DNA from: Pseudomonadota bacterium | GTDB lineage: Bacteria > Pseudomonadota > Alphaproteobacteria > SHVP01 | Direction of reading: 5' to 3' | Length of the DNA: 47,594 nucleotides | NCBI GenBank assembly: GCA_022566715.1 | Contig: JADFIH010000007.1 | Coordinates: 1-47,594 of the forward strand | In this document: piece after piece, positions 1 through 47,594 of the stretch | Layout: the number at the start of each line of letters is the position of its first letter | Position numbering within the stretch: the first letter of the stretch is position 1 | Program-made: the position numbers and the translations under genes | Notes under the pieces: model-generated | The model's database searches: none | The model's input: the letters and a program-made list of their open reading frames with translations, nothing else | Told to the model about the DNA's origin: nothing

Positions 1-218
1 CTTTCGCCAAATCGCCAAGGTCCTCCTGCCGAAGGACTACCTACGGCTGCGCCTGACCAGCGATTACGTGTCCGACATGTCCGACTCGTCGGGCACCTTG
101 TGGCTGGACGTCGCCCGCCGCGATTGGGCCGACGTCATGCTTGAGGCCACGGATTTAACGCGCGAGCACATGCCACGTCTGGTCGAGGGAAGCGAGCCGG
201 GGGGCGTTTTGCGCGGAT
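1..218 (+). pseudogene. Truncated xylulokinase (XylB) fragment, near-identical to 5699-5915
   Basis: Encodes ...[48 protein letters not shown], matching the internal part of the intact XylB at 5263-6726 with about 9-10 nt differences over ~217 nt. Homology stops abruptly at ...gttttgcgcg, about 4 bp before the stop codon of the convergent permease gene. The 5' part lies outside the window. Confidence 0.85.
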
Positions 219-221
219 CCC

Positions 222-1246
222 CTAACGGCGGGACGACGCCCGTGCCGCGGCGCGAACGCGGACCGCCTGGATGACGACCGGAATGGAGATCGTCACGATG
301 AGCAGCGAGCCGATAAAAACCGTCATGATGATGCCTGGCACATTGAGGAGGCCAAAGCCGAAGGTCACCATTCCCACCAGGAGAACCGCGATGACCACGC
401 CGAGGATCGTGCCGATACCACCGAGAATACTGACCCCACCCAAGACCACCATGGTAATGATCTCAAGTTCCCAACCGAGCGCGATATTGGGCCGGGTACT
501 ACCGATGCGCGATGTCAGGAGGACCGCCGCAAGGCCGCTCATGAGGCCGGTGAGGCAAAACAGCACGAACCGGTATCTGTCGACGCGGATGCCGGTGAAC
601 CGCGCCGCAACCGGATTGTTTCCGATGGCATAGATGCGGCGGCCGATGACCGTCATATGCAAGACGACACCGAAGATGACGGCGAGGACCAAAAACAAGA
701 CGAATTCAAAGGGGATCAAACCGCCGATGTAGCCCTGGCCGAAATAGGCAAGTCCCGCCGGATACTGCGTAACGGCGCCGTCTCCCAGGGCGACGAAGGC
801 GATCCCGCGAAACAGCGTGAAGGTTCCGATCGTCACCACGATCGCCGGCAGGCCCAGGCCGGCGATCAGGAAACCGTTGAACGCGCCGGCGGTGGCGCCG
901 GTCGCGAGGCCGACGACGACGAGGCCCGGCACGCCCAAGCCCGCCTCCGCGGCCAGCCCCATTAACATCGAACTCAGCGCGATAATCGAGGCGACCGAAA
1001 TATCGATGTCCCGGGCGATAATGACCAGGGCCATGGGCAGCGCAATGATGGCCTTCTCCGAGAAATTGAAAGTGGAGTCGGCGAGGTTGTAGATGTTGAG
1101 AAAATAGGGCGTCGCGTTGGAGTTGATGACAAACACGATGCCGAGAAATACAAGAAGAATCGCCTCCCAGCGTCGCAGCAGGGACCAAGGGGACTCTGCC
1201 GCCCGATCGCGCACGGCCGCTCGGCCCTCGCTTGCGTTTGTGCTCA
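222..1246 (-). CDS. Sugar ABC transporter permease (RhaQ/RbsC-like)
   Basis: ORF with BPD_transp_2 features (DIDISVASIIALSSM, GxPAIVVTIGTFTLFRG, GGVSILGGIGTILG). Likely GTG start at 1246 (MSTNASEGRA); the 528-aa ORF extension is a shadow of the upstream gene. Confidence 0.85.
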
Positions 1247-2320
1247 CCGCGGATGCTCCTCGGCGCGGCGCACGATAATCTTGCCCTTTCGGCGTTCGCT
1301 GCGTGAGTTGACCACCACGGCCACCAGGATGATCGCGCCGGAAATGGCCTGCTTCCAGAACGGCGACCAGCCCATGACCGGCAGGGCATTGGCGATGATG
1401 CCGAGGAAAAGAGCGCCAAGCACGGCGCCGGGGATCGTGCCGACGCCGCCGGCAATGCTCACACCCCCGATGACACAGGCGGCGATCACGACAAGTTCGA
1501 GCCCGATGGCGATTTCGGTATAGGCGATGGCGAATCGGGCCGTCCACAAATACCCGCTCAAGCCGGCGATCAGGCCCGCCAAGGCGTAAGCCATGAAAAG
1601 CCTTGCCGCGACGGGAACGCCGACATAACGCGCGGCTTGAGGATTTCCCCCGATCGCATAGAGCGAGCGTCCGGCTTTGGTGTGCCGCATGAACACCCAC
1701 ATCAAAGGGATGACGATGATCGCGATCCAAAGCAGGTGGGGAAGGCCCAGAAATCGGTTCATTGGAAAGGTCTGATAGGTCACCGACATCTCGTGCTTGT
1801 TGACCCACGCGCCGCCACTGAGAACGAAGACGAGCCCTCGGAACATGCTCAGGGTGCCCAAGGTCACGACGATCGGCGGCAGGCCCACGACCGCGACGAA
1901 GAACCCATTGAAGGCGCCAAGCCCCGCCCCAAAGAGCATGGCGCCGACGACATACGCAATCACGGGGAGGTCCGGGTAGGCCTGGGACAATAGGGCCATG
2001 GCCATGCCCGTGAGCGCGACATTGGCGGCCAGGGAAAGATCGATCCCACGGGTCAGGATGACCAGCATCTCGGCCACCGCCAACATCATGAGAATACTGG
2101 TATCGGTGAGCACGCCCTCGAAACTGTCAAGGGTGATAAAGAAGGGCGCGCGCAAACCAATCAATACCAACAGCAGGACGATAAGGAGCGCGAGGGCCGG
2201 CTCCCGCCGCCCGGTCACGGTCGCCAATAGGGCCGCCGGGTTCATGGGCCCGCCTGCGCGCCAGATGCGACAGTGACAATCGCTTCGGCCGTTGCTTCGT
2301 CGCGCGAAAATTCGCCGCAA
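1244..2320 (-). CDS. Sugar ABC transporter permease (RhaP-like). Start could be the internal MNPAALLATVTG (about 2245)
   Basis: Membrane protein with RGIDLSLAANVALTGM and GLPPIVVTLGTLSMFRG motifs; overlaps the downstream permease start (4 bp). Confidence 0.82.
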   Translation of the reverse strand: MRRIFARRSNGRSDCHCRIWRAGGPMNPAALLATVTGRREPALALLIVLLLVLIGLRAPFFITLDSFEGVLTDTSILMMLAVAEMLVILTRGIDLSLAANVALTGMAMALLSQAYPDLPVIAYVVGAMLFGAGLGAFNGFFVAVVGLPPIVVTLGTLSMFRGLVFVLSGGAWVNKHEMSVTYQTFPMNRFLGLPHLLWIAIIVIPLMWVFMRHTKAGRSLYAIGGNPQAARYVGVPVAARLFMAYALAGLIAGLSGYLWTARFAIAYTEIAIGLELVVIAACVIGGVSIAGGVGTIPGAVLGALFLGIIANALPVMGWSPFWKQAISGAIILVAVVVNSRSERRKGKIIVRRAEEHPR

Positions 2321-3750
2321 ATCCTGCCCTCGTGCATGACGATGATCCGGTCCGCCATGCCCCGAACCTCTTCCAGTTCCGAACTCACGAGAATGACCGC
2401 GAGTCCCTGGGCAACCAATTCTCCCATGAATTCGTGAACCGCCGCCTTGGAGCCGATATCGATGCCTTTTGTAGGTTCATCCAAAATCATGACCTCCGGG
2501 CGGGTCGCCAGCCACTTGCCGATCACGACCTTTTGCTGATTTCCGCCGGATAGTTCGTCGACCTGCTGGTCCCAGTGCGCCGCCTTGATGGACAGGCGAG
2601 CCCCCATGTCGCGTGTCACGCCAAGTTCCCTGCGGCGACTGAGGAAGCCGCGGGGGCTCAATTGATCGATCAGGGCGAGGGTCATGTTTTGGCGAATGGA
2701 CAAGGGGAGGATAGCCCCTTGTTGCTGGCGATCCTCCGGCACCAGGGCAAGGCCGTGCTTCATAGCCTCGCTAGGGCTGGAAATCTTGATCGGACGGCCA
2801 TGCATGGACAAGGTTCCGGATCGCGAACGGGTAACGCCGAAAATCGACTGCATGACTTCGGAGCGCCCCGACCCCACCAGTCCATAAAAGCCCAGAATTT
2901 CACCCTTCCTCAACGTGAACGAGATGTCTTCGAATTCCGTGTCATGGGTAAAATGACTCACTTCGAGGACGACATCGCCGATGGGCACGTCCACCTTGGG
3001 AAAGACCTCCTCGACGGAACGCCCGACCATCAGCTTCACGAGTTCGTCCTGGGTGACATCGGCGACGTTTCCCTCTCCGACAAGCTGGCCGTCGCGCAGG
3101 ACCGCGTACCGGTCCGCAATCTCAAAGATCTCTACGAACTTGTGGGAAATGAAGATGATGCCTTTTCCCTCATCGCGAAGCTGGCGCACGATGACCATTA
3201 GGTGGTCGATTTCCTTCCGAGAGAGGGATGCGGAAGGCTCGTCCATGATGACGATCTGGGCGTCGTGGGCCAACGCCTTGGCGACGCCTAATATGTGACG
3301 CTCGGCGACGCTCAGTTCGCGGACAAGGGATCTTGTCGAGATCGCCACATCCATCCTGTCCAGTATCTCCGCCGAACGCCGATGGATGCCTTTCCAGTCA
3401 ACCAGGGGTCCCCTACCGCGGGTCGGCTGGTGACCCATGAAGATATTCTCTCCGACGGTCAGATCCTCAAAGACCGAGGTCTCCTGATGGATCGCTGATA
3501 TGCCCGCCGCCCACGCGTCGGTGGGGCGGGAAAACTGCATGGGCGTGCCGGCGATTTCGATGGTGCCAGCATCAGGCTTGTAGATACCGGTTAGAATTTT
3601 TACGATGGTCGACTTGCCCGCCCCATTCTCACCGACGAGAGCCATGACTTCGCCGGCTCTGACGCGCAGGGAAACGTCGTCTAGCGCTTTGACTCCGGGG
3701 AATTGTTTGGAAAGACCCCTAACATTCAGAAGCACCGGCCCAGCCACCAC
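2242..3750 (-). CDS. Sugar ABC transporter ATP-binding protein, two NBDs (RhaT/RbsA-like)
   Basis: Walker [17 protein letters not shown] and LSGGNQQK signatures, two nucleotide-binding halves, 502 aa. Confidence 0.9.
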   Translation of the reverse strand: MVAGPVLLNVRGLSKQFPGVKALDDVSLRVRAGEVMALVGENGAGKSTIVKILTGIYKPDAGTIEIAGTPMQFSRPTDAWAAGISAIHQETSVFEDLTVGENIFMGHQPTRGRGPLVDWKGIHRRSAEILDRMDVAISTRSLVRELSVAERHILGVAKALAHDAQIVIMDEPSASLSRKEIDHLMVIVRQLRDEGKGIIFISHKFVEIFEIADRYAVLRDGQLVGEGNVADVTQDELVKLMVGRSVEEVFPKVDVPIGDVVLEVSHFTHDTEFEDISFTLRKGEILGFYGLVGSGRSEVMQSIFGVTRSRSGTLSMHGRPIKISSPSEAMKHGLALVPEDRQQQGAILPLSIRQNMTLALIDQLSPRGFLSRRRELGVTRDMGARLSIKAAHWDQQVDELSGGNQQKVVIGKWLATRPEVMILDEPTKGIDIGSKAAVHEFMGELVAQGLAVILVSSELEEVRGMADRIIVMHEGRICGEFSRDEATAEAIVTVASGAQAGP

Positions 3751-3855
3751 ACCCTCGACCTCTTCGCTCTCCCCGGGGACGCCATGGAATTACCGGAAGG
3801 CCCAAAGGACCGCCATTTTCGGCCACTACCATGCACCTGTGAAGCCGGATAAGGA

Positions 3856-3888
3856 AGCGGCGCGGCCAGGGGTACCGACCGCGCCGCT
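3856..3888 (-). terminator. Hairpin (attenuator/terminator/RNA-stability element) between the binding-protein and ATPase genes
   Basis: Perfect 10-bp inverted repeat agcggcgcgg ... ccgcgccgct, directly downstream of the binding-protein gene on the minus strand; only a weak T-rich tail. Confidence 0.5.
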
Positions 3889-3907
3889 CTCGTAAGATAT
3901 ATTGGCG

Positions 3908-4909
3908 TCAGAAAATCTCGGCGAACTTCGCAACATTGCTCGCGTCAAAGGTGAACGGTTCGGCCATCGCGGCCTCGCCATTTTCGTCGATGGTCATCAC
4001 ACCCATCCGGCCGACCTTGATTTTCTCGCCGGGCGCACCCGTGGCTCCGCCCTTGACGAACTGATAGGCCAGATAGGTCGCCGTGTAGCCCAGATCGATT
4101 GGGTTCCAGATGGCGAAGCTCAAGACCGCGCCGCTTTCCACGTGGCCCTTCATCTCGGAGGGCAGGCCCAGGCCGGTAACAAAGACCTTGCCGACCAAGC
4201 CCTTGTCACGCACGGCCTGTGCCGCGGCGGCAATACCGACCGTCGTCGGTGCAATGATCACTTTCAAATCCGGGAAGCGTGCGAGCAGACCGAGCGCCTC
4301 CTGGTAGCTTTTGTCCGATTGATCGTCGCCATAGACCACATCGACCAGATCGAGCGAAGCCCGCTCCGGTTTGGCGAGCTCCTTCCGCATTTCTTCGATC
4401 CAGATATTCTGGTTGGTGGCCTGAGCGGTCGCGCTCAAGATAGCGATCTTCCCGGCCCCGCCGGCGGCGTCGGACGCCATGACGATCTGCTTGAAACCAA
4501 TCAGTTCGTTATTCGAGGGGTTGAGGTGCATCAGCCGCCCCTCCTTGGCGATTCCGGAATCGAAGGACAGGACTTTGATGCCGCGGGCCATCGCCCGCTT
4601 GGTCACCGGGATAAGCGCCGTCGGATCGTTGGCCGAAATGATGATCGCGTCGACGCCTTGGGCGATAAGATTGCTGATAATCTCGATCTGCCCTTCAGCC
4701 GTCGGCGCCGTCGGCGCCGTGAAAATCAACTCGATATTACCCAACTCCGCGGCGGCCTCTTGGCCACCGTCGAACGCTGAATCAAAGAACCCGTTGCCGA
4801 GGTTCTTGACCAGCATAGCGATGCGTACAGTGTCCTGGGCAAACGCCGAAGACATTCCGAACGCCAATAGACTCGCGGCCGCAACCGCAGTTGCTACGAA
4901 ACGCTTCAT
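3908..4909 (-). CDS. Sugar ABC transporter substrate-binding protein (RhaS-like)
   Basis: Signal peptide MKRFVATAVAAASLLAFGMSSAFA; VKNLGNGFFDSAFDGGQEAAAELG, TAPTAEGQIEIISNLIAQGVDAIIISANDP, VTGLGLPSEMKGHVESGA resemble rhizobial RhaS from memory. Confidence 0.85.
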   Translation of the reverse strand: MKRFVATAVAAASLLAFGMSSAFAQDTVRIAMLVKNLGNGFFDSAFDGGQEAAAELGNIELIFTAPTAPTAEGQIEIISNLIAQGVDAIIISANDPTALIPVTKRAMARGIKVLSFDSGIAKEGRLMHLNPSNNELIGFKQIVMASDAAGGAGKIAILSATAQATNQNIWIEEMRKELAKPERASLDLVDVVYGDDQSDKSYQEALGLLARFPDLKVIIAPTTVGIAAAAQAVRDKGLVGKVFVTGLGLPSEMKGHVESGAVLSFAIWNPIDLGYTATYLAYQFVKGGATGAPGEKIKVGRMGVMTIDENGEAAMAEPFTFDASNVAKFAEIF

Positions 4910-4944
4910 GTTTGGGGTCCTCCCTAAAATCCCTGTCGAACAAT

Positions 4945-5019
4945 CCCGGCCCAGCGGCCAGATGTCGTGCCCGGCCCAGCGGCCAGATGTCGTGCCCGGC
5001 CCAGCGGCCAGATGTCGTG
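4945..5019. repeat. Three perfect tandem copies of a 25-bp unit upstream of the RhaS-like gene
   Basis: cccggcccagcggccagatgtcgtg at 4945-4969, 4970-4994 and 4995-5019, no mismatches. Confidence 0.97.
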
Positions 5020-5262
5020 GCAATTCCGATTTTAGATTGAAAATATTGGATCAAAAAGGACCCACAGTCAATCCTTACCGATCAAACTTGGAGATCTCCG
5101 TGGCGACAGGAAGTCGAATGACTAAAGTTGATCGTATTCCTAACGTGGAGCCCACGACCGATGTTCTCGCCTTCCAAAGGTGCCACCGCACGGTTAGCCT
5201 CCGGCGATGGAACGAATTCATTGCCGGCGCCGCCGCGTCCCGGTTGAAATCATCCAGCGCGG

Positions 5263-6726
5263 TTGACCGTGTACCTGGGCATCGATCTCGGAACCTCGGC
5301 GCTCAAGGCGATCCTTGTCGACGACGCGCAGGGCGTCGTGGGCGAGGCATCCGTGCCGTTGGAAATCGATCGCCCGCACCCCAACTGGTCGGAGCAAGAC
5401 CCGGAGTCGTGGTGGGCGGCGAGTTGCTCCGCCCTCGACGCCTTGAAGCGGACGCACGCCCGCGAATTGTCGGCGGTCCGGGGCATCGGTCTTTCCGGCC
5501 AGATGCACGGCGCGACGCTGCTCGATGCAGCCGACCGGGTGCTGCGCCCCGCCATCCTTTGGAATGACGGACGAAGCGGCGACGAATGTAACGCCATCGA
5601 GGAGGCTGTCCCGTCGTCCCGGCGGATAACGGGCAATCTGGCGATGCCTGGCTTCACCGCGCCCAAGCTGCTCTGGGTGGCCCGGCATGAGCCGGACATC
5701 TTCCGCCAAATCGCCAAGGTCCTTCTGCCGAAGGACTACCTACGGCTGCGCCTGACCGGCGACTACGTGTCCGACATGTCCGACTCGTCGGGCACCTTGT
5801 GGCTGGACGTCGCCCGCCGCGATTGGGCCGACGTCATGCTGCAGGCCACGGATTTAACCCGCGAGCACATGCCACGCTTGGTCGAGGGAAGCGAGCCGGG
5901 GGGCGTTTTGCGCGAGGATCTCGCGAACCGGTGGGGCATGGGCGGCGGCGTGGTCGTCGCCGGCGGGGCCGGGGACAATGCCGCCGGCGCGGTCGGACTT
6001 GGCGCGGTGAGCCCTGGTGACGCCTTCTTGTCGCTCGGAACCTCGGGGGTCTATTTCGTTTGCAACGCCGCGTTTTCGCCCAATCCGGAACGGGCCGTTC
6101 ACGCGTTTTGCCATTGCCTGCCCGGCGCCTGGCACCAGATGAGCGTGATCCTGAGCGCCGCGAGCTGCCTTGCCTGGATTGCCAAGGCGACAGGCGCCAA
6201 GGACGAGACCGCGGCGCTTGCCGAGATCGAAGGCGCGGGATTGGAGGGTGGAGAGGTGATCTTCTTGCCTTACCTTTCGGGCGAGCGCACGCCGCACAAC
6301 AATCCGCGGGCCCGCGGCGTTTTCTTCGGCCTGACCCATGGCACGGATCGCGCGGACCTGGGGCGGGCGGTGCTCGAGGGCGTGGCCTTTGCGTTTCTCG
6401 ACGGCCAGGAGGCCCTGCTGGCGGCCGGCGCCGGCATCGGCCACGTATCGATCATTGGCGGTGGCGCGCGCAGTTCCCTGTGGGCGCGGATTTTGGCCTC
6501 GGCGTTGGGACGGCCTTTGACCTATCATTCCGGCGGGACCATGGGCCCGGCGTTCGGCGCGGCCCGTCTCGCCCGCCTCGCGGCCGGGGACGAGCCTCCC
6601 GAGGCCGTGTGCGTGCCACCACCGGTCGAGCGTGTCGTCGAGCCGGAGGCCTCCCTTCGGGACTCGCTCATGAAAAAACACGAGCGGTACAGGAAATTGT
6701 ATCTTGCGCTTGTGTCCGAGTTTTAA
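5263..6726 (+). CDS. xylB: Xylulokinase (FGGY family)
   Basis: [63 protein letters not shown] or GTG (5269) start. Confidence 0.92.
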
Positions 6727-6764
6727 GGACCGCCCGCGATCCCAAGCCTTTCGTGGTTGGCGGC

Positions 6765-8093
6765 ATGCCGTGGAGCGAAAAAATGAAACCATTCTTTCCG
6801 GGTACGGCCATAACCTACGAGGGCCCTGAAACAGACAATCCCCTGGCCTACCGTTGGTACGATCCGGTGCGCGAGGTTCTCGGCAAGCCGATGGCGGATC
6901 AGCTTCGCTTCGCGGTCTGCTATTGGCACACTTTCGGCTGGCAGGGAAACGACCCGTTCGGCGCTCCCACTTTCTTTCGCCCCTGGATGGATGAGCCGGA
7001 CCCGATGGCCGGCGCCGAGATCAAACTCGGAGCCGCCTTCGAGTTGTTCGAGAAACTCGGGACGCCCTTCTTTACGTTCCACGATAGGGATGCCGCGCCC
7101 GAGGGCGATACCCTGGCCCGGAGCAACGCCAACCTCGACCGAATCGCCGAAAGTATCGAGGGGGAAATGTCGCGAACCGGCGTACGCCTGCTTTGGGGCA
7201 CCGCGAACCTTTTTAGCCATCGCCGTTACATGTCCGGCGCGGCCACCAACCCGGACCCCGAGGTCTTCGCCTACGCGGCGGCGCAGGTGAAACATGTGAT
7301 GGAGGTGACGCACCGGTTGAACGGCGAGAATTACGTTCTTTGGGGAGGGCGGGAAGGGTACGAGACGCTACTCAATACCGATCTCGCCCGGGAGGCCGAC
7401 CAACTCGGTCGATTCATGAACCTGGTGGTGGAGCACAAACATAAGATCGGTTTCGCCGGAACGATCCTGATCGAACCCAAGCCGCACGAACCCACCAAAC
7501 ACCAGTACGACCATGACGCCGCCGCGATCCACGGGTTCCTGCGGAAATACGGGCTGGAGCGCGAGATCAAGCTCAATATCGAGGTCAATCACGCAACCCT
7601 GGCGGGCCATTCCTTCGAACACGAGATCGCCTACGCTGCGGCCAACGGCCTCTTCGGAAGCCTCGACATCAATCGGGGAGACCCGCAGTTGGGTTGGGAT
7701 ACGGACCAGTTTCCCAACAATGCGCAAGACGTTGCAATCGCCATGTACACGGTTTTGCGCGCCGGGGGGTTCACTTCCGGCGGGCTGAACTTCGACGCCA
7801 AAATTCGTCGCCAATCGATCGAGCCGGACGATATACTGCACGCTCATATCGGCGGCATCGATGTCTGCGCCCGCGCCCTGCTGATCGCGGCGCGCATGGT
7901 GGAGGACGGCAAGCTACAGGGGTTGCTCGATGATCGGTATGCCGGATGGGACGGGCCCCTCGGCCAAAGCATCCTTGAGGGCGGCGCGTCGCTCGATTCG
8001 CTCGCGGACTATGTCCTCGAGCGCGACCTGGACCCGGAGCCGCGTTCCGGCCGCCAGGAACGCCTCGAAAACCTGGTGAACAGCTACCTATGA
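6765..8093 (+). CDS. xylA: Xylose isomerase (alternative ATG at 6783)
   Basis: [76 protein letters not shown]: canonical XylA motifs. The 6060 start of the ORF track is a shadow extension. Confidence 0.97.
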
Positions 8094-9721
8094 GCGCACG
8101 ATTTCCTATTGAGGTCTCCATCGGCGCGTTCGCCGGAATACTGGCTCTCGCGGCTGCCGCGGCTCCGGCGCCCGCCGTGGAGATTCCGCGCTTCGTGGAG
8201 GAGACTGCAACCTCCGGCGTATCGCACCAATACGATGGGGGCTGGGAATTCTTCGTCGGCGGTGGCGTGGCCGTCTTCGACTGCAATGGGGACGGCCGGC
8301 CCGACCTTTACATTGCGGGCGGCGCCGGGGTGTCCGTTTTGTACCGGAACGAAAGCGCCGTGGGCGGCGCGTTGCGCTTTGCGCCCGTTCCCGACAGCGG
8401 CGCCGAAATAAGCGATGCGCTCGGCGCCTACCCGCTCGACGTCGACGGCGACGCCATCGCCGACCTGATCGTCCTGCGGGTGGGGGAGAATATCGCCTTG
8501 CGCGGGCTGGGCGGCTGCCGTTTCGAACGGGCCAACGAGGCCTGGGGGTTCGAGGGCGGCGCCGCGTGGTCGACAAGCTTCTCGGCGCGCTGGGAGCAGG
8601 GCCGTGCTTGGCCCACCTTGGCTATCGGGAACTACGTCGACCGCGAGGCCGCCGGCTCACCCTGGGGGACGTGCAGCGACAATGTGCTTCACCGCCCCGC
8701 CGCGAACGACTCGGGATTCGACCGCCCGAGCGCCCTGTCGCCGGGCTACTGCTCCCTCTCCATGCTCTTCAGCGACTGGGACCGTTCGGGCCGTGCCGAC
8801 CTGCGCGTGGCCAACGACCGCCACTACTACCGTGGCGGCGAGGAACAACTCTGGCGGCTCCCGCCCGGCGAGCCGCCGGAGCTCTACACCCGGGCCGACG
8901 GTTGGAAGAAACTGGTCGTCTGGGGGATGGGGCTTGCCGGTCACGACCTGACGGGCGATGGCTACCCCGAGTACGTCGTGACCAGTATGGGCGACAACAA
9001 GGTGCAATCGCTCGTGTCTGCGTTCCAGGGTCCGGCCTACGAGGACATCGCCTTGAGCCGTGGCCTCACGGCGCACCGTCCGTTCACGGGCGGTGATATC
9101 CAGCCGTCGACCGGTTGGCACGCCGAATTCCAGGACGTCAACAACGACGGGCTGATCGACCTGTTCATCGCCAAGGGCAATGTCGAGGAAATGCCCGAGG
9201 CCGCCATGCGCGATCCCAACAACCTGCTCATGGGCCAACCGGACGGGACATTCATCGAGGGCGCGGAACAGGCGGGGATCATTAGTTACGCGCGAGGCCG
9301 CGGTGCGGCGTTGGCCGATCTGAACCTCGACGGAATGCCCGACCTTGTCGTTGTCAATCGGCGCGACCCGGTCCAGCTTTGGCGCAATGCCGGCCGCGGC
9401 GACGCGGCCAACCCGGTTCCCATTGGGAACTGGCTCGCCCTACGCTTGCGGCAATCCGGCGGCAACCGGGACGCGGTTGGCGCCTGGGTCGAGGTGAAGG
9501 CCGGCGGGCGTGTGCAACGGCGAGAAATCACCGTGGGGGGCGGCCACGCGGGCGGGACCTTGGGCTGGGTTCATCTTGGGCTGGGCTCCGAGGCAACCGC
9601 CGAGGTCAGGGTGGAATGGCCCGGCGGCCGGACGGGCGAGTGGATCCCGGTCCAGGCAAACCGATTCTTCGTAATCGAGCGCGAACGGAACGGGGCCCGG
9701 CGCTGGGTCCCAGTCATGTGA
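8090..9721 (+). CDS. Secreted CRTAC1-family FG-GAP/VCBS-repeat protein with C-terminal ASPIC/UnbV-like domain
   Basis: N-terminal signal-like segment; repeated DxDGDxxxD calcium-type repeats ([61 protein letters not shown]); C-terminal [39 protein letters not shown]...[18 protein letters not shown] is ASPIC/UnbV-like. ATGA overlap with xylA. Confidence 0.85.
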
Positions 9722-9826
9722 TCGACACGAGAGCGCAAAGTCTTTGACTTGACGGGCTTTTCCGCCAAGATGTTTGGTTGAAAAACAAGAACAAGTGAAC
9801 CAAGGCAATTGGGAGGATTGAGAGAA

Positions 9827-10876
9827 ATGAAATCGCTAACAAGGATTATTGCCGGCGCGGCCGTCGGCCTCGCGATGGGCGTAACCGCCAGCGCCACGGC
9901 GTTCGCTCAGGAAATTATCGTCGGCGTGAGTTGGGCCAATTTCCAGGAAGAGCGTTGGAAAACGGACGAAGCCGCGATGAAAAGCGTGCTCGACAAGCTG
10001 GGCGTCAAGTACATCAGTGCCGACGCACAAAGTTCCAGCGAAAAACAGCTCGCCGATATCGAAAGTCTTATTACCAGGGGCGCGACTGCATTGATCGTGA
10101 TCGCCTGGGATTCCGAGGCAATCCTGCCCGCCGTCGCCCGCGCATCGGCGGAGGGTATTCCCGTCGTCGGATACGACCGTTTGATCGAAGACCCGGGCGT
10201 CTTCTACCTCACGTTCGACAACGTGGAGGTCGGGCGCATCCAGGCCCGTGAAATCTTCAAGGTCCAGCCCAAAGGCAATTATGTCTTCATCAAGGGCGCC
10301 GCGACCGATCCGAATGCGGACTTCCTGCACGCGGGTCAGCTCGAAGTACTTCAGGCCGCGATCGATTCCGGCGACATCAAGATCGTCGGCGATCAGTACA
10401 CGGACGCCTGGCTGCCGGAGAACGCTCAGAAGAACATGGAGCAGATCCTGACGGCCACCAACAACAAGGTCGACGCGGTCGTGGCGTCCAACGACGGCAC
10501 CGCCGGTGGCGTGGTAGCGGCCTTGTCCGCGCAGGGCCTCGAAGGCTTGCCTGTGTCCGGTCAAGATGGCGACCACGCGGCGCTAAACCGGGTTGCCCGT
10601 GGCCTGCAGACCGTAAGCGTATGGAAGGACGCCCGCGCCCTCGGCAGGGCGGCCGCCAACATCGCCGTGCAACTCGCGAAGGGTGCGTCGCTCGATGACA
10701 TCGAGGGCTCGGTGATCTTCAGTGACGGCCCCAAGGGCGCGAATATGCACTCGATTCTCTTGAAACCCGTCCCGATCAGGCACGATAACCTGGACGTGGT
10801 CATTGACGCGAAATGGGTTTCGCGCGAAGTGGTTTGCCAGGGCGTCGGCGCCAATGCGCCGGCCGCCTGCAAGTAG
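9827..10876 (+). CDS. xylF: D-xylose ABC transporter substrate-binding protein
   Basis: Signal peptide, then [110 protein letters not shown]. Confidence 0.95.
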
Positions 10877-10888
10877 GCACTCGCTAGA

Positions 10889-10924
10889 GAAGCGCGCCGT
10901 CCGTTCGGCGGCGCGCTTCCTTTT
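10889..10924 (+). terminator. Strong GC hairpin plus T-rich tail between xylF and xylH (probable attenuator)
   Basis: 11-bp stem gaagcgcgccg...cggcgcgcttc followed by cttttc. Confidence 0.65.
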
Positions 10925-10983
10925 CGCCCGGTCCGGCTTCCGTTTCCGTTACGGCCGGCGGTCGAGGACCTGGGAACGCTCGC

Positions 10984-12222
10984 ATGAGTGAAGGGGCTCG
11001 CACCTCGGCGCGGCCGAAGGCGCTGACGGACGGCGCTGCACGTTTGCTCGCGGCCACGGAGATGGATCCGCGCCTGCTCGCGATGATTGGCGCCCTCGCC
11101 GTCATCTGGATCGTCCTTAACGTTCTCACCGGCGGGATTTTCCTGTCGCCGCGCAATCTCTTCAACCTGGCGGTTCAAAGTAGCGTCGTCGGCGTTATGG
11201 CCACCGGGATGGTTTTCGTCATCGTGGCCCGGAACATCGACCTGTCGGTCGGTTCCGTCCTGGGCTTCGTGGGAATGATCATTGCATTCCTCCAGGTCGA
11301 TGTGTTCCCCATCGATGCCGCGTGGAATTGGCCCCTGACGATCGTCTTGGGGATCATGGTGGGGGCGCTTGCCGGAACGTGGCAGGGTTACTGGATCGCC
11401 TACCGCGGCGTTCCGGCGTTTGTCGTTACCCTGGGCGGTCTCTTGATCTTCCGCGGCGGCGCTTTTCTGATTACGGACGGGCGCACCATCGCCCCGTTGA
11501 ATCAGACCTATCAGCTTCTGGGCGGCGGCATTGACGGCTCGATCGGCGCCCTGTGGAGTTGGATACTGGGAGCGGTGGCCGTTGTTACCGTCGTCGTCAT
11601 GAGTACGCGCGCCCGGGCGAAACGGCGAAAATTCGGATTTCCAACCAAGCCGCTCTGGGCGGCGGTCGGCTTGATCGTCGTCTCCGCCGTCTTGATCATC
11701 ACATTTGTCGTGATCATGAATTCATATAACAAACCACGCACGGAAATCCCGCGAGGCATTCCGGTTCCGGTTTTGATCCTCATAGCCGTCGTCGTGGGCA
11801 TGACTCTGCTCGCGCGGATGACGAAGTTCGGACGCTACGTTTTTGCCATGGGCGGCAGCCCCGAAGCGGCAAATCTCTCGGGCATCAATGTTCGGCGGAT
11901 AACCCTTTGGATATTCATCCTGATGGGTATGTTGTGCGGCGTTGCCGCGATCATCACCACGGCGCGGCTGAATGCGGGCACCAACTCCATGGGCACCTTG
12001 GCGGAACTCAGCGTCATTGCGGCGGCCGTGATCGGTGGGACCGCGCTCGCCGGGGGCCGCGGCACCATCCCCGGTGCGATCCTGGGGGCCGTCATCATTC
12101 AGAGCCTGGACAACGGCATGGTCCTGATGAGCGTCTCCAGCCCGATGCGGCAGATCGTGATCGGGGTGGTATTGATCCTCGCGGTTTGGTCCGACGTCTC
12201 GCTCAACAAAGTGCGGCAGTGA
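10984..12222 (+). CDS. xylH: D-xylose ABC transporter permease
   Basis: [70 protein letters not shown]; position between xylF and xylG. Confidence 0.92.
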
Positions 12223-12225
12223 CCT

Positions 12226-12987
12226 ATGGCTGAAGCGCCCCTTGTCGAAATGAGGCATGTCTACAAGCGGTTTGGCGGTGTGCACGCGGTGGAGGACGTA
12301 ACCATCGATCTCTTCGCGGGCGAGGTCGTGGGGCTCGTCGGGCACAACGGGGCGGGGAAGTCGACCTTGATGAAGGGGCTCTCCGGCGCCCTTCCCATAG
12401 ATGGGGGCGAGATTTTCATCCGCGGCGAACGCATCGACATCCGCAACCCGCGCGATGCGCGCCATCACGGAATCGAAACCATCTATCAGAACCTGGCGCT
12501 CGCCGACAACCTGGACGCGCCGGCCAATCTGTTTCTGGGCCGTGAGATCGTCACGGCAATGGGCACACTGGACGATGACGCCATGGAACATGAGGCGCGC
12601 AAGGTGCTCCAGCGTCTGAACCCCAGCTTTACCAATATCAAGCAGCCCACGGGGAACCTCTCCGGAGGGCAGCGACAGGCGGTCGCCATCGCGCGCGCCA
12701 TCCATTTCAACGCGCGCATCCTCGTCATGGATGAGCCGACGGCGGCCCTCGGTCCGCAGGAATCGGAGATGGTCGGCGAACTCATCAAGCAGCTGAAGAG
12801 CGAAGGGATCGGAATTTTTCTCGTCAGCCATGATCTGCACGACGTCTTCGATCTTTCAGACCGCATCAGCGTCATGAAGAATGGGGGAATGGTGGGAACG
12901 CGCGCCACCGCCGATCTCACCCAGGAACAGGCGCTCGGCATGATCATTCTGGGCAAGCTTCCAGAAGAGCAGCCGGCGTTTCAGTAG
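12226..12987 (+). CDS. xylG: Xylose ABC transporter ATP-binding protein, single NBD
   Basis: [35 protein letters not shown]; about 253 aa. Confidence 0.88.
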
Positions 12988-13004
12988 GCCGTCGGACTCC
13001 TTTA

Positions 13005-14759
13005 TTAGTGCGACTCCCTGGGCACGGCGGCGCCGCTGTGGCCAACGAGAAAGTCGAAATCGACGCCCCGGTCGGCCTGCATCACGTGCTCGCCGTAGAG
13101 CCGGTAGTAGCCGCGCTCGACCCCTGACGGCGGCGTCCAATCCCGGCGCCGCTCCGCCAGCTCCTTCTCGGAGACGAGCAGTTGAAGCTTGCGGCCCGCT
13201 ACGTCGAGCTCGATCTCGTCCCCGGTCCGCACCAGGGCGAGCGTCCCCCCGGCCGCGGCCTCGGGGGCTGCGTGGAGCACGACGGTGCCGTACGCCGTGC
13301 CGCTCATCCTGGCATCGGAGATACGCACCATGTCGGTGATGCCTTGTTTGAGCAGCTTGGTTGGAATCTGCATGTTGCCGACTTCGGGCATGCCCGGATA
13401 ACCCTTGGGGCCGCAATTCCGCAGGACCATCACCGAATCTTTGTCGATCTCGAGTCCGGGGTCGTCTATGCGCGCCTTGAAATCGTCGATGTCCTCGAAG
13501 ACCACCGCCCGGCCCCTGTGTTGCATGAGCTCGGGCGTCGCCGCCGACGGTTTGATGATGGCGCCGTCCGGGGCGAGGTTGCCGCGCAGGACGGCGATTC
13601 CACCGCTTTCGACAAGGGGACGGTCCAGGGGCCGAATGACCTCGCGGTTGTAGTTGGGGGCGTCCTTGGAATTTTCCCAGATGGTGTGGCCGTTGACGGT
13701 GAGTGCGTCCTTATTGATGAACTCGCCGATCTCGCGGATCACGGCGGGCAGTCCGCCCGCGTAGTAAAAGTCCTCCATGAGGAATTCGCCGGACGGCCGG
13801 AGGTTGACGATGGTGGGCACGTCGCGCCCTAGCCGGTCCCAGTCGTCGAGCGTCAGGTCGATACCGACCCGCCCGGCCAGGGCGAGAAGATGCACCACCG
13901 CGTTGGTCGAGCCGCCGATCGCGCCGTTCACCCGGATCACGTTCTCGAAGGCCTCGCGCGTGAGAATCTTCGACATGCGAAGATCTTCGTGGACCGCCTC
14001 GACGATGCGGCGCCCGGCCATGTGCGCGAGCGTGGAGCGCCGGGAATCGGCCGCCGGAATCGCCGCGTTGGCCGGCAACCCCATGCCGATGGCCTCGACC
14101 ATGCTGGCCATGGTGGAAGCGGTTCCCATGGTCATGCAGTGGCCGATGCTGCGCGACATGCCGGATTCGGCGTCGAGAAAGTCCTTGAGCTCCATCTTGC
14201 CCGCCCGAACGTCCTCGCTGAAGGTCCAGACGTCGGTCCCCGAGCCGATGTCGCGGCCGCGGAACTTCCCGTTCAGCATGGGGCCGCCGGACACCACGAT
14301 GGTCGGCAAGTCGCAGCTTGCGGCGCCCATCATGAGGGCCGGCGTGGTCTTGTCGCAGCCCGTGAGGAGGACCACGCCATCGAGCGGGTTGGCCCGGATG
14401 GTCTCCTCGACGTCCATGCTCACGAGGTTGCGGAACAGCATCGTGGTCGGCCGCATGAGCGGTTCGCCCAGGGACATGACGGGAAACTCAAGCGGGAAGC
14501 CGCCCATTTCGTAAACGCCCCGTTTCACGTGCTCGGCGATGTCGCGGAAGTGAGCGTTGCACGGCGTGAGTTCCGACCAGGTGTTGCAGATGCCGATCAC
14601 CGGCCGCCCGTCGAACAGATGGTTGGGCAAGCCCTGGTTCTTCATCCAGCTGCGGTGCAGGAAGCCGTCGCGGTCAGCCGGACCGAACCAGGCCGCGCTC
14701 CGGCGTTTAGACTTAGACTTGGGCTTAGACTTGGGCTGGGGTTTGGGCTTGTCCGGCAT
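13005..14759 (-). CDS. IlvD/Edd-family sugar-acid dehydratase (xylonate/arabinonate dehydratase-like)
   Basis: TGCDKTTPALMMGAASCDLPTIVVSGGPM, GHCMTMGTASTMASMVEAIGMGLP, GGSTNAVVHLLALAGR, MVRISDARMSGTAYG. Confidence 0.9.
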   Translation of the reverse strand: MPDKPKPQPKSKPKSKSKRRSAAWFGPADRDGFLHRSWMKNQGLPNHLFDGRPVIGICNTWSELTPCNAHFRDIAEHVKRGVYEMGGFPLEFPVMSLGEPLMRPTTMLFRNLVSMDVEETIRANPLDGVVLLTGCDKTTPALMMGAASCDLPTIVVSGGPMLNGKFRGRDIGSGTDVWTFSEDVRAGKMELKDFLDAESGMSRSIGHCMTMGTASTMASMVEAIGMGLPANAAIPAADSRRSTLAHMAGRRIVEAVHEDLRMSKILTREAFENVIRVNGAIGGSTNAVVHLLALAGRVGIDLTLDDWDRLGRDVPTIVNLRPSGEFLMEDFYYAGGLPAVIREIGEFINKDALTVNGHTIWENSKDAPNYNREVIRPLDRPLVESGGIAVLRGNLAPDGAIIKPSAATPELMQHRGRAVVFEDIDDFKARIDDPGLEIDKDSVMVLRNCGPKGYPGMPEVGNMQIPTKLLKQGITDMVRISDARMSGTAYGTVVLHAAPEAAAGGTLALVRTGDEIELDVAGRKLQLLVSEKELAERRRDWTPPSGVERGYYRLYGEHVMQADRGVDFDFLVGHSGAAVPRESH

Positions 14760-14767
14760 ATTTTCTC

Positions 14768-15769
14768 TTAAACCTCCTCCCAGGCTCCGCTGCGCGCGGA
14801 CCTGTAAACGGCGTCGATCACCCGCATGTTCTTGACCGAATCCTCCAGGGGAAAGGCGAGGCCGCCCCCGTTTCTGATGGCTTGGGAAAACAAGTCCGCC
14901 TGAAGCGTGTATTGGTCCACGGCCTCGATGGTCTCGGCTTCCGCCGACGCGCCACCGGGCTTGCCGCCCCTGTCGAGATAAATACGGGTCGTCTCGTCGG
15001 CGGGTGCATTGAACGGAATGGCGATTTCGATGCGGCCCTTGGTTCCGAATATCTCCACCCGCTGATGACCGGCGAGTTGGGTTGAACAGGCGAAACTAGC
15101 CTGGCCCGAGGGAAAATCCAGAATCGCGCTGGTCAGGCGGTCGGTTCCCATGTCCGGATCGCGCTCCATCAAGGCCACCACCCTGCGTGGCTCCTCGCCA
15201 AACAGAAAGCGCGAGATGACGATGGGATAGCACCCGATATCGTAGACCGCCCCACCGCCAATCTCGACGATGTTGCGGATGTTTTTGGGATCGCGGTTCA
15301 TGTAGCTGAAGAAGGCTTGAACCGCGCGCAGATCGCCGATTTTCCCCTCTTTCACCAAGTCCCGGGCGCGCTGCCATTGCGGATGGCATCGCACCATGAA
15401 CGCCTCCTGGATCAACACACCTGTACGGTCGCGGACCTCAATGAGGCGTTGCGCCTCCGCCGCCGTCAGGGCGATGGGTTTTTCGCACAGCACGTGCTTC
15501 CCGTGCTCGGCCGCTTTCTCGGACCAGGGCACGTGAAGGTGGTTGGGCAGGGGGTTGTAAATGGCCTCGACCTCGGGGTCGGCGAGAAGGGCCTCGTAGG
15601 AGCCATGCGCCGTCGGAACGCCGAATCGGTCGGCCATTTCCCGCGCCCGGGCGAGGTCGCGCGAAGCAATCGCCACGAGGCGGCTTCCCTTGCTTTTCAT
15701 CAGGGCGGGTATGACATGTTCGAGCGCGATCTTGGCGGCGCCGAGGACCCCCCATCTAACCTCGTCCAT
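14768..15769 (-). CDS. Gfo/Idh/MocA-family oxidoreductase (possible NAD(P) sugar dehydrogenase)
   Basis: N-terminal WGVLGAAKIALEHVIPAL Rossmann; CEKPIALTAAEAQRLIE; GGGAVYDIGCYPIVISRFLFGEEP. Confidence 0.88.
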   Translation of the reverse strand: MDEVRWGVLGAAKIALEHVIPALMKSKGSRLVAIASRDLARAREMADRFGVPTAHGSYEALLADPEVEAIYNPLPNHLHVPWSEKAAEHGKHVLCEKPIALTAAEAQRLIEVRDRTGVLIQEAFMVRCHPQWQRARDLVKEGKIGDLRAVQAFFSYMNRDPKNIRNIVEIGGGAVYDIGCYPIVISRFLFGEEPRRVVALMERDPDMGTDRLTSAILDFPSGQASFACSTQLAGHQRVEIFGTKGRIEIAIPFNAPADETTRIYLDRGGKPGGASAEAETIEAVDQYTLQADLFSQAIRNGGGLAFPLEDSVKNMRVIDAVYRSARSGAWEEV

Positions 15770-16015
15770 AAGTGGACCTTCCCTTTACGGTGGCGGGCGC
15801 CGCCCCATGCGGTGAAATTCGCCGCGATGCTCCGGGACCCTTGGCCTCCGACCGATCATAACGGAAATCCGCCGAAACGTCGAAGACGCGGCCGAGGATC
15901 GGCGCGCGGGGGGTGCGGCGATCGGCACGATTGCCTGGAGATCGGGGATCGGTGTTCAGGCGAAGCAAGAATGCCGCTAACATGAGCGAAGAACGGTCAG
16001 CGGGAGAGTGGAAAT

Positions 16016-16792
16016 ATGCCTGAATATGCGAACTACCCGAGCCTCGACGAGCGCGTCGTGTTCATTACCGGCGGCGCATCGGGGATCGCCGGCGACTTGG
16101 TGCGGCAATTCGCCAAGCAGGGCGCGAAAGTCGGTTTCGTCGACATCAACGAACCGGCGGGACGCGAAAACGTGGCGTGGTGCGCCGAGGCGGGCGTCAA
16201 TGAGGAACCGTTGTTCATCCCGGGAGATGTTCGCGACATCGAACGGCTTCGCGCCGCCATCCACCAAACCGCCGACCGGTTCGGACCGGTTCGCGTGCTC
16301 GTAAACAGCGCGGCCAGCGACGACCGGCACAAAGTCGAGGACGTGACGCCGGAATATTGGGACGAACGCTTCGAGGTGAATCTGCGCCACCAGTTTTTTG
16401 CCATTCAGGCCGTCATTTCCGGCATGCGGGAGGCCGGTGGCGGGTCCATCATCAACTTCGGCAGCACCGGATGGATGATTAAGGAGGACTTCTATCCTGC
16501 TTACGCAACCGCGAAATCGGCAGTGCAAGGATTGACCCGGACGATGGCCCGTTATCTCGGCGCGGACAACATACGGGTGAACTCCGTCGTGCCGGGCTGG
16601 GTTTTTACCGAGCGCCAGCTGGATAAATGGTGGACCCAGGAGGGCGAGGACGAGGCCATGAAAGCGCAATGCCTCAAGAGGCGGATTTACCCCGAGGAGT
16701 TCAACCAAATGGTGCTGTTCCTGGCGGCGGACGATGGCGGCGCGTGCACGGCTCAAAGCTACATCATCGACGCGGGCCGGGCTGGTTTATAG
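16016..16792 (+). CDS. SDR-family oxidoreductase, probable D-xylose 1-dehydrogenase
   Basis: TGGASGIAGDLV; NSAASDDRHKVEDVTPEYWDERFEVNLRHQFFAIQAV; YATAKSAVQGLTR; VVPGWVFTERQLDKWWTQEGE; AQCLKRRIYPEEF. From memory these strongly resemble the Caulobacter xylose dehydrogenase (NDDRHK, YWDERINVNLRH, QCLKGRI). Confidence 0.8.
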   Translation: MPEYANYPSLDERVVFITGGASGIAGDLVRQFAKQGAKVGFVDINEPAGRENVAWCAEAGVNEEPLFIPGDVRDIERLRAAIHQTADRFGPVRVLVNSAASDDRHKVEDVTPEYWDERFEVNLRHQFFAIQAVISGMREAGGGSIINFGSTGWMIKEDFYPAYATAKSAVQGLTRTMARYLGADNIRVNSVVPGWVFTERQLDKWWTQEGEDEAMKAQCLKRRIYPEEFNQMVLFLAADDGGACTAQSYIIDAGRAGL

Positions 16793-16821
16793 GCGCGCGC
16801 GGACCCGGCCGCCGGTGTCCC

Positions 16822-16942
16822 AGAGTCGTTCCGGCTTGGCCGGAACCACTCTAGTTTTTTCGCTCACGGCTGCGGACCGGCCCATCTCGGATGAATTAAG
16901 GATGGCCGCGCCTGCGCGGGCGCGCCGGATAACCGGCGGGCC
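16822..16942 (+). repeat. Interspersed repeat copy 1 (~121 bp, hairpin at each end)
   Basis: agagtcgttccggcttggccggaaccactctag...cgctcacggctgcggaccggcccatctcggatgaattaaggatggccgcgcctgcgcgggcgcgccggataaccggcgggcc; highly similar to the reverse complement of 27082-27203. Confidence 0.93.
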
Positions 16943-16947
16943 GCCTC

Positions 16948-17006
16948 GCGGCCTTGGGCGATTCCAGCGGCCTTGGGCGATTCTCTAGCCGCCTTGAGCG
17001 ATTCTA
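16948..17006. repeat. Three imperfect tandem copies of a ~19-21 bp unit abutting the interspersed repeat
   Basis: gcggccttgggcgattcca / gcggccttgggcgattctcta / gccgccttgagcgattcta. Confidence 0.9.
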
Positions 17007-17044
17007 GTTGAACCGGAACCGCCCTGGACTGGCCCGGGAGGCTC

Positions 17045-18040
17045 TCAGGGGCGGGCTTCGAGGCGCAGGATACCGCCGCCAGATTGCACGACCACGTAGG
17101 CCCCGTCCGCCACCGGCACCACGGTGACGGGCCGGGACAGCCCCTCGAGGAGGACCTCGCGTTCGCCGCGCACCAGGTCGAGCCGGCTCAGACGTCCCGT
17201 GCCGGGCCGAAACGCCGCGCTTGCGAGGTCGAACCGGCCCATTTCGAGCACCAGCAGCCGGCCCTTTGCATCGAATGCGATATCGACCGGCGCATCGAGC
17301 CCATCGAGTTCGAGCCGCGCGTCCGCGCCTCCGGTCTTGGGCAGCGAGACGATTCGCCCGCTCCCGGCGATGAAGGGAAAGCCTCCGAACAGGGCGACGA
17401 AAACCCGCTCGCCGCGTAGCGCGATGCCGGTCGGGACGGCGTCGAGCGCGTAGGGTTCGCCGCCCTTGAATTCCGTCGGCGACAGGAAGCTCAGATCGGT
17501 CCGCCGCCGCACCAGGTCGGGGAAGGCGAAGACCATGGACAGCGCCCCTCCGGGGGCGAGGCGCATCAGTGCGTTCTGTCCCGCGTCGGCCACGTACCAC
17601 GCATCGCCACCCCATTCGAAATCGTAGGGGTTCCAGAACCGGTTGCTGAGCGTACGTACGCCGCCGCCGGGCGTTAGTTCCAGAATGGCGTGGTCGGTGG
17701 CGATCTCCGCGCGGCCGGCATCTTGCCAGCCCTGCGACACGAACACCCGCCCGCCGCGCAGGCGGACCTTGTAGGGCCCCGTCCTTTCGCCGAGAACGTC
17801 GCGGCCGACCGGCAGGCCGGAATGGAGGATTTCGATCCCGCCGTCCGCGCCGGCGCGCACGATACGGCCCGTCGCGAGATCGCTCAGCACGAGGCCGGAG
17901 CCGTCGCGCGCCGCGCCGGACGGAGAGTCGAGGCCGTAGGGCAGGGGCTCGACGCGCCACCCGGGGGCGGCCCTCGGCTCGGCGCGCGCCGGTGCGTGAA
18001 GGAGGGCCGCGACCGCGAAAAGCGTTAGGAGGAGACGCAT
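17045..18040 (-). CDS. Secreted beta-propeller protein (NHL/SMP-30/ScyD-like)
   Basis: Signal peptide MRLLLTLFAVAALLHAPARA; repeated propeller-like blades (GLDSPSGAARDGSGLVLSDLATGRIVRAGADGGIEILHSG, DAPVDIAFDAKGRLLVLEMGRF). Confidence 0.65.
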   Translation of the reverse strand: MRLLLTLFAVAALLHAPARAEPRAAPGWRVEPLPYGLDSPSGAARDGSGLVLSDLATGRIVRAGADGGIEILHSGLPVGRDVLGERTGPYKVRLRGGRVFVSQGWQDAGRAEIATDHAILELTPGGGVRTLSNRFWNPYDFEWGGDAWYVADAGQNALMRLAPGGALSMVFAFPDLVRRRTDLSFLSPTEFKGGEPYALDAVPTGIALRGERVFVALFGGFPFIAGSGRIVSLPKTGGADARLELDGLDAPVDIAFDAKGRLLVLEMGRFDLASAAFRPGTGRLSRLDLVRGEREVLLEGLSRPVTVVPVADGAYVVVQSGGGILRLEARP

Positions 18041-18822
18041 CGGAAGCCGCCGTTCGCCGCAAAGCGGAAGTCGCCGCGAAAGGCCAGGCGATAGGTGGTG
18101 CGCAGGCGCCAGGTGTCACTGTTCCAGGCGCCGCCGCGTAGCACGCGAAATTCCGTCCTGCGGGCCGCGGGCTCCGCGTCATGGGGGTTGAACCATCCGT
18201 CGACCCACTCCCAAACGTTGCCGGTGAGATCGGCAACCCCTTCCGGCGTCTCGCCGAGCGGGAACGACCCGACCGGCGCCGTGCCGGAAAATCCGTCCGA
18301 GGGGTCCGGGCCGCAACAGTCCTCGGCGCCGCGATTGGCGTGCGCCGGTGTCGGGTCTTCGTTACCCCAGGCGAAGCGCCGGGCGTCCGGGCCGCGCGCC
18401 GCCCGCTCCCACTGCCGCGGGCTCGGGAGCTTCAGTCCGTAGCGGCGGCAGAAAGCATCCGCATCGTCCCACGAGACGCCGACGACCGGATGGTCCGGCA
18501 GCCCGAGCGCCGGATGCGCGGCGTGGAACGAAGGGCGGCGCCCGGTTTCGGCGGCGAAAGCCCGATAGAGACGATTGCTGATCTCGTACTTGGTTATCGA
18601 AAATGGCGCGAGATCGGTACGCCGGGCCGGAGCCTCATTGGACTCGCCGTCGTCACTTCCAAAGACGAAGGGTCCGCCGCCAATGGCCATCAGGGGATTT
18701 TCCGGGAATGGTCCCGCGCCGTTCGCCCCGGGCGCCGCCACGGCGGCCACGGCGGCGAGGGTTGCCACGGCGAGGGCAGCGAGAAAGCGGAGGGCGTTGG
18801 GCGTGGCGGGACTCCGGATCAA
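18025..18822 (-). CDS. Formylglycine-generating-enzyme/SUMF1-family protein, secreted
   Basis: GGPFVFGSDDGESNEAPARR; HPVVGVSWDDADAFCRRYGLKLPSPRQWERAARGPDARRFAWGNEDP; VADLTGNVWEWVDGW; FRVLRGGAWN; NGGFRCV. Confidence 0.9.
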   Translation of the reverse strand: MIRSPATPNALRFLAALAVATLAAVAAVAAPGANGAGPFPENPLMAIGGGPFVFGSDDGESNEAPARRTDLAPFSITKYEISNRLYRAFAAETGRRPSFHAAHPALGLPDHPVVGVSWDDADAFCRRYGLKLPSPRQWERAARGPDARRFAWGNEDPTPAHANRGAEDCCGPDPSDGFSGTAPVGSFPLGETPEGVADLTGNVWEWVDGWFNPHDAEPAARRTEFRVLRGGAWNSDTWRLRTTYRLAFRGDFRFAANGGFRCVSS

Positions 18823-19883
18823 CCGCGAATGCGCTCCCCCGTCTCGGCGTCGAACAGGTACGCCTTGTCGAGATTGACGGCGACCTCGATTTCGTCGTCG
18901 ACATTGCCCGCGAAGTCCTTGTCGGTGCGAATGATGACGAAGACGTCCTGCGTCCGAACGGTAAGGAGGGTCGATTCGCCGGTGAGCTCGACCGAGTAGA
19001 GCGGTGCCCGCAAATGTCCCTCGCCGGTGCCGACGATGCGCAGATCCTCGGGCCGCACGCCCAGAACGGCGGCGCGGCGGTTGCCGCCGCCGACGCCCGG
19101 AACGGTGAAACCCTCACCCGCGAACGTTCCGTCGCGCAGCTCGCCGCGGGTCAGGTTCATGCCCGGCGACCCGATGAAACCGGCGACGAAAATATTGTCC
19201 GGATCGCCATAGATGGTTTTGGGCGGGCCCAACTGCTTGATGACGCCCTGGTCCATCACGGCGACCCGGTCGGCGAGGGTCATCGCCTCGATCTGGTCGT
19301 GTGTCACGTAAACGGTCGTCGTGGCCAGCTCGCGCTGCAAGTGCTTAAGCTCGGCCCGCATCTGTATGCGGAGCTTGGCGTCGAGATTCGACAACGGCTC
19401 GTCCATCAAAAACACGGTCGGCCGGCGGATGATCGCCCGTGCAAGCGCGACGCGCTGGCGCTGACCGCCCGAAAGCTGCCTCGGATAGCGCTCGAGAAGC
19501 TCGCCGAGCTCGACCGTGCGGGCCGCCTGTTCGATGATCTTGCGGCGTTCTTCCTTGGGGACCTTGCGGACGCGCAGCGGGTAACCGATGTTTTCGGCCA
19601 CGGTCATGTGCGGATAAAGGGCATAGTTCTGGAAGACCATGGCGACGTTGCGGTACTTGGGCAGAACGTTGTTGACCTCCACGCCGCCGATTCTCAATGT
19701 CCCTTCCGTGATCGTTTCGAGGCCCGCGATCATACGCATGGTGGTCGTCTTGCCGCAGCCCGAGGGGCCCAGTAGGACCAGGAACTCCTTGTCCAGGACT
19801 TCCAGGTTCAGGTTCGAGACGGCGGTGACTTCGCCATAGCGTTTGGTGACGTTTTCGAAGGTGATATTGGCCATGACCGTCAA
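18819..19883 (-). CDS. Carbohydrate ABC transporter ATP-binding protein (UgpC/MsmK/MalK type)
   Basis: GPSGCGKTTTMRMIAGLE, LSGGQRQRVALARAI, MDEPLSNLDAKLR, C-terminal TOBE-like region. Start may be internal (MANITFENV). Confidence 0.93.
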   Translation of the reverse strand: MTVMANITFENVTKRYGEVTAVSNLNLEVLDKEFLVLLGPSGCGKTTTMRMIAGLETITEGTLRIGGVEVNNVLPKYRNVAMVFQNYALYPHMTVAENIGYPLRVRKVPKEERRKIIEQAARTVELGELLERYPRQLSGGQRQRVALARAIIRRPTVFLMDEPLSNLDAKLRIQMRAELKHLQRELATTTVYVTHDQIEAMTLADRVAVMDQGVIKQLGPPKTIYGDPDNIFVAGFIGSPGMNLTRGELRDGTFAGEGFTVPGVGGGNRRAAVLGVRPEDLRIVGTGEGHLRAPLYSVELTGESTLLTVRTQDVFVIIRTDKDFAGNVDDEIEVAVNLDKAYLFDAETGERIRG

Positions 19884-20785
19884 CCCTTGACCGCGCCGAA
19901 CGACAATCCGCGCACGAGGTGTTTTTGCACAATGAAGGCGAAAATGATGATCGGAATGCAGGACGCAAAGCCGGCGGCGCTGATTTCACCCCACTCGGTC
20001 TTGTATTGAGTGATGCGTCCCGCGATGCCGATCGGCAAGGTGTTCGAGGTTTGCGTCTCGGTGATGATGAGCGCGAACAGGAACTCGTTCCACGACAGAA
20101 TCAGGGTGAAAATCGCGGTCGCCGCCAGACCGGGCCGGGCCAGCGGGATCAGCACCCGGATGAAGGCGCCAAGCCGCGTATCGCCATCGACCATCGCCGA
20201 TTCTTCGAGCTCCCTCGGCAACTCCTGAAAGTAGCCTTTCATCATCCAGATCACGAACGGGAGGTTGAACCCGGTGTAGGCGATCACCAACGCGGTCTTG
20301 GTGTTGAGCAGGTTGACGAACGCGAAAAACAGGAAAAGCGGGATGATCGTCACGATCGGCGGCATCATGCGCGTCGAAAGGATCCAGAATGAAACATGGT
20401 ATTTCGCGCGCCCCGGATAGTCGAACCGGGCCAATGCAAACCCCGCCATCGTTCCAAAGACCAACGCCAGGATGGTCGTTCCCACGGCGACGACGAGGCT
20501 GTTGAACATGAACCTCAGGAACGGCCGTTCAACGAAGGTCTGGACGTAGTTGTACAGGGTCGGCGCATCGAGGAGCCAGATCGCCGGAGTCGCGAACATG
20601 TCCAAGCGCGTCTTGAACGAGTTCAAGAACAGCCAGTAAACCGGGAACAGCGTATAGAACAGCGCGAAGCCAATCACCGCGAACACGAGCCACTTCTTGA
20701 TCCGCTGGCGCGTCGGGTTGAACTCTTTTATTTTTCCCAGGGGGGCCAGGGGGTCCAGGGGCGTGGCGGGCGTTGTGTCGGTCAT
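19880..20785 (-). CDS. Carbohydrate ABC transporter permease (MalG type)
   Basis: EAA-loop-like EESAMVDGDTRLGAFIRVLIPLARPGLAATAIF; NEFLFALIIT. Confidence 0.9.
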   Translation of the reverse strand: MTDTTPATPLDPLAPLGKIKEFNPTRQRIKKWLVFAVIGFALFYTLFPVYWLFLNSFKTRLDMFATPAIWLLDAPTLYNYVQTFVERPFLRFMFNSLVVAVGTTILALVFGTMAGFALARFDYPGRAKYHVSFWILSTRMMPPIVTIIPLFLFFAFVNLLNTKTALVIAYTGFNLPFVIWMMKGYFQELPRELEESAMVDGDTRLGAFIRVLIPLARPGLAATAIFTLILSWNEFLFALIITETQTSNTLPIGIAGRITQYKTEWGEISAAGFASCIPIIIFAFIVQKHLVRGLSFGAVKG

Positions 20786-21726
20786 GCCTTGCTGTCATCC
20801 ATTTGCATGCGTCTGATGAACCAAGTGGAAAGCACAATCGTGCTGAAGAGGACGAAGAGCGACATGGCCGCCGCGTAGCCGATGTCCTGGAAGCGAAGGG
20901 CGACGCGGAAAATATAAAGGCTCAAGGTCTCGGTCACGCTCGCCGGGCCGCCGCGCGTCAGAATGAACACCTGATCGAAAAGCCTGAGCGCGTCCATCAG
21001 GCGCAACAGCAGCGCGATCGTCACCACGGGGCGCAGGAACGGCCACGTGAGGTCGCGGAACTTCTGCCAGGCGCTGGCGCCATCGAGATCGGCGGCCTCG
21101 TACGGTTCCTCGGGGAGGCTGGCGATGCCGGCCAGCATCATGAGAAAGATGAACGGTGTCCATTCCCAGATGTCGACGAAGATGATCGCCCACATGGCGC
21201 TGTCGGCGCCCGACGTCCACACGCCGGTCGGCAGGCCGAGGCGGAACAGAAAATCGTTGAGGACGCCGAACTGCGGTTGGTAGATCAGCTTCCAGGTGAT
21301 CGCCACCGCGACCGGCGGCAGCATCATCGGCAGCATCAGGATCGTTTTGATGAAGTTGAGCCGGCGGATGTATTTGTCGACCAACAACGCAAACGAAAGG
21401 CCAAGAACGAACTCGATCCCAACCGCGGCGCCGGTAAAAAAGAGAGTGTTACCGAGCGCGTTGTGAAATTTCTCGTCGGTCAGAAGGCGGGCAAAGTTGC
21501 CGAGCCCGACCCACTCGTTGGGCACGTCCACGGCCGGGTTGAACTTCTGAAAGGACAGCGTGAACATGTAAAAGGTGGGGAACAGAGTGAGCGCCGCCAG
21601 AATCAGCACGGCCGGAGCCAGCATGATGTAACGCAGGTGGGTTTCCACCCAACGTTCCAGCCTCTCGCCGATAAACGAGGGCGCCGGCGTGTCCCCCACC
21701 GTCGCTGTGCTGGCGCTGTCGTCCAT
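20782..21726 (-). CDS. Carbohydrate ABC transporter permease (MalF type)
   Basis: EEPYEAADLDGASAWQKFRDLTWPFLRP EAA motif; six predicted TM segments. Confidence 0.9.
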   Translation of the reverse strand: MDDSASTATVGDTPAPSFIGERLERWVETHLRYIMLAPAVLILAALTLFPTFYMFTLSFQKFNPAVDVPNEWVGLGNFARLLTDEKFHNALGNTLFFTGAAVGIEFVLGLSFALLVDKYIRRLNFIKTILMLPMMLPPVAVAITWKLIYQPQFGVLNDFLFRLGLPTGVWTSGADSAMWAIIFVDIWEWTPFIFLMMLAGIASLPEEPYEAADLDGASAWQKFRDLTWPFLRPVVTIALLLRLMDALRLFDQVFILTRGGPASVTETLSLYIFRVALRFQDIGYAAAMSLFVLFSTIVLSTWFIRRMQMDDSKA

Positions 21727-21796
21727 GCCTCGGGCTCGACCGCTCTGCAGCGCGCGCAGGGCGGCCCGGAGACCCGGACCGCCCTTTACGAACCAA

Positions 21797-23050
21797 CTAC
21801 CGTGCGATGATCGCCTCGATCGCCTTCTGCGACCGGTCGAGCGCTTCTTCGGCGCTGATCCGCCCGGCGACCGCCGCCGACAACTCGCGGCCGAAGGCGT
21901 TCTCGATCTCCGGCCATTGCGGGTGGCGCGGCCTCGGTGTCGAGAAGTTGATCGCCTGCATGAGGGTCGGATAGTGCCGGTACTGCTCCTGCGAGGTCAG
22001 TTCGGTATCGGTGAAGACCGAGAACCGCACCGGCGGATTGCCGCGCAGCGCCGAGATCTTCACCTGCTCGGCGGAGGTCGCCCAGACCATGAAATCGAAG
22101 GCCTCTTGCTTATTCTTGGAATCGATGGAGATGCCCATCGTCCAATGCCCGATTTCGGAGCTGCCGGCAGACGTCCCGTCCGGCATCTTGACGTTGGCGA
22201 TCTTGCCGACGACGCGGCTCTGTGCCGGGTCCTCGAAGGTAGCGACCCAGTTCGGCCAGTTGATGGCCGAATATGCCGAGCCCTGAGCGATCGCAGTGCC
22301 GACTTCGTCGGCGCCGAAGCTTTCGACCCCGGGAGGCGCCACTTTGGCCAATGCGAGAAACATCTTTACGGCCTGGAGGGCCTCGGGAGTCTGCAGCGAG
22401 ACCTTGCGGTCCGCGTCAAACAGGGTGGCGCCGAAGGACCAGAAGATCGGCATGAAGTCCGCAACCACCGGATTGCCCTCGGCGGCGCGCATCGTGTAGC
22501 CGTACTTGCGGCTGCTACCGTCCCCGGTCAGCTCGGTTGACGCCGTGAGGACGTCGTCCCAGGTCCGCGGACCGTCGGGAAAGCCGACGGAGGCGTATTG
22601 CTCGGGATCGTAGAAGAAGAGCTGGGCGTTACCGACGTAGGGAAGACAAATGTAAGGCCCCGTGTTGTACGGGTTGCGGCATAACGCCACCGACTTCGAC
22701 AAGAAATCGTTGTCCGGCCCGTCGGTTCCGATGCCCTTGAAGAAGGGGCCGAGTTCCACCAGGAAGCCATTCTCGGCAAAGAAGGGAATCCACGGATCGT
22801 CCATGAGGACGATGTCGAAGACGCCGGAGCGGGTCGACGCGGCGGTCGCCGCGCGCTCGAACAGGTTGCTGTACGGCGCCTGTACGATCTCGATCTTGAC
22901 GCCCTTCAGCTTCGAGTAATCGACCGCCGCGGCCCGCAGGCCGTCGCCTTCGGAGCCGTTTGGCACGGCCACCGTCAGATCGGCAAGCGCGGTTCCGGCA
23001 AGGCCGGCGGAAAGGACTAGAGTCCCAACAAGGCTTAGTAATCGTTTCAT
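21797..23050 (-). CDS. Extracellular sugar-binding protein (family 1)
   Basis: Signal peptide MKRLLSLVGTLVLSAGLAGTALA; DIVLMDDPWIPFFAENGFLVEL; heads the MalEFGK-type operon. Confidence 0.88.
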   Translation of the reverse strand: MKRLLSLVGTLVLSAGLAGTALADLTVAVPNGSEGDGLRAAAVDYSKLKGVKIEIVQAPYSNLFERAATAASTRSGVFDIVLMDDPWIPFFAENGFLVELGPFFKGIGTDGPDNDFLSKSVALCRNPYNTGPYICLPYVGNAQLFFYDPEQYASVGFPDGPRTWDDVLTASTELTGDGSSRKYGYTMRAAEGNPVVADFMPIFWSFGATLFDADRKVSLQTPEALQAVKMFLALAKVAPPGVESFGADEVGTAIAQGSAYSAINWPNWVATFEDPAQSRVVGKIANVKMPDGTSAGSSEIGHWTMGISIDSKNKQEAFDFMVWATSAEQVKISALRGNPPVRFSVFTDTELTSQEQYRHYPTLMQAINFSTPRPRHPQWPEIENAFGRELSAAVAGRISAEEALDRSQKAIEAIIAR

Positions 23051-23088
23051 TGCGTCCTCCTCTCAACGTTTGATGCCACCATCCCTTT

Positions 23089-23102
23089 CGCTTTCGAAAG
23101 CG
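23089..23102. promoter_or_regulatory. Perfect 14-bp palindrome upstream of the sugar ABC operon (candidate operator)
   Basis: cgctttcgaaagcg, about 39 bp upstream of the 23050 start codon, next to an A/T tract (23115-23136). Confidence 0.55.
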
Positions 23103-23194
23103 TGGTGAGCCAAGTTGTTTTGTTTTTTTTGTTTTGATTTGCAGTCAATCTAGCAAAAGCGAGTCGAGGACGCCACAATCATCGTTTCACGGAT

Positions 23195-23320
23195 AGTTTG
23201 GCGTCGGTCCAAGGACATTGCGGCATCGGTCCTAGGACAGTTTGGCATCGTTCCAAGGAGCCTTAAATCGTTCCAAGGATACTTAAATCGTTCCAGCGAC
23301 AATGTGGCATCCGTCCAAAC
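23195..23320. repeat. About six degenerate tandem 20-22 bp units (operator-like array)
   Basis: agtttggcgtcggtccaaggac / attgcggcatcggtcctaggac / agtttggcatcgttccaaggag / ccttaaatcgttccaaggat / acttaaatcgttccagcgac / aatgtggcatccgtccaaac; several contain TTGG-N7-CCAA dyads. Confidence 0.85.
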
Positions 23321-23588
23321 GCCCCGGGGATATGGCGCGGGCCAGATGGATCGGACGGCCTCCCCTAGGCCATGCGGGGGATGGCATTCAAGGATGGCGT
23401 GCAGGAAATCCACGACGCGGTCCGTGTGGTTCGCCGCCAACTAAACGTTCGGTTAAACGCCCCCGACGGCGTACAAATAGGACGAGAAGCCGCCGCTTGA
23501 AAAAATTTTGGCGGGACCGAATTGGCGGGACCAGGCCGGGCGGGCGAGAAAAATTGCGCGTGGTTACGAATTCAAACGGATATCGGGC

Positions 23589-24650
23589 ATGTACGTAATA
23601 TTGTCGGCGGTTGCAAGGCGCCTCTACACCAGGATTTCGGCTCTAAGTTGGTATACCGTCCTAACAATAACGGCCTTTCATTTCGCGGTTTCCTGGGGAC
23701 TGATCGCGCTTGTCGGCGGCGAGAAAATCGCCAGCGGCGAGATTTTTTGGTACTTCTATGTCACCACGGTGACGACCGTCGGCTACGGCGACTTTTCGCC
23801 GGTTACCGAAGCGGGCCAGGGCATAACCATATTATGGATCATGCCTGGCGGCATCGCGCTTTTTACGACAATAATCGCCAAGATCGTGCAACAGGTTGCT
23901 GGTAAATGGAGAAGAAGGTTGCGTGGACTAGCAAGCTACGAGAATTTGACCGATCATATCGTCATTCTAGGGTGGCATGGCTCCCGTACCGAGCGGATGG
24001 TGGATCACATTCGCGGCGGACAAGGAGAACATGAGCGCGACATCGTGCTGTGCTCCGCTAAAGCCATCGAAAACCCAATGCCGGAACTGGTCCGCTTCGT
24101 TCGCGGCCCCGCTTTGAACACGCCGGATCTTCTGCATCGCGCCGCGGTGGCGAACGCAAAATATATCATTGCGCTCGGCCACGACGACAACGAGACCTTG
24201 GCGGCGGCCCTGGGCGCGGCGGCGGTGAACGGCGACGCCCACATCGTCGCCTATTTCGATCAGCAAAGTTTTGCCGATCTTCTCAAGGCCCATTGCCCCA
24301 ACGCGGAATGCAATGTCTCGCTCTCCATCGAAATGATGGTGCGCTCGGCCCAGGATCCGGGGTCAAGCCGGGTCCAGCGCCAACTTCTGTCGGCCTTGGA
24401 AGGACCGACCCAGTTCAGCCTCCAAGTGCCCGCGGACGCCAACCCGGTCAGCTACGGAGCCCTATTCACGGAACTGAAAACCAAACACGACGCGACCCTA
24501 TTCGGCGTCGCCGAGAGTACCCTGGGCGACGATCTTGTCTTGAACGCGCCGTCGGACCACCGGGTCGGTCCCGGCATGATCCTCTATTTCATGGCGGCCC
24601 GGCGTCTCGAACCGGAAAAAATCCGCTGGGGCGCCCTGGGCGCGCAATGA
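23589..24650 (+). CDS. 2-TM potassium channel with RCK/TrkA-N domain
   Basis: Pore helix/selectivity filter VTTVTTVGYGDFSPV; two TM helices; cytosolic Rossmann-like DHIVILGWHGSR. Confidence 0.9.
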   Translation: MYVILSAVARRLYTRISALSWYTVLTITAFHFAVSWGLIALVGGEKIASGEIFWYFYVTTVTTVGYGDFSPVTEAGQGITILWIMPGGIALFTTIIAKIVQQVAGKWRRRLRGLASYENLTDHIVILGWHGSRTERMVDHIRGGQGEHERDIVLCSAKAIENPMPELVRFVRGPALNTPDLLHRAAVANAKYIIALGHDDNETLAAALGAAAVNGDAHIVAYFDQQSFADLLKAHCPNAECNVSLSIEMMVRSAQDPGSSRVQRQLLSALEGPTQFSLQVPADANPVSYGALFTELKTKHDATLFGVAESTLGDDLVLNAPSDHRVGPGMILYFMAARRLEPEKIRWGALGAQ

Positions 24651-24690
24651 GCGCGGCAACCGGGTATAATCGGATGAACGCGGAGGTAAT

Positions 24691-25404
24691 ATGTTTGGCG
24701 CGACGATGAAGTCGCTCTTTAAGAGCGGCGCCGGCGGTCTCAAGAGCGGAGCCAGTGGTTTGAAGAAGAAATTCTCCAAATCCGGCGAGGAGGACGAATT
24801 TCCCACACCGCTCGGACTTCGCATCGGGGCCGCGGTCGATATCGATACCCTGCCGCTGCGCATGCACGCGGCCGATCTTCATGTCGAACTGCCCGAGGAA
24901 ACGCTGATCATCGCCGCCCAAGGGTACGTGGATTTGGGGGATGGGACCCACGCTCACCGCTATTACACCGCCGATGACACCATGATTCAGGTCCTGACCG
25001 TGGCGGGCATGGACGACCAGCATGTGGAGGAACTCACCCTTTTCGTGCCGCACAAAAGTTATTACCCGGACGGCGACGGCGCCTGGGCGCAATGGACGGG
25101 GACGGGCGGCAAAATCGGCGCGGCGACCTTCCGGCTCGACGACGGCACCGAATATACGCGCGTTTGGTTCGATTCCACGGAAGGGTACGCGGAACCCGTG
25201 GAGTTCACGGAATCGGTGTATGAAGACCCGGACTCCGACGAATGCAGCGACGTGCGCCACCAGGTCATGCTTTATGGACGCAACCTTGAGGATGGAAAGA
25301 AAAACGAATACCTTTTAGTTTCGGTTGAATCCTACGAAGGCCAACGGACGGTCGAGCTGATGGTCGGCGTTGACCTCGAATTTTCCACTTTGAAAGTGAT
25401 ATGA
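24691..25404 (+). CDS. DUF2491 family protein (YjfK-like)
   Basis: FPTPLGLRIGAAVDIDTLPLRM, VDLGDGTHAHRYYTADDTMIQVLTVAG and neighbourhood (DUF350, DUF1190, PspA, YjfC) match the YjfK family. Confidence 0.82.
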   Translation: MFGATMKSLFKSGAGGLKSGASGLKKKFSKSGEEDEFPTPLGLRIGAAVDIDTLPLRMHAADLHVELPEETLIIAAQGYVDLGDGTHAHRYYTADDTMIQVLTVAGMDDQHVEELTLFVPHKSYYPDGDGAWAQWTGTGGKIGAATFRLDDGTEYTRVWFDSTEGYAEPVEFTESVYEDPDSDECSDVRHQVMLYGRNLEDGKKNEYLLVSVESYEGQRTVELMVGVDLEFSTLKVI

Positions 25405-25473
25405 GTTGACGGCACAAGAAGAGGTGACAGGGCACACGCCCCGCGTCACCGAGCCGCAGACCTGGAGACTCGA

Positions 25474-25875
25474 ATGAGCGCATTTTTGGAAAACCTTTCC
25501 GAGTTTTTGCTTTTCTTCGTCGTTGCCGCCGCGTTGACGATCGTGTTCGTCGTCGTCTACACGCGCGTCACGAGACATAACGAGATCGCCCTTATCAAGA
25601 AGAATTCGGCGGCGGCCGCGGCTGCTTTTTCCGGAAGTTTGATCGGGTTCGCGCTGCCGCTCGCCAGCACGATGATCAATTCGGTCACCATACTTGAAAT
25701 GGTGCTCTGGGGCTTGGTCGCGCTGATCGTTCAGGTGCTCGTCTATCTCCTCATTCGCCTTCCCATGCCGCGCATTTCGAAACGAATCGAGGACAATGAG
25801 GTGGCCGCTGGAGTTTGGCTCGGCGCGTGGTCGATTGTGGCGGGTATCCTAAACGCCGCCAGCATGACGACTTGA
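25474..25875 (+). CDS. DUF350 family membrane protein (YjfL-like)
   Basis: Four TM segments; NEIALIKKNSAAAAAAFSGSLIGFALPLAS typical of DUF350; neighbourhood. Confidence 0.85.
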   Translation: MSAFLENLSEFLLFFVVAAALTIVFVVVYTRVTRHNEIALIKKNSAAAAAAFSGSLIGFALPLASTMINSVTILEMVLWGLVALIVQVLVYLLIRLPMPRISKRIEDNEVAAGVWLGAWSIVAGILNAASMTT

Positions 25876-25910
25876 CCGGCACGACGACCTGAGGCGAGAG
25901 GCGTAGCGAT

Positions 25911-26438
25911 ATGAAAAACTCGAACTTGTTGAAGTATGCCCTTCTAGGGGCCACCGCGATCGTCCTCGTCGCCTTCATCGCCCGCGGACGGGCGAAGGAA
26001 GATGTCCTGGTCTACGATTCCACCGAAGCCTGCATTACGGCCGGGCAGCAGGACCCAGCCGTATGCGAGGCCGAATTCGCCAAGGCGGAGAAACTTCACG
26101 AGGAGGTCGCGCCCCGTTACGCCTCTGAAAACCAGTGTTATTCGGAATACGGGCACAATCGATGCTATCGGCAGCGTTCGTCGTCGCTTTGGCTGCCGTT
26201 CATGGTTGGCTACATGCTGGCGCCGCGCGGCGGATTCGGTTTTTCGCAGCCGCTCTACCGCCCGAGTTCGAATCCCGGCCGGTTTTATACGGCGGGCAAA
26301 AGTCCCGTCGGGGCGGTGTCGGCGGGCGGCCGCACCCAGGTCGCCAAATCTCAGGTCAGCAAGCCGCCGGTAAGGACTCGCACCGTTGCACGGGGAGGAT
26401 TTGGCTCCCGGGCGACGGCCAGGGGTGCGGGAAGCTGA
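25911..26438 (+). CDS. DUF1190 family protein (YjfM/YgiB-like)
   Basis: DSTEACITAGQQDPAVCEAEFAKAEKLHEEVAPRYASENQCYSEYGHNRC then SSLWLPFMVGYMLA and C-terminal VARGGFGSRATARGAGS; resembles E. coli YgiB (from memory). Confidence 0.82.
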   Translation: MKNSNLLKYALLGATAIVLVAFIARGRAKEDVLVYDSTEACITAGQQDPAVCEAEFAKAEKLHEEVAPRYASENQCYSEYGHNRCYRQRSSSLWLPFMVGYMLAPRGGFGFSQPLYRPSSNPGRFYTAGKSPVGAVSAGGRTQVAKSQVSKPPVRTRTVARGGFGSRATARGAGS

Positions 26439-26495
26439 CCCGGTAGCGCCTTTTGTTGCGGCCGGCGTTTTGCCGCGCCGTTTGGCCCGTCTTGA

Positions 26496-27062
26496 TCAAG
26501 ACGGCGGTGGGGATTTTCTGAACTTGTGGCCGAGCCAAATAACGGCGAATCCGGCGATCAGGCCGAACAGGTGACTCTCGAAGGAAACCTGGCTTCGCAG
26601 CGGGAGAATGCCCCACAATAATCCGCCGTAGGCCAAGACCGTCCCGATGGCGATGGCGATTGCGATAGCGCTTCGTTCGAAAACGGCGCGGCCCAGGATC
26701 ACTCCGAAATAGCCGAACACCAATCCGCTCGCGCCGACGTGGAATGCTCCGCGGGCGAAAATCCACACCAATATGCCCGACAGCAGGATGACGCTGATGG
26801 TCGTTTCCCAAAACTTTCTCTTTCCCCCCGCAAGGGTGAGGCCGCCGAGAATCAATATCGGAATCGTGTTGGAAACGGCGTGCCAGAGTCCGGCGTGAAT
26901 CCACGGGGACAGCGGAATACCGATCAGGCCGCGTAGGGTGCGGGGCAATATCCCCCACGACACGAGCCGATGTCCGAGCAACAGGTTCACGAGTTCGACC
27001 GCCCAGATCAGGGCGACGAGCGCGAGTACGGGCCGAATTCCATTCGCGAACTTGGCGATCAT
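26496..27062 (-). CDS. Rhomboid family intramembrane serine protease
   Basis: GASGLVFGYFG (GxSG catalytic Ser), SFESHLFGLIAG (catalytic His), WHAVSNTIP; six TM-like segments. Confidence 0.88.
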   Translation of the reverse strand: MIAKFANGIRPVLALVALIWAVELVNLLLGHRLVSWGILPRTLRGLIGIPLSPWIHAGLWHAVSNTIPILILGGLTLAGGKRKFWETTISVILLSGILVWIFARGAFHVGASGLVFGYFGVILGRAVFERSAIAIAIAIGTVLAYGGLLWGILPLRSQVSFESHLFGLIAGFAVIWLGHKFRKSPPPS

Positions 27063-27081
27063 GTGTCCCTACCGAAGGCCG

Positions 27082-27203
27082 GCGCGCCGGATAACCGGCG
27101 GGCCCGCGTAGGCGCGGCCATCCTTAATTCATCCGAGATTGGCCGGTCCGCGGCCGTGAGCGCCAAAATGCTAGAGTGGTTCCGATCAAGTCGGAACCGC
27201 TCT
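27082..27203 (-). repeat. Interspersed repeat copy 2 (~122 bp, inverted relative to copy 1)
   Basis: Reverse complement reads agagcggttccgacttgatcggaaccactctagcattttggcgctcacggccgcggaccggccaatctcggatgaattaaggatggccgcgcctacgcgggcccgccggttatccggcgcgcc. Confidence 0.93.
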
Positions 27204-28587
27204 ACAGGTTCTGGCGGCGAAGGGATGATGCAGACGGGTCCGCTTTCCGCCAAGTTTTCACCTCCAGCCTGTTGATCGGCCTTCTGACCGAACCGGGCGC
27301 GATCCCGGCCCGGAGCGCGCTCAATATGCCGGCGGCCTCCCAATAATTCTCGGCGCTAAAGAGCTGATCGTCCCGCCACGGCAGGGTGTTGAGGTCGCCG
27401 GCGCTAAGGCCGCTGCCCTCACGAACCGCGATGACGGGAATTCCCTGTTCAAGGGCGGCAAGGGTCGGCAGCCCGATACATCCCTCCGGTATGACCAGGC
27501 ATGAGATATCCCGGACCGTCAACACACCCCTTGCGGCCATCCGGTCCGGATCGGTCACGATGCGCGGCGATTGTTTCAACCCTTTCAGAACACACTGAAA
27601 GAAGGACGAGGAAATGGCTTCCGCCGCCATGCGCGGATCGACCCGGCCCGGATCCTCGTTCAGTATTTCACGGGATTCCATCATCGGCGCGTGCGCCGAC
27701 GGAACGTTGAAGCAATGGGATACCGCGTGGGTCAGCATGGCTTCGATGCCGCCCCAGGGATTGATCATGGTTCCGCCGCTGCTGAAATACTTTTCGTGAA
27801 ACCCGTCGGGCACGCCGATCAACGACGAAATAGCGACGGCGTCATAGTCGTCCGCCGTCTCCTTGAGCAACTCGAAAAGCCTGTCGATGCCCCGGCCGGA
27901 ACCGACCGCCCGTCCCGACGCCGAGAAAGTTGCCGTTAGTTCCAACGGCGGATCGAGCTTGTAGAGACCCGTGCATTGAAGCCCATAAGTGGCCCGCGCG
28001 GATTCCACCGTGTTCAAGACGAGATTTTCGATCATTGGATCGGACTGAGAATCGAAAACGACCATCACCCGGTTCGCCCGCACCGGCTCAAGCCCGACGG
28101 TTCCCATGAGCAGCCGGGACAGAACGCTGCCCTCCACATAGAGGGCGTTGGCCGGCATCTCGTTGATGTCGCTGGCGTTCACCACATTGGGATGGGTGAT
28201 GAATCGATCGCAGCACGACGCTAGGAGTTGCGCCGCCGGGGTGGCGTCGCCGGCGTGGCCGCCGACCTCCGCGCCGATGCCGGTCGGCACCACATAAACC
28301 GCATTGAATTGCTCGGCGTTTTCACTACCCCGCCGCCGCAGCCGGAATATGGAGTCATGGCCGTCCGCGGTGGAACCGTCGGGACCGATCAAGCAACCGA
28401 CTTCGCAGTGATATTTGTCGCCGCCGACCGAAGTTATCGCCAGCCGAACCGGGATCTCGCCTTCGGTGAACCTGAACGACAGGGCCTTTTCAAGATGTTC
28501 GATTATGCCGCGATTTCCCGACGCGGCTGGAATCGTGACGGCTTTTTCAAGCAACTGCAATGTCGGTGACCCCCGCATTTTGCGCAA
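27202..28587 (-). CDS. DUF3326 family protein (likely start near 28578)
   Basis: VYVVPTGIGAEVGGHAGDATPAAQLLASCCDRFITHPNVVNASDINEMPANALYVEGSVLSRLLMGTVGL matches the DUF3326 signature as I recall it. Confidence 0.78.
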   Translation of the reverse strand: MRKMRGSPTLQLLEKAVTIPAASGNRGIIEHLEKALSFRFTEGEIPVRLAITSVGGDKYHCEVGCLIGPDGSTADGHDSIFRLRRRGSENAEQFNAVYVVPTGIGAEVGGHAGDATPAAQLLASCCDRFITHPNVVNASDINEMPANALYVEGSVLSRLLMGTVGLEPVRANRVMVVFDSQSDPMIENLVLNTVESARATYGLQCTGLYKLDPPLELTATFSASGRAVGSGRGIDRLFELLKETADDYDAVAISSLIGVPDGFHEKYFSSGGTMINPWGGIEAMLTHAVSHCFNVPSAHAPMMESREILNEDPGRVDPRMAAEAISSSFFQCVLKGLKQSPRIVTDPDRMAARGVLTVRDISCLVIPEGCIGLPTLAALEQGIPVIAVREGSGLSAGDLNTLPWRDDQLFSAENYWEAAGILSALRAGIAPGSVRRPINRLEVKTWRKADPSASSLRRQNL

Positions 28588-29719
28588 AATCCTCGAAACG
28601 GTCGGTCCTGACCTCGTCGAGGGAACCGTCGGGACGGCGTGCGTAGATCGCCGGCAAACCGACCCCGTTGAACCGGTGGGCCTTGGACATCGTGTAGGCC
28701 CCCATATTTAGAAACGTGATTCTGGAGCCGGGCGTCAAGGCCCTGTCGAACGAATATTGTCCAAACACGTCGCCGGCCAGGCAGGTGCAACCGGCAAGCA
28801 TATAGGAATGGAGCCCGCCATCGACGTGCCCCAGAACATCGGGTTCGAACTGAAACTCAAGAACCTCCGGCATGTGGTTCACCGTCGTGTCGAGGATCGC
28901 GATCTGGATATCGTCGCCGTCGAATATATCATGAACCGTCGCTTCGATCGTTCCACAGCGCCGCACGGCCGCGGCGCCGGGTTCGATGAAGACCTCGAGG
29001 CCGAATGTCTCGCGGAAGATCGCGACCGCCTCGTAAAAATCGGCGTAATCGCCCGCTGAATCAAATAGATAGCCGCCGCCCAAATTGATCCAATCGATTT
29101 GTTTCAGGACTTTGGGGATAACGTCTCGAATGTGCCGCGCCGTCGCGAGGAGGCCGGCGAAATCGGTGGCCTCGCAATTGGTGTGAAAATGAAGGCCCGT
29201 GACGCCGCGAAGGCCGGCGGGCTCCGACTCGATAAGGTCCGCCAGCCCGCCGATGGGCGTCCCGAGTTTCGAGTTCCGCCGGCAGGGGTCGTATCGGGGA
29301 TCGCGGATGAAGGACAGCTGTGGGTTCACACGGAGCCCAACCCGGGTCTCCGCCGACACCGCGCCGCGAAGACGGCGCCATTGGGAGAGGGAGTTAAAGG
29401 TGAGGTAGTCGAGACGCCCGCCGAACTCCTCCAGGGTTTTCTGCTCGATCAACGGACTTGTCAGGTGCAGTGTCGGGGCGCCGCCAAACTGCCGGTCGAC
29501 CAGACGGAGCTCGAAGAGAGAGCTGCAGGCGAATCCGTCGACCTTCGGCGCGACCCCACGAAGCACCGGCGAAAGCGAACACGCCTTGGGCGAATAGAGA
29601 AGCTTGCACGACGCTTGATCCGCGATCTTCCGGAGCAACGCCACGTCACGCCGCAAGGCCTTTTCGTCGATCACGAACGCCGGCGTATCAATCCCGTCCG
29701 CCAAAGTTACGCCTCCCAA
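28547..29719 (-). CDS. Carboxynorspermidine-decarboxylase-like (NspC-like) fold-type III PLP enzyme
   Basis: LLYSPKACSLSPVLRGVAPKVDGFACSSLFELRLV; GLRVNPQLSFIRDPRYDPCRRNSKLG; LHFHTNCEATDF; WINLGGGYLFD; FIEPGAAAVR; GCTCLAGDVFGQY. Confidence 0.82.
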   Translation of the reverse strand: MGGVTLADGIDTPAFVIDEKALRRDVALLRKIADQASCKLLYSPKACSLSPVLRGVAPKVDGFACSSLFELRLVDRQFGGAPTLHLTSPLIEQKTLEEFGGRLDYLTFNSLSQWRRLRGAVSAETRVGLRVNPQLSFIRDPRYDPCRRNSKLGTPIGGLADLIESEPAGLRGVTGLHFHTNCEATDFAGLLATARHIRDVIPKVLKQIDWINLGGGYLFDSAGDYADFYEAVAIFRETFGLEVFIEPGAAAVRRCGTIEATVHDIFDGDDIQIAILDTTVNHMPEVLEFQFEPDVLGHVDGGLHSYMLAGCTCLAGDVFGQYSFDRALTPGSRITFLNMGAYTMSKAHRFNGVGLPAIYARRPDGSLDEVRTDRFEDFAQNAGVTDIAVA

Positions 29720-29855
29720 TAATCCGCTGACACGGCGCCGTTGGGCCCACGGCCCCGCATCGCCGTCGTCCCGAAGTATAATTCAAACTCCGACCTCTTA
29801 GGTAAAACGAAAAACCGGGGCAAAACGAAAAATTCGTCCGCGCACATCGAATTCC

Positions 29856-31016
29856 CTAATCCAGGATGACGTGCGGAACAAAATTCGCATCTTCGCCCGT
29901 TATCAGGGTTCGGCCTTCGCGAATCGATACGCCGGCCGGCCGGCCGGCGATGATCCAGCACCCGACCAGCGGAAATCTCCCGTCGAATTCCGGAAGCGGA
30001 TGAAAAGCCTGCACGATGTGACCTTCCTCGCCATAGGGCCCGTCCTTGCGGGACAACGCCATGCCGTCACGCACGATCTCGATATTCGAGCCTTGGCGCG
30101 AAAGCAATGGTTTCCGAACATAGCTGTCCGATAGGGCGCCGGCCCGCGGATCGTCTTCAAAATAGGCCGGCAATAAATTGGGATGGCCTTCGAACATGTC
30201 CCATAACAGCGGCAGAAGTCCCTTGTTGGATAGGACCGCCTTCCAGGGCGGTTCCAGAAAATGCACGCCGCAGCCGACCAGAAATCGCCCGAACTCCTCC
30301 TCCATGATCCATTCCCAGGGGTAGAGTTTGAACAGGGTGGTGATGACCCGGTCCTCCAGGTCGGTGAACCGCCCCGACGCATCGACGCCGATATCTCTCA
30401 TGGCGAGAAGATTCGTTTCCAGACCGGCTTCCCGGGCACATTCCTCGAGGTACTTGGCGGTTTCGCGGTCGTCCTCGACATCCCTCAGGCAGGCCAGGTG
30501 CAACAGCCCCTCGGCCCCCATCGTCTGGAACGCGGCCACCAGATCTTCATGGAGCTCCGCGAATTGATCGCAGTCTGGCGGAATTAGACCGGCCGAAATG
30601 GCCTCTTCGAGCCAGACCCACTGAAAGACCGCCGACTCGTAGAGGGTCGTTGGCGTGTCGGCGTTGTACTCCAGCAGTTTGGCATCCCCGGCGCCGTCGT
30701 AGGAAAAGTCCAACCGGCCATAGAGGTCCTTTTCCCGGTTCCGCCAACTCGCCGCGATATAATCCCAGTATCCCTCGGGAATGCACAATCGGCGATAGAC
30801 CGTCTCGTCCGCCAGCGAGCGGTCGAGCAACTGGAAGCACATGTCGTCGATTTCCTCGGCCGGCTTTTCGAGATCGTTCTCGATTTGGCGCAGGGTGAAC
30901 CGGTAGTAGGCGGTCTCATCCCAAAAGGGGACCCCAGCGCCGGCGCTGTAGTCGTAGCCGTGCCGCAGGGCCGCGCCCTTCAGATCCGGCCGCTGGGCGA
31001 CAGGTATGCGTTGCAT
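29856..31016 (-). CDS. Glutathionylspermidine-synthase-like ATP-grasp amidoligase (YjfC/YgiC-like)
   Basis: LEYNADTPTTLYESAVFQW; WKAVLSNKGLLPLLWDMFEGHPNLLPAYF; YVRKPLLSRQGSNIEIV; VGCWIIAGRPAGVSIREG: GSP_synth domain motifs. Confidence 0.92.
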   Translation of the reverse strand: MQRIPVAQRPDLKGAALRHGYDYSAGAGVPFWDETAYYRFTLRQIENDLEKPAEEIDDMCFQLLDRSLADETVYRRLCIPEGYWDYIAASWRNREKDLYGRLDFSYDGAGDAKLLEYNADTPTTLYESAVFQWVWLEEAISAGLIPPDCDQFAELHEDLVAAFQTMGAEGLLHLACLRDVEDDRETAKYLEECAREAGLETNLLAMRDIGVDASGRFTDLEDRVITTLFKLYPWEWIMEEEFGRFLVGCGVHFLEPPWKAVLSNKGLLPLLWDMFEGHPNLLPAYFEDDPRAGALSDSYVRKPLLSRQGSNIEIVRDGMALSRKDGPYGEEGHIVQAFHPLPEFDGRFPLVGCWIIAGRPAGVSIREGRTLITGEDANFVPHVILD

Positions 31017-31095
31017 GGCGGTGGGGCCGTTCGGCGCCCGAGTCGCGGCGGGAAGGGCTGGTCAGCCGGGACGAACCGGTGGAATTTCCGTCCCC

Positions 31096-31788
31096 CTAGC
31101 GGCCTCGTTTCGCCTTCAGCCGGGCCAAGACGTCGCCGCCGCTGGCGCCGCCGCCGACGATTCCCGCGGCTTTCAATTTGGCGTCGAGGCTGACTTCCTC
31201 GGTGGATTCCGCGAGTTCACTGGCGGCCTCGAATTTCGCCGCCCGTTCGGCCTGCTTGGTTTTCAGCCTGTCCAGGCTGTCAAGTGCGCTACGCATGCTC
31301 GAGCCCGCCCCTGAATGACGCGCCGCCACGGCGGCCTGCGCCTTTTGCACTTTTTCGGTCGCCTTGACGGTATCGACCTGTTGCTTAAGCCGCTTCAGAT
31401 TCGCGTCGGTGTGGCTCACCGCCTTGCGCAGTTGCCCTTCGCTAACGGCGAATGATTTCGCGACGCCTTCCTCGCCCATCAACTCGGTCTCGAGACCGGC
31501 GATTTTTTCGGCGACCTCGGTCGCCAGCGCGTCGTCGCCCTTATCGAGCGCCTGCATGGCATAGCCCTCATATTCCGTGAGCGACGATTTCAGGCTTTCG
31601 ACCTTTTTGTCGGCCAATTTACGCTTGGCGATGATGCCGGTGAGGGCGTCCTTCGATTTGCCGAGCTCCTTGTCGGCGTCCCGGATCTCCTGGTCCAAGA
31701 TGCGCAGGATTTGATTGTCGACGATGGCCTCGCCGGCTTCACTAACGCCGCCGCGGACGGCCGTCGTAACTTTTCTCCAGATGCTCAT
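31096..31788 (-). CDS. PspA/IM30 family protein (YjfJ-like)
   Basis: MSIWRKVTTAVRGGVSEAGEAIVDNQILRILDQEIRDADKELGKSKDALTGIIAKRKLADKKVESL; long coiled coil. Confidence 0.9.
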   Translation of the reverse strand: MSIWRKVTTAVRGGVSEAGEAIVDNQILRILDQEIRDADKELGKSKDALTGIIAKRKLADKKVESLKSSLTEYEGYAMQALDKGDDALATEVAEKIAGLETELMGEEGVAKSFAVSEGQLRKAVSHTDANLKRLKQQVDTVKATEKVQKAQAAVAARHSGAGSSMRSALDSLDRLKTKQAERAAKFEAASELAESTEEVSLDAKLKAAGIVGGGASGGDVLARLKAKRGR

Positions 31789-31839
31789 GGCGTTTACGCT
31801 CCTCGTCAAATGTGAATGTGGGGTCTGCCGAACGTTCCG

Positions 31840-32475
31840 TCAGGCGACATCCCTCAGGTCCGACTGATAGGCCGCGGCGGCCTGCATGGCGTTGTCGGCC
31901 AGGGTCTCGATCTCGAAAATGACCGACTCCAAGATCGAGCCCGCGCTCAAGGAGCCGAACATTTCGTAATAGTCCTTGCCGTCCGGACCCAGCCGAATAC
32001 CGAACGTCGAAAGGGGGAGGAGCTTATGGGTCTTCAAAATAAATGTGTTGAAGGCCGCGGGGTCATTGACCTCGTCGACCGGCCACAGAAGCGTATCGAC
32101 AAGGATCTGGCTGCCGCTGACGCTCATGAGGACCGGCAAGTCGCCAAACTCCGTCATGGTGATGAGTATCCCCGGGTCGGTGCCTTCGACCAATTCCACC
32201 TCGATTTCGCCGTCGCCCGCGGGCTCGGATTGGCCGAGCGCCTTAAAGAGGGTTTCGGTGGTCCAGTTTCCGTCTTCGCTCATTTTGGTCTCCCTTACCG
32301 TCTTCGGAATGATCGGCATGACGCCGGCCCTTAACGCTGTTTCGCAGTCCTTCAATATCTTCGTATAGTCGGGCGGAATCCATATCTCCCGCTTTACGTA
32401 CCCTTTTTCGCGCAATCGCGCACGGTACCTGGACTGGTAGTAGGACGACTTCCTTGACGCCATAAATGAACCCAT
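31840..32475 (-). CDS. DUF2170 (YjfI-like) protein with N-terminal putative ribbon-helix-helix/MetJ-Arc-like region (alternative ATG at 32463)
   Basis: C-terminal DUF2170-like GDGEIEVELVEGTDPGILITMTEFGDLPVLMSVSGSQILVDTLLWPVDEVNDPAAFNTFILKTHKLLPLSTFGI; basic N-terminus SRKSSYYQSRYRARLREKGYVKREIWIPPDYTKILKDCETALR. Confidence 0.78.
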   Translation of the reverse strand: MGSFMASRKSSYYQSRYRARLREKGYVKREIWIPPDYTKILKDCETALRAGVMPIIPKTVRETKMSEDGNWTTETLFKALGQSEPAGDGEIEVELVEGTDPGILITMTEFGDLPVLMSVSGSQILVDTLLWPVDEVNDPAAFNTFILKTHKLLPLSTFGIRLGPDGKDYYEMFGSLSAGSILESVIFEIETLADNAMQAAAAYQSDLRDVA

Positions 32476-32480
32476 TCCGT

Positions 32481-32508
32481 TTATACATGTAACATATTAC
32501 ATGTATAA
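32481..32508. promoter_or_regulatory. Perfect palindromic operator candidate upstream of the DUF2170 gene
   Basis: TTATACATGTAA-CATA-TTACATGTATAA, 12-bp arms; overlaps a candidate minus-strand promoter TTGCAA (32513-32518) - 16 bp - TATGTT (32491-32496). Confidence 0.75.
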
Positions 32509-32572
32509 TAAATTGCAAGGGGTCGCAACGGAAAAATGTGGCGGGATCACCCCCCGGGATCATCCCCTTGGA

Positions 32573-32651
32573 GGGCCCGCGGGCCCGTAGGGCAAATCCG
32601 GGTTGACCGGATTCGCCCTGGGTTGATCCGCCTAAGGCGATCCATCAACCC
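32573..32651. repeat. Cluster of three consecutive palindromes/hairpins
   Basis: gggcccgcgggccc (32573-32586); agggcaaatccgg-gttga-ccggattcgccct (32589-32619, 12/13 pairs); gggttgat...atcaaccc with inner cgcc-taa-ggcg (32620-32651). Confidence 0.85.
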
Positions 32652-32752
32652 GGAGAGTTCACCTTAACTTAAATGCCTTAACTCATTTATATTACACGAA
32701 ATAACAACCCTGAACCGAACCGCGTCGTGGTCCCGGCTAAGCCGGAGCCACC

Positions 32753-33622
32753 CTAGAAAGTCGCGCCGGAACTCAAATAGTGATCCATGATTTCCGAGCC
32801 CGTGGCGAGCCAAACGCCGTCGTGGCCGCGGATGTATTCCAGCGCCGAATCGAGTGCATCGATGCGGTGGGGGACGCCGATCAAGAAGGGGTGCAGGCAA
32901 ATCGCCATGACGCGCCCCGACTCCGCGCCTTCGCGGTAAAGCACGTCGAACTGGCGCTTGATCATGGTCTCGAATTCTTCCGCCGTGCGGTTCTGAAACA
33001 TGAAGGCGGGAAAATCATTGATCTCCAGCGAATAGGGCACGGAGACCATCCGCTTGCCGCCGATGTCCATGAGGTAGGGCTGATCGTCGTTGGTGAAGTC
33101 GCAGAAGTATTCGCATCCCGCCTCCACCAGAATATCGAGGGTGTTCCACGACATACGGATATTGGGGCTCAACCAGCCGCGCGGCCGTTTGCCGGTGAAT
33201 TCCTCGATGCGGTCGAAGGTCGTGAAAATGGATTTGCGCTCATCCTCGAGTGACAGGCCGTCGGTCGAGCGGGCGTTGCTTTCGCCGTGCCCCATGAACT
33301 CCCAATCGAGCTTCATGGCCTCTTCCAAGACCTGCGGATAGGCGTCGCAGACCTCGCTGTTCAGGCAGACCGTGCCGCGGATGCCATGGCGCGATAGAAC
33401 ATCCATGATGCGGAAAACGCCGACGCGGGCGCCGTAGTCGCGCACGGACCAGCCGAGCACGTCGGGATTGGTGCCGATGCTGAAGGGGATGGCCTCGTTG
33501 AAGGGAAAGAACTCGATATTGGGTGCGACCCACAGGGCAACCCGCGCGCCGTCCGGCCAGGTCAGCTTGGGCCGGCCGCGAATTGGCGTGTAGGGGAACG
33601 GGCCATAGCGCCGTGGTTCCAT
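32753..33622 (-). CDS. Polysaccharide-deacetylase-family hydrolase (PuuE/allantoinase-like)
   Basis: VALWVAPNIEFFPFNEAIPFSIG; RVGVFRIMDVLSRHGIRGTVCLNSEVCDAYP; FMGHGESN; RPRGWLSPNIRMSWNTLDILVEAGCEYFCDFTNDDQPY; CLHPFLIGVPHR. Confidence 0.85.
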   Translation of the reverse strand: MEPRRYGPFPYTPIRGRPKLTWPDGARVALWVAPNIEFFPFNEAIPFSIGTNPDVLGWSVRDYGARVGVFRIMDVLSRHGIRGTVCLNSEVCDAYPQVLEEAMKLDWEFMGHGESNARSTDGLSLEDERKSIFTTFDRIEEFTGKRPRGWLSPNIRMSWNTLDILVEAGCEYFCDFTNDDQPYLMDIGGKRMVSVPYSLEINDFPAFMFQNRTAEEFETMIKRQFDVLYREGAESGRVMAICLHPFLIGVPHRIDALDSALEYIRGHDGVWLATGSEIMDHYLSSGATF

Positions 33623-33811
33623 GTCTTTCCTCCCTTTCCCGGCTGAGCCGGGCTCATTATGTTGGGATCAAAGTAGCGCGGCAGCCGCCCACGTCAATTC
33701 TTCGGGTCCCTTGGCCCCTTAGAGAGTGTTGCCGAGGCATCCGATAGCCCGATATGCTCACCGGCGATAATGAGTCCTGAGTTTCACATCAAGATTTGGC
33801 GGGTTTCATAA

Positions 33812-35362
33812 ATGGCAATGAAGTTAACGGACAAACCCGATGGCGGCCGCGTCGAAGCGATGCGCAGCTTTCGCTCGACCCTCGAATGGCTCGGCGACGA
33901 GGTTCACTACATCGAGAACCCGGTGAGCCCCCTCCTGGAGATGACCGCCATCACCAAGGCCTTCGACGGCGGTAAGGTGCTGGTTGCAAATAATATTACC
34001 GGGTATCCCGACGTCCGGATGATTTCCAGTCTCTACGCCACGCAGGACCGTACGGCGCGGCTGTTCGGGGTGGAGGAATACAAGGATGCGAAGTCCGTGA
34101 TCCTCCATTCCCTGCGCAATCCGATCGCGCCGAAGGAGGTCGAGGCCAAGGACGCGCCCTGCCAAGAAATCACCATCATGCCGGAGGAGTTCGATCAGGT
34201 CACCGATGTGCTGCCCATCGTCACGCATACACCGGAGGACGGCGGACGCATCTTCGGTTCGGGCCACCACTATTTCGGCCCGCCCTGGGTGCCCGATGGC
34301 GGCACGCAGTTCTCCATGTACCGCATGGCCTTTCGCGATTCGAACAAGTTCGCCTCGATCAACATGGTGCCGGGCGGGCAGGGCGACGTCATCTGTTCCC
34401 GCCACAAGGGCAAAAAGATCCCCTGTACGGTGAACATCTGCCCGCCGGTCGGGATCGAGCTCATGGGCGTCAGTTCCTTCAATCCCATCGTGTTTCCCGG
34501 CATGACGGACGAGATCGGCATGGCCGGCGCGCTGCAGGGATCGCCAGTGGAGATCGTCAAGGCGAAGACCGTCGACGCCTACGCCATCGCGCAATCCGAA
34601 TGGGTGCTCGAGGGCTACGTCCTGGAAGGGGAGCGGCGCTGGGAGACGGACGAAGCAGAGCGGCTGGGTAAACAGGGCGAGGCGAAATTGCACCCGGAAT
34701 GGGCGCGTTACATGGGCCGCGCCTACCGCACGCCGCGCTCCTTCGAGCTTACCGCGATCACCCGCCGGGCCGACAAACCCTTCTATTACACGCCGCACTT
34801 CGGCGCCATCTGGTACACGATTCCCTTCATCTGCGCGTCGATCTACGAGATGTGCGACCGCATGGCGCCGGGTTTCGTTCAGGACGTGGCCGGCTGGACG
34901 GGCCTTACCACCTGGGGTGGTATCGTCGTCAAGGTGAAGAAACAAAAGCGGTCCGACGAAGGGCTGCAACGCAACATCATGGGCGCGATTATGACGACCC
35001 ACCGGGGCATGCGCCTGTGCATCGTGGTCGACGAGGACATCAACATCTGGTCGCCCGAGGATGTGATGTGGGCCTTCCAAAGCCGTGTGAGCCCGCGCCG
35101 CGACATCGTGGTCTTCAACGAATATGGGCGCGGCCAGGCGTTCCAGCCCTCGGAGCTCAAGACCGGTCAAATCTCCGTCGCCGACGGCGGTATCGGTATC
35201 GACGCGACGGTTCCTCTTGGGGACCGCGAACATTACGAGCGCGCCGTTTACCCCGTCGCCGACATGGATTTTTCAAAGTGGTTCTCGGACGACGAGATTC
35301 GCGAACTCAAGGGCCTCCAAGATCCGTATTTCGATTTTCTCGGGAGGACGGGGTACGCTTGA
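33812..35362 (+). CDS. UbiD family (de)carboxylase
   Basis: DPxG-less but UbiD-like: VLVANNITGYPDVRMISSLYATQDRTARLFG, FSMYRMAFRDSNKFASINMVPGGQGDVICSRHKGKKIPCTVNICPPVGIELMG, MRLCIVVDEDINIWSPEDVMWAF. Confidence 0.9.
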   Translation: MAMKLTDKPDGGRVEAMRSFRSTLEWLGDEVHYIENPVSPLLEMTAITKAFDGGKVLVANNITGYPDVRMISSLYATQDRTARLFGVEEYKDAKSVILHSLRNPIAPKEVEAKDAPCQEITIMPEEFDQVTDVLPIVTHTPEDGGRIFGSGHHYFGPPWVPDGGTQFSMYRMAFRDSNKFASINMVPGGQGDVICSRHKGKKIPCTVNICPPVGIELMGVSSFNPIVFPGMTDEIGMAGALQGSPVEIVKAKTVDAYAIAQSEWVLEGYVLEGERRWETDEAERLGKQGEAKLHPEWARYMGRAYRTPRSFELTAITRRADKPFYYTPHFGAIWYTIPFICASIYEMCDRMAPGFVQDVAGWTGLTTWGGIVVKVKKQKRSDEGLQRNIMGAIMTTHRGMRLCIVVDEDINIWSPEDVMWAFQSRVSPRRDIVVFNEYGRGQAFQPSELKTGQISVADGGIGIDATVPLGDREHYERAVYPVADMDFSKWFSDDEIRELKGLQDPYFDFLGRTGYA

Positions 35363-35402
35363 GCCGGCGGCACGGGGCCTTTTTGGGGCGGAGCCGGAGA
35401 CG

Positions 35403-36947
35403 ATGAACACGACCGAGACCTACCGGTCCATGGCGGACTTGATCGCTGGCGGTGCGCGCGAACACGGTGGCCAAGTTTACATAAAGAGTGTCGATCAGGG
35501 CGGGAAGGAACTCACTTACACGCAGCTCCTGCACCTGACCAACCGGATCGCCCATTTCCTTGCGCGCCAGGGTCTTGGCCCGGCGGACCGCGTGCTGCTG
35601 CTGTCGGACAACAGCATCGAGTTCGTGCTCCTCTACCTGGGCGTCTTGCGCTATGGGGCGACGTTGGCGGCCGTCAACGTGGACGCCAACCGGCAGCACT
35701 TGGCGGCCATCTGCCGCGCCATCGATCCCAAGCTCGTGTTTTATGAGGACGGCCACGGCCTCGACGCGCTGTCGCGGGAGGCACCCGGAACGTGGCGGCC
35801 ACTTGGCGAGTGGCGGGAAGGCGGATCGAGCGGGCTGTTCGCGGAGCTCGACGGCTTCGCGCCGGACTACGGCGCGGCGCCCCTGTGTGGGCCCGACGAC
35901 CCGGCCGTCATTTTCTACACCTCGGGGACCGTGGCGCGGCCCAAGGGGGTGATCTACAGCCACCGCGTCCTCTTTTACAATTTCGACGCGGTCGGCGAGT
36001 GGATAGGCTTGAATCCGGGCGACCGCATTCTCGATTTCAGGCCCTACTCCTGGTGCTCGGCGATGGAGATGGGCCTTGGCGGACCGCTCTTGCGCGGGGC
36101 CACGGTCATCATGGCCCGACGTTTTTCGCGCAGCCGCTATTTCGAGTGGATTGCAGAGCATAAAGTTAACGTGGCCGTTTGCGTGCCGACCGCCATCAGC
36201 CGTCTCCTCGGCGATCCGGTGGATGTGGCGCCCGGCGGCTTATCGTCGTTGCGCTTCGTGGTGTCGAGTTCCGCGGCGCTTTTGGAGGAGCATTGGCGCG
36301 CCTTCGAAGCGCGCTATGGCGCCCGCGTCATCCAGGGATACGGCTCCAGCGAAGGCGGTTGGACCTGCGGGCAACCGCCAAATGCGCGCAAGTTCGGCAC
36401 CGTTGGTCCGCCACTCAAACACCAATTGCTGTGGATCGCCGATGCCGGGGGTGAGAGGTTGCCGAACGGCGCCATCGGCGAGATCGTCGTGGACGGTGGT
36501 AAGCAACAGGCTTCGGGATTTCTGTCGGATCAGGGAGAGGTTCAAATACGCGATCCCGCGCCGCTGCGAACCGGCGACCTTGGTTATCTCGATGAGGACG
36601 GCCACCTCGTAATCACCGGCCGGGCCAAGGACATCATCATCCGCGGCGGGGTCAACATCGCGCCGCTCGAGATCGATGCGGTGCTGGCCAGTCATCCCGC
36701 GGTGGCGGAGGCGGCCACGGTCGGTGTGCCGGATCAGGCCTATGGCGAGGAGGTCGTCAGCTATATTGCCTTGAAGCCCGGCGCCGCCGCGTCGGCGGAG
36801 GAACTTTCCGAGCACTGCCGGCGCAGGTTGCCGGAATTCAAAACGCCCAAGGCCATTATCTTTGCCGACAGCCTGCCTAAGACGGCGCGTGGTAAGCTCG
36901 ACCGCAAGGTTCTTGTCGAGCAGTGGCACAACGATCGGGCGCGCTAG
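35403..36947 (+). CDS. AMP-binding acyl/aryl-CoA synthetase
   Basis: VIFYTSGTVARPKGVIYSHR; QGYGSSEGGWTCG; LRTGDLGYLDEDGHLVITGRAKDIIIRGGVNIAPLEIDAVL; PKTARGKLDRKVL. Confidence 0.93.
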   Translation: MNTTETYRSMADLIAGGAREHGGQVYIKSVDQGGKELTYTQLLHLTNRIAHFLARQGLGPADRVLLLSDNSIEFVLLYLGVLRYGATLAAVNVDANRQHLAAICRAIDPKLVFYEDGHGLDALSREAPGTWRPLGEWREGGSSGLFAELDGFAPDYGAAPLCGPDDPAVIFYTSGTVARPKGVIYSHRVLFYNFDAVGEWIGLNPGDRILDFRPYSWCSAMEMGLGGPLLRGATVIMARRFSRSRYFEWIAEHKVNVAVCVPTAISRLLGDPVDVAPGGLSSLRFVVSSSAALLEEHWRAFEARYGARVIQGYGSSEGGWTCGQPPNARKFGTVGPPLKHQLLWIADAGGERLPNGAIGEIVVDGGKQQASGFLSDQGEVQIRDPAPLRTGDLGYLDEDGHLVITGRAKDIIIRGGVNIAPLEIDAVLASHPAVAEAATVGVPDQAYGEEVVSYIALKPGAAASAEELSEHCRRRLPEFKTPKAIIFADSLPKTARGKLDRKVLVEQWHNDRAR

Positions 36948-36963
36948 GGGCGCCCGTAACGCC

Positions 36964-37806
36964 ATGGACCGATACCTTCGCCCGACCCAGCTGACTGAGG
37001 CGCTCGCCGCGCTCGATGCCGGTGCGCGCACCATCATCGCGGGCGGAACCGACTATTACCCGGCCCGCGTCGGCAAGCCCCTCGACGAGGACATCCTCGA
37101 TGTCACGGCGCTTCGCGGCCTGGGCCGCATCGAGGACACCGGCGGCGCTTACCGCATCGGTGCGCTCATCACTTGGTCGGACATCCTTCGCGCCGACCTA
37201 CCGCCGTGGTTCGATGCGCTCAAGGGCGCGGCGCGGGAGTTGGGCGGCGTTCAGGTTCAGAACGCCGGGACCATCGCCGGTAACCTGTGCAATGCCTCGC
37301 CCGCCGCCGACGGCGTGCCCGTCCTGTTGAGCTACGACGCGGCCGTGGAATTGGCCTCGGTCGAGGGCGAGCGGCGTCTGCCCCTCGCGGATTTCATCAC
37401 CGGGAACCGGGCCACCCGCCGCGCCGATAACGAGCTGGTCACCGGAATAATGATTCCCAAACCGGCGCTGCCCGCCCGCGGCGTGTTCCTGAAACTTGGC
37501 GCGCGGCGTTATCTCGTGATCTCCATCGTTATGGTTTCCGTGGTGCTGGAGGAGGATGGGGAGGGCAACGTCGCCGCGGCGCGCCTCGCCGTCGGGGCCT
37601 GTTCAGAGGTCGCCATGCGGCTGCCGGCCTTGGAGGAGGACCTCGTTGGCCGGGCGCTCTCGCCCGCGCTCGCGGCTATCGCCGCGCCGCGCCACCTGTC
37701 CGGGCTTTCGCCCATCGGCGACATCAGGGGTCCGGCCGCCTACCGCCGCGATGCGGCGGTGACCCTCCTCAGACGCGCGCTCACCGAATTGGGCGGGTCC
37801 CCATGA
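36964..37806 (+). CDS. FAD-binding subunit, xanthine dehydrogenase family (CoxM/CutM-like)
   Basis: ARTIIAGGTDYYPARVGKP; VQNAGTIAGNLCNASPAADGVPVLLSYDA; LGARRYLVISIVMVSV. Confidence 0.92.
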   Translation: MDRYLRPTQLTEALAALDAGARTIIAGGTDYYPARVGKPLDEDILDVTALRGLGRIEDTGGAYRIGALITWSDILRADLPPWFDALKGAARELGGVQVQNAGTIAGNLCNASPAADGVPVLLSYDAAVELASVEGERRLPLADFITGNRATRRADNELVTGIMIPKPALPARGVFLKLGARRYLVISIVMVSVVLEEDGEGNVAAARLAVGACSEVAMRLPALEEDLVGRALSPALAAIAAPRHLSGLSPIGDIRGPAAYRRDAAVTLLRRALTELGGSP

Positions 37807-40562
37807 GCGGCCTGGAACGCGAAATCGCCTTTACCCTGAACGGAAAGGCCACCGTGACCGCGGCCGATCCCGTCCGGCGTCTCGCCGACGTGCTGCGCCG
37901 GGACCTTGGCCTAACCGGCACGAAGATCGGTTGCGATGCCGGCGATTGCGGCGCCTGCACGGTGCTGCTCGACGGCGCGCAAGTCTGTGCCTGCATGACG
38001 CCGGTGGCGCAGGTGGCGGGGCGCGAGGTCGTCACCGTCGAGGGACTCGCCGCCGGGGGCAAGTTGAGCGCCCTGCAGGAGGCCTTTCATCTGCATGGTG
38101 CCGCGCAATGCGGCATCTGCACGCCGGGCATGCTGATGGCGGCGGCGAGCTTGTTGCGGCGCAACGAAGCGCCGGACGAGGGAGAAATCCGCGACGCCCT
38201 GGGCGGCGTCCTTTGCCGCTGCACCGGCTACAGCAAGATCGTCGAGGCGGTGATGGGCGTGGTTTCACCCGGCGGCAATTTACTGAAAGATCCGGGCGTC
38301 GGCGAGGCGGTGGGCGCCCGGGTGCCGAAGACCGACGGTCTCGCGTTGCTCGACGGCGGCGCGATTTTCGGCGCGGACCGCGCCCCCGAGGACGCCCTGT
38401 GGCTGCGCGCCGTGCGCTCCCCCCACGCGAGCGCCACCTTCACGCTTGGCCCGTTCGACAACCTCCACGCCAAATGGCCGGGCCTGGTCAAGGTCCTGAC
38501 GGCGGCCGACGTGACCGGCAACAACGGATTTGGCATCTACCCCGACATCAAGGACCAACCGGTCTTGGCGGTCGGCGAAGTGCGGTTTCGCGGCGAGGCG
38601 GTGGTGGCCCTGGTTGGCGATTACGGCGCCGTTCACGGCATCCGCGACGAGGACGTTCCCATCGCCTATGAGCCGCGCGTGCCGGTGGTTGGGCTGGACG
38701 CCGCGCTCGGCGCTGGTGCGCGTCAGCTACACCAAGCTTATCCCGGCAACATCCTGGCGCACGGCCTGGTCAAGAAGGGCGATGCGGCGGCGGCGCTTGC
38801 GGCCTCGGATATCGTCGTCGAGGGCGCCTTTGAGACGGGCTTTGTCGAGCACGCCTATATCGAGCCCGAAGCCGGCTGGGCGCGGCGCCGGGGCGGCCGG
38901 ATCGAGGTCGCGAGCTCGACCCAATCGCCTTACATGGACCGCGACGAGGTGGCCCAGATCATCGGCATCGCGCCGGACGCCGTGCGTATTATCCCCACGG
39001 CCTGCGGCGGCGGTTTCGGCGGCAAGCTCGACATCGCGGTCCAGCCCCTGGTGGCGCTGGCGGCCTGGGTGCTCGACCGGCCCGTGCGCTGCACTTACAC
39101 CCGCATCGAGTCGATGGCTTCGACCACCAAGCGGCACCCGTCACGCATCAAGGCGCGGTTTGGCTGCACGCAGGACGGTTTGCTGACGGCCCACACCTTC
39201 GACGGCGATTTCGACACCGGCGCGTACGTGTCCTGGGGGCTCACGGTGAAGGACCGGGTGCCCGTGCACTCGACCGGCCCCTACCACGTGCCGGCGGTGC
39301 TCGCCAACGCGCGCGGTGTCTTCACCAACGCCCCGCCGTCGGGCGCCTTTCGGGGCTTTGGCGTTCCCCAGGCCTCCATCGCCCATGAAGCGCTCATGGA
39401 TGGGATGGCCGAGCGTATCGGCATGGACCCCCTGGAATTCCGCCACAAGAACGTGATCCGCACCGGTCAGGCGACTGCGACCGGGCAGGTGTTGGAGGCG
39501 AGCTGCGGCCTTGCCGCCTGCCTGGACGAACTTCGCCCGCACTGGCGCAAGGCGCGCGCCGACAGCGCGGCCTTCAACGCGCGCGCGAACGGCGCGGCGC
39601 GGCGCGGCGCGGGGATCGCCTGCTGTTGGTACGGGTGCGGCAACACCTCGATGTCGAACCCCTCGACGATGCACGTGGGAGTCGCGCCGGATGGCGCGGT
39701 CACGCTTTATTCCGGCGCGCAGGACATCGGGCAGGGCACCAACACCACGATGGTGCAATGCGTGGCGGACGCGCTCGGGATCGAAATGTCCGGCGTGGGG
39801 CTGGTCTGGGGCGACACCGGCCTTACCGCCGATGCGGGCAAGAGTTCAGCCTCGCGCCAAGCCTACGTTTCCGGAAACGCGGCGAAACGCGCCGGCGAGG
39901 ATTTGCGGCGCCAGATTCTCAGGTTGGCGAACGTAGGCGAGGATGCGCGGATCGAATTCGGGTCCGGGCGCTTGATCGTGCGGGACGGAGACGCCGTGCG
40001 CGAGATCGGCCTTTCCACCCTGACGCCGCTTCGGGCGGGCGACGTGCTGGTGGGGGAGGGCACGTTCGACCCGCCAACCTCGCCGCTCGACGGGAACGGG
40101 CAGGGGGCGCCTTACGCCACGTATGGCTTCGCCGCGCAGATGGCCGAGGTCGAGGTCGATATGGAGCTTGGGCTGGTGCGCGTCCGGCGCGTTGTCGCGG
40201 CGCACGATGTCGGGCGCGCCATCAATCCGACCCAGGTCGAGGGGCAAATCCAGGGCGGCATCGCCCAGGGCCTTGGCTTCGCGCTGATGGAGGAATTTAT
40301 CCCCGGCCGCACCGAGAACTTGCACGACTATCTCATTCCCACCATCGGCGACATGCCCGAGATCGAGGTGATCCTGGTGGAGGATCCCGAGCCGACCGGC
40401 CCCTGGGGCGCCAAGGGCGTGGGCGAGCACGCCTTGATTCCAACCGCGCCGGCCATTTTTGGGGCAATATATGCAGCCACGGGGGCCCGCATGACCCGGG
40501 CGCCGGCGATGCCCGATCGGGTGCGGGCGGCGATCCTTGCGGCGAAGGAGGGCGCGGCGTGA
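37803..40562 (+). CDS. Xanthine-dehydrogenase-family hydroxylase: fused [2Fe-2S] small subunit plus molybdopterin large subunit
   Basis: N-terminal GCDAGDCGACTVLLDG and CGICTPGMLMAAASLL...CRCTGYSKIVEA followed by CGGGFGGKLD, NAPPSGAFRGFGVPQASIAHE, GAQDIGQGTNTTMVQ, VEGQIQGGIAQGLGFALMEE, GAKGVGEHALIPTAPAI. Confidence 0.95.
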   Translation: MSGLEREIAFTLNGKATVTAADPVRRLADVLRRDLGLTGTKIGCDAGDCGACTVLLDGAQVCACMTPVAQVAGREVVTVEGLAAGGKLSALQEAFHLHGAAQCGICTPGMLMAAASLLRRNEAPDEGEIRDALGGVLCRCTGYSKIVEAVMGVVSPGGNLLKDPGVGEAVGARVPKTDGLALLDGGAIFGADRAPEDALWLRAVRSPHASATFTLGPFDNLHAKWPGLVKVLTAADVTGNNGFGIYPDIKDQPVLAVGEVRFRGEAVVALVGDYGAVHGIRDEDVPIAYEPRVPVVGLDAALGAGARQLHQAYPGNILAHGLVKKGDAAAALAASDIVVEGAFETGFVEHAYIEPEAGWARRRGGRIEVASSTQSPYMDRDEVAQIIGIAPDAVRIIPTACGGGFGGKLDIAVQPLVALAAWVLDRPVRCTYTRIESMASTTKRHPSRIKARFGCTQDGLLTAHTFDGDFDTGAYVSWGLTVKDRVPVHSTGPYHVPAVLANARGVFTNAPPSGAFRGFGVPQASIAHEALMDGMAERIGMDPLEFRHKNVIRTGQATATGQVLEASCGLAACLDELRPHWRKARADSAAFNARANGAARRGAGIACCWYGCGNTSMSNPSTMHVGVAPDGAVTLYSGAQDIGQGTNTTMVQCVADALGIEMSGVGLVWGDTGLTADAGKSSASRQAYVSGNAAKRAGEDLRRQILRLANVGEDARIEFGSGRLIVRDGDAVREIGLSTLTPLRAGDVLVGEGTFDPPTSPLDGNGQGAPYATYGFAAQMAEVEVDMELGLVRVRRVVAAHDVGRAINPTQVEGQIQGGIAQGLGFALMEEFIPGRTENLHDYLIPTIGDMPEIEVILVEDPEPTGPWGAKGVGEHALIPTAPAIFGAIYAATGARMTRAPAMPDRVRAAILAAKEGAA

Positions 40563-42040
40563 GCGCAAGCAAAAGCGCAAAAGACGAGAACATCGTCACC
40601 TGCGACGCCTGCCCGGTTCTGTGCCGAATCCGGCTGGGCAAGGCTGGGGCCTGCGACCGCTATGCGAACCTCGACGGCGCCCTCGTCCGGCTGGACCCCC
40701 TCCTGGTCACGCAAAAAACGCTGGACGAACACGGCAAGGTCGTCCCCTTCGTCAAGGGGGCGGAGGACTGGGACGGGACGATCGTCTCCCAGGCGCCGAC
40801 CTTCGTGACCGGGATCGGCGCGACCACAACCTATCCCGACTACAAACCGGCGCCCTTCATCGTCGCCAGCGAGCACGACGGCATCGACATGGTGACCGTG
40901 GTGAGCGAAGGCGTGTTCAGTTATTGCGGCGTCAAGGTCAAGATCGATACCGACCGCTACATCGGACCCGAACCCGCGCCCGTGCGCGTCGGCGGCGAGC
41001 AGATCGGTCACGTCACGACCGCCGAGTATGGATCGCAAATGCTGGCGCTCGGCGGCGTGCGGCATTTGACCGGCGGCTCCAAGAAGGAAGGCAACGTGAC
41101 CTGCCAGGCGCTGCTCGCGCTCTGCAACAAGGAGCCGGTGGAGATGACCGTCGACGAGGGCTCGACCATCACCGTACAAGCGGGCCAGCCGCCGGTCATC
41201 GATGGCGTCAGAGAAGAACGCATGCGCGTCGGTTGCGGCTCCGCCACCATCGGTATTTTCGCGCCGCAATGGCATGGCCACGCGGACGAAGTGATCGTCG
41301 TCGACGACCACATCACCGGCGTCCTGACGGAGCACCAGTCGGGCAAGTTCCTCGGCATGCCGCCCGCCGGCATTCGCGTGAACGGCCGGCGCTCGACGCC
41401 GGGGCGATATTTCCAGGTCGCCGAGCCCGGAAGCGGCTGGGGCGGAACCAGCGTCACCGATCCCCTGAGCATCATCAAAAAGATCGACCCGGAAACGGCG
41501 TGGCCCGGCCTCAAGCTCCTGATGGTGAGCACCACGGGCGAGGACGCCGCCTACTTCGAACTGGACGGGGACCTGAACCCCGTCGAGCGGGACATGCCCG
41601 GCCCGTTGCGGGTGGTGGTCGAGCGCATCGGCGAGAACTGCGAGCCCGCGCTGTGCAGCGTTCTGTTCATGGGCGGCGCCGGCGGCAGCCTGCGCGCGGG
41701 CGTGACCGTCAACCCCGTGCGCCTCAACCGCTCGGTCAAGAAACTTCTGACGCGCGTCACCTGCGGCGGCGCTCCGGTCTACATCTGGTCGGGGGGCGGC
41801 ATCACCCTGATGGTCGACGTGATGAACATGCCCGACAATTCCTTCGGCTACGTGCCCACGCCCGCCCTGGTCGCGCCCATCGAGTTCACCTTGAAAAAAG
41901 AGGAATACCTCGCCATCGGCGGCTACGGCGATGAAATCGTCAACCTGGAAGACGTGCTCGCCGATGACCGGGTGCGCGTGGAGCCGTGGCGCGGTTCCCA
42001 TCCCTGGCCCCTCGACGGGCCCATCCGGACGGAACGCTAG
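40559..42040 (+). CDS. 6-hydroxynicotinate-reductase-like iron-sulfur protein
   Basis: N-terminal CDACPVLCRIRLGKAGACDRYAN Cys cluster; VSEGVFSYCGVKVKIDTDRYIG; size and neighbourhood (enamidase-like, XDH-type) fit Hnr-like proteins. GTG start overlaps the upstream stop. Confidence 0.75.
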   Translation: MSASKSAKDENIVTCDACPVLCRIRLGKAGACDRYANLDGALVRLDPLLVTQKTLDEHGKVVPFVKGAEDWDGTIVSQAPTFVTGIGATTTYPDYKPAPFIVASEHDGIDMVTVVSEGVFSYCGVKVKIDTDRYIGPEPAPVRVGGEQIGHVTTAEYGSQMLALGGVRHLTGGSKKEGNVTCQALLALCNKEPVEMTVDEGSTITVQAGQPPVIDGVREERMRVGCGSATIGIFAPQWHGHADEVIVVDDHITGVLTEHQSGKFLGMPPAGIRVNGRRSTPGRYFQVAEPGSGWGGTSVTDPLSIIKKIDPETAWPGLKLLMVSTTGEDAAYFELDGDLNPVERDMPGPLRVVVERIGENCEPALCSVLFMGGAGGSLRAGVTVNPVRLNRSVKKLLTRVTCGGAPVYIWSGGGITLMVDVMNMPDNSFGYVPTPALVAPIEFTLKKEEYLAIGGYGDEIVNLEDVLADDRVRVEPWRGSHPWPLDGPIRTER

Positions 42041-42042
42041 GC

Positions 42043-42897
42043 GTGACCGGCGCTCCCCATGCCGCGTTGCTGCCGGACGGCAAACGCCTCCATTTGCAAC
42101 ACGGGCCGATCGACCTCGTGATCGGCGCCAACGGCGGGGCGGGTGAGATCGCGCGTGCTTACGCTCAGGCGCGTGAGCGCTTCGAAGACATCCTCGCGGC
42201 CCTGGCCGGGGAGCTAACGAAGTTGCGCCAACCTGTGTGCGATCCGCGGTGGCAACCAACGGGGCCGGTCGCCTGCCGCATGATGGAGGCGGTGTGGCCG
42301 CACCGGGCATGTTTTGTCACGCCGATGGCGGCGGTCGCGGGCGCGGTCGCCGACGAAATGCTGGCGGCGCTGGTGCGGGGCCTCGGCCTGTCCTCGGCCT
42401 ACGTCAACAACGGCGGCGACATCGCCATTCACCTGGCCCCAGGCGAATCGCTGACCCTCGGCATGGTCGGAGACCTGCACCAGCCGGCGGTCGACGGCCT
42501 TGCCCGGTTGCGCCACGACCTGCCCGTGCGGGGCATCGCCAGCAGCGGATGGAAGGGCCGGAGCTGGTCCCTTGGGATCGCGGATTCCGTGACGGTTCTG
42601 GCGCGCGATGCGGCGTCGGCCGATGTCGCCGCGACGCTGATCGCCAATGCGGTGAACGTCGATCACCCCGCCATCGGGCGCCGACCCGCAAATGAAGTGG
42701 ACGACAACACCGACCTGGGCGCGCGGCTCGTGACGGTGGCGGTCGGGGACATCGGCGAAGCCTCGGTGGACGCCGCGCTTGCGTCGGGCGCCGCGATTGC
42801 CGACGCGATGCACCGGCGCGGGCTTATTGCCGGTGCGGCCCTGCGGCTCAAGGGCGTGACGCAATCCGTCGGGGCGCCCGCGGCCATCGCTGCTTAG
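42043..42897 (+). CDS. UPF0280 family protein (ApbE-related fold)
   Basis: HLQHGPIDLVIGANG; MAAVAGAVADEMLAAL; YVNNGGDIAIHLAPGESLTLGMVGDL; GIASSGWKGRSWSLGIADSVTVLARDAASADVAATLIANAVNVDHPAIGRRPANEVDDNTDLGARLVTVAVG. GTG start. Confidence 0.82.
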   Translation: MTGAPHAALLPDGKRLHLQHGPIDLVIGANGGAGEIARAYAQARERFEDILAALAGELTKLRQPVCDPRWQPTGPVACRMMEAVWPHRACFVTPMAAVAGAVADEMLAALVRGLGLSSAYVNNGGDIAIHLAPGESLTLGMVGDLHQPAVDGLARLRHDLPVRGIASSGWKGRSWSLGIADSVTVLARDAASADVAATLIANAVNVDHPAIGRRPANEVDDNTDLGARLVTVAVGDIGEASVDAALASGAAIADAMHRRGLIAGAALRLKGVTQSVGAPAAIAA

Positions 42898-42912
42898 GCG
42901 GATCGGGAGGGG

Positions 42913-43548
42913 ATGAAAATGGATGATGCGAGGCCGGCGATCGAGACGGCGCCGGCCGGCGATTTCGGCGAACTCGTCAAAGTGCGCAAGTTCGTCGTGC
43001 ACACCGAGGAGGTGCTGCACGAGTTCGGCCCGGCCGCCGATCCGCCGCAGTTGAAAGGCTATATCGCCGCGGTCGCCAACAACCCCTACGCCGGGCGCTA
43101 CGTCGAGGACATTTTGCCTTTGATGGCGGCCTTGAAGCCGCTGGGTATCGAGATGGCCAAGCGCCTGATGGCGGTGCTGGGGGGCGCCGGCCGTATCGTC
43201 GCCTACGGTAAGGCGGCGCTGGTCGGCGAGAACGGCGAACTCGAGCACGCCGCCCTGTGGCACGAACCCGGTGGTTACGGCATGCGCCAGCTCATGGAGA
43301 AATCTAAAGCCATCGTCCCCTCGACGAAGAAAGTCGGCGGCCCCGGACGCACCATCGACGTGCCGCTCGCCCATGCCAATGCGGCCTACGTGCGCAGCCA
43401 CTTTGACTCTATCGAGTGTTCGATATCGGATGCGCCGCGCGCCGACGAGATCGTCTGGATTCAGTCCATGTCCACGTCGGCCCGCATCTACAGCCGCGCG
43501 GGCGGGCTCGCCGATGCGGATGTCGTGGGGGAGGATGGATTGCGATGA
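42913..43548 (+). CDS. DUF1185 'amino acid synthesis' family protein, paralog A
   Basis: VRKFVVHTEEVLHEFG; AAVANNPYAGRYVEDILPLMAAL; YGKAALVGENGELEHAALW; VGGPGRTIDVPLAHANAAYVRSHFDSIE. Confidence 0.85.
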   Translation: MKMDDARPAIETAPAGDFGELVKVRKFVVHTEEVLHEFGPAADPPQLKGYIAAVANNPYAGRYVEDILPLMAALKPLGIEMAKRLMAVLGGAGRIVAYGKAALVGENGELEHAALWHEPGGYGMRQLMEKSKAIVPSTKKVGGPGRTIDVPLAHANAAYVRSHFDSIECSISDAPRADEIVWIQSMSTSARIYSRAGGLADADVVGEDGLR

Positions 43549-44129
43549 AGGCCGATATCAGAAAGACGGCGGTGATCGTCGAGGAGACGCGCAAGGACAT
43601 CGGCAGGGCGGTCGACCCGCCGACCCGCAAGGCCGCGGCCATCGCGGTGATCGAGAATCCCTTCGCCGGGCGCTACGTCGAGGACCTTTCGGACCTCATG
43701 GAGATCGGCGCCGAACTCGGCGGTCTGCTCGGGGAGATGTGCGTCAAGGCGCTGGGCATTACGCCCGAGCAGGCGGAGAGTTACGGCAAGGCCGCCATCG
43801 TCGGCGAGAACGGCGAGTGGGAGCACGCCGCCGCCATCCTCCATCCCAAGCTGGGCGCGCCCCTGCGCAAGGCGGTGGAGAAGGGGGCCGCGCTGGTCCC
43901 CTCGGTCAAAAAGCTCGGCGGGCCCGGCACGCCCATCGACGTGCCGCTCGGCCACAAGGATGCGGCTTTCGTGCGCAGCCACTTCGACGGCATGGAGGTG
44001 CGCTTGCCCGATGCGCCGCGCGCCAACGAAATCCTGGTGGCGGTCGCGGTCACCGATTCGGGCCGCCCCTTCCCGCGCGTCGGCGGCCTGAAAAAGGACG
44101 AGATCAAGGACGGCGACGGGCTTCGGTAG
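43545..44129 (+). CDS. DUF1185 'amino acid synthesis' family protein, paralog B
   Basis: AVIENPFAGRYVEDLSDLMEIG; YGKAAIVGENGEWEHAAAILHPKLGAPLRKAVEKG; LGGPGTPIDVPLGHKDAAFVRSHFDGMEV; ATGA overlap with paralog A. Confidence 0.85.
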   Translation: MKADIRKTAVIVEETRKDIGRAVDPPTRKAAAIAVIENPFAGRYVEDLSDLMEIGAELGGLLGEMCVKALGITPEQAESYGKAAIVGENGEWEHAAAILHPKLGAPLRKAVEKGAALVPSVKKLGGPGTPIDVPLGHKDAAFVRSHFDGMEVRLPDAPRANEILVAVAVTDSGRPFPRVGGLKKDEIKDGDGLR

Positions 44130-44139
44130 TAACCGTCCG

Positions 44140-45315
44140 TTAGACGATCTCCGGAATTCGTTCGGCGGGCGGTGTGTTGCGGCTGCGCCCGCTCGCGACC
44201 TTGCCGTCGATCACCACCATGCCGACGCTGGCGATGTCGCCGAAGCGAACCGCCTCCAGGAGCGTTTTCCCCGATGAGTGCTGGGGCCGGTCGAGAAACA
44301 CAAAGTCGGCGGCCCGGCCCGGTTCGATCAGGCCGCAGTCGAGATCGCGCATGCGCGCGGTGTTTCCCGTGGCGAAGCAAAAGGCCTGCTCCGCCGGGAC
44401 GTCGCCCAGGGCCGACAGCATCGCGACCATGCGTAGGATTCCGAGTGGTTGGACGCCCGAGCCCGCGGGGCCGTCGGTGCCGAGGATGACCCGTTCGAGC
44501 TGGCCGAGCTCGGACGCCGTGCGCAGGGCGTAGAGCGCGGAATGTTCGTTGCCGTTGTGCACGATCTCGATGCCCGCTTCGCATTGCTCGCACAGGCAGC
44601 GGATCTGATCCAGCGGCAGGGAGGTGTGGCCGCCGTTGATGTGGCCGATGATGTCCGCGCCCGCTTCCAGCACGACGTCCGCGTCGATGAGGCCCGAGCC
44701 GGGGATCGAGGGCCCGCCGGTGTGTATGGTGCTCTGGAGGCCGTACTTGCGCGCCCAATCCACCATCTTCTTGGCTTCGTCGCCCGCTTTCACGCTGCCC
44801 AGGCCGATCTCGCCCAGCAGCGTGACCCCGGCGTCGGCCATTTCCTTGAAATCTTCCTCCACCATGTCCTGTTCGACGATGGGCGCGCCCGCGTGAACCT
44901 TGACGCCGCCCACGGGGAAGACCGAGAAGGCGCGCTGGGCGGTAATGGCGAGCGCGACGATGCCCTTGCGGTCCTTCGGCCGGCCCGGCAGATGCACTTC
45001 GCCGGCGGAGATCATGGTCGTGACCCCGCCGTGCATGGAGCTGTCGATCCAATTGACTTGACCCTGGCGCGGCGTCCAGTCGCCGAACACCGGATGCACG
45101 TGGCTGTCGATCAGGCCGGGGCACAGGGTCACGCCGTTCGCGTCGATCGTCAGCGCGGCGTTCTCCGTATCGAGGTCCTTGGCCTTGCCGAGCGCGGCGA
45201 TCCTTCCATCCACGGCGACAACGGTGTCGGCATCGAGGATCGGCTCCTCGAGCGCGCCGGACAGAACCATGCCGATGTTCTTGACGACTAGCTTCTCACC
45301 CGATTCTTGCGGCAT
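44140..45315 (-). CDS. Enamidase-like amidohydrolase
   Basis: TLCPGLIDSHVHPVFGDWTPRQGQVNWIDSSMHGGVTTMISAGEVHLPGRPKD; GGVKVHAGAPIVEQDMVEEDF; TIHTGGPSIPGSG; C-terminal SRNTPPAERIPEIV. All resemble E. barkeri enamidase as recalled. Confidence 0.82.
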   Translation of the reverse strand: MPQESGEKLVVKNIGMVLSGALEEPILDADTVVAVDGRIAALGKAKDLDTENAALTIDANGVTLCPGLIDSHVHPVFGDWTPRQGQVNWIDSSMHGGVTTMISAGEVHLPGRPKDRKGIVALAITAQRAFSVFPVGGVKVHAGAPIVEQDMVEEDFKEMADAGVTLLGEIGLGSVKAGDEAKKMVDWARKYGLQSTIHTGGPSIPGSGLIDADVVLEAGADIIGHINGGHTSLPLDQIRCLCEQCEAGIEIVHNGNEHSALYALRTASELGQLERVILGTDGPAGSGVQPLGILRMVAMLSALGDVPAEQAFCFATGNTARMRDLDCGLIEPGRAADFVFLDRPQHSSGKTLLEAVRFGDIASVGMVVIDGKVASGRSRNTPPAERIPEIV

Positions 45316-45381
45316 ACCGGCCTCCTCCTCAAAACTCGAATTGCCGTACCGACGCACATCCCTCGCCGCGATGACGGGTCG

Positions 45382-46134
45382 TCAATAAGTGGCGCGTCCC
45401 CCGGATATGTCGAAAACCGCGCCCGTTGAGAAGGAACACTCTTTCGAGCAAAGCCAAGACACTAGGCTCGCTACTTCATCCACCGTGCCAAAGCGGCCCA
45501 TCGGAATCTTCGAGAGCATGTATTGGATGTGCTCCGGCTTCATCTGATCGAACATGTCGGTTTCGACGGCCGCGGGTGTGACGCAGTTGCAGGTGATGCC
45601 GGTTTCGGCCAGCTCCTTGCCGAGGGATTTTGTCAACGCGATCACGCCCGCCTTGGCGGCGCTGTAGGCCGACGCATTGGGGTTGCCCTCCTTTCCGGCG
45701 ATGGAAGCGATGTTGACGATGCGCCCATAATTTTTCTCGCGCATCGCCGGTACCAACGCCCGGCAACATAGGAAGACACTGACAAGATCGATTCCAATAA
45801 CACTCTTCCAAGCCTCGACGGGGTAGTCCCATACGGTCGCATTGGGGCCGGTGATGCCGGCGTTGTTGACCAGGATGTCGACGGGTCCAAGCGCCGATAA
45901 CGTGTTGGCGGCGGCCGCCTCTACGGCCTCGGGATCGCTCACGTCTACTTGATGGGTCTGAAGGCTATCGCCCGCGCCCGCAAGGCCCATGGCCTTCTCG
46001 CCTTGCGCGGCATCGACGTCCCAGATGGCGACGCGTGCGCCGGCGCCAAGAAGGCGCTTCACGATGGCGAAGCCAATTCCCTTGGCGCCGCCGGTGACGA
46101 CGGCCGCCTGTCCACTGAGATCACTTTGGGTCAA
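45382..46134 (-). CDS. SDR-family oxidoreductase (FabG/3-oxoacyl reductase-like)
   Basis: TGGAKGIGFAIVKRLL; NNAGITG; YSAAKAGVIALTKSLGKEL; TTG start at 46134 with AGGAGG upstream on the minus strand. Confidence 0.88.
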   Translation of the reverse strand: MTQSDLSGQAAVVTGGAKGIGFAIVKRLLGAGARVAIWDVDAAQGEKAMGLAGAGDSLQTHQVDVSDPEAVEAAAANTLSALGPVDILVNNAGITGPNATVWDYPVEAWKSVIGIDLVSVFLCCRALVPAMREKNYGRIVNIASIAGKEGNPNASAYSAAKAGVIALTKSLGKELAETGITCNCVTPAAVETDMFDQMKPEHIQYMLSKIPMGRFGTVDEVASLVSWLCSKECSFSTGAVFDISGGRATY

Positions 46135-46396
46135 CGGGGCCTCCTCGACCGTTATCCTAAGGCATGGCGGGAGCGCCGCGTACCGAAACATGCCCGCGGC
46201 CGTTCAAGCTCATTAACGGCCTTGCGTGGGCAAGATTCCGAGCATTGCACCTATTTCATCGCAGGCGCATTTGCTAGGCTTAGGATATCTTCTCAACCAG
46301 TTTTTCCGCCACCCCCGCTGACGCGGGATTGCCGTCGCGGGAGCAACCCGCCCCGCCAGCCGGTCCAGACCGGTCAGCCGCACCTAGGGGGCAGTC

Positions 46397-47594
46397 ATTT
46401 CCGGCACGACCATACTGCTGAATATCATCGGCAACGTCGCACTGCTTCTGTGGGGCATTCGCATGGTGCGCACGGGCGTGACGCGCGCCTATGGCACGGA
46501 TCTGCGGCGCGTTCTCGGCGCCAGCACGCGCAACCGATTTGCCGCCTTCGGGGTCGGGGTCGGGGTCACGGCCCTGTTGCAGAGCAGCACGGCGACGGCG
46601 CTAATGATTACCTCCTTCGCCGGACGCCAGCTCGTCAAGGTCGCGCCCGCCCTCGCCGTCATGCTGGGCGCCGATGTCGGCACCACCCTCGTGGTCCAGG
46701 TTCTGTCATTCGATTTAAGTTGGGTTTCGCCGCTGTTGATCGTTGGCGGGCTGCTCGCGTTTAGCGCGGGGCAATCAACCAGGCAGAAAGACTTGGGGCG
46801 CGTCGCGATTGGGTTGGGTCTGGTCCTTCTTGCCCTGCAAATGATCTTGAGCGTTTCCTCGCCCCTGCGCGAATCGGTCCTTCTGCAAACGATCGTCCAA
46901 TCCCTCGAGGGCGAGCCTGTTCTGGCGCTCCTGATCGCCGCGCTGCTCACTTGGCTCGCCCATTCCAGCCTGGCGATGGTGCTGCTGATCATCTCCCTGG
47001 TGACCGCCGGCGTCGTGCCGCTGGACGTTGGCTTCGCGCTCGTCCTAGGGGCGAACCTTGGCGGCACGTTTCCCGCCATCGTCGCGACCCTTGGCGGCCA
47101 GACGGAGGCGCGCCGGGTGGCCCTTGGGAATTTCCTGTTTAAGCTGGCCGCCGTGGCGGTCGCCGTTCCCTTCATCGGCGAACTTCAGTCCCTGGCCGCG
47201 TCCGTGGAGTCGGATCCGGCGCGCCAAATCGCCAATTTCCACACGGGATTCAACCTCGCGCTTGCCGCCGTCTTTATCTTTCTGACCGATCCCGTGGCGC
47301 GCCTGGCCGCGGTGATCCTGCCCGCGAAGGCGCAGGCGGAAAGCCCGGCAACGCCGCGCCATCTCGACCGGAAGGCCCTGGAGAACCCCAAGACGGCATT
47401 GGCCGCGGCGGCCCGCGAAATCCTGCGCATGGGTGACCTTGTCGAAACCATGTTGCAGCAAGCGATCGACGTTTTCCGCGACGGCGACCGCAAGTTGCTG
47501 GCGCAGGTTGGACGGATGGATGACAACGTCGATGCTCTTTATGAGGCGACGAAGCTCTATCTCGCCGAATTGAACCGCGAATCCCTGAGCGAGA
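46397..47594 (+). CDS. Na/Pi cotransporter family protein with PhoU-like C-terminus (partial, runs off the window)
   Basis: Frame opens after TAG at 46385-46387: TTILLNIIGNVALLLWGIRMVRTGVTRAYGTDLRRVLG...VTALLQSSTATALMITSFAG...GADVGTTLVVQVLS...AHSSLAMVLLIISL...GANLGGTFPAIVATLGG. Start codon uncertain (no ATG/GTG/TTG before TM1). Confidence 0.85.
   Translation, partial: MSGTTILLNIIGNVALLLWGIRMVRTGVTRAYGTDLRRVLGASTRNRFAAFGVGVGVTALLQSSTATALMITSFAGRQLVKVAPALAVMLGADVGTTLVVQVLSFDLSWVSPLLIVGGLLAFSAGQSTRQKDLGRVAIGLGLVLLALQMILSVSSPLRESVLLQTIVQSLEGEPVLALLIAALLTWLAHSSLAMVLLIISLVTAGVVPLDVGFALVLGANLGGTFPAIVATLGGQTEARRVALGNFLFKLAAVAVAVPFIGELQSLAASVESDPARQIANFHTGFNLALAAVFIFLTDPVARLAAVILPAKAQAESPATPRHLDRKALENPKTALAAAAREILRMGDLVETMLQQAIDVFRDGDRKLLAQVGRMDDNVDALYEATKLYLAELNRESLSE

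What the first reader, a model, noticed from the sequence alone, without database searches (positions are those of the whole stretch)
31840..32508. DUF2170 fused to a putative ribbon-helix-helix domain, next to a perfect palindrome covering its own promoter
The N-terminal ~55 aa (YYQSRYRARLREKGYVKREIWIPPDYTKILKDCETALRAG) looks like a beta-strand plus two-helix RHH arrangement. Six bp upstream of the first ATG is TTATACATGTAA-CATA-TTACATGTATAA (32481-32508, no mismatch), an AT-rich island in a GC-rich genome, overlapping a TTGCAA-N16-TATGTT promoter candidate. Inference: the protein is the autoregulator of the PspA/YjfC-like operon, linking a stress sensor (DUF2170) to transcription.
Basis: partly seen in the sequence, partly recalled or inferred. 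Interest (0 to 1): 0.68.

Follow-up and report, generated by a model that had tools for sequence, protein, structure and literature searches.

The report
Autorepressor of a PspA/polyamine-type operon
The first gene of a bacterial membrane-stress operon appears to encode a two-part repressor, with a DNA-binding domain related to toxin-antitoxin antitoxins joined to a chaperone-like domain, that shuts off its own operon by binding paired palindromic boxes over its promoter; this suggests what the little-understood BacA/YjfI family does.

Summary
A perfect 12-bp inverted repeat (32481-32508) covers the promoter of a 211-aa gene. The protein's C-terminus is DUF2170, and its ~50-aa N-terminal domain is absent from yjfI-type DUF2170 proteins. 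The repeat is two TACATGTA boxes, 14 bp apart.

The boxes follow the N-terminal domain. At least one box lies upstream of 45 of 48 genes with the domain, in alpha- and gammaproteobacteria, and of 1 of 25 genes without it; that exception keeps a truncated domain. Each of 11 Pseudomonas genomes holds the two-box pattern once. In one clade the core changes from ACATGT to ACGCGT together with two residues of the predicted DNA-reading strand.

The N-terminal domain is homologous to MazE-like antitoxins that sit beside PemK/MazF toxins. It is predicted as helix-strand-helix, so a canonical ribbon-helix-helix fold is not shown. The C-terminal domain is the CesT-like fold of Pseudomonas aeruginosa BacA (8q8o). 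A published bacA mutant overproduces its own operon 6- to 13-fold, as expected of an autorepressor. The BacA crystal lacks the N-terminal domain, and the BacA papers read here do not mention it.

Best reading: BacA-type proteins are autorepressors of PspA/polyamine operons. PspA as the signal is inferred. A new variant of a known kind.

The parts
32481..32508 (.). Operator: perfect inverted repeat, two TACATGTA boxes
   Evidence: mostly 90-100% column conservation across 11 alphaproteobacterial loci
32498..32505 (.). Upstream (distal) box TACATGTA, in the -35/-10 spacer
   Evidence: conserved in relatives
32484..32491 (.). Proximal box TACATGTA, at -28 from the second ATG
   Evidence: same offset (-26 to -28) in Pseudomonas loci
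32491..32518 (-). Promoter candidate TTGCAA (32518-32513) - N16 - TATGTT (32496-32491)
   Evidence: direct reading; TTG and the -10 columns conserved in the alphaproteobacterial alignment
31840..32475 (-). BacA/YjfI-type autorepressor gene (211 aa; likely start M5 at 32463)
   Evidence: NF050185 (BacA) E 3e-70 over residues 5-210, 236 bits against an equivalog cut-off of 300
32320..32463 (-). N-terminal DNA-binding domain, residues 5-52 (helix-strand-helix; MazE-like/UrfF-related)
   Evidence: invariant R18, G25, K28, E30 in 54 sequences
31861..32268 (-). DUF2170 / CesT-YbjN-like domain, residues 70-205
   Evidence: PF09938 E 5e-48; 8q8o TM 0.91 by target
31096..31809 (-). PspA/IM30 gene, second gene of the operon
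   Evidence: PF04012 E 2e-51
29856..31016 (-). Glutathionylspermidine synthase-like (YjfC-like)
   Evidence: PF03738 E 8e-138
28547..29719 (-). PLP-dependent ornithine/DAP/arginine decarboxylase-like
   Evidence: PF02784 / PF00278
27202..28587 (-). DUF3326 protein
   Evidence: PF11805 E 9e-89
26496..27062 (-). Rhomboid-family protease
   Evidence: PF01694
23508..26438 (+). Converging block: ion channel with TrkA_N, DUF2491, DUF350, DUF1190 (known partners of such operons)
   Evidence: partners listed in PMC11237479

Best explanation
The gene encodes a BacA-type autorepressor. Two subunits join their predicted strand (G25-YVKREIWIP), and perhaps their helices, to read a palindromic TACATGTA box. 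Two boxes lie over the promoter, one between -35 and -10 and one at or just after -10, so the bound protein blocks its own operon (pspA, glutathionylspermidine synthase and following genes). The C-terminal CesT/YbjN-like domain dimerises and is the likely signal input, most probably by holding PspA. When membrane damage draws PspA to the bilayer, the repressor's state changes and the operon is released. Shown by sequence comparison: two-domain layout, operator conservation, domain-operator linkage, one operator per genome, specificity covariation. Inferred: binding itself, repression rather than activation in this organism, and the PspA signal.
For: Boxes are present upstream of 45/48 genes with the domain and 1/25 without it, and of 22 further loci with the domain examined later (20 bacA homologues and 2 paralogues). 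The box columns are mostly 90-100% conserved in alphaproteobacterial upstream regions, where most flanking columns are near 30-70%. A single genome-wide match to the two-box pattern was found in 11/11 Pseudomonas genomes, at bacA wherever I compared coordinates with the gene hits, and none for the reversed control. The ACGCGT two-box pattern occurs once in 6 of 10 genomes, and in 0 of 2 with only the ACATGT type. Strand residues 29/31 = H/T go with ACGCGT, R or K goes with ACATGT, and H/A (L069) has one box of each. One genome (G521) carries both types, each with its own box; in G523 the bacA copy that lost most of the domain (L049) carries ACGCGT boxes, matching the KHETW paralogue there. L059 lacks both domain and boxes. 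L133, outside the first set, has paired TTCGCGAA palindromes 13 bp apart. The N-terminal profile matches MazE-like antitoxins (hhalign probability 95%), which sit beside PemK toxins. Published: a P. aeruginosa bacA mutant accumulates BacB-BacF 6.1- to 13.5-fold (PMC10948618); BacA-BacB(PspA) interaction predicted at 0.981 (PMC13092808).
Against: No binding data exist. Domain presence changes only about 5 times on the tree and the H/ACGCGT switch once, so the Fisher p-values are not independent evidence. The box patterns were defined after seeing sequences. Three loci with the domain (L009, L011, L064) show no exact box, though L011 and L009 have degenerate ones. P. aeruginosa itself is not in the held genomes, so it is unverified that its BacA carries the N-terminal domain; the published BacA is 16 kDa and the BacA authors proposed a sigma-54 promoter. 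The predicted N-terminal fold has no PDB match.
Confidence: 0.82

Rival explanations
1. The palindrome is the site of another, unlinked regulator (for example a global stress factor); the N-terminal domain does something else, such as binding PspA or RNA.
For: No direct binding data. Some DUF2170 operons without the domain carry different boxes, GACATAATATGTC, so other regulators of these operons exist.
Against: The two-box pattern occurs once per genome, unlike a global regulator's sites. Boxes track the N-terminal domain and change with its strand residues. In operons of the group without the domain that were inspected, a separate small RHH-like protein is encoded nearby.
Confidence: 0.08
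2. The protein binds the boxes but activates, or acts as both activator and repressor, instead of repressing.
For: In some Pseudomonas loci the boxes lie 45-52 bp apart with the distal one at about -72 to -80 from the ATG, a position compatible with activation or looping.
Against: In the window and its alphaproteobacterial relatives the boxes cover the spacer and -10. The bacA mutant overproduces its operon partners (PMC10948618).
Confidence: 0.07
3. The repeat acts as RNA: a hairpin at the 5' end of the transcript or a terminator/attenuator.
For: A perfect 12-bp arm could form an RNA stem.
Against: It overlaps the candidate promoter, upstream of any likely transcript. In relatives the boxes are 22-52 bp apart, so no common hairpin forms; conservation is of each 8-bp palindrome.
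Confidence: 0.03

Closest known systems
BacA (PA3732/PA14_16140) of Pseudomonas aeruginosa; NCBIfam NF050185; PDB 8q8o
   Same: Same family over the full length (E 3e-70, residues 5-210), first gene of a pspA operon, DUF2170 fold; a bacA mutant overproduces its own operon.
   Different: Score is below the equivalog cut-off (236 vs 300). The published crystal and the 16-kDa product cover only DUF2170; the papers read here do not mention a DNA-binding N-terminus or these boxes, and propose a sigma-54 promoter.
Antitoxin MazE-like (PF11455, DUF3018) of type II toxin-antitoxin modules
   Same: Helix plus strand motif R..R..LR..G......W.P; hhalign probability 95%; relatives found here next to PemK/MazF toxins; such antitoxins commonly repress their own promoters (general knowledge).
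   Different: No toxin here; the toxin-neutralising tail is replaced by DUF2170. The window domain scores below the Pfam cut-off (14.9 vs 22 bits for the domain alone).
E. coli YjfI (yjfI-yjfJ-...-yjfC)
   Same: DUF2170 gene beside a PspA homologue and glutathionylspermidine synthase-like genes.
   Different: Described as a DUF2170/CesT-like protein only; the homologues without the domain sampled here also lack these boxes. The E. coli locus itself was not read.
ExsC, CesT and YbjN/AmyR fold family
   Same: C-terminal domain fold, including chaperones and regulators that act by protein-protein contact.
   Different: These matches are to the C-terminal fold, not to the N-terminal DNA-binding domain; function of the C-terminal domain here is untested.

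Membership tests
DUF2170 / YjfI-BacA family | PF09938 domain above the gathering score | tested here: met
   162.8 bits vs cut-off 27
DUF2170 / YjfI-BacA family | Adjacent pspA gene | tested here: met
   PF04012 at 31096-31809, E 2e-51
BacA equivalog (NF050185) | Score above the 300-bit cut-off | tested here: not met
   235.8 bits, full-length match 5-210: a relative, not an assigned equivalog
Ribbon-helix-helix superfamily | beta-alpha-alpha topology | tested here: not met
   Models give helix-extended-helix, no second helix after the strand; a monomer model cannot show the intermolecular ribbon
Ribbon-helix-helix superfamily | Structural match to a solved RHH protein | tested here: inconclusive
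   No significant Foldseek match of any kind for the 71-aa model
MazE-like antitoxin domain (PF11455) | Pfam gathering score | tested here: not met
   14.9 bits vs 22; 7 of 35 relatives match, best E 8.5e-5
MazE-like antitoxin domain (PF11455) | Profile-profile homology | tested here: met
   hhalign 95.1% probability over 35 columns
Autorepressor with dedicated operator | Conserved palindromic site over its own promoter, once per genome | tested here: met
Autorepressor with dedicated operator | Specific DNA binding and derepression in a deletion mutant | not testable with these tools
   Only indirect: proteomics of the bacA mutant (PMC10948618)

The most novel reading that the evidence does not exclude
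A domain shared with toxin-antitoxin antitoxins, possibly with a helix-ribbon-helix topology not yet in the PDB, has been joined to a CesT-like chaperone domain. The result would be a one-component membrane-stress switch: PspA bound to the chaperone domain decides whether the repressor holds its operator. This would be a sigma-54- and PspF-independent way of running a phage-shock operon.
Probability: 0.4. Interest if true: 0.77.

Novelty: new variant of a known kind. Interest (0 to 1): 0.62.

Why it matters
DUF2170/YjfI proteins are widespread partners of PspA with no agreed molecular function; BacA was called only 'a possible regulator', on the basis of a crystal of part of the protein. The missing part, its operator and a built-in specificity test (KREIW/ACATGT versus KHETW/ACGCGT) make the function directly testable in ordinary laboratory strains. 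They also explain why a bacA mutant overproduces its operon, and suggest re-examining the gene start and the proposed sigma-54 site in P. aeruginosa.

Tried and rejected
Canonical RHH fold: not shown by two AlphaFold jobs and Foldseek. Sequence search for a solved relative of the N-terminal domain: none. Plasmid search with the 47-aa domain alone: no match. P. aeruginosa's own locus: not held, tried by genus search, a viral-contig scan and a guessed back-translation query, whose hits are mostly noise. UrfF literature: no paper found. Strict motif-agnostic test (paired perfect palindromic octamers): 25 of 71 observed against 0.4 expected with the domain, 1 of 25 without; it misses the Pseudomonas TACATGTG type. 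Phylogenetic sign test: too few independent changes to reach significance. Sigma-54-like sites near bacA in close relatives: no consistent site with a simple pattern.

Full report
OBSERVATION. It consists of two identical 8-bp palindromes, TACATGTA, at 32484-32491 and 32498-32505, 14 bp apart centre to centre. It is the longest perfect inverted repeat with a short spacer in the window. A repeat of that size arose in 0.05% of first-order Markov resamplings of the local 120 bp. The patch is 36% GC in a 63% GC window. A degenerate form of the pattern with two mismatches allowed occurs nowhere else in the 3.0-Mb draft genome. The gene, 31840-32475 on the - strand, encodes 211 aa. Residues 70-205 are DUF2170 (PF09938, E 5e-48). 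Several close homologues start at the position of the second ATG (32463), which also puts the proximal box at the same distance from the start (-28) as in other species, so the real protein is probably 207 aa.

SURROUNDINGS. On the same strand follow PspA, a glutathionylspermidine synthase-like protein, a PLP decarboxylase-like protein, DUF3326 and a rhomboid protease. Converging on them are an ion channel with TrkA_N, DUF2491, DUF350 and DUF1190 genes. This is the 'third group' of CesT/Tir-PspA operons of Ravi et al. 2024 (PMC11237479). Among plasmid records the best matches are three Pseudomonas plasmids; the two inspected, including pQBR103, carry the same kind of operon with this gene next to pspA.

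WHAT THE N-TERMINUS IS. DUF2170 proteins fall into two kinds: with and without an extra ~50-residue N-terminal domain. Within that domain R18, G25, K28 and E30 are invariant in 54 sequences. NCBIfam's BacA model (NF050185, 206 aa) covers both domains and matches the window protein end to end (E 3e-70, 236 bits), below the equivalog cut-off of 300. The domain alone matches UrfF, 'plasmid repression protein F' (E 9e-5), and weakly Pfam MazE-like antitoxin (PF11455, E 0.026; 7 of 35 relatives, best E 8.5e-5). A profile comparison with MazE-like antitoxins gives 95% probability over the helix-strand part. The stand-alone relatives used in that comparison lie immediately before PemK/MazF-type toxin genes, and two weaker ones lie before PIN-domain-like genes. 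The domain is therefore related to the front part of toxin-antitoxin antitoxins. AlphaFold models of the whole protein and of the domain agree: helix 10-23, extended 24-34, helix 35-49. That is not the canonical order strand-helix-helix, and Foldseek finds no match for the domain. A monomer model cannot show an intermolecular ribbon, so a ribbon-type DNA reader remains possible but unproven. The C-terminal domain superposes on the P. aeruginosa BacA crystal (8q8o, TM 0.91 by target) and then on YbjN/AmyR and type III secretion chaperones.

THE OPERATOR FOLLOWS THE DOMAIN. Among non-redundant loci in the first set, 45 of 48 genes with the domain have at least one box (ACATGT, ACGCGT or the TTCATGTTA type) within 200 bp upstream, against 1 of 25 without it. 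The exception, L049, retains a truncated domain. Twenty-two further loci examined later all have two boxes each, one of them degenerate (CACACGTG in L084). In the 11 alphaproteobacterial upstream regions the box columns are mostly 90-100% conserved while most of the rest is not; the exceptions are TTG of the -35 and the -10 between the boxes. Spacing between boxes is 13-14 bp in alphaproteobacteria and 22-23, 44-46 or 52 bp in Pseudomonas. Conservation of the boxes with changing spacing argues against an RNA hairpin. A pattern of two boxes 22-23 bp apart occurs exactly once in each of 11 Pseudomonas genomes, with none for the reversed control. The ACGCGT version occurs once in 6 of 10 genomes tested.

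SPECIFICITY. In one Pseudomonas clade the core ACATGT is replaced by ACGCGT, and there the predicted strand reads K-H-E-T-W instead of K-R/K-E-x-W. A K-H-E-A-W protein (L069) has one box of each kind. Genome G521 has both types of gene, each with its own kind of box. In G523 the bacA copy that lost most of its DNA-binding domain has ACGCGT boxes, the type of the KHETW paralogue encoded elsewhere in that genome (the paralogue was fetched to test this idea). L059 lacks both domain and boxes. A divergent member found later (L133) has paired TTCGCGAA boxes 13 bp apart.

LIMITS OF THE STATISTICS. The box patterns were defined after reading sequences, and the sequences are related. On a tree of the DUF2170 domain (quick method, many forks open) the domain changes at least 5 times and the H/ACGCGT switch once. 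The Fisher p-values (6e-15 for any box) therefore overstate independence. A strict motif-agnostic test finds 25 of 71 against 0.4 expected. The weight of the case rests on deep conservation, one site per genome and the paralogue comparisons.

MECHANISM. Shown by comparison: a two-domain protein, a dedicated operator over its own promoter, and linkage of box sequence to strand residues. Supported by published work on the homologue BacA: loss of BacA raises BacB-BacF 6.1- to 13.5-fold (PMC10948618), and BacA-BacB, the PspA-like partner, is a predicted complex at 0.981 (PMC13092808). Inferred: the protein represses; PspA bound to the CesT-like domain carries the membrane-stress signal. It is open whether PspA is a co-repressor lost to the damaged membrane or an anti-repressor. 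The BacA papers read here describe a 16-kDa protein, a crystal that starts at the DUF2170 domain and a proposed sigma-54 site. If P. aeruginosa bacA has the domain, as nearly all its 72-78% relatives sampled do, its annotated start is late and that promoter should be re-examined; I could not read the P. aeruginosa locus.

A PARALLEL SOLUTION. Some gammaproteobacterial DUF2170 operons lack the fused domain and carry instead GACATAATATGTC boxes before the DUF2170 gene. The three inspected (L086, L087, L089) encode a separate 108-120-aa protein nearby with an RHH-like sequence (the likeness is by eye, no family model matched it), probably the RHH factor noted by Ravi et al. Fused and separate repressors thus seem to serve the same operons; the second link is only a lead.

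VERDICT. It is a new variant of a known kind: an antitoxin-like DNA-binding domain fused to a CesT-like domain, controlling a PspA operon.

Noticed in passing
L086, L087, L089 (also L024, L026, L028, L029, L034, L082): DUF2170 operons without the fused domain carry GACATAATATGTC palindromes, often in pairs 33-37 bp apart, upstream of DUF2170. The three operons inspected encode a separate 108-120-aa RHH-like protein nearby: a candidate cognate repressor.
   Followed up: partly
L049 (G523) and L083 (G523): A bacA copy that lost most of its DNA-binding domain has operator boxes of the other paralogue's type, suggesting control in trans by the paralogue.
   Followed up: partly
L045 and L046 (Pseudomonas plasmids of the pQBR103 type): The PspA/glutathionylspermidine operon with this repressor gene is carried on large plasmids, with extra half-boxes (TTTCATGTAAG / CTTACATGAAA) further upstream.
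   Followed up: no
L132 and L137: Antitoxin-like proteins before PIN-domain-like (VapC-like) genes share the helix-strand part of this domain; the one scanned matched no Pfam family above its cut-off.
   Followed up: no
window 32580-32652: Strong inverted repeats lie between the upstream deacetylase gene and this operon, possibly the upstream gene's terminator.
   Followed up: no
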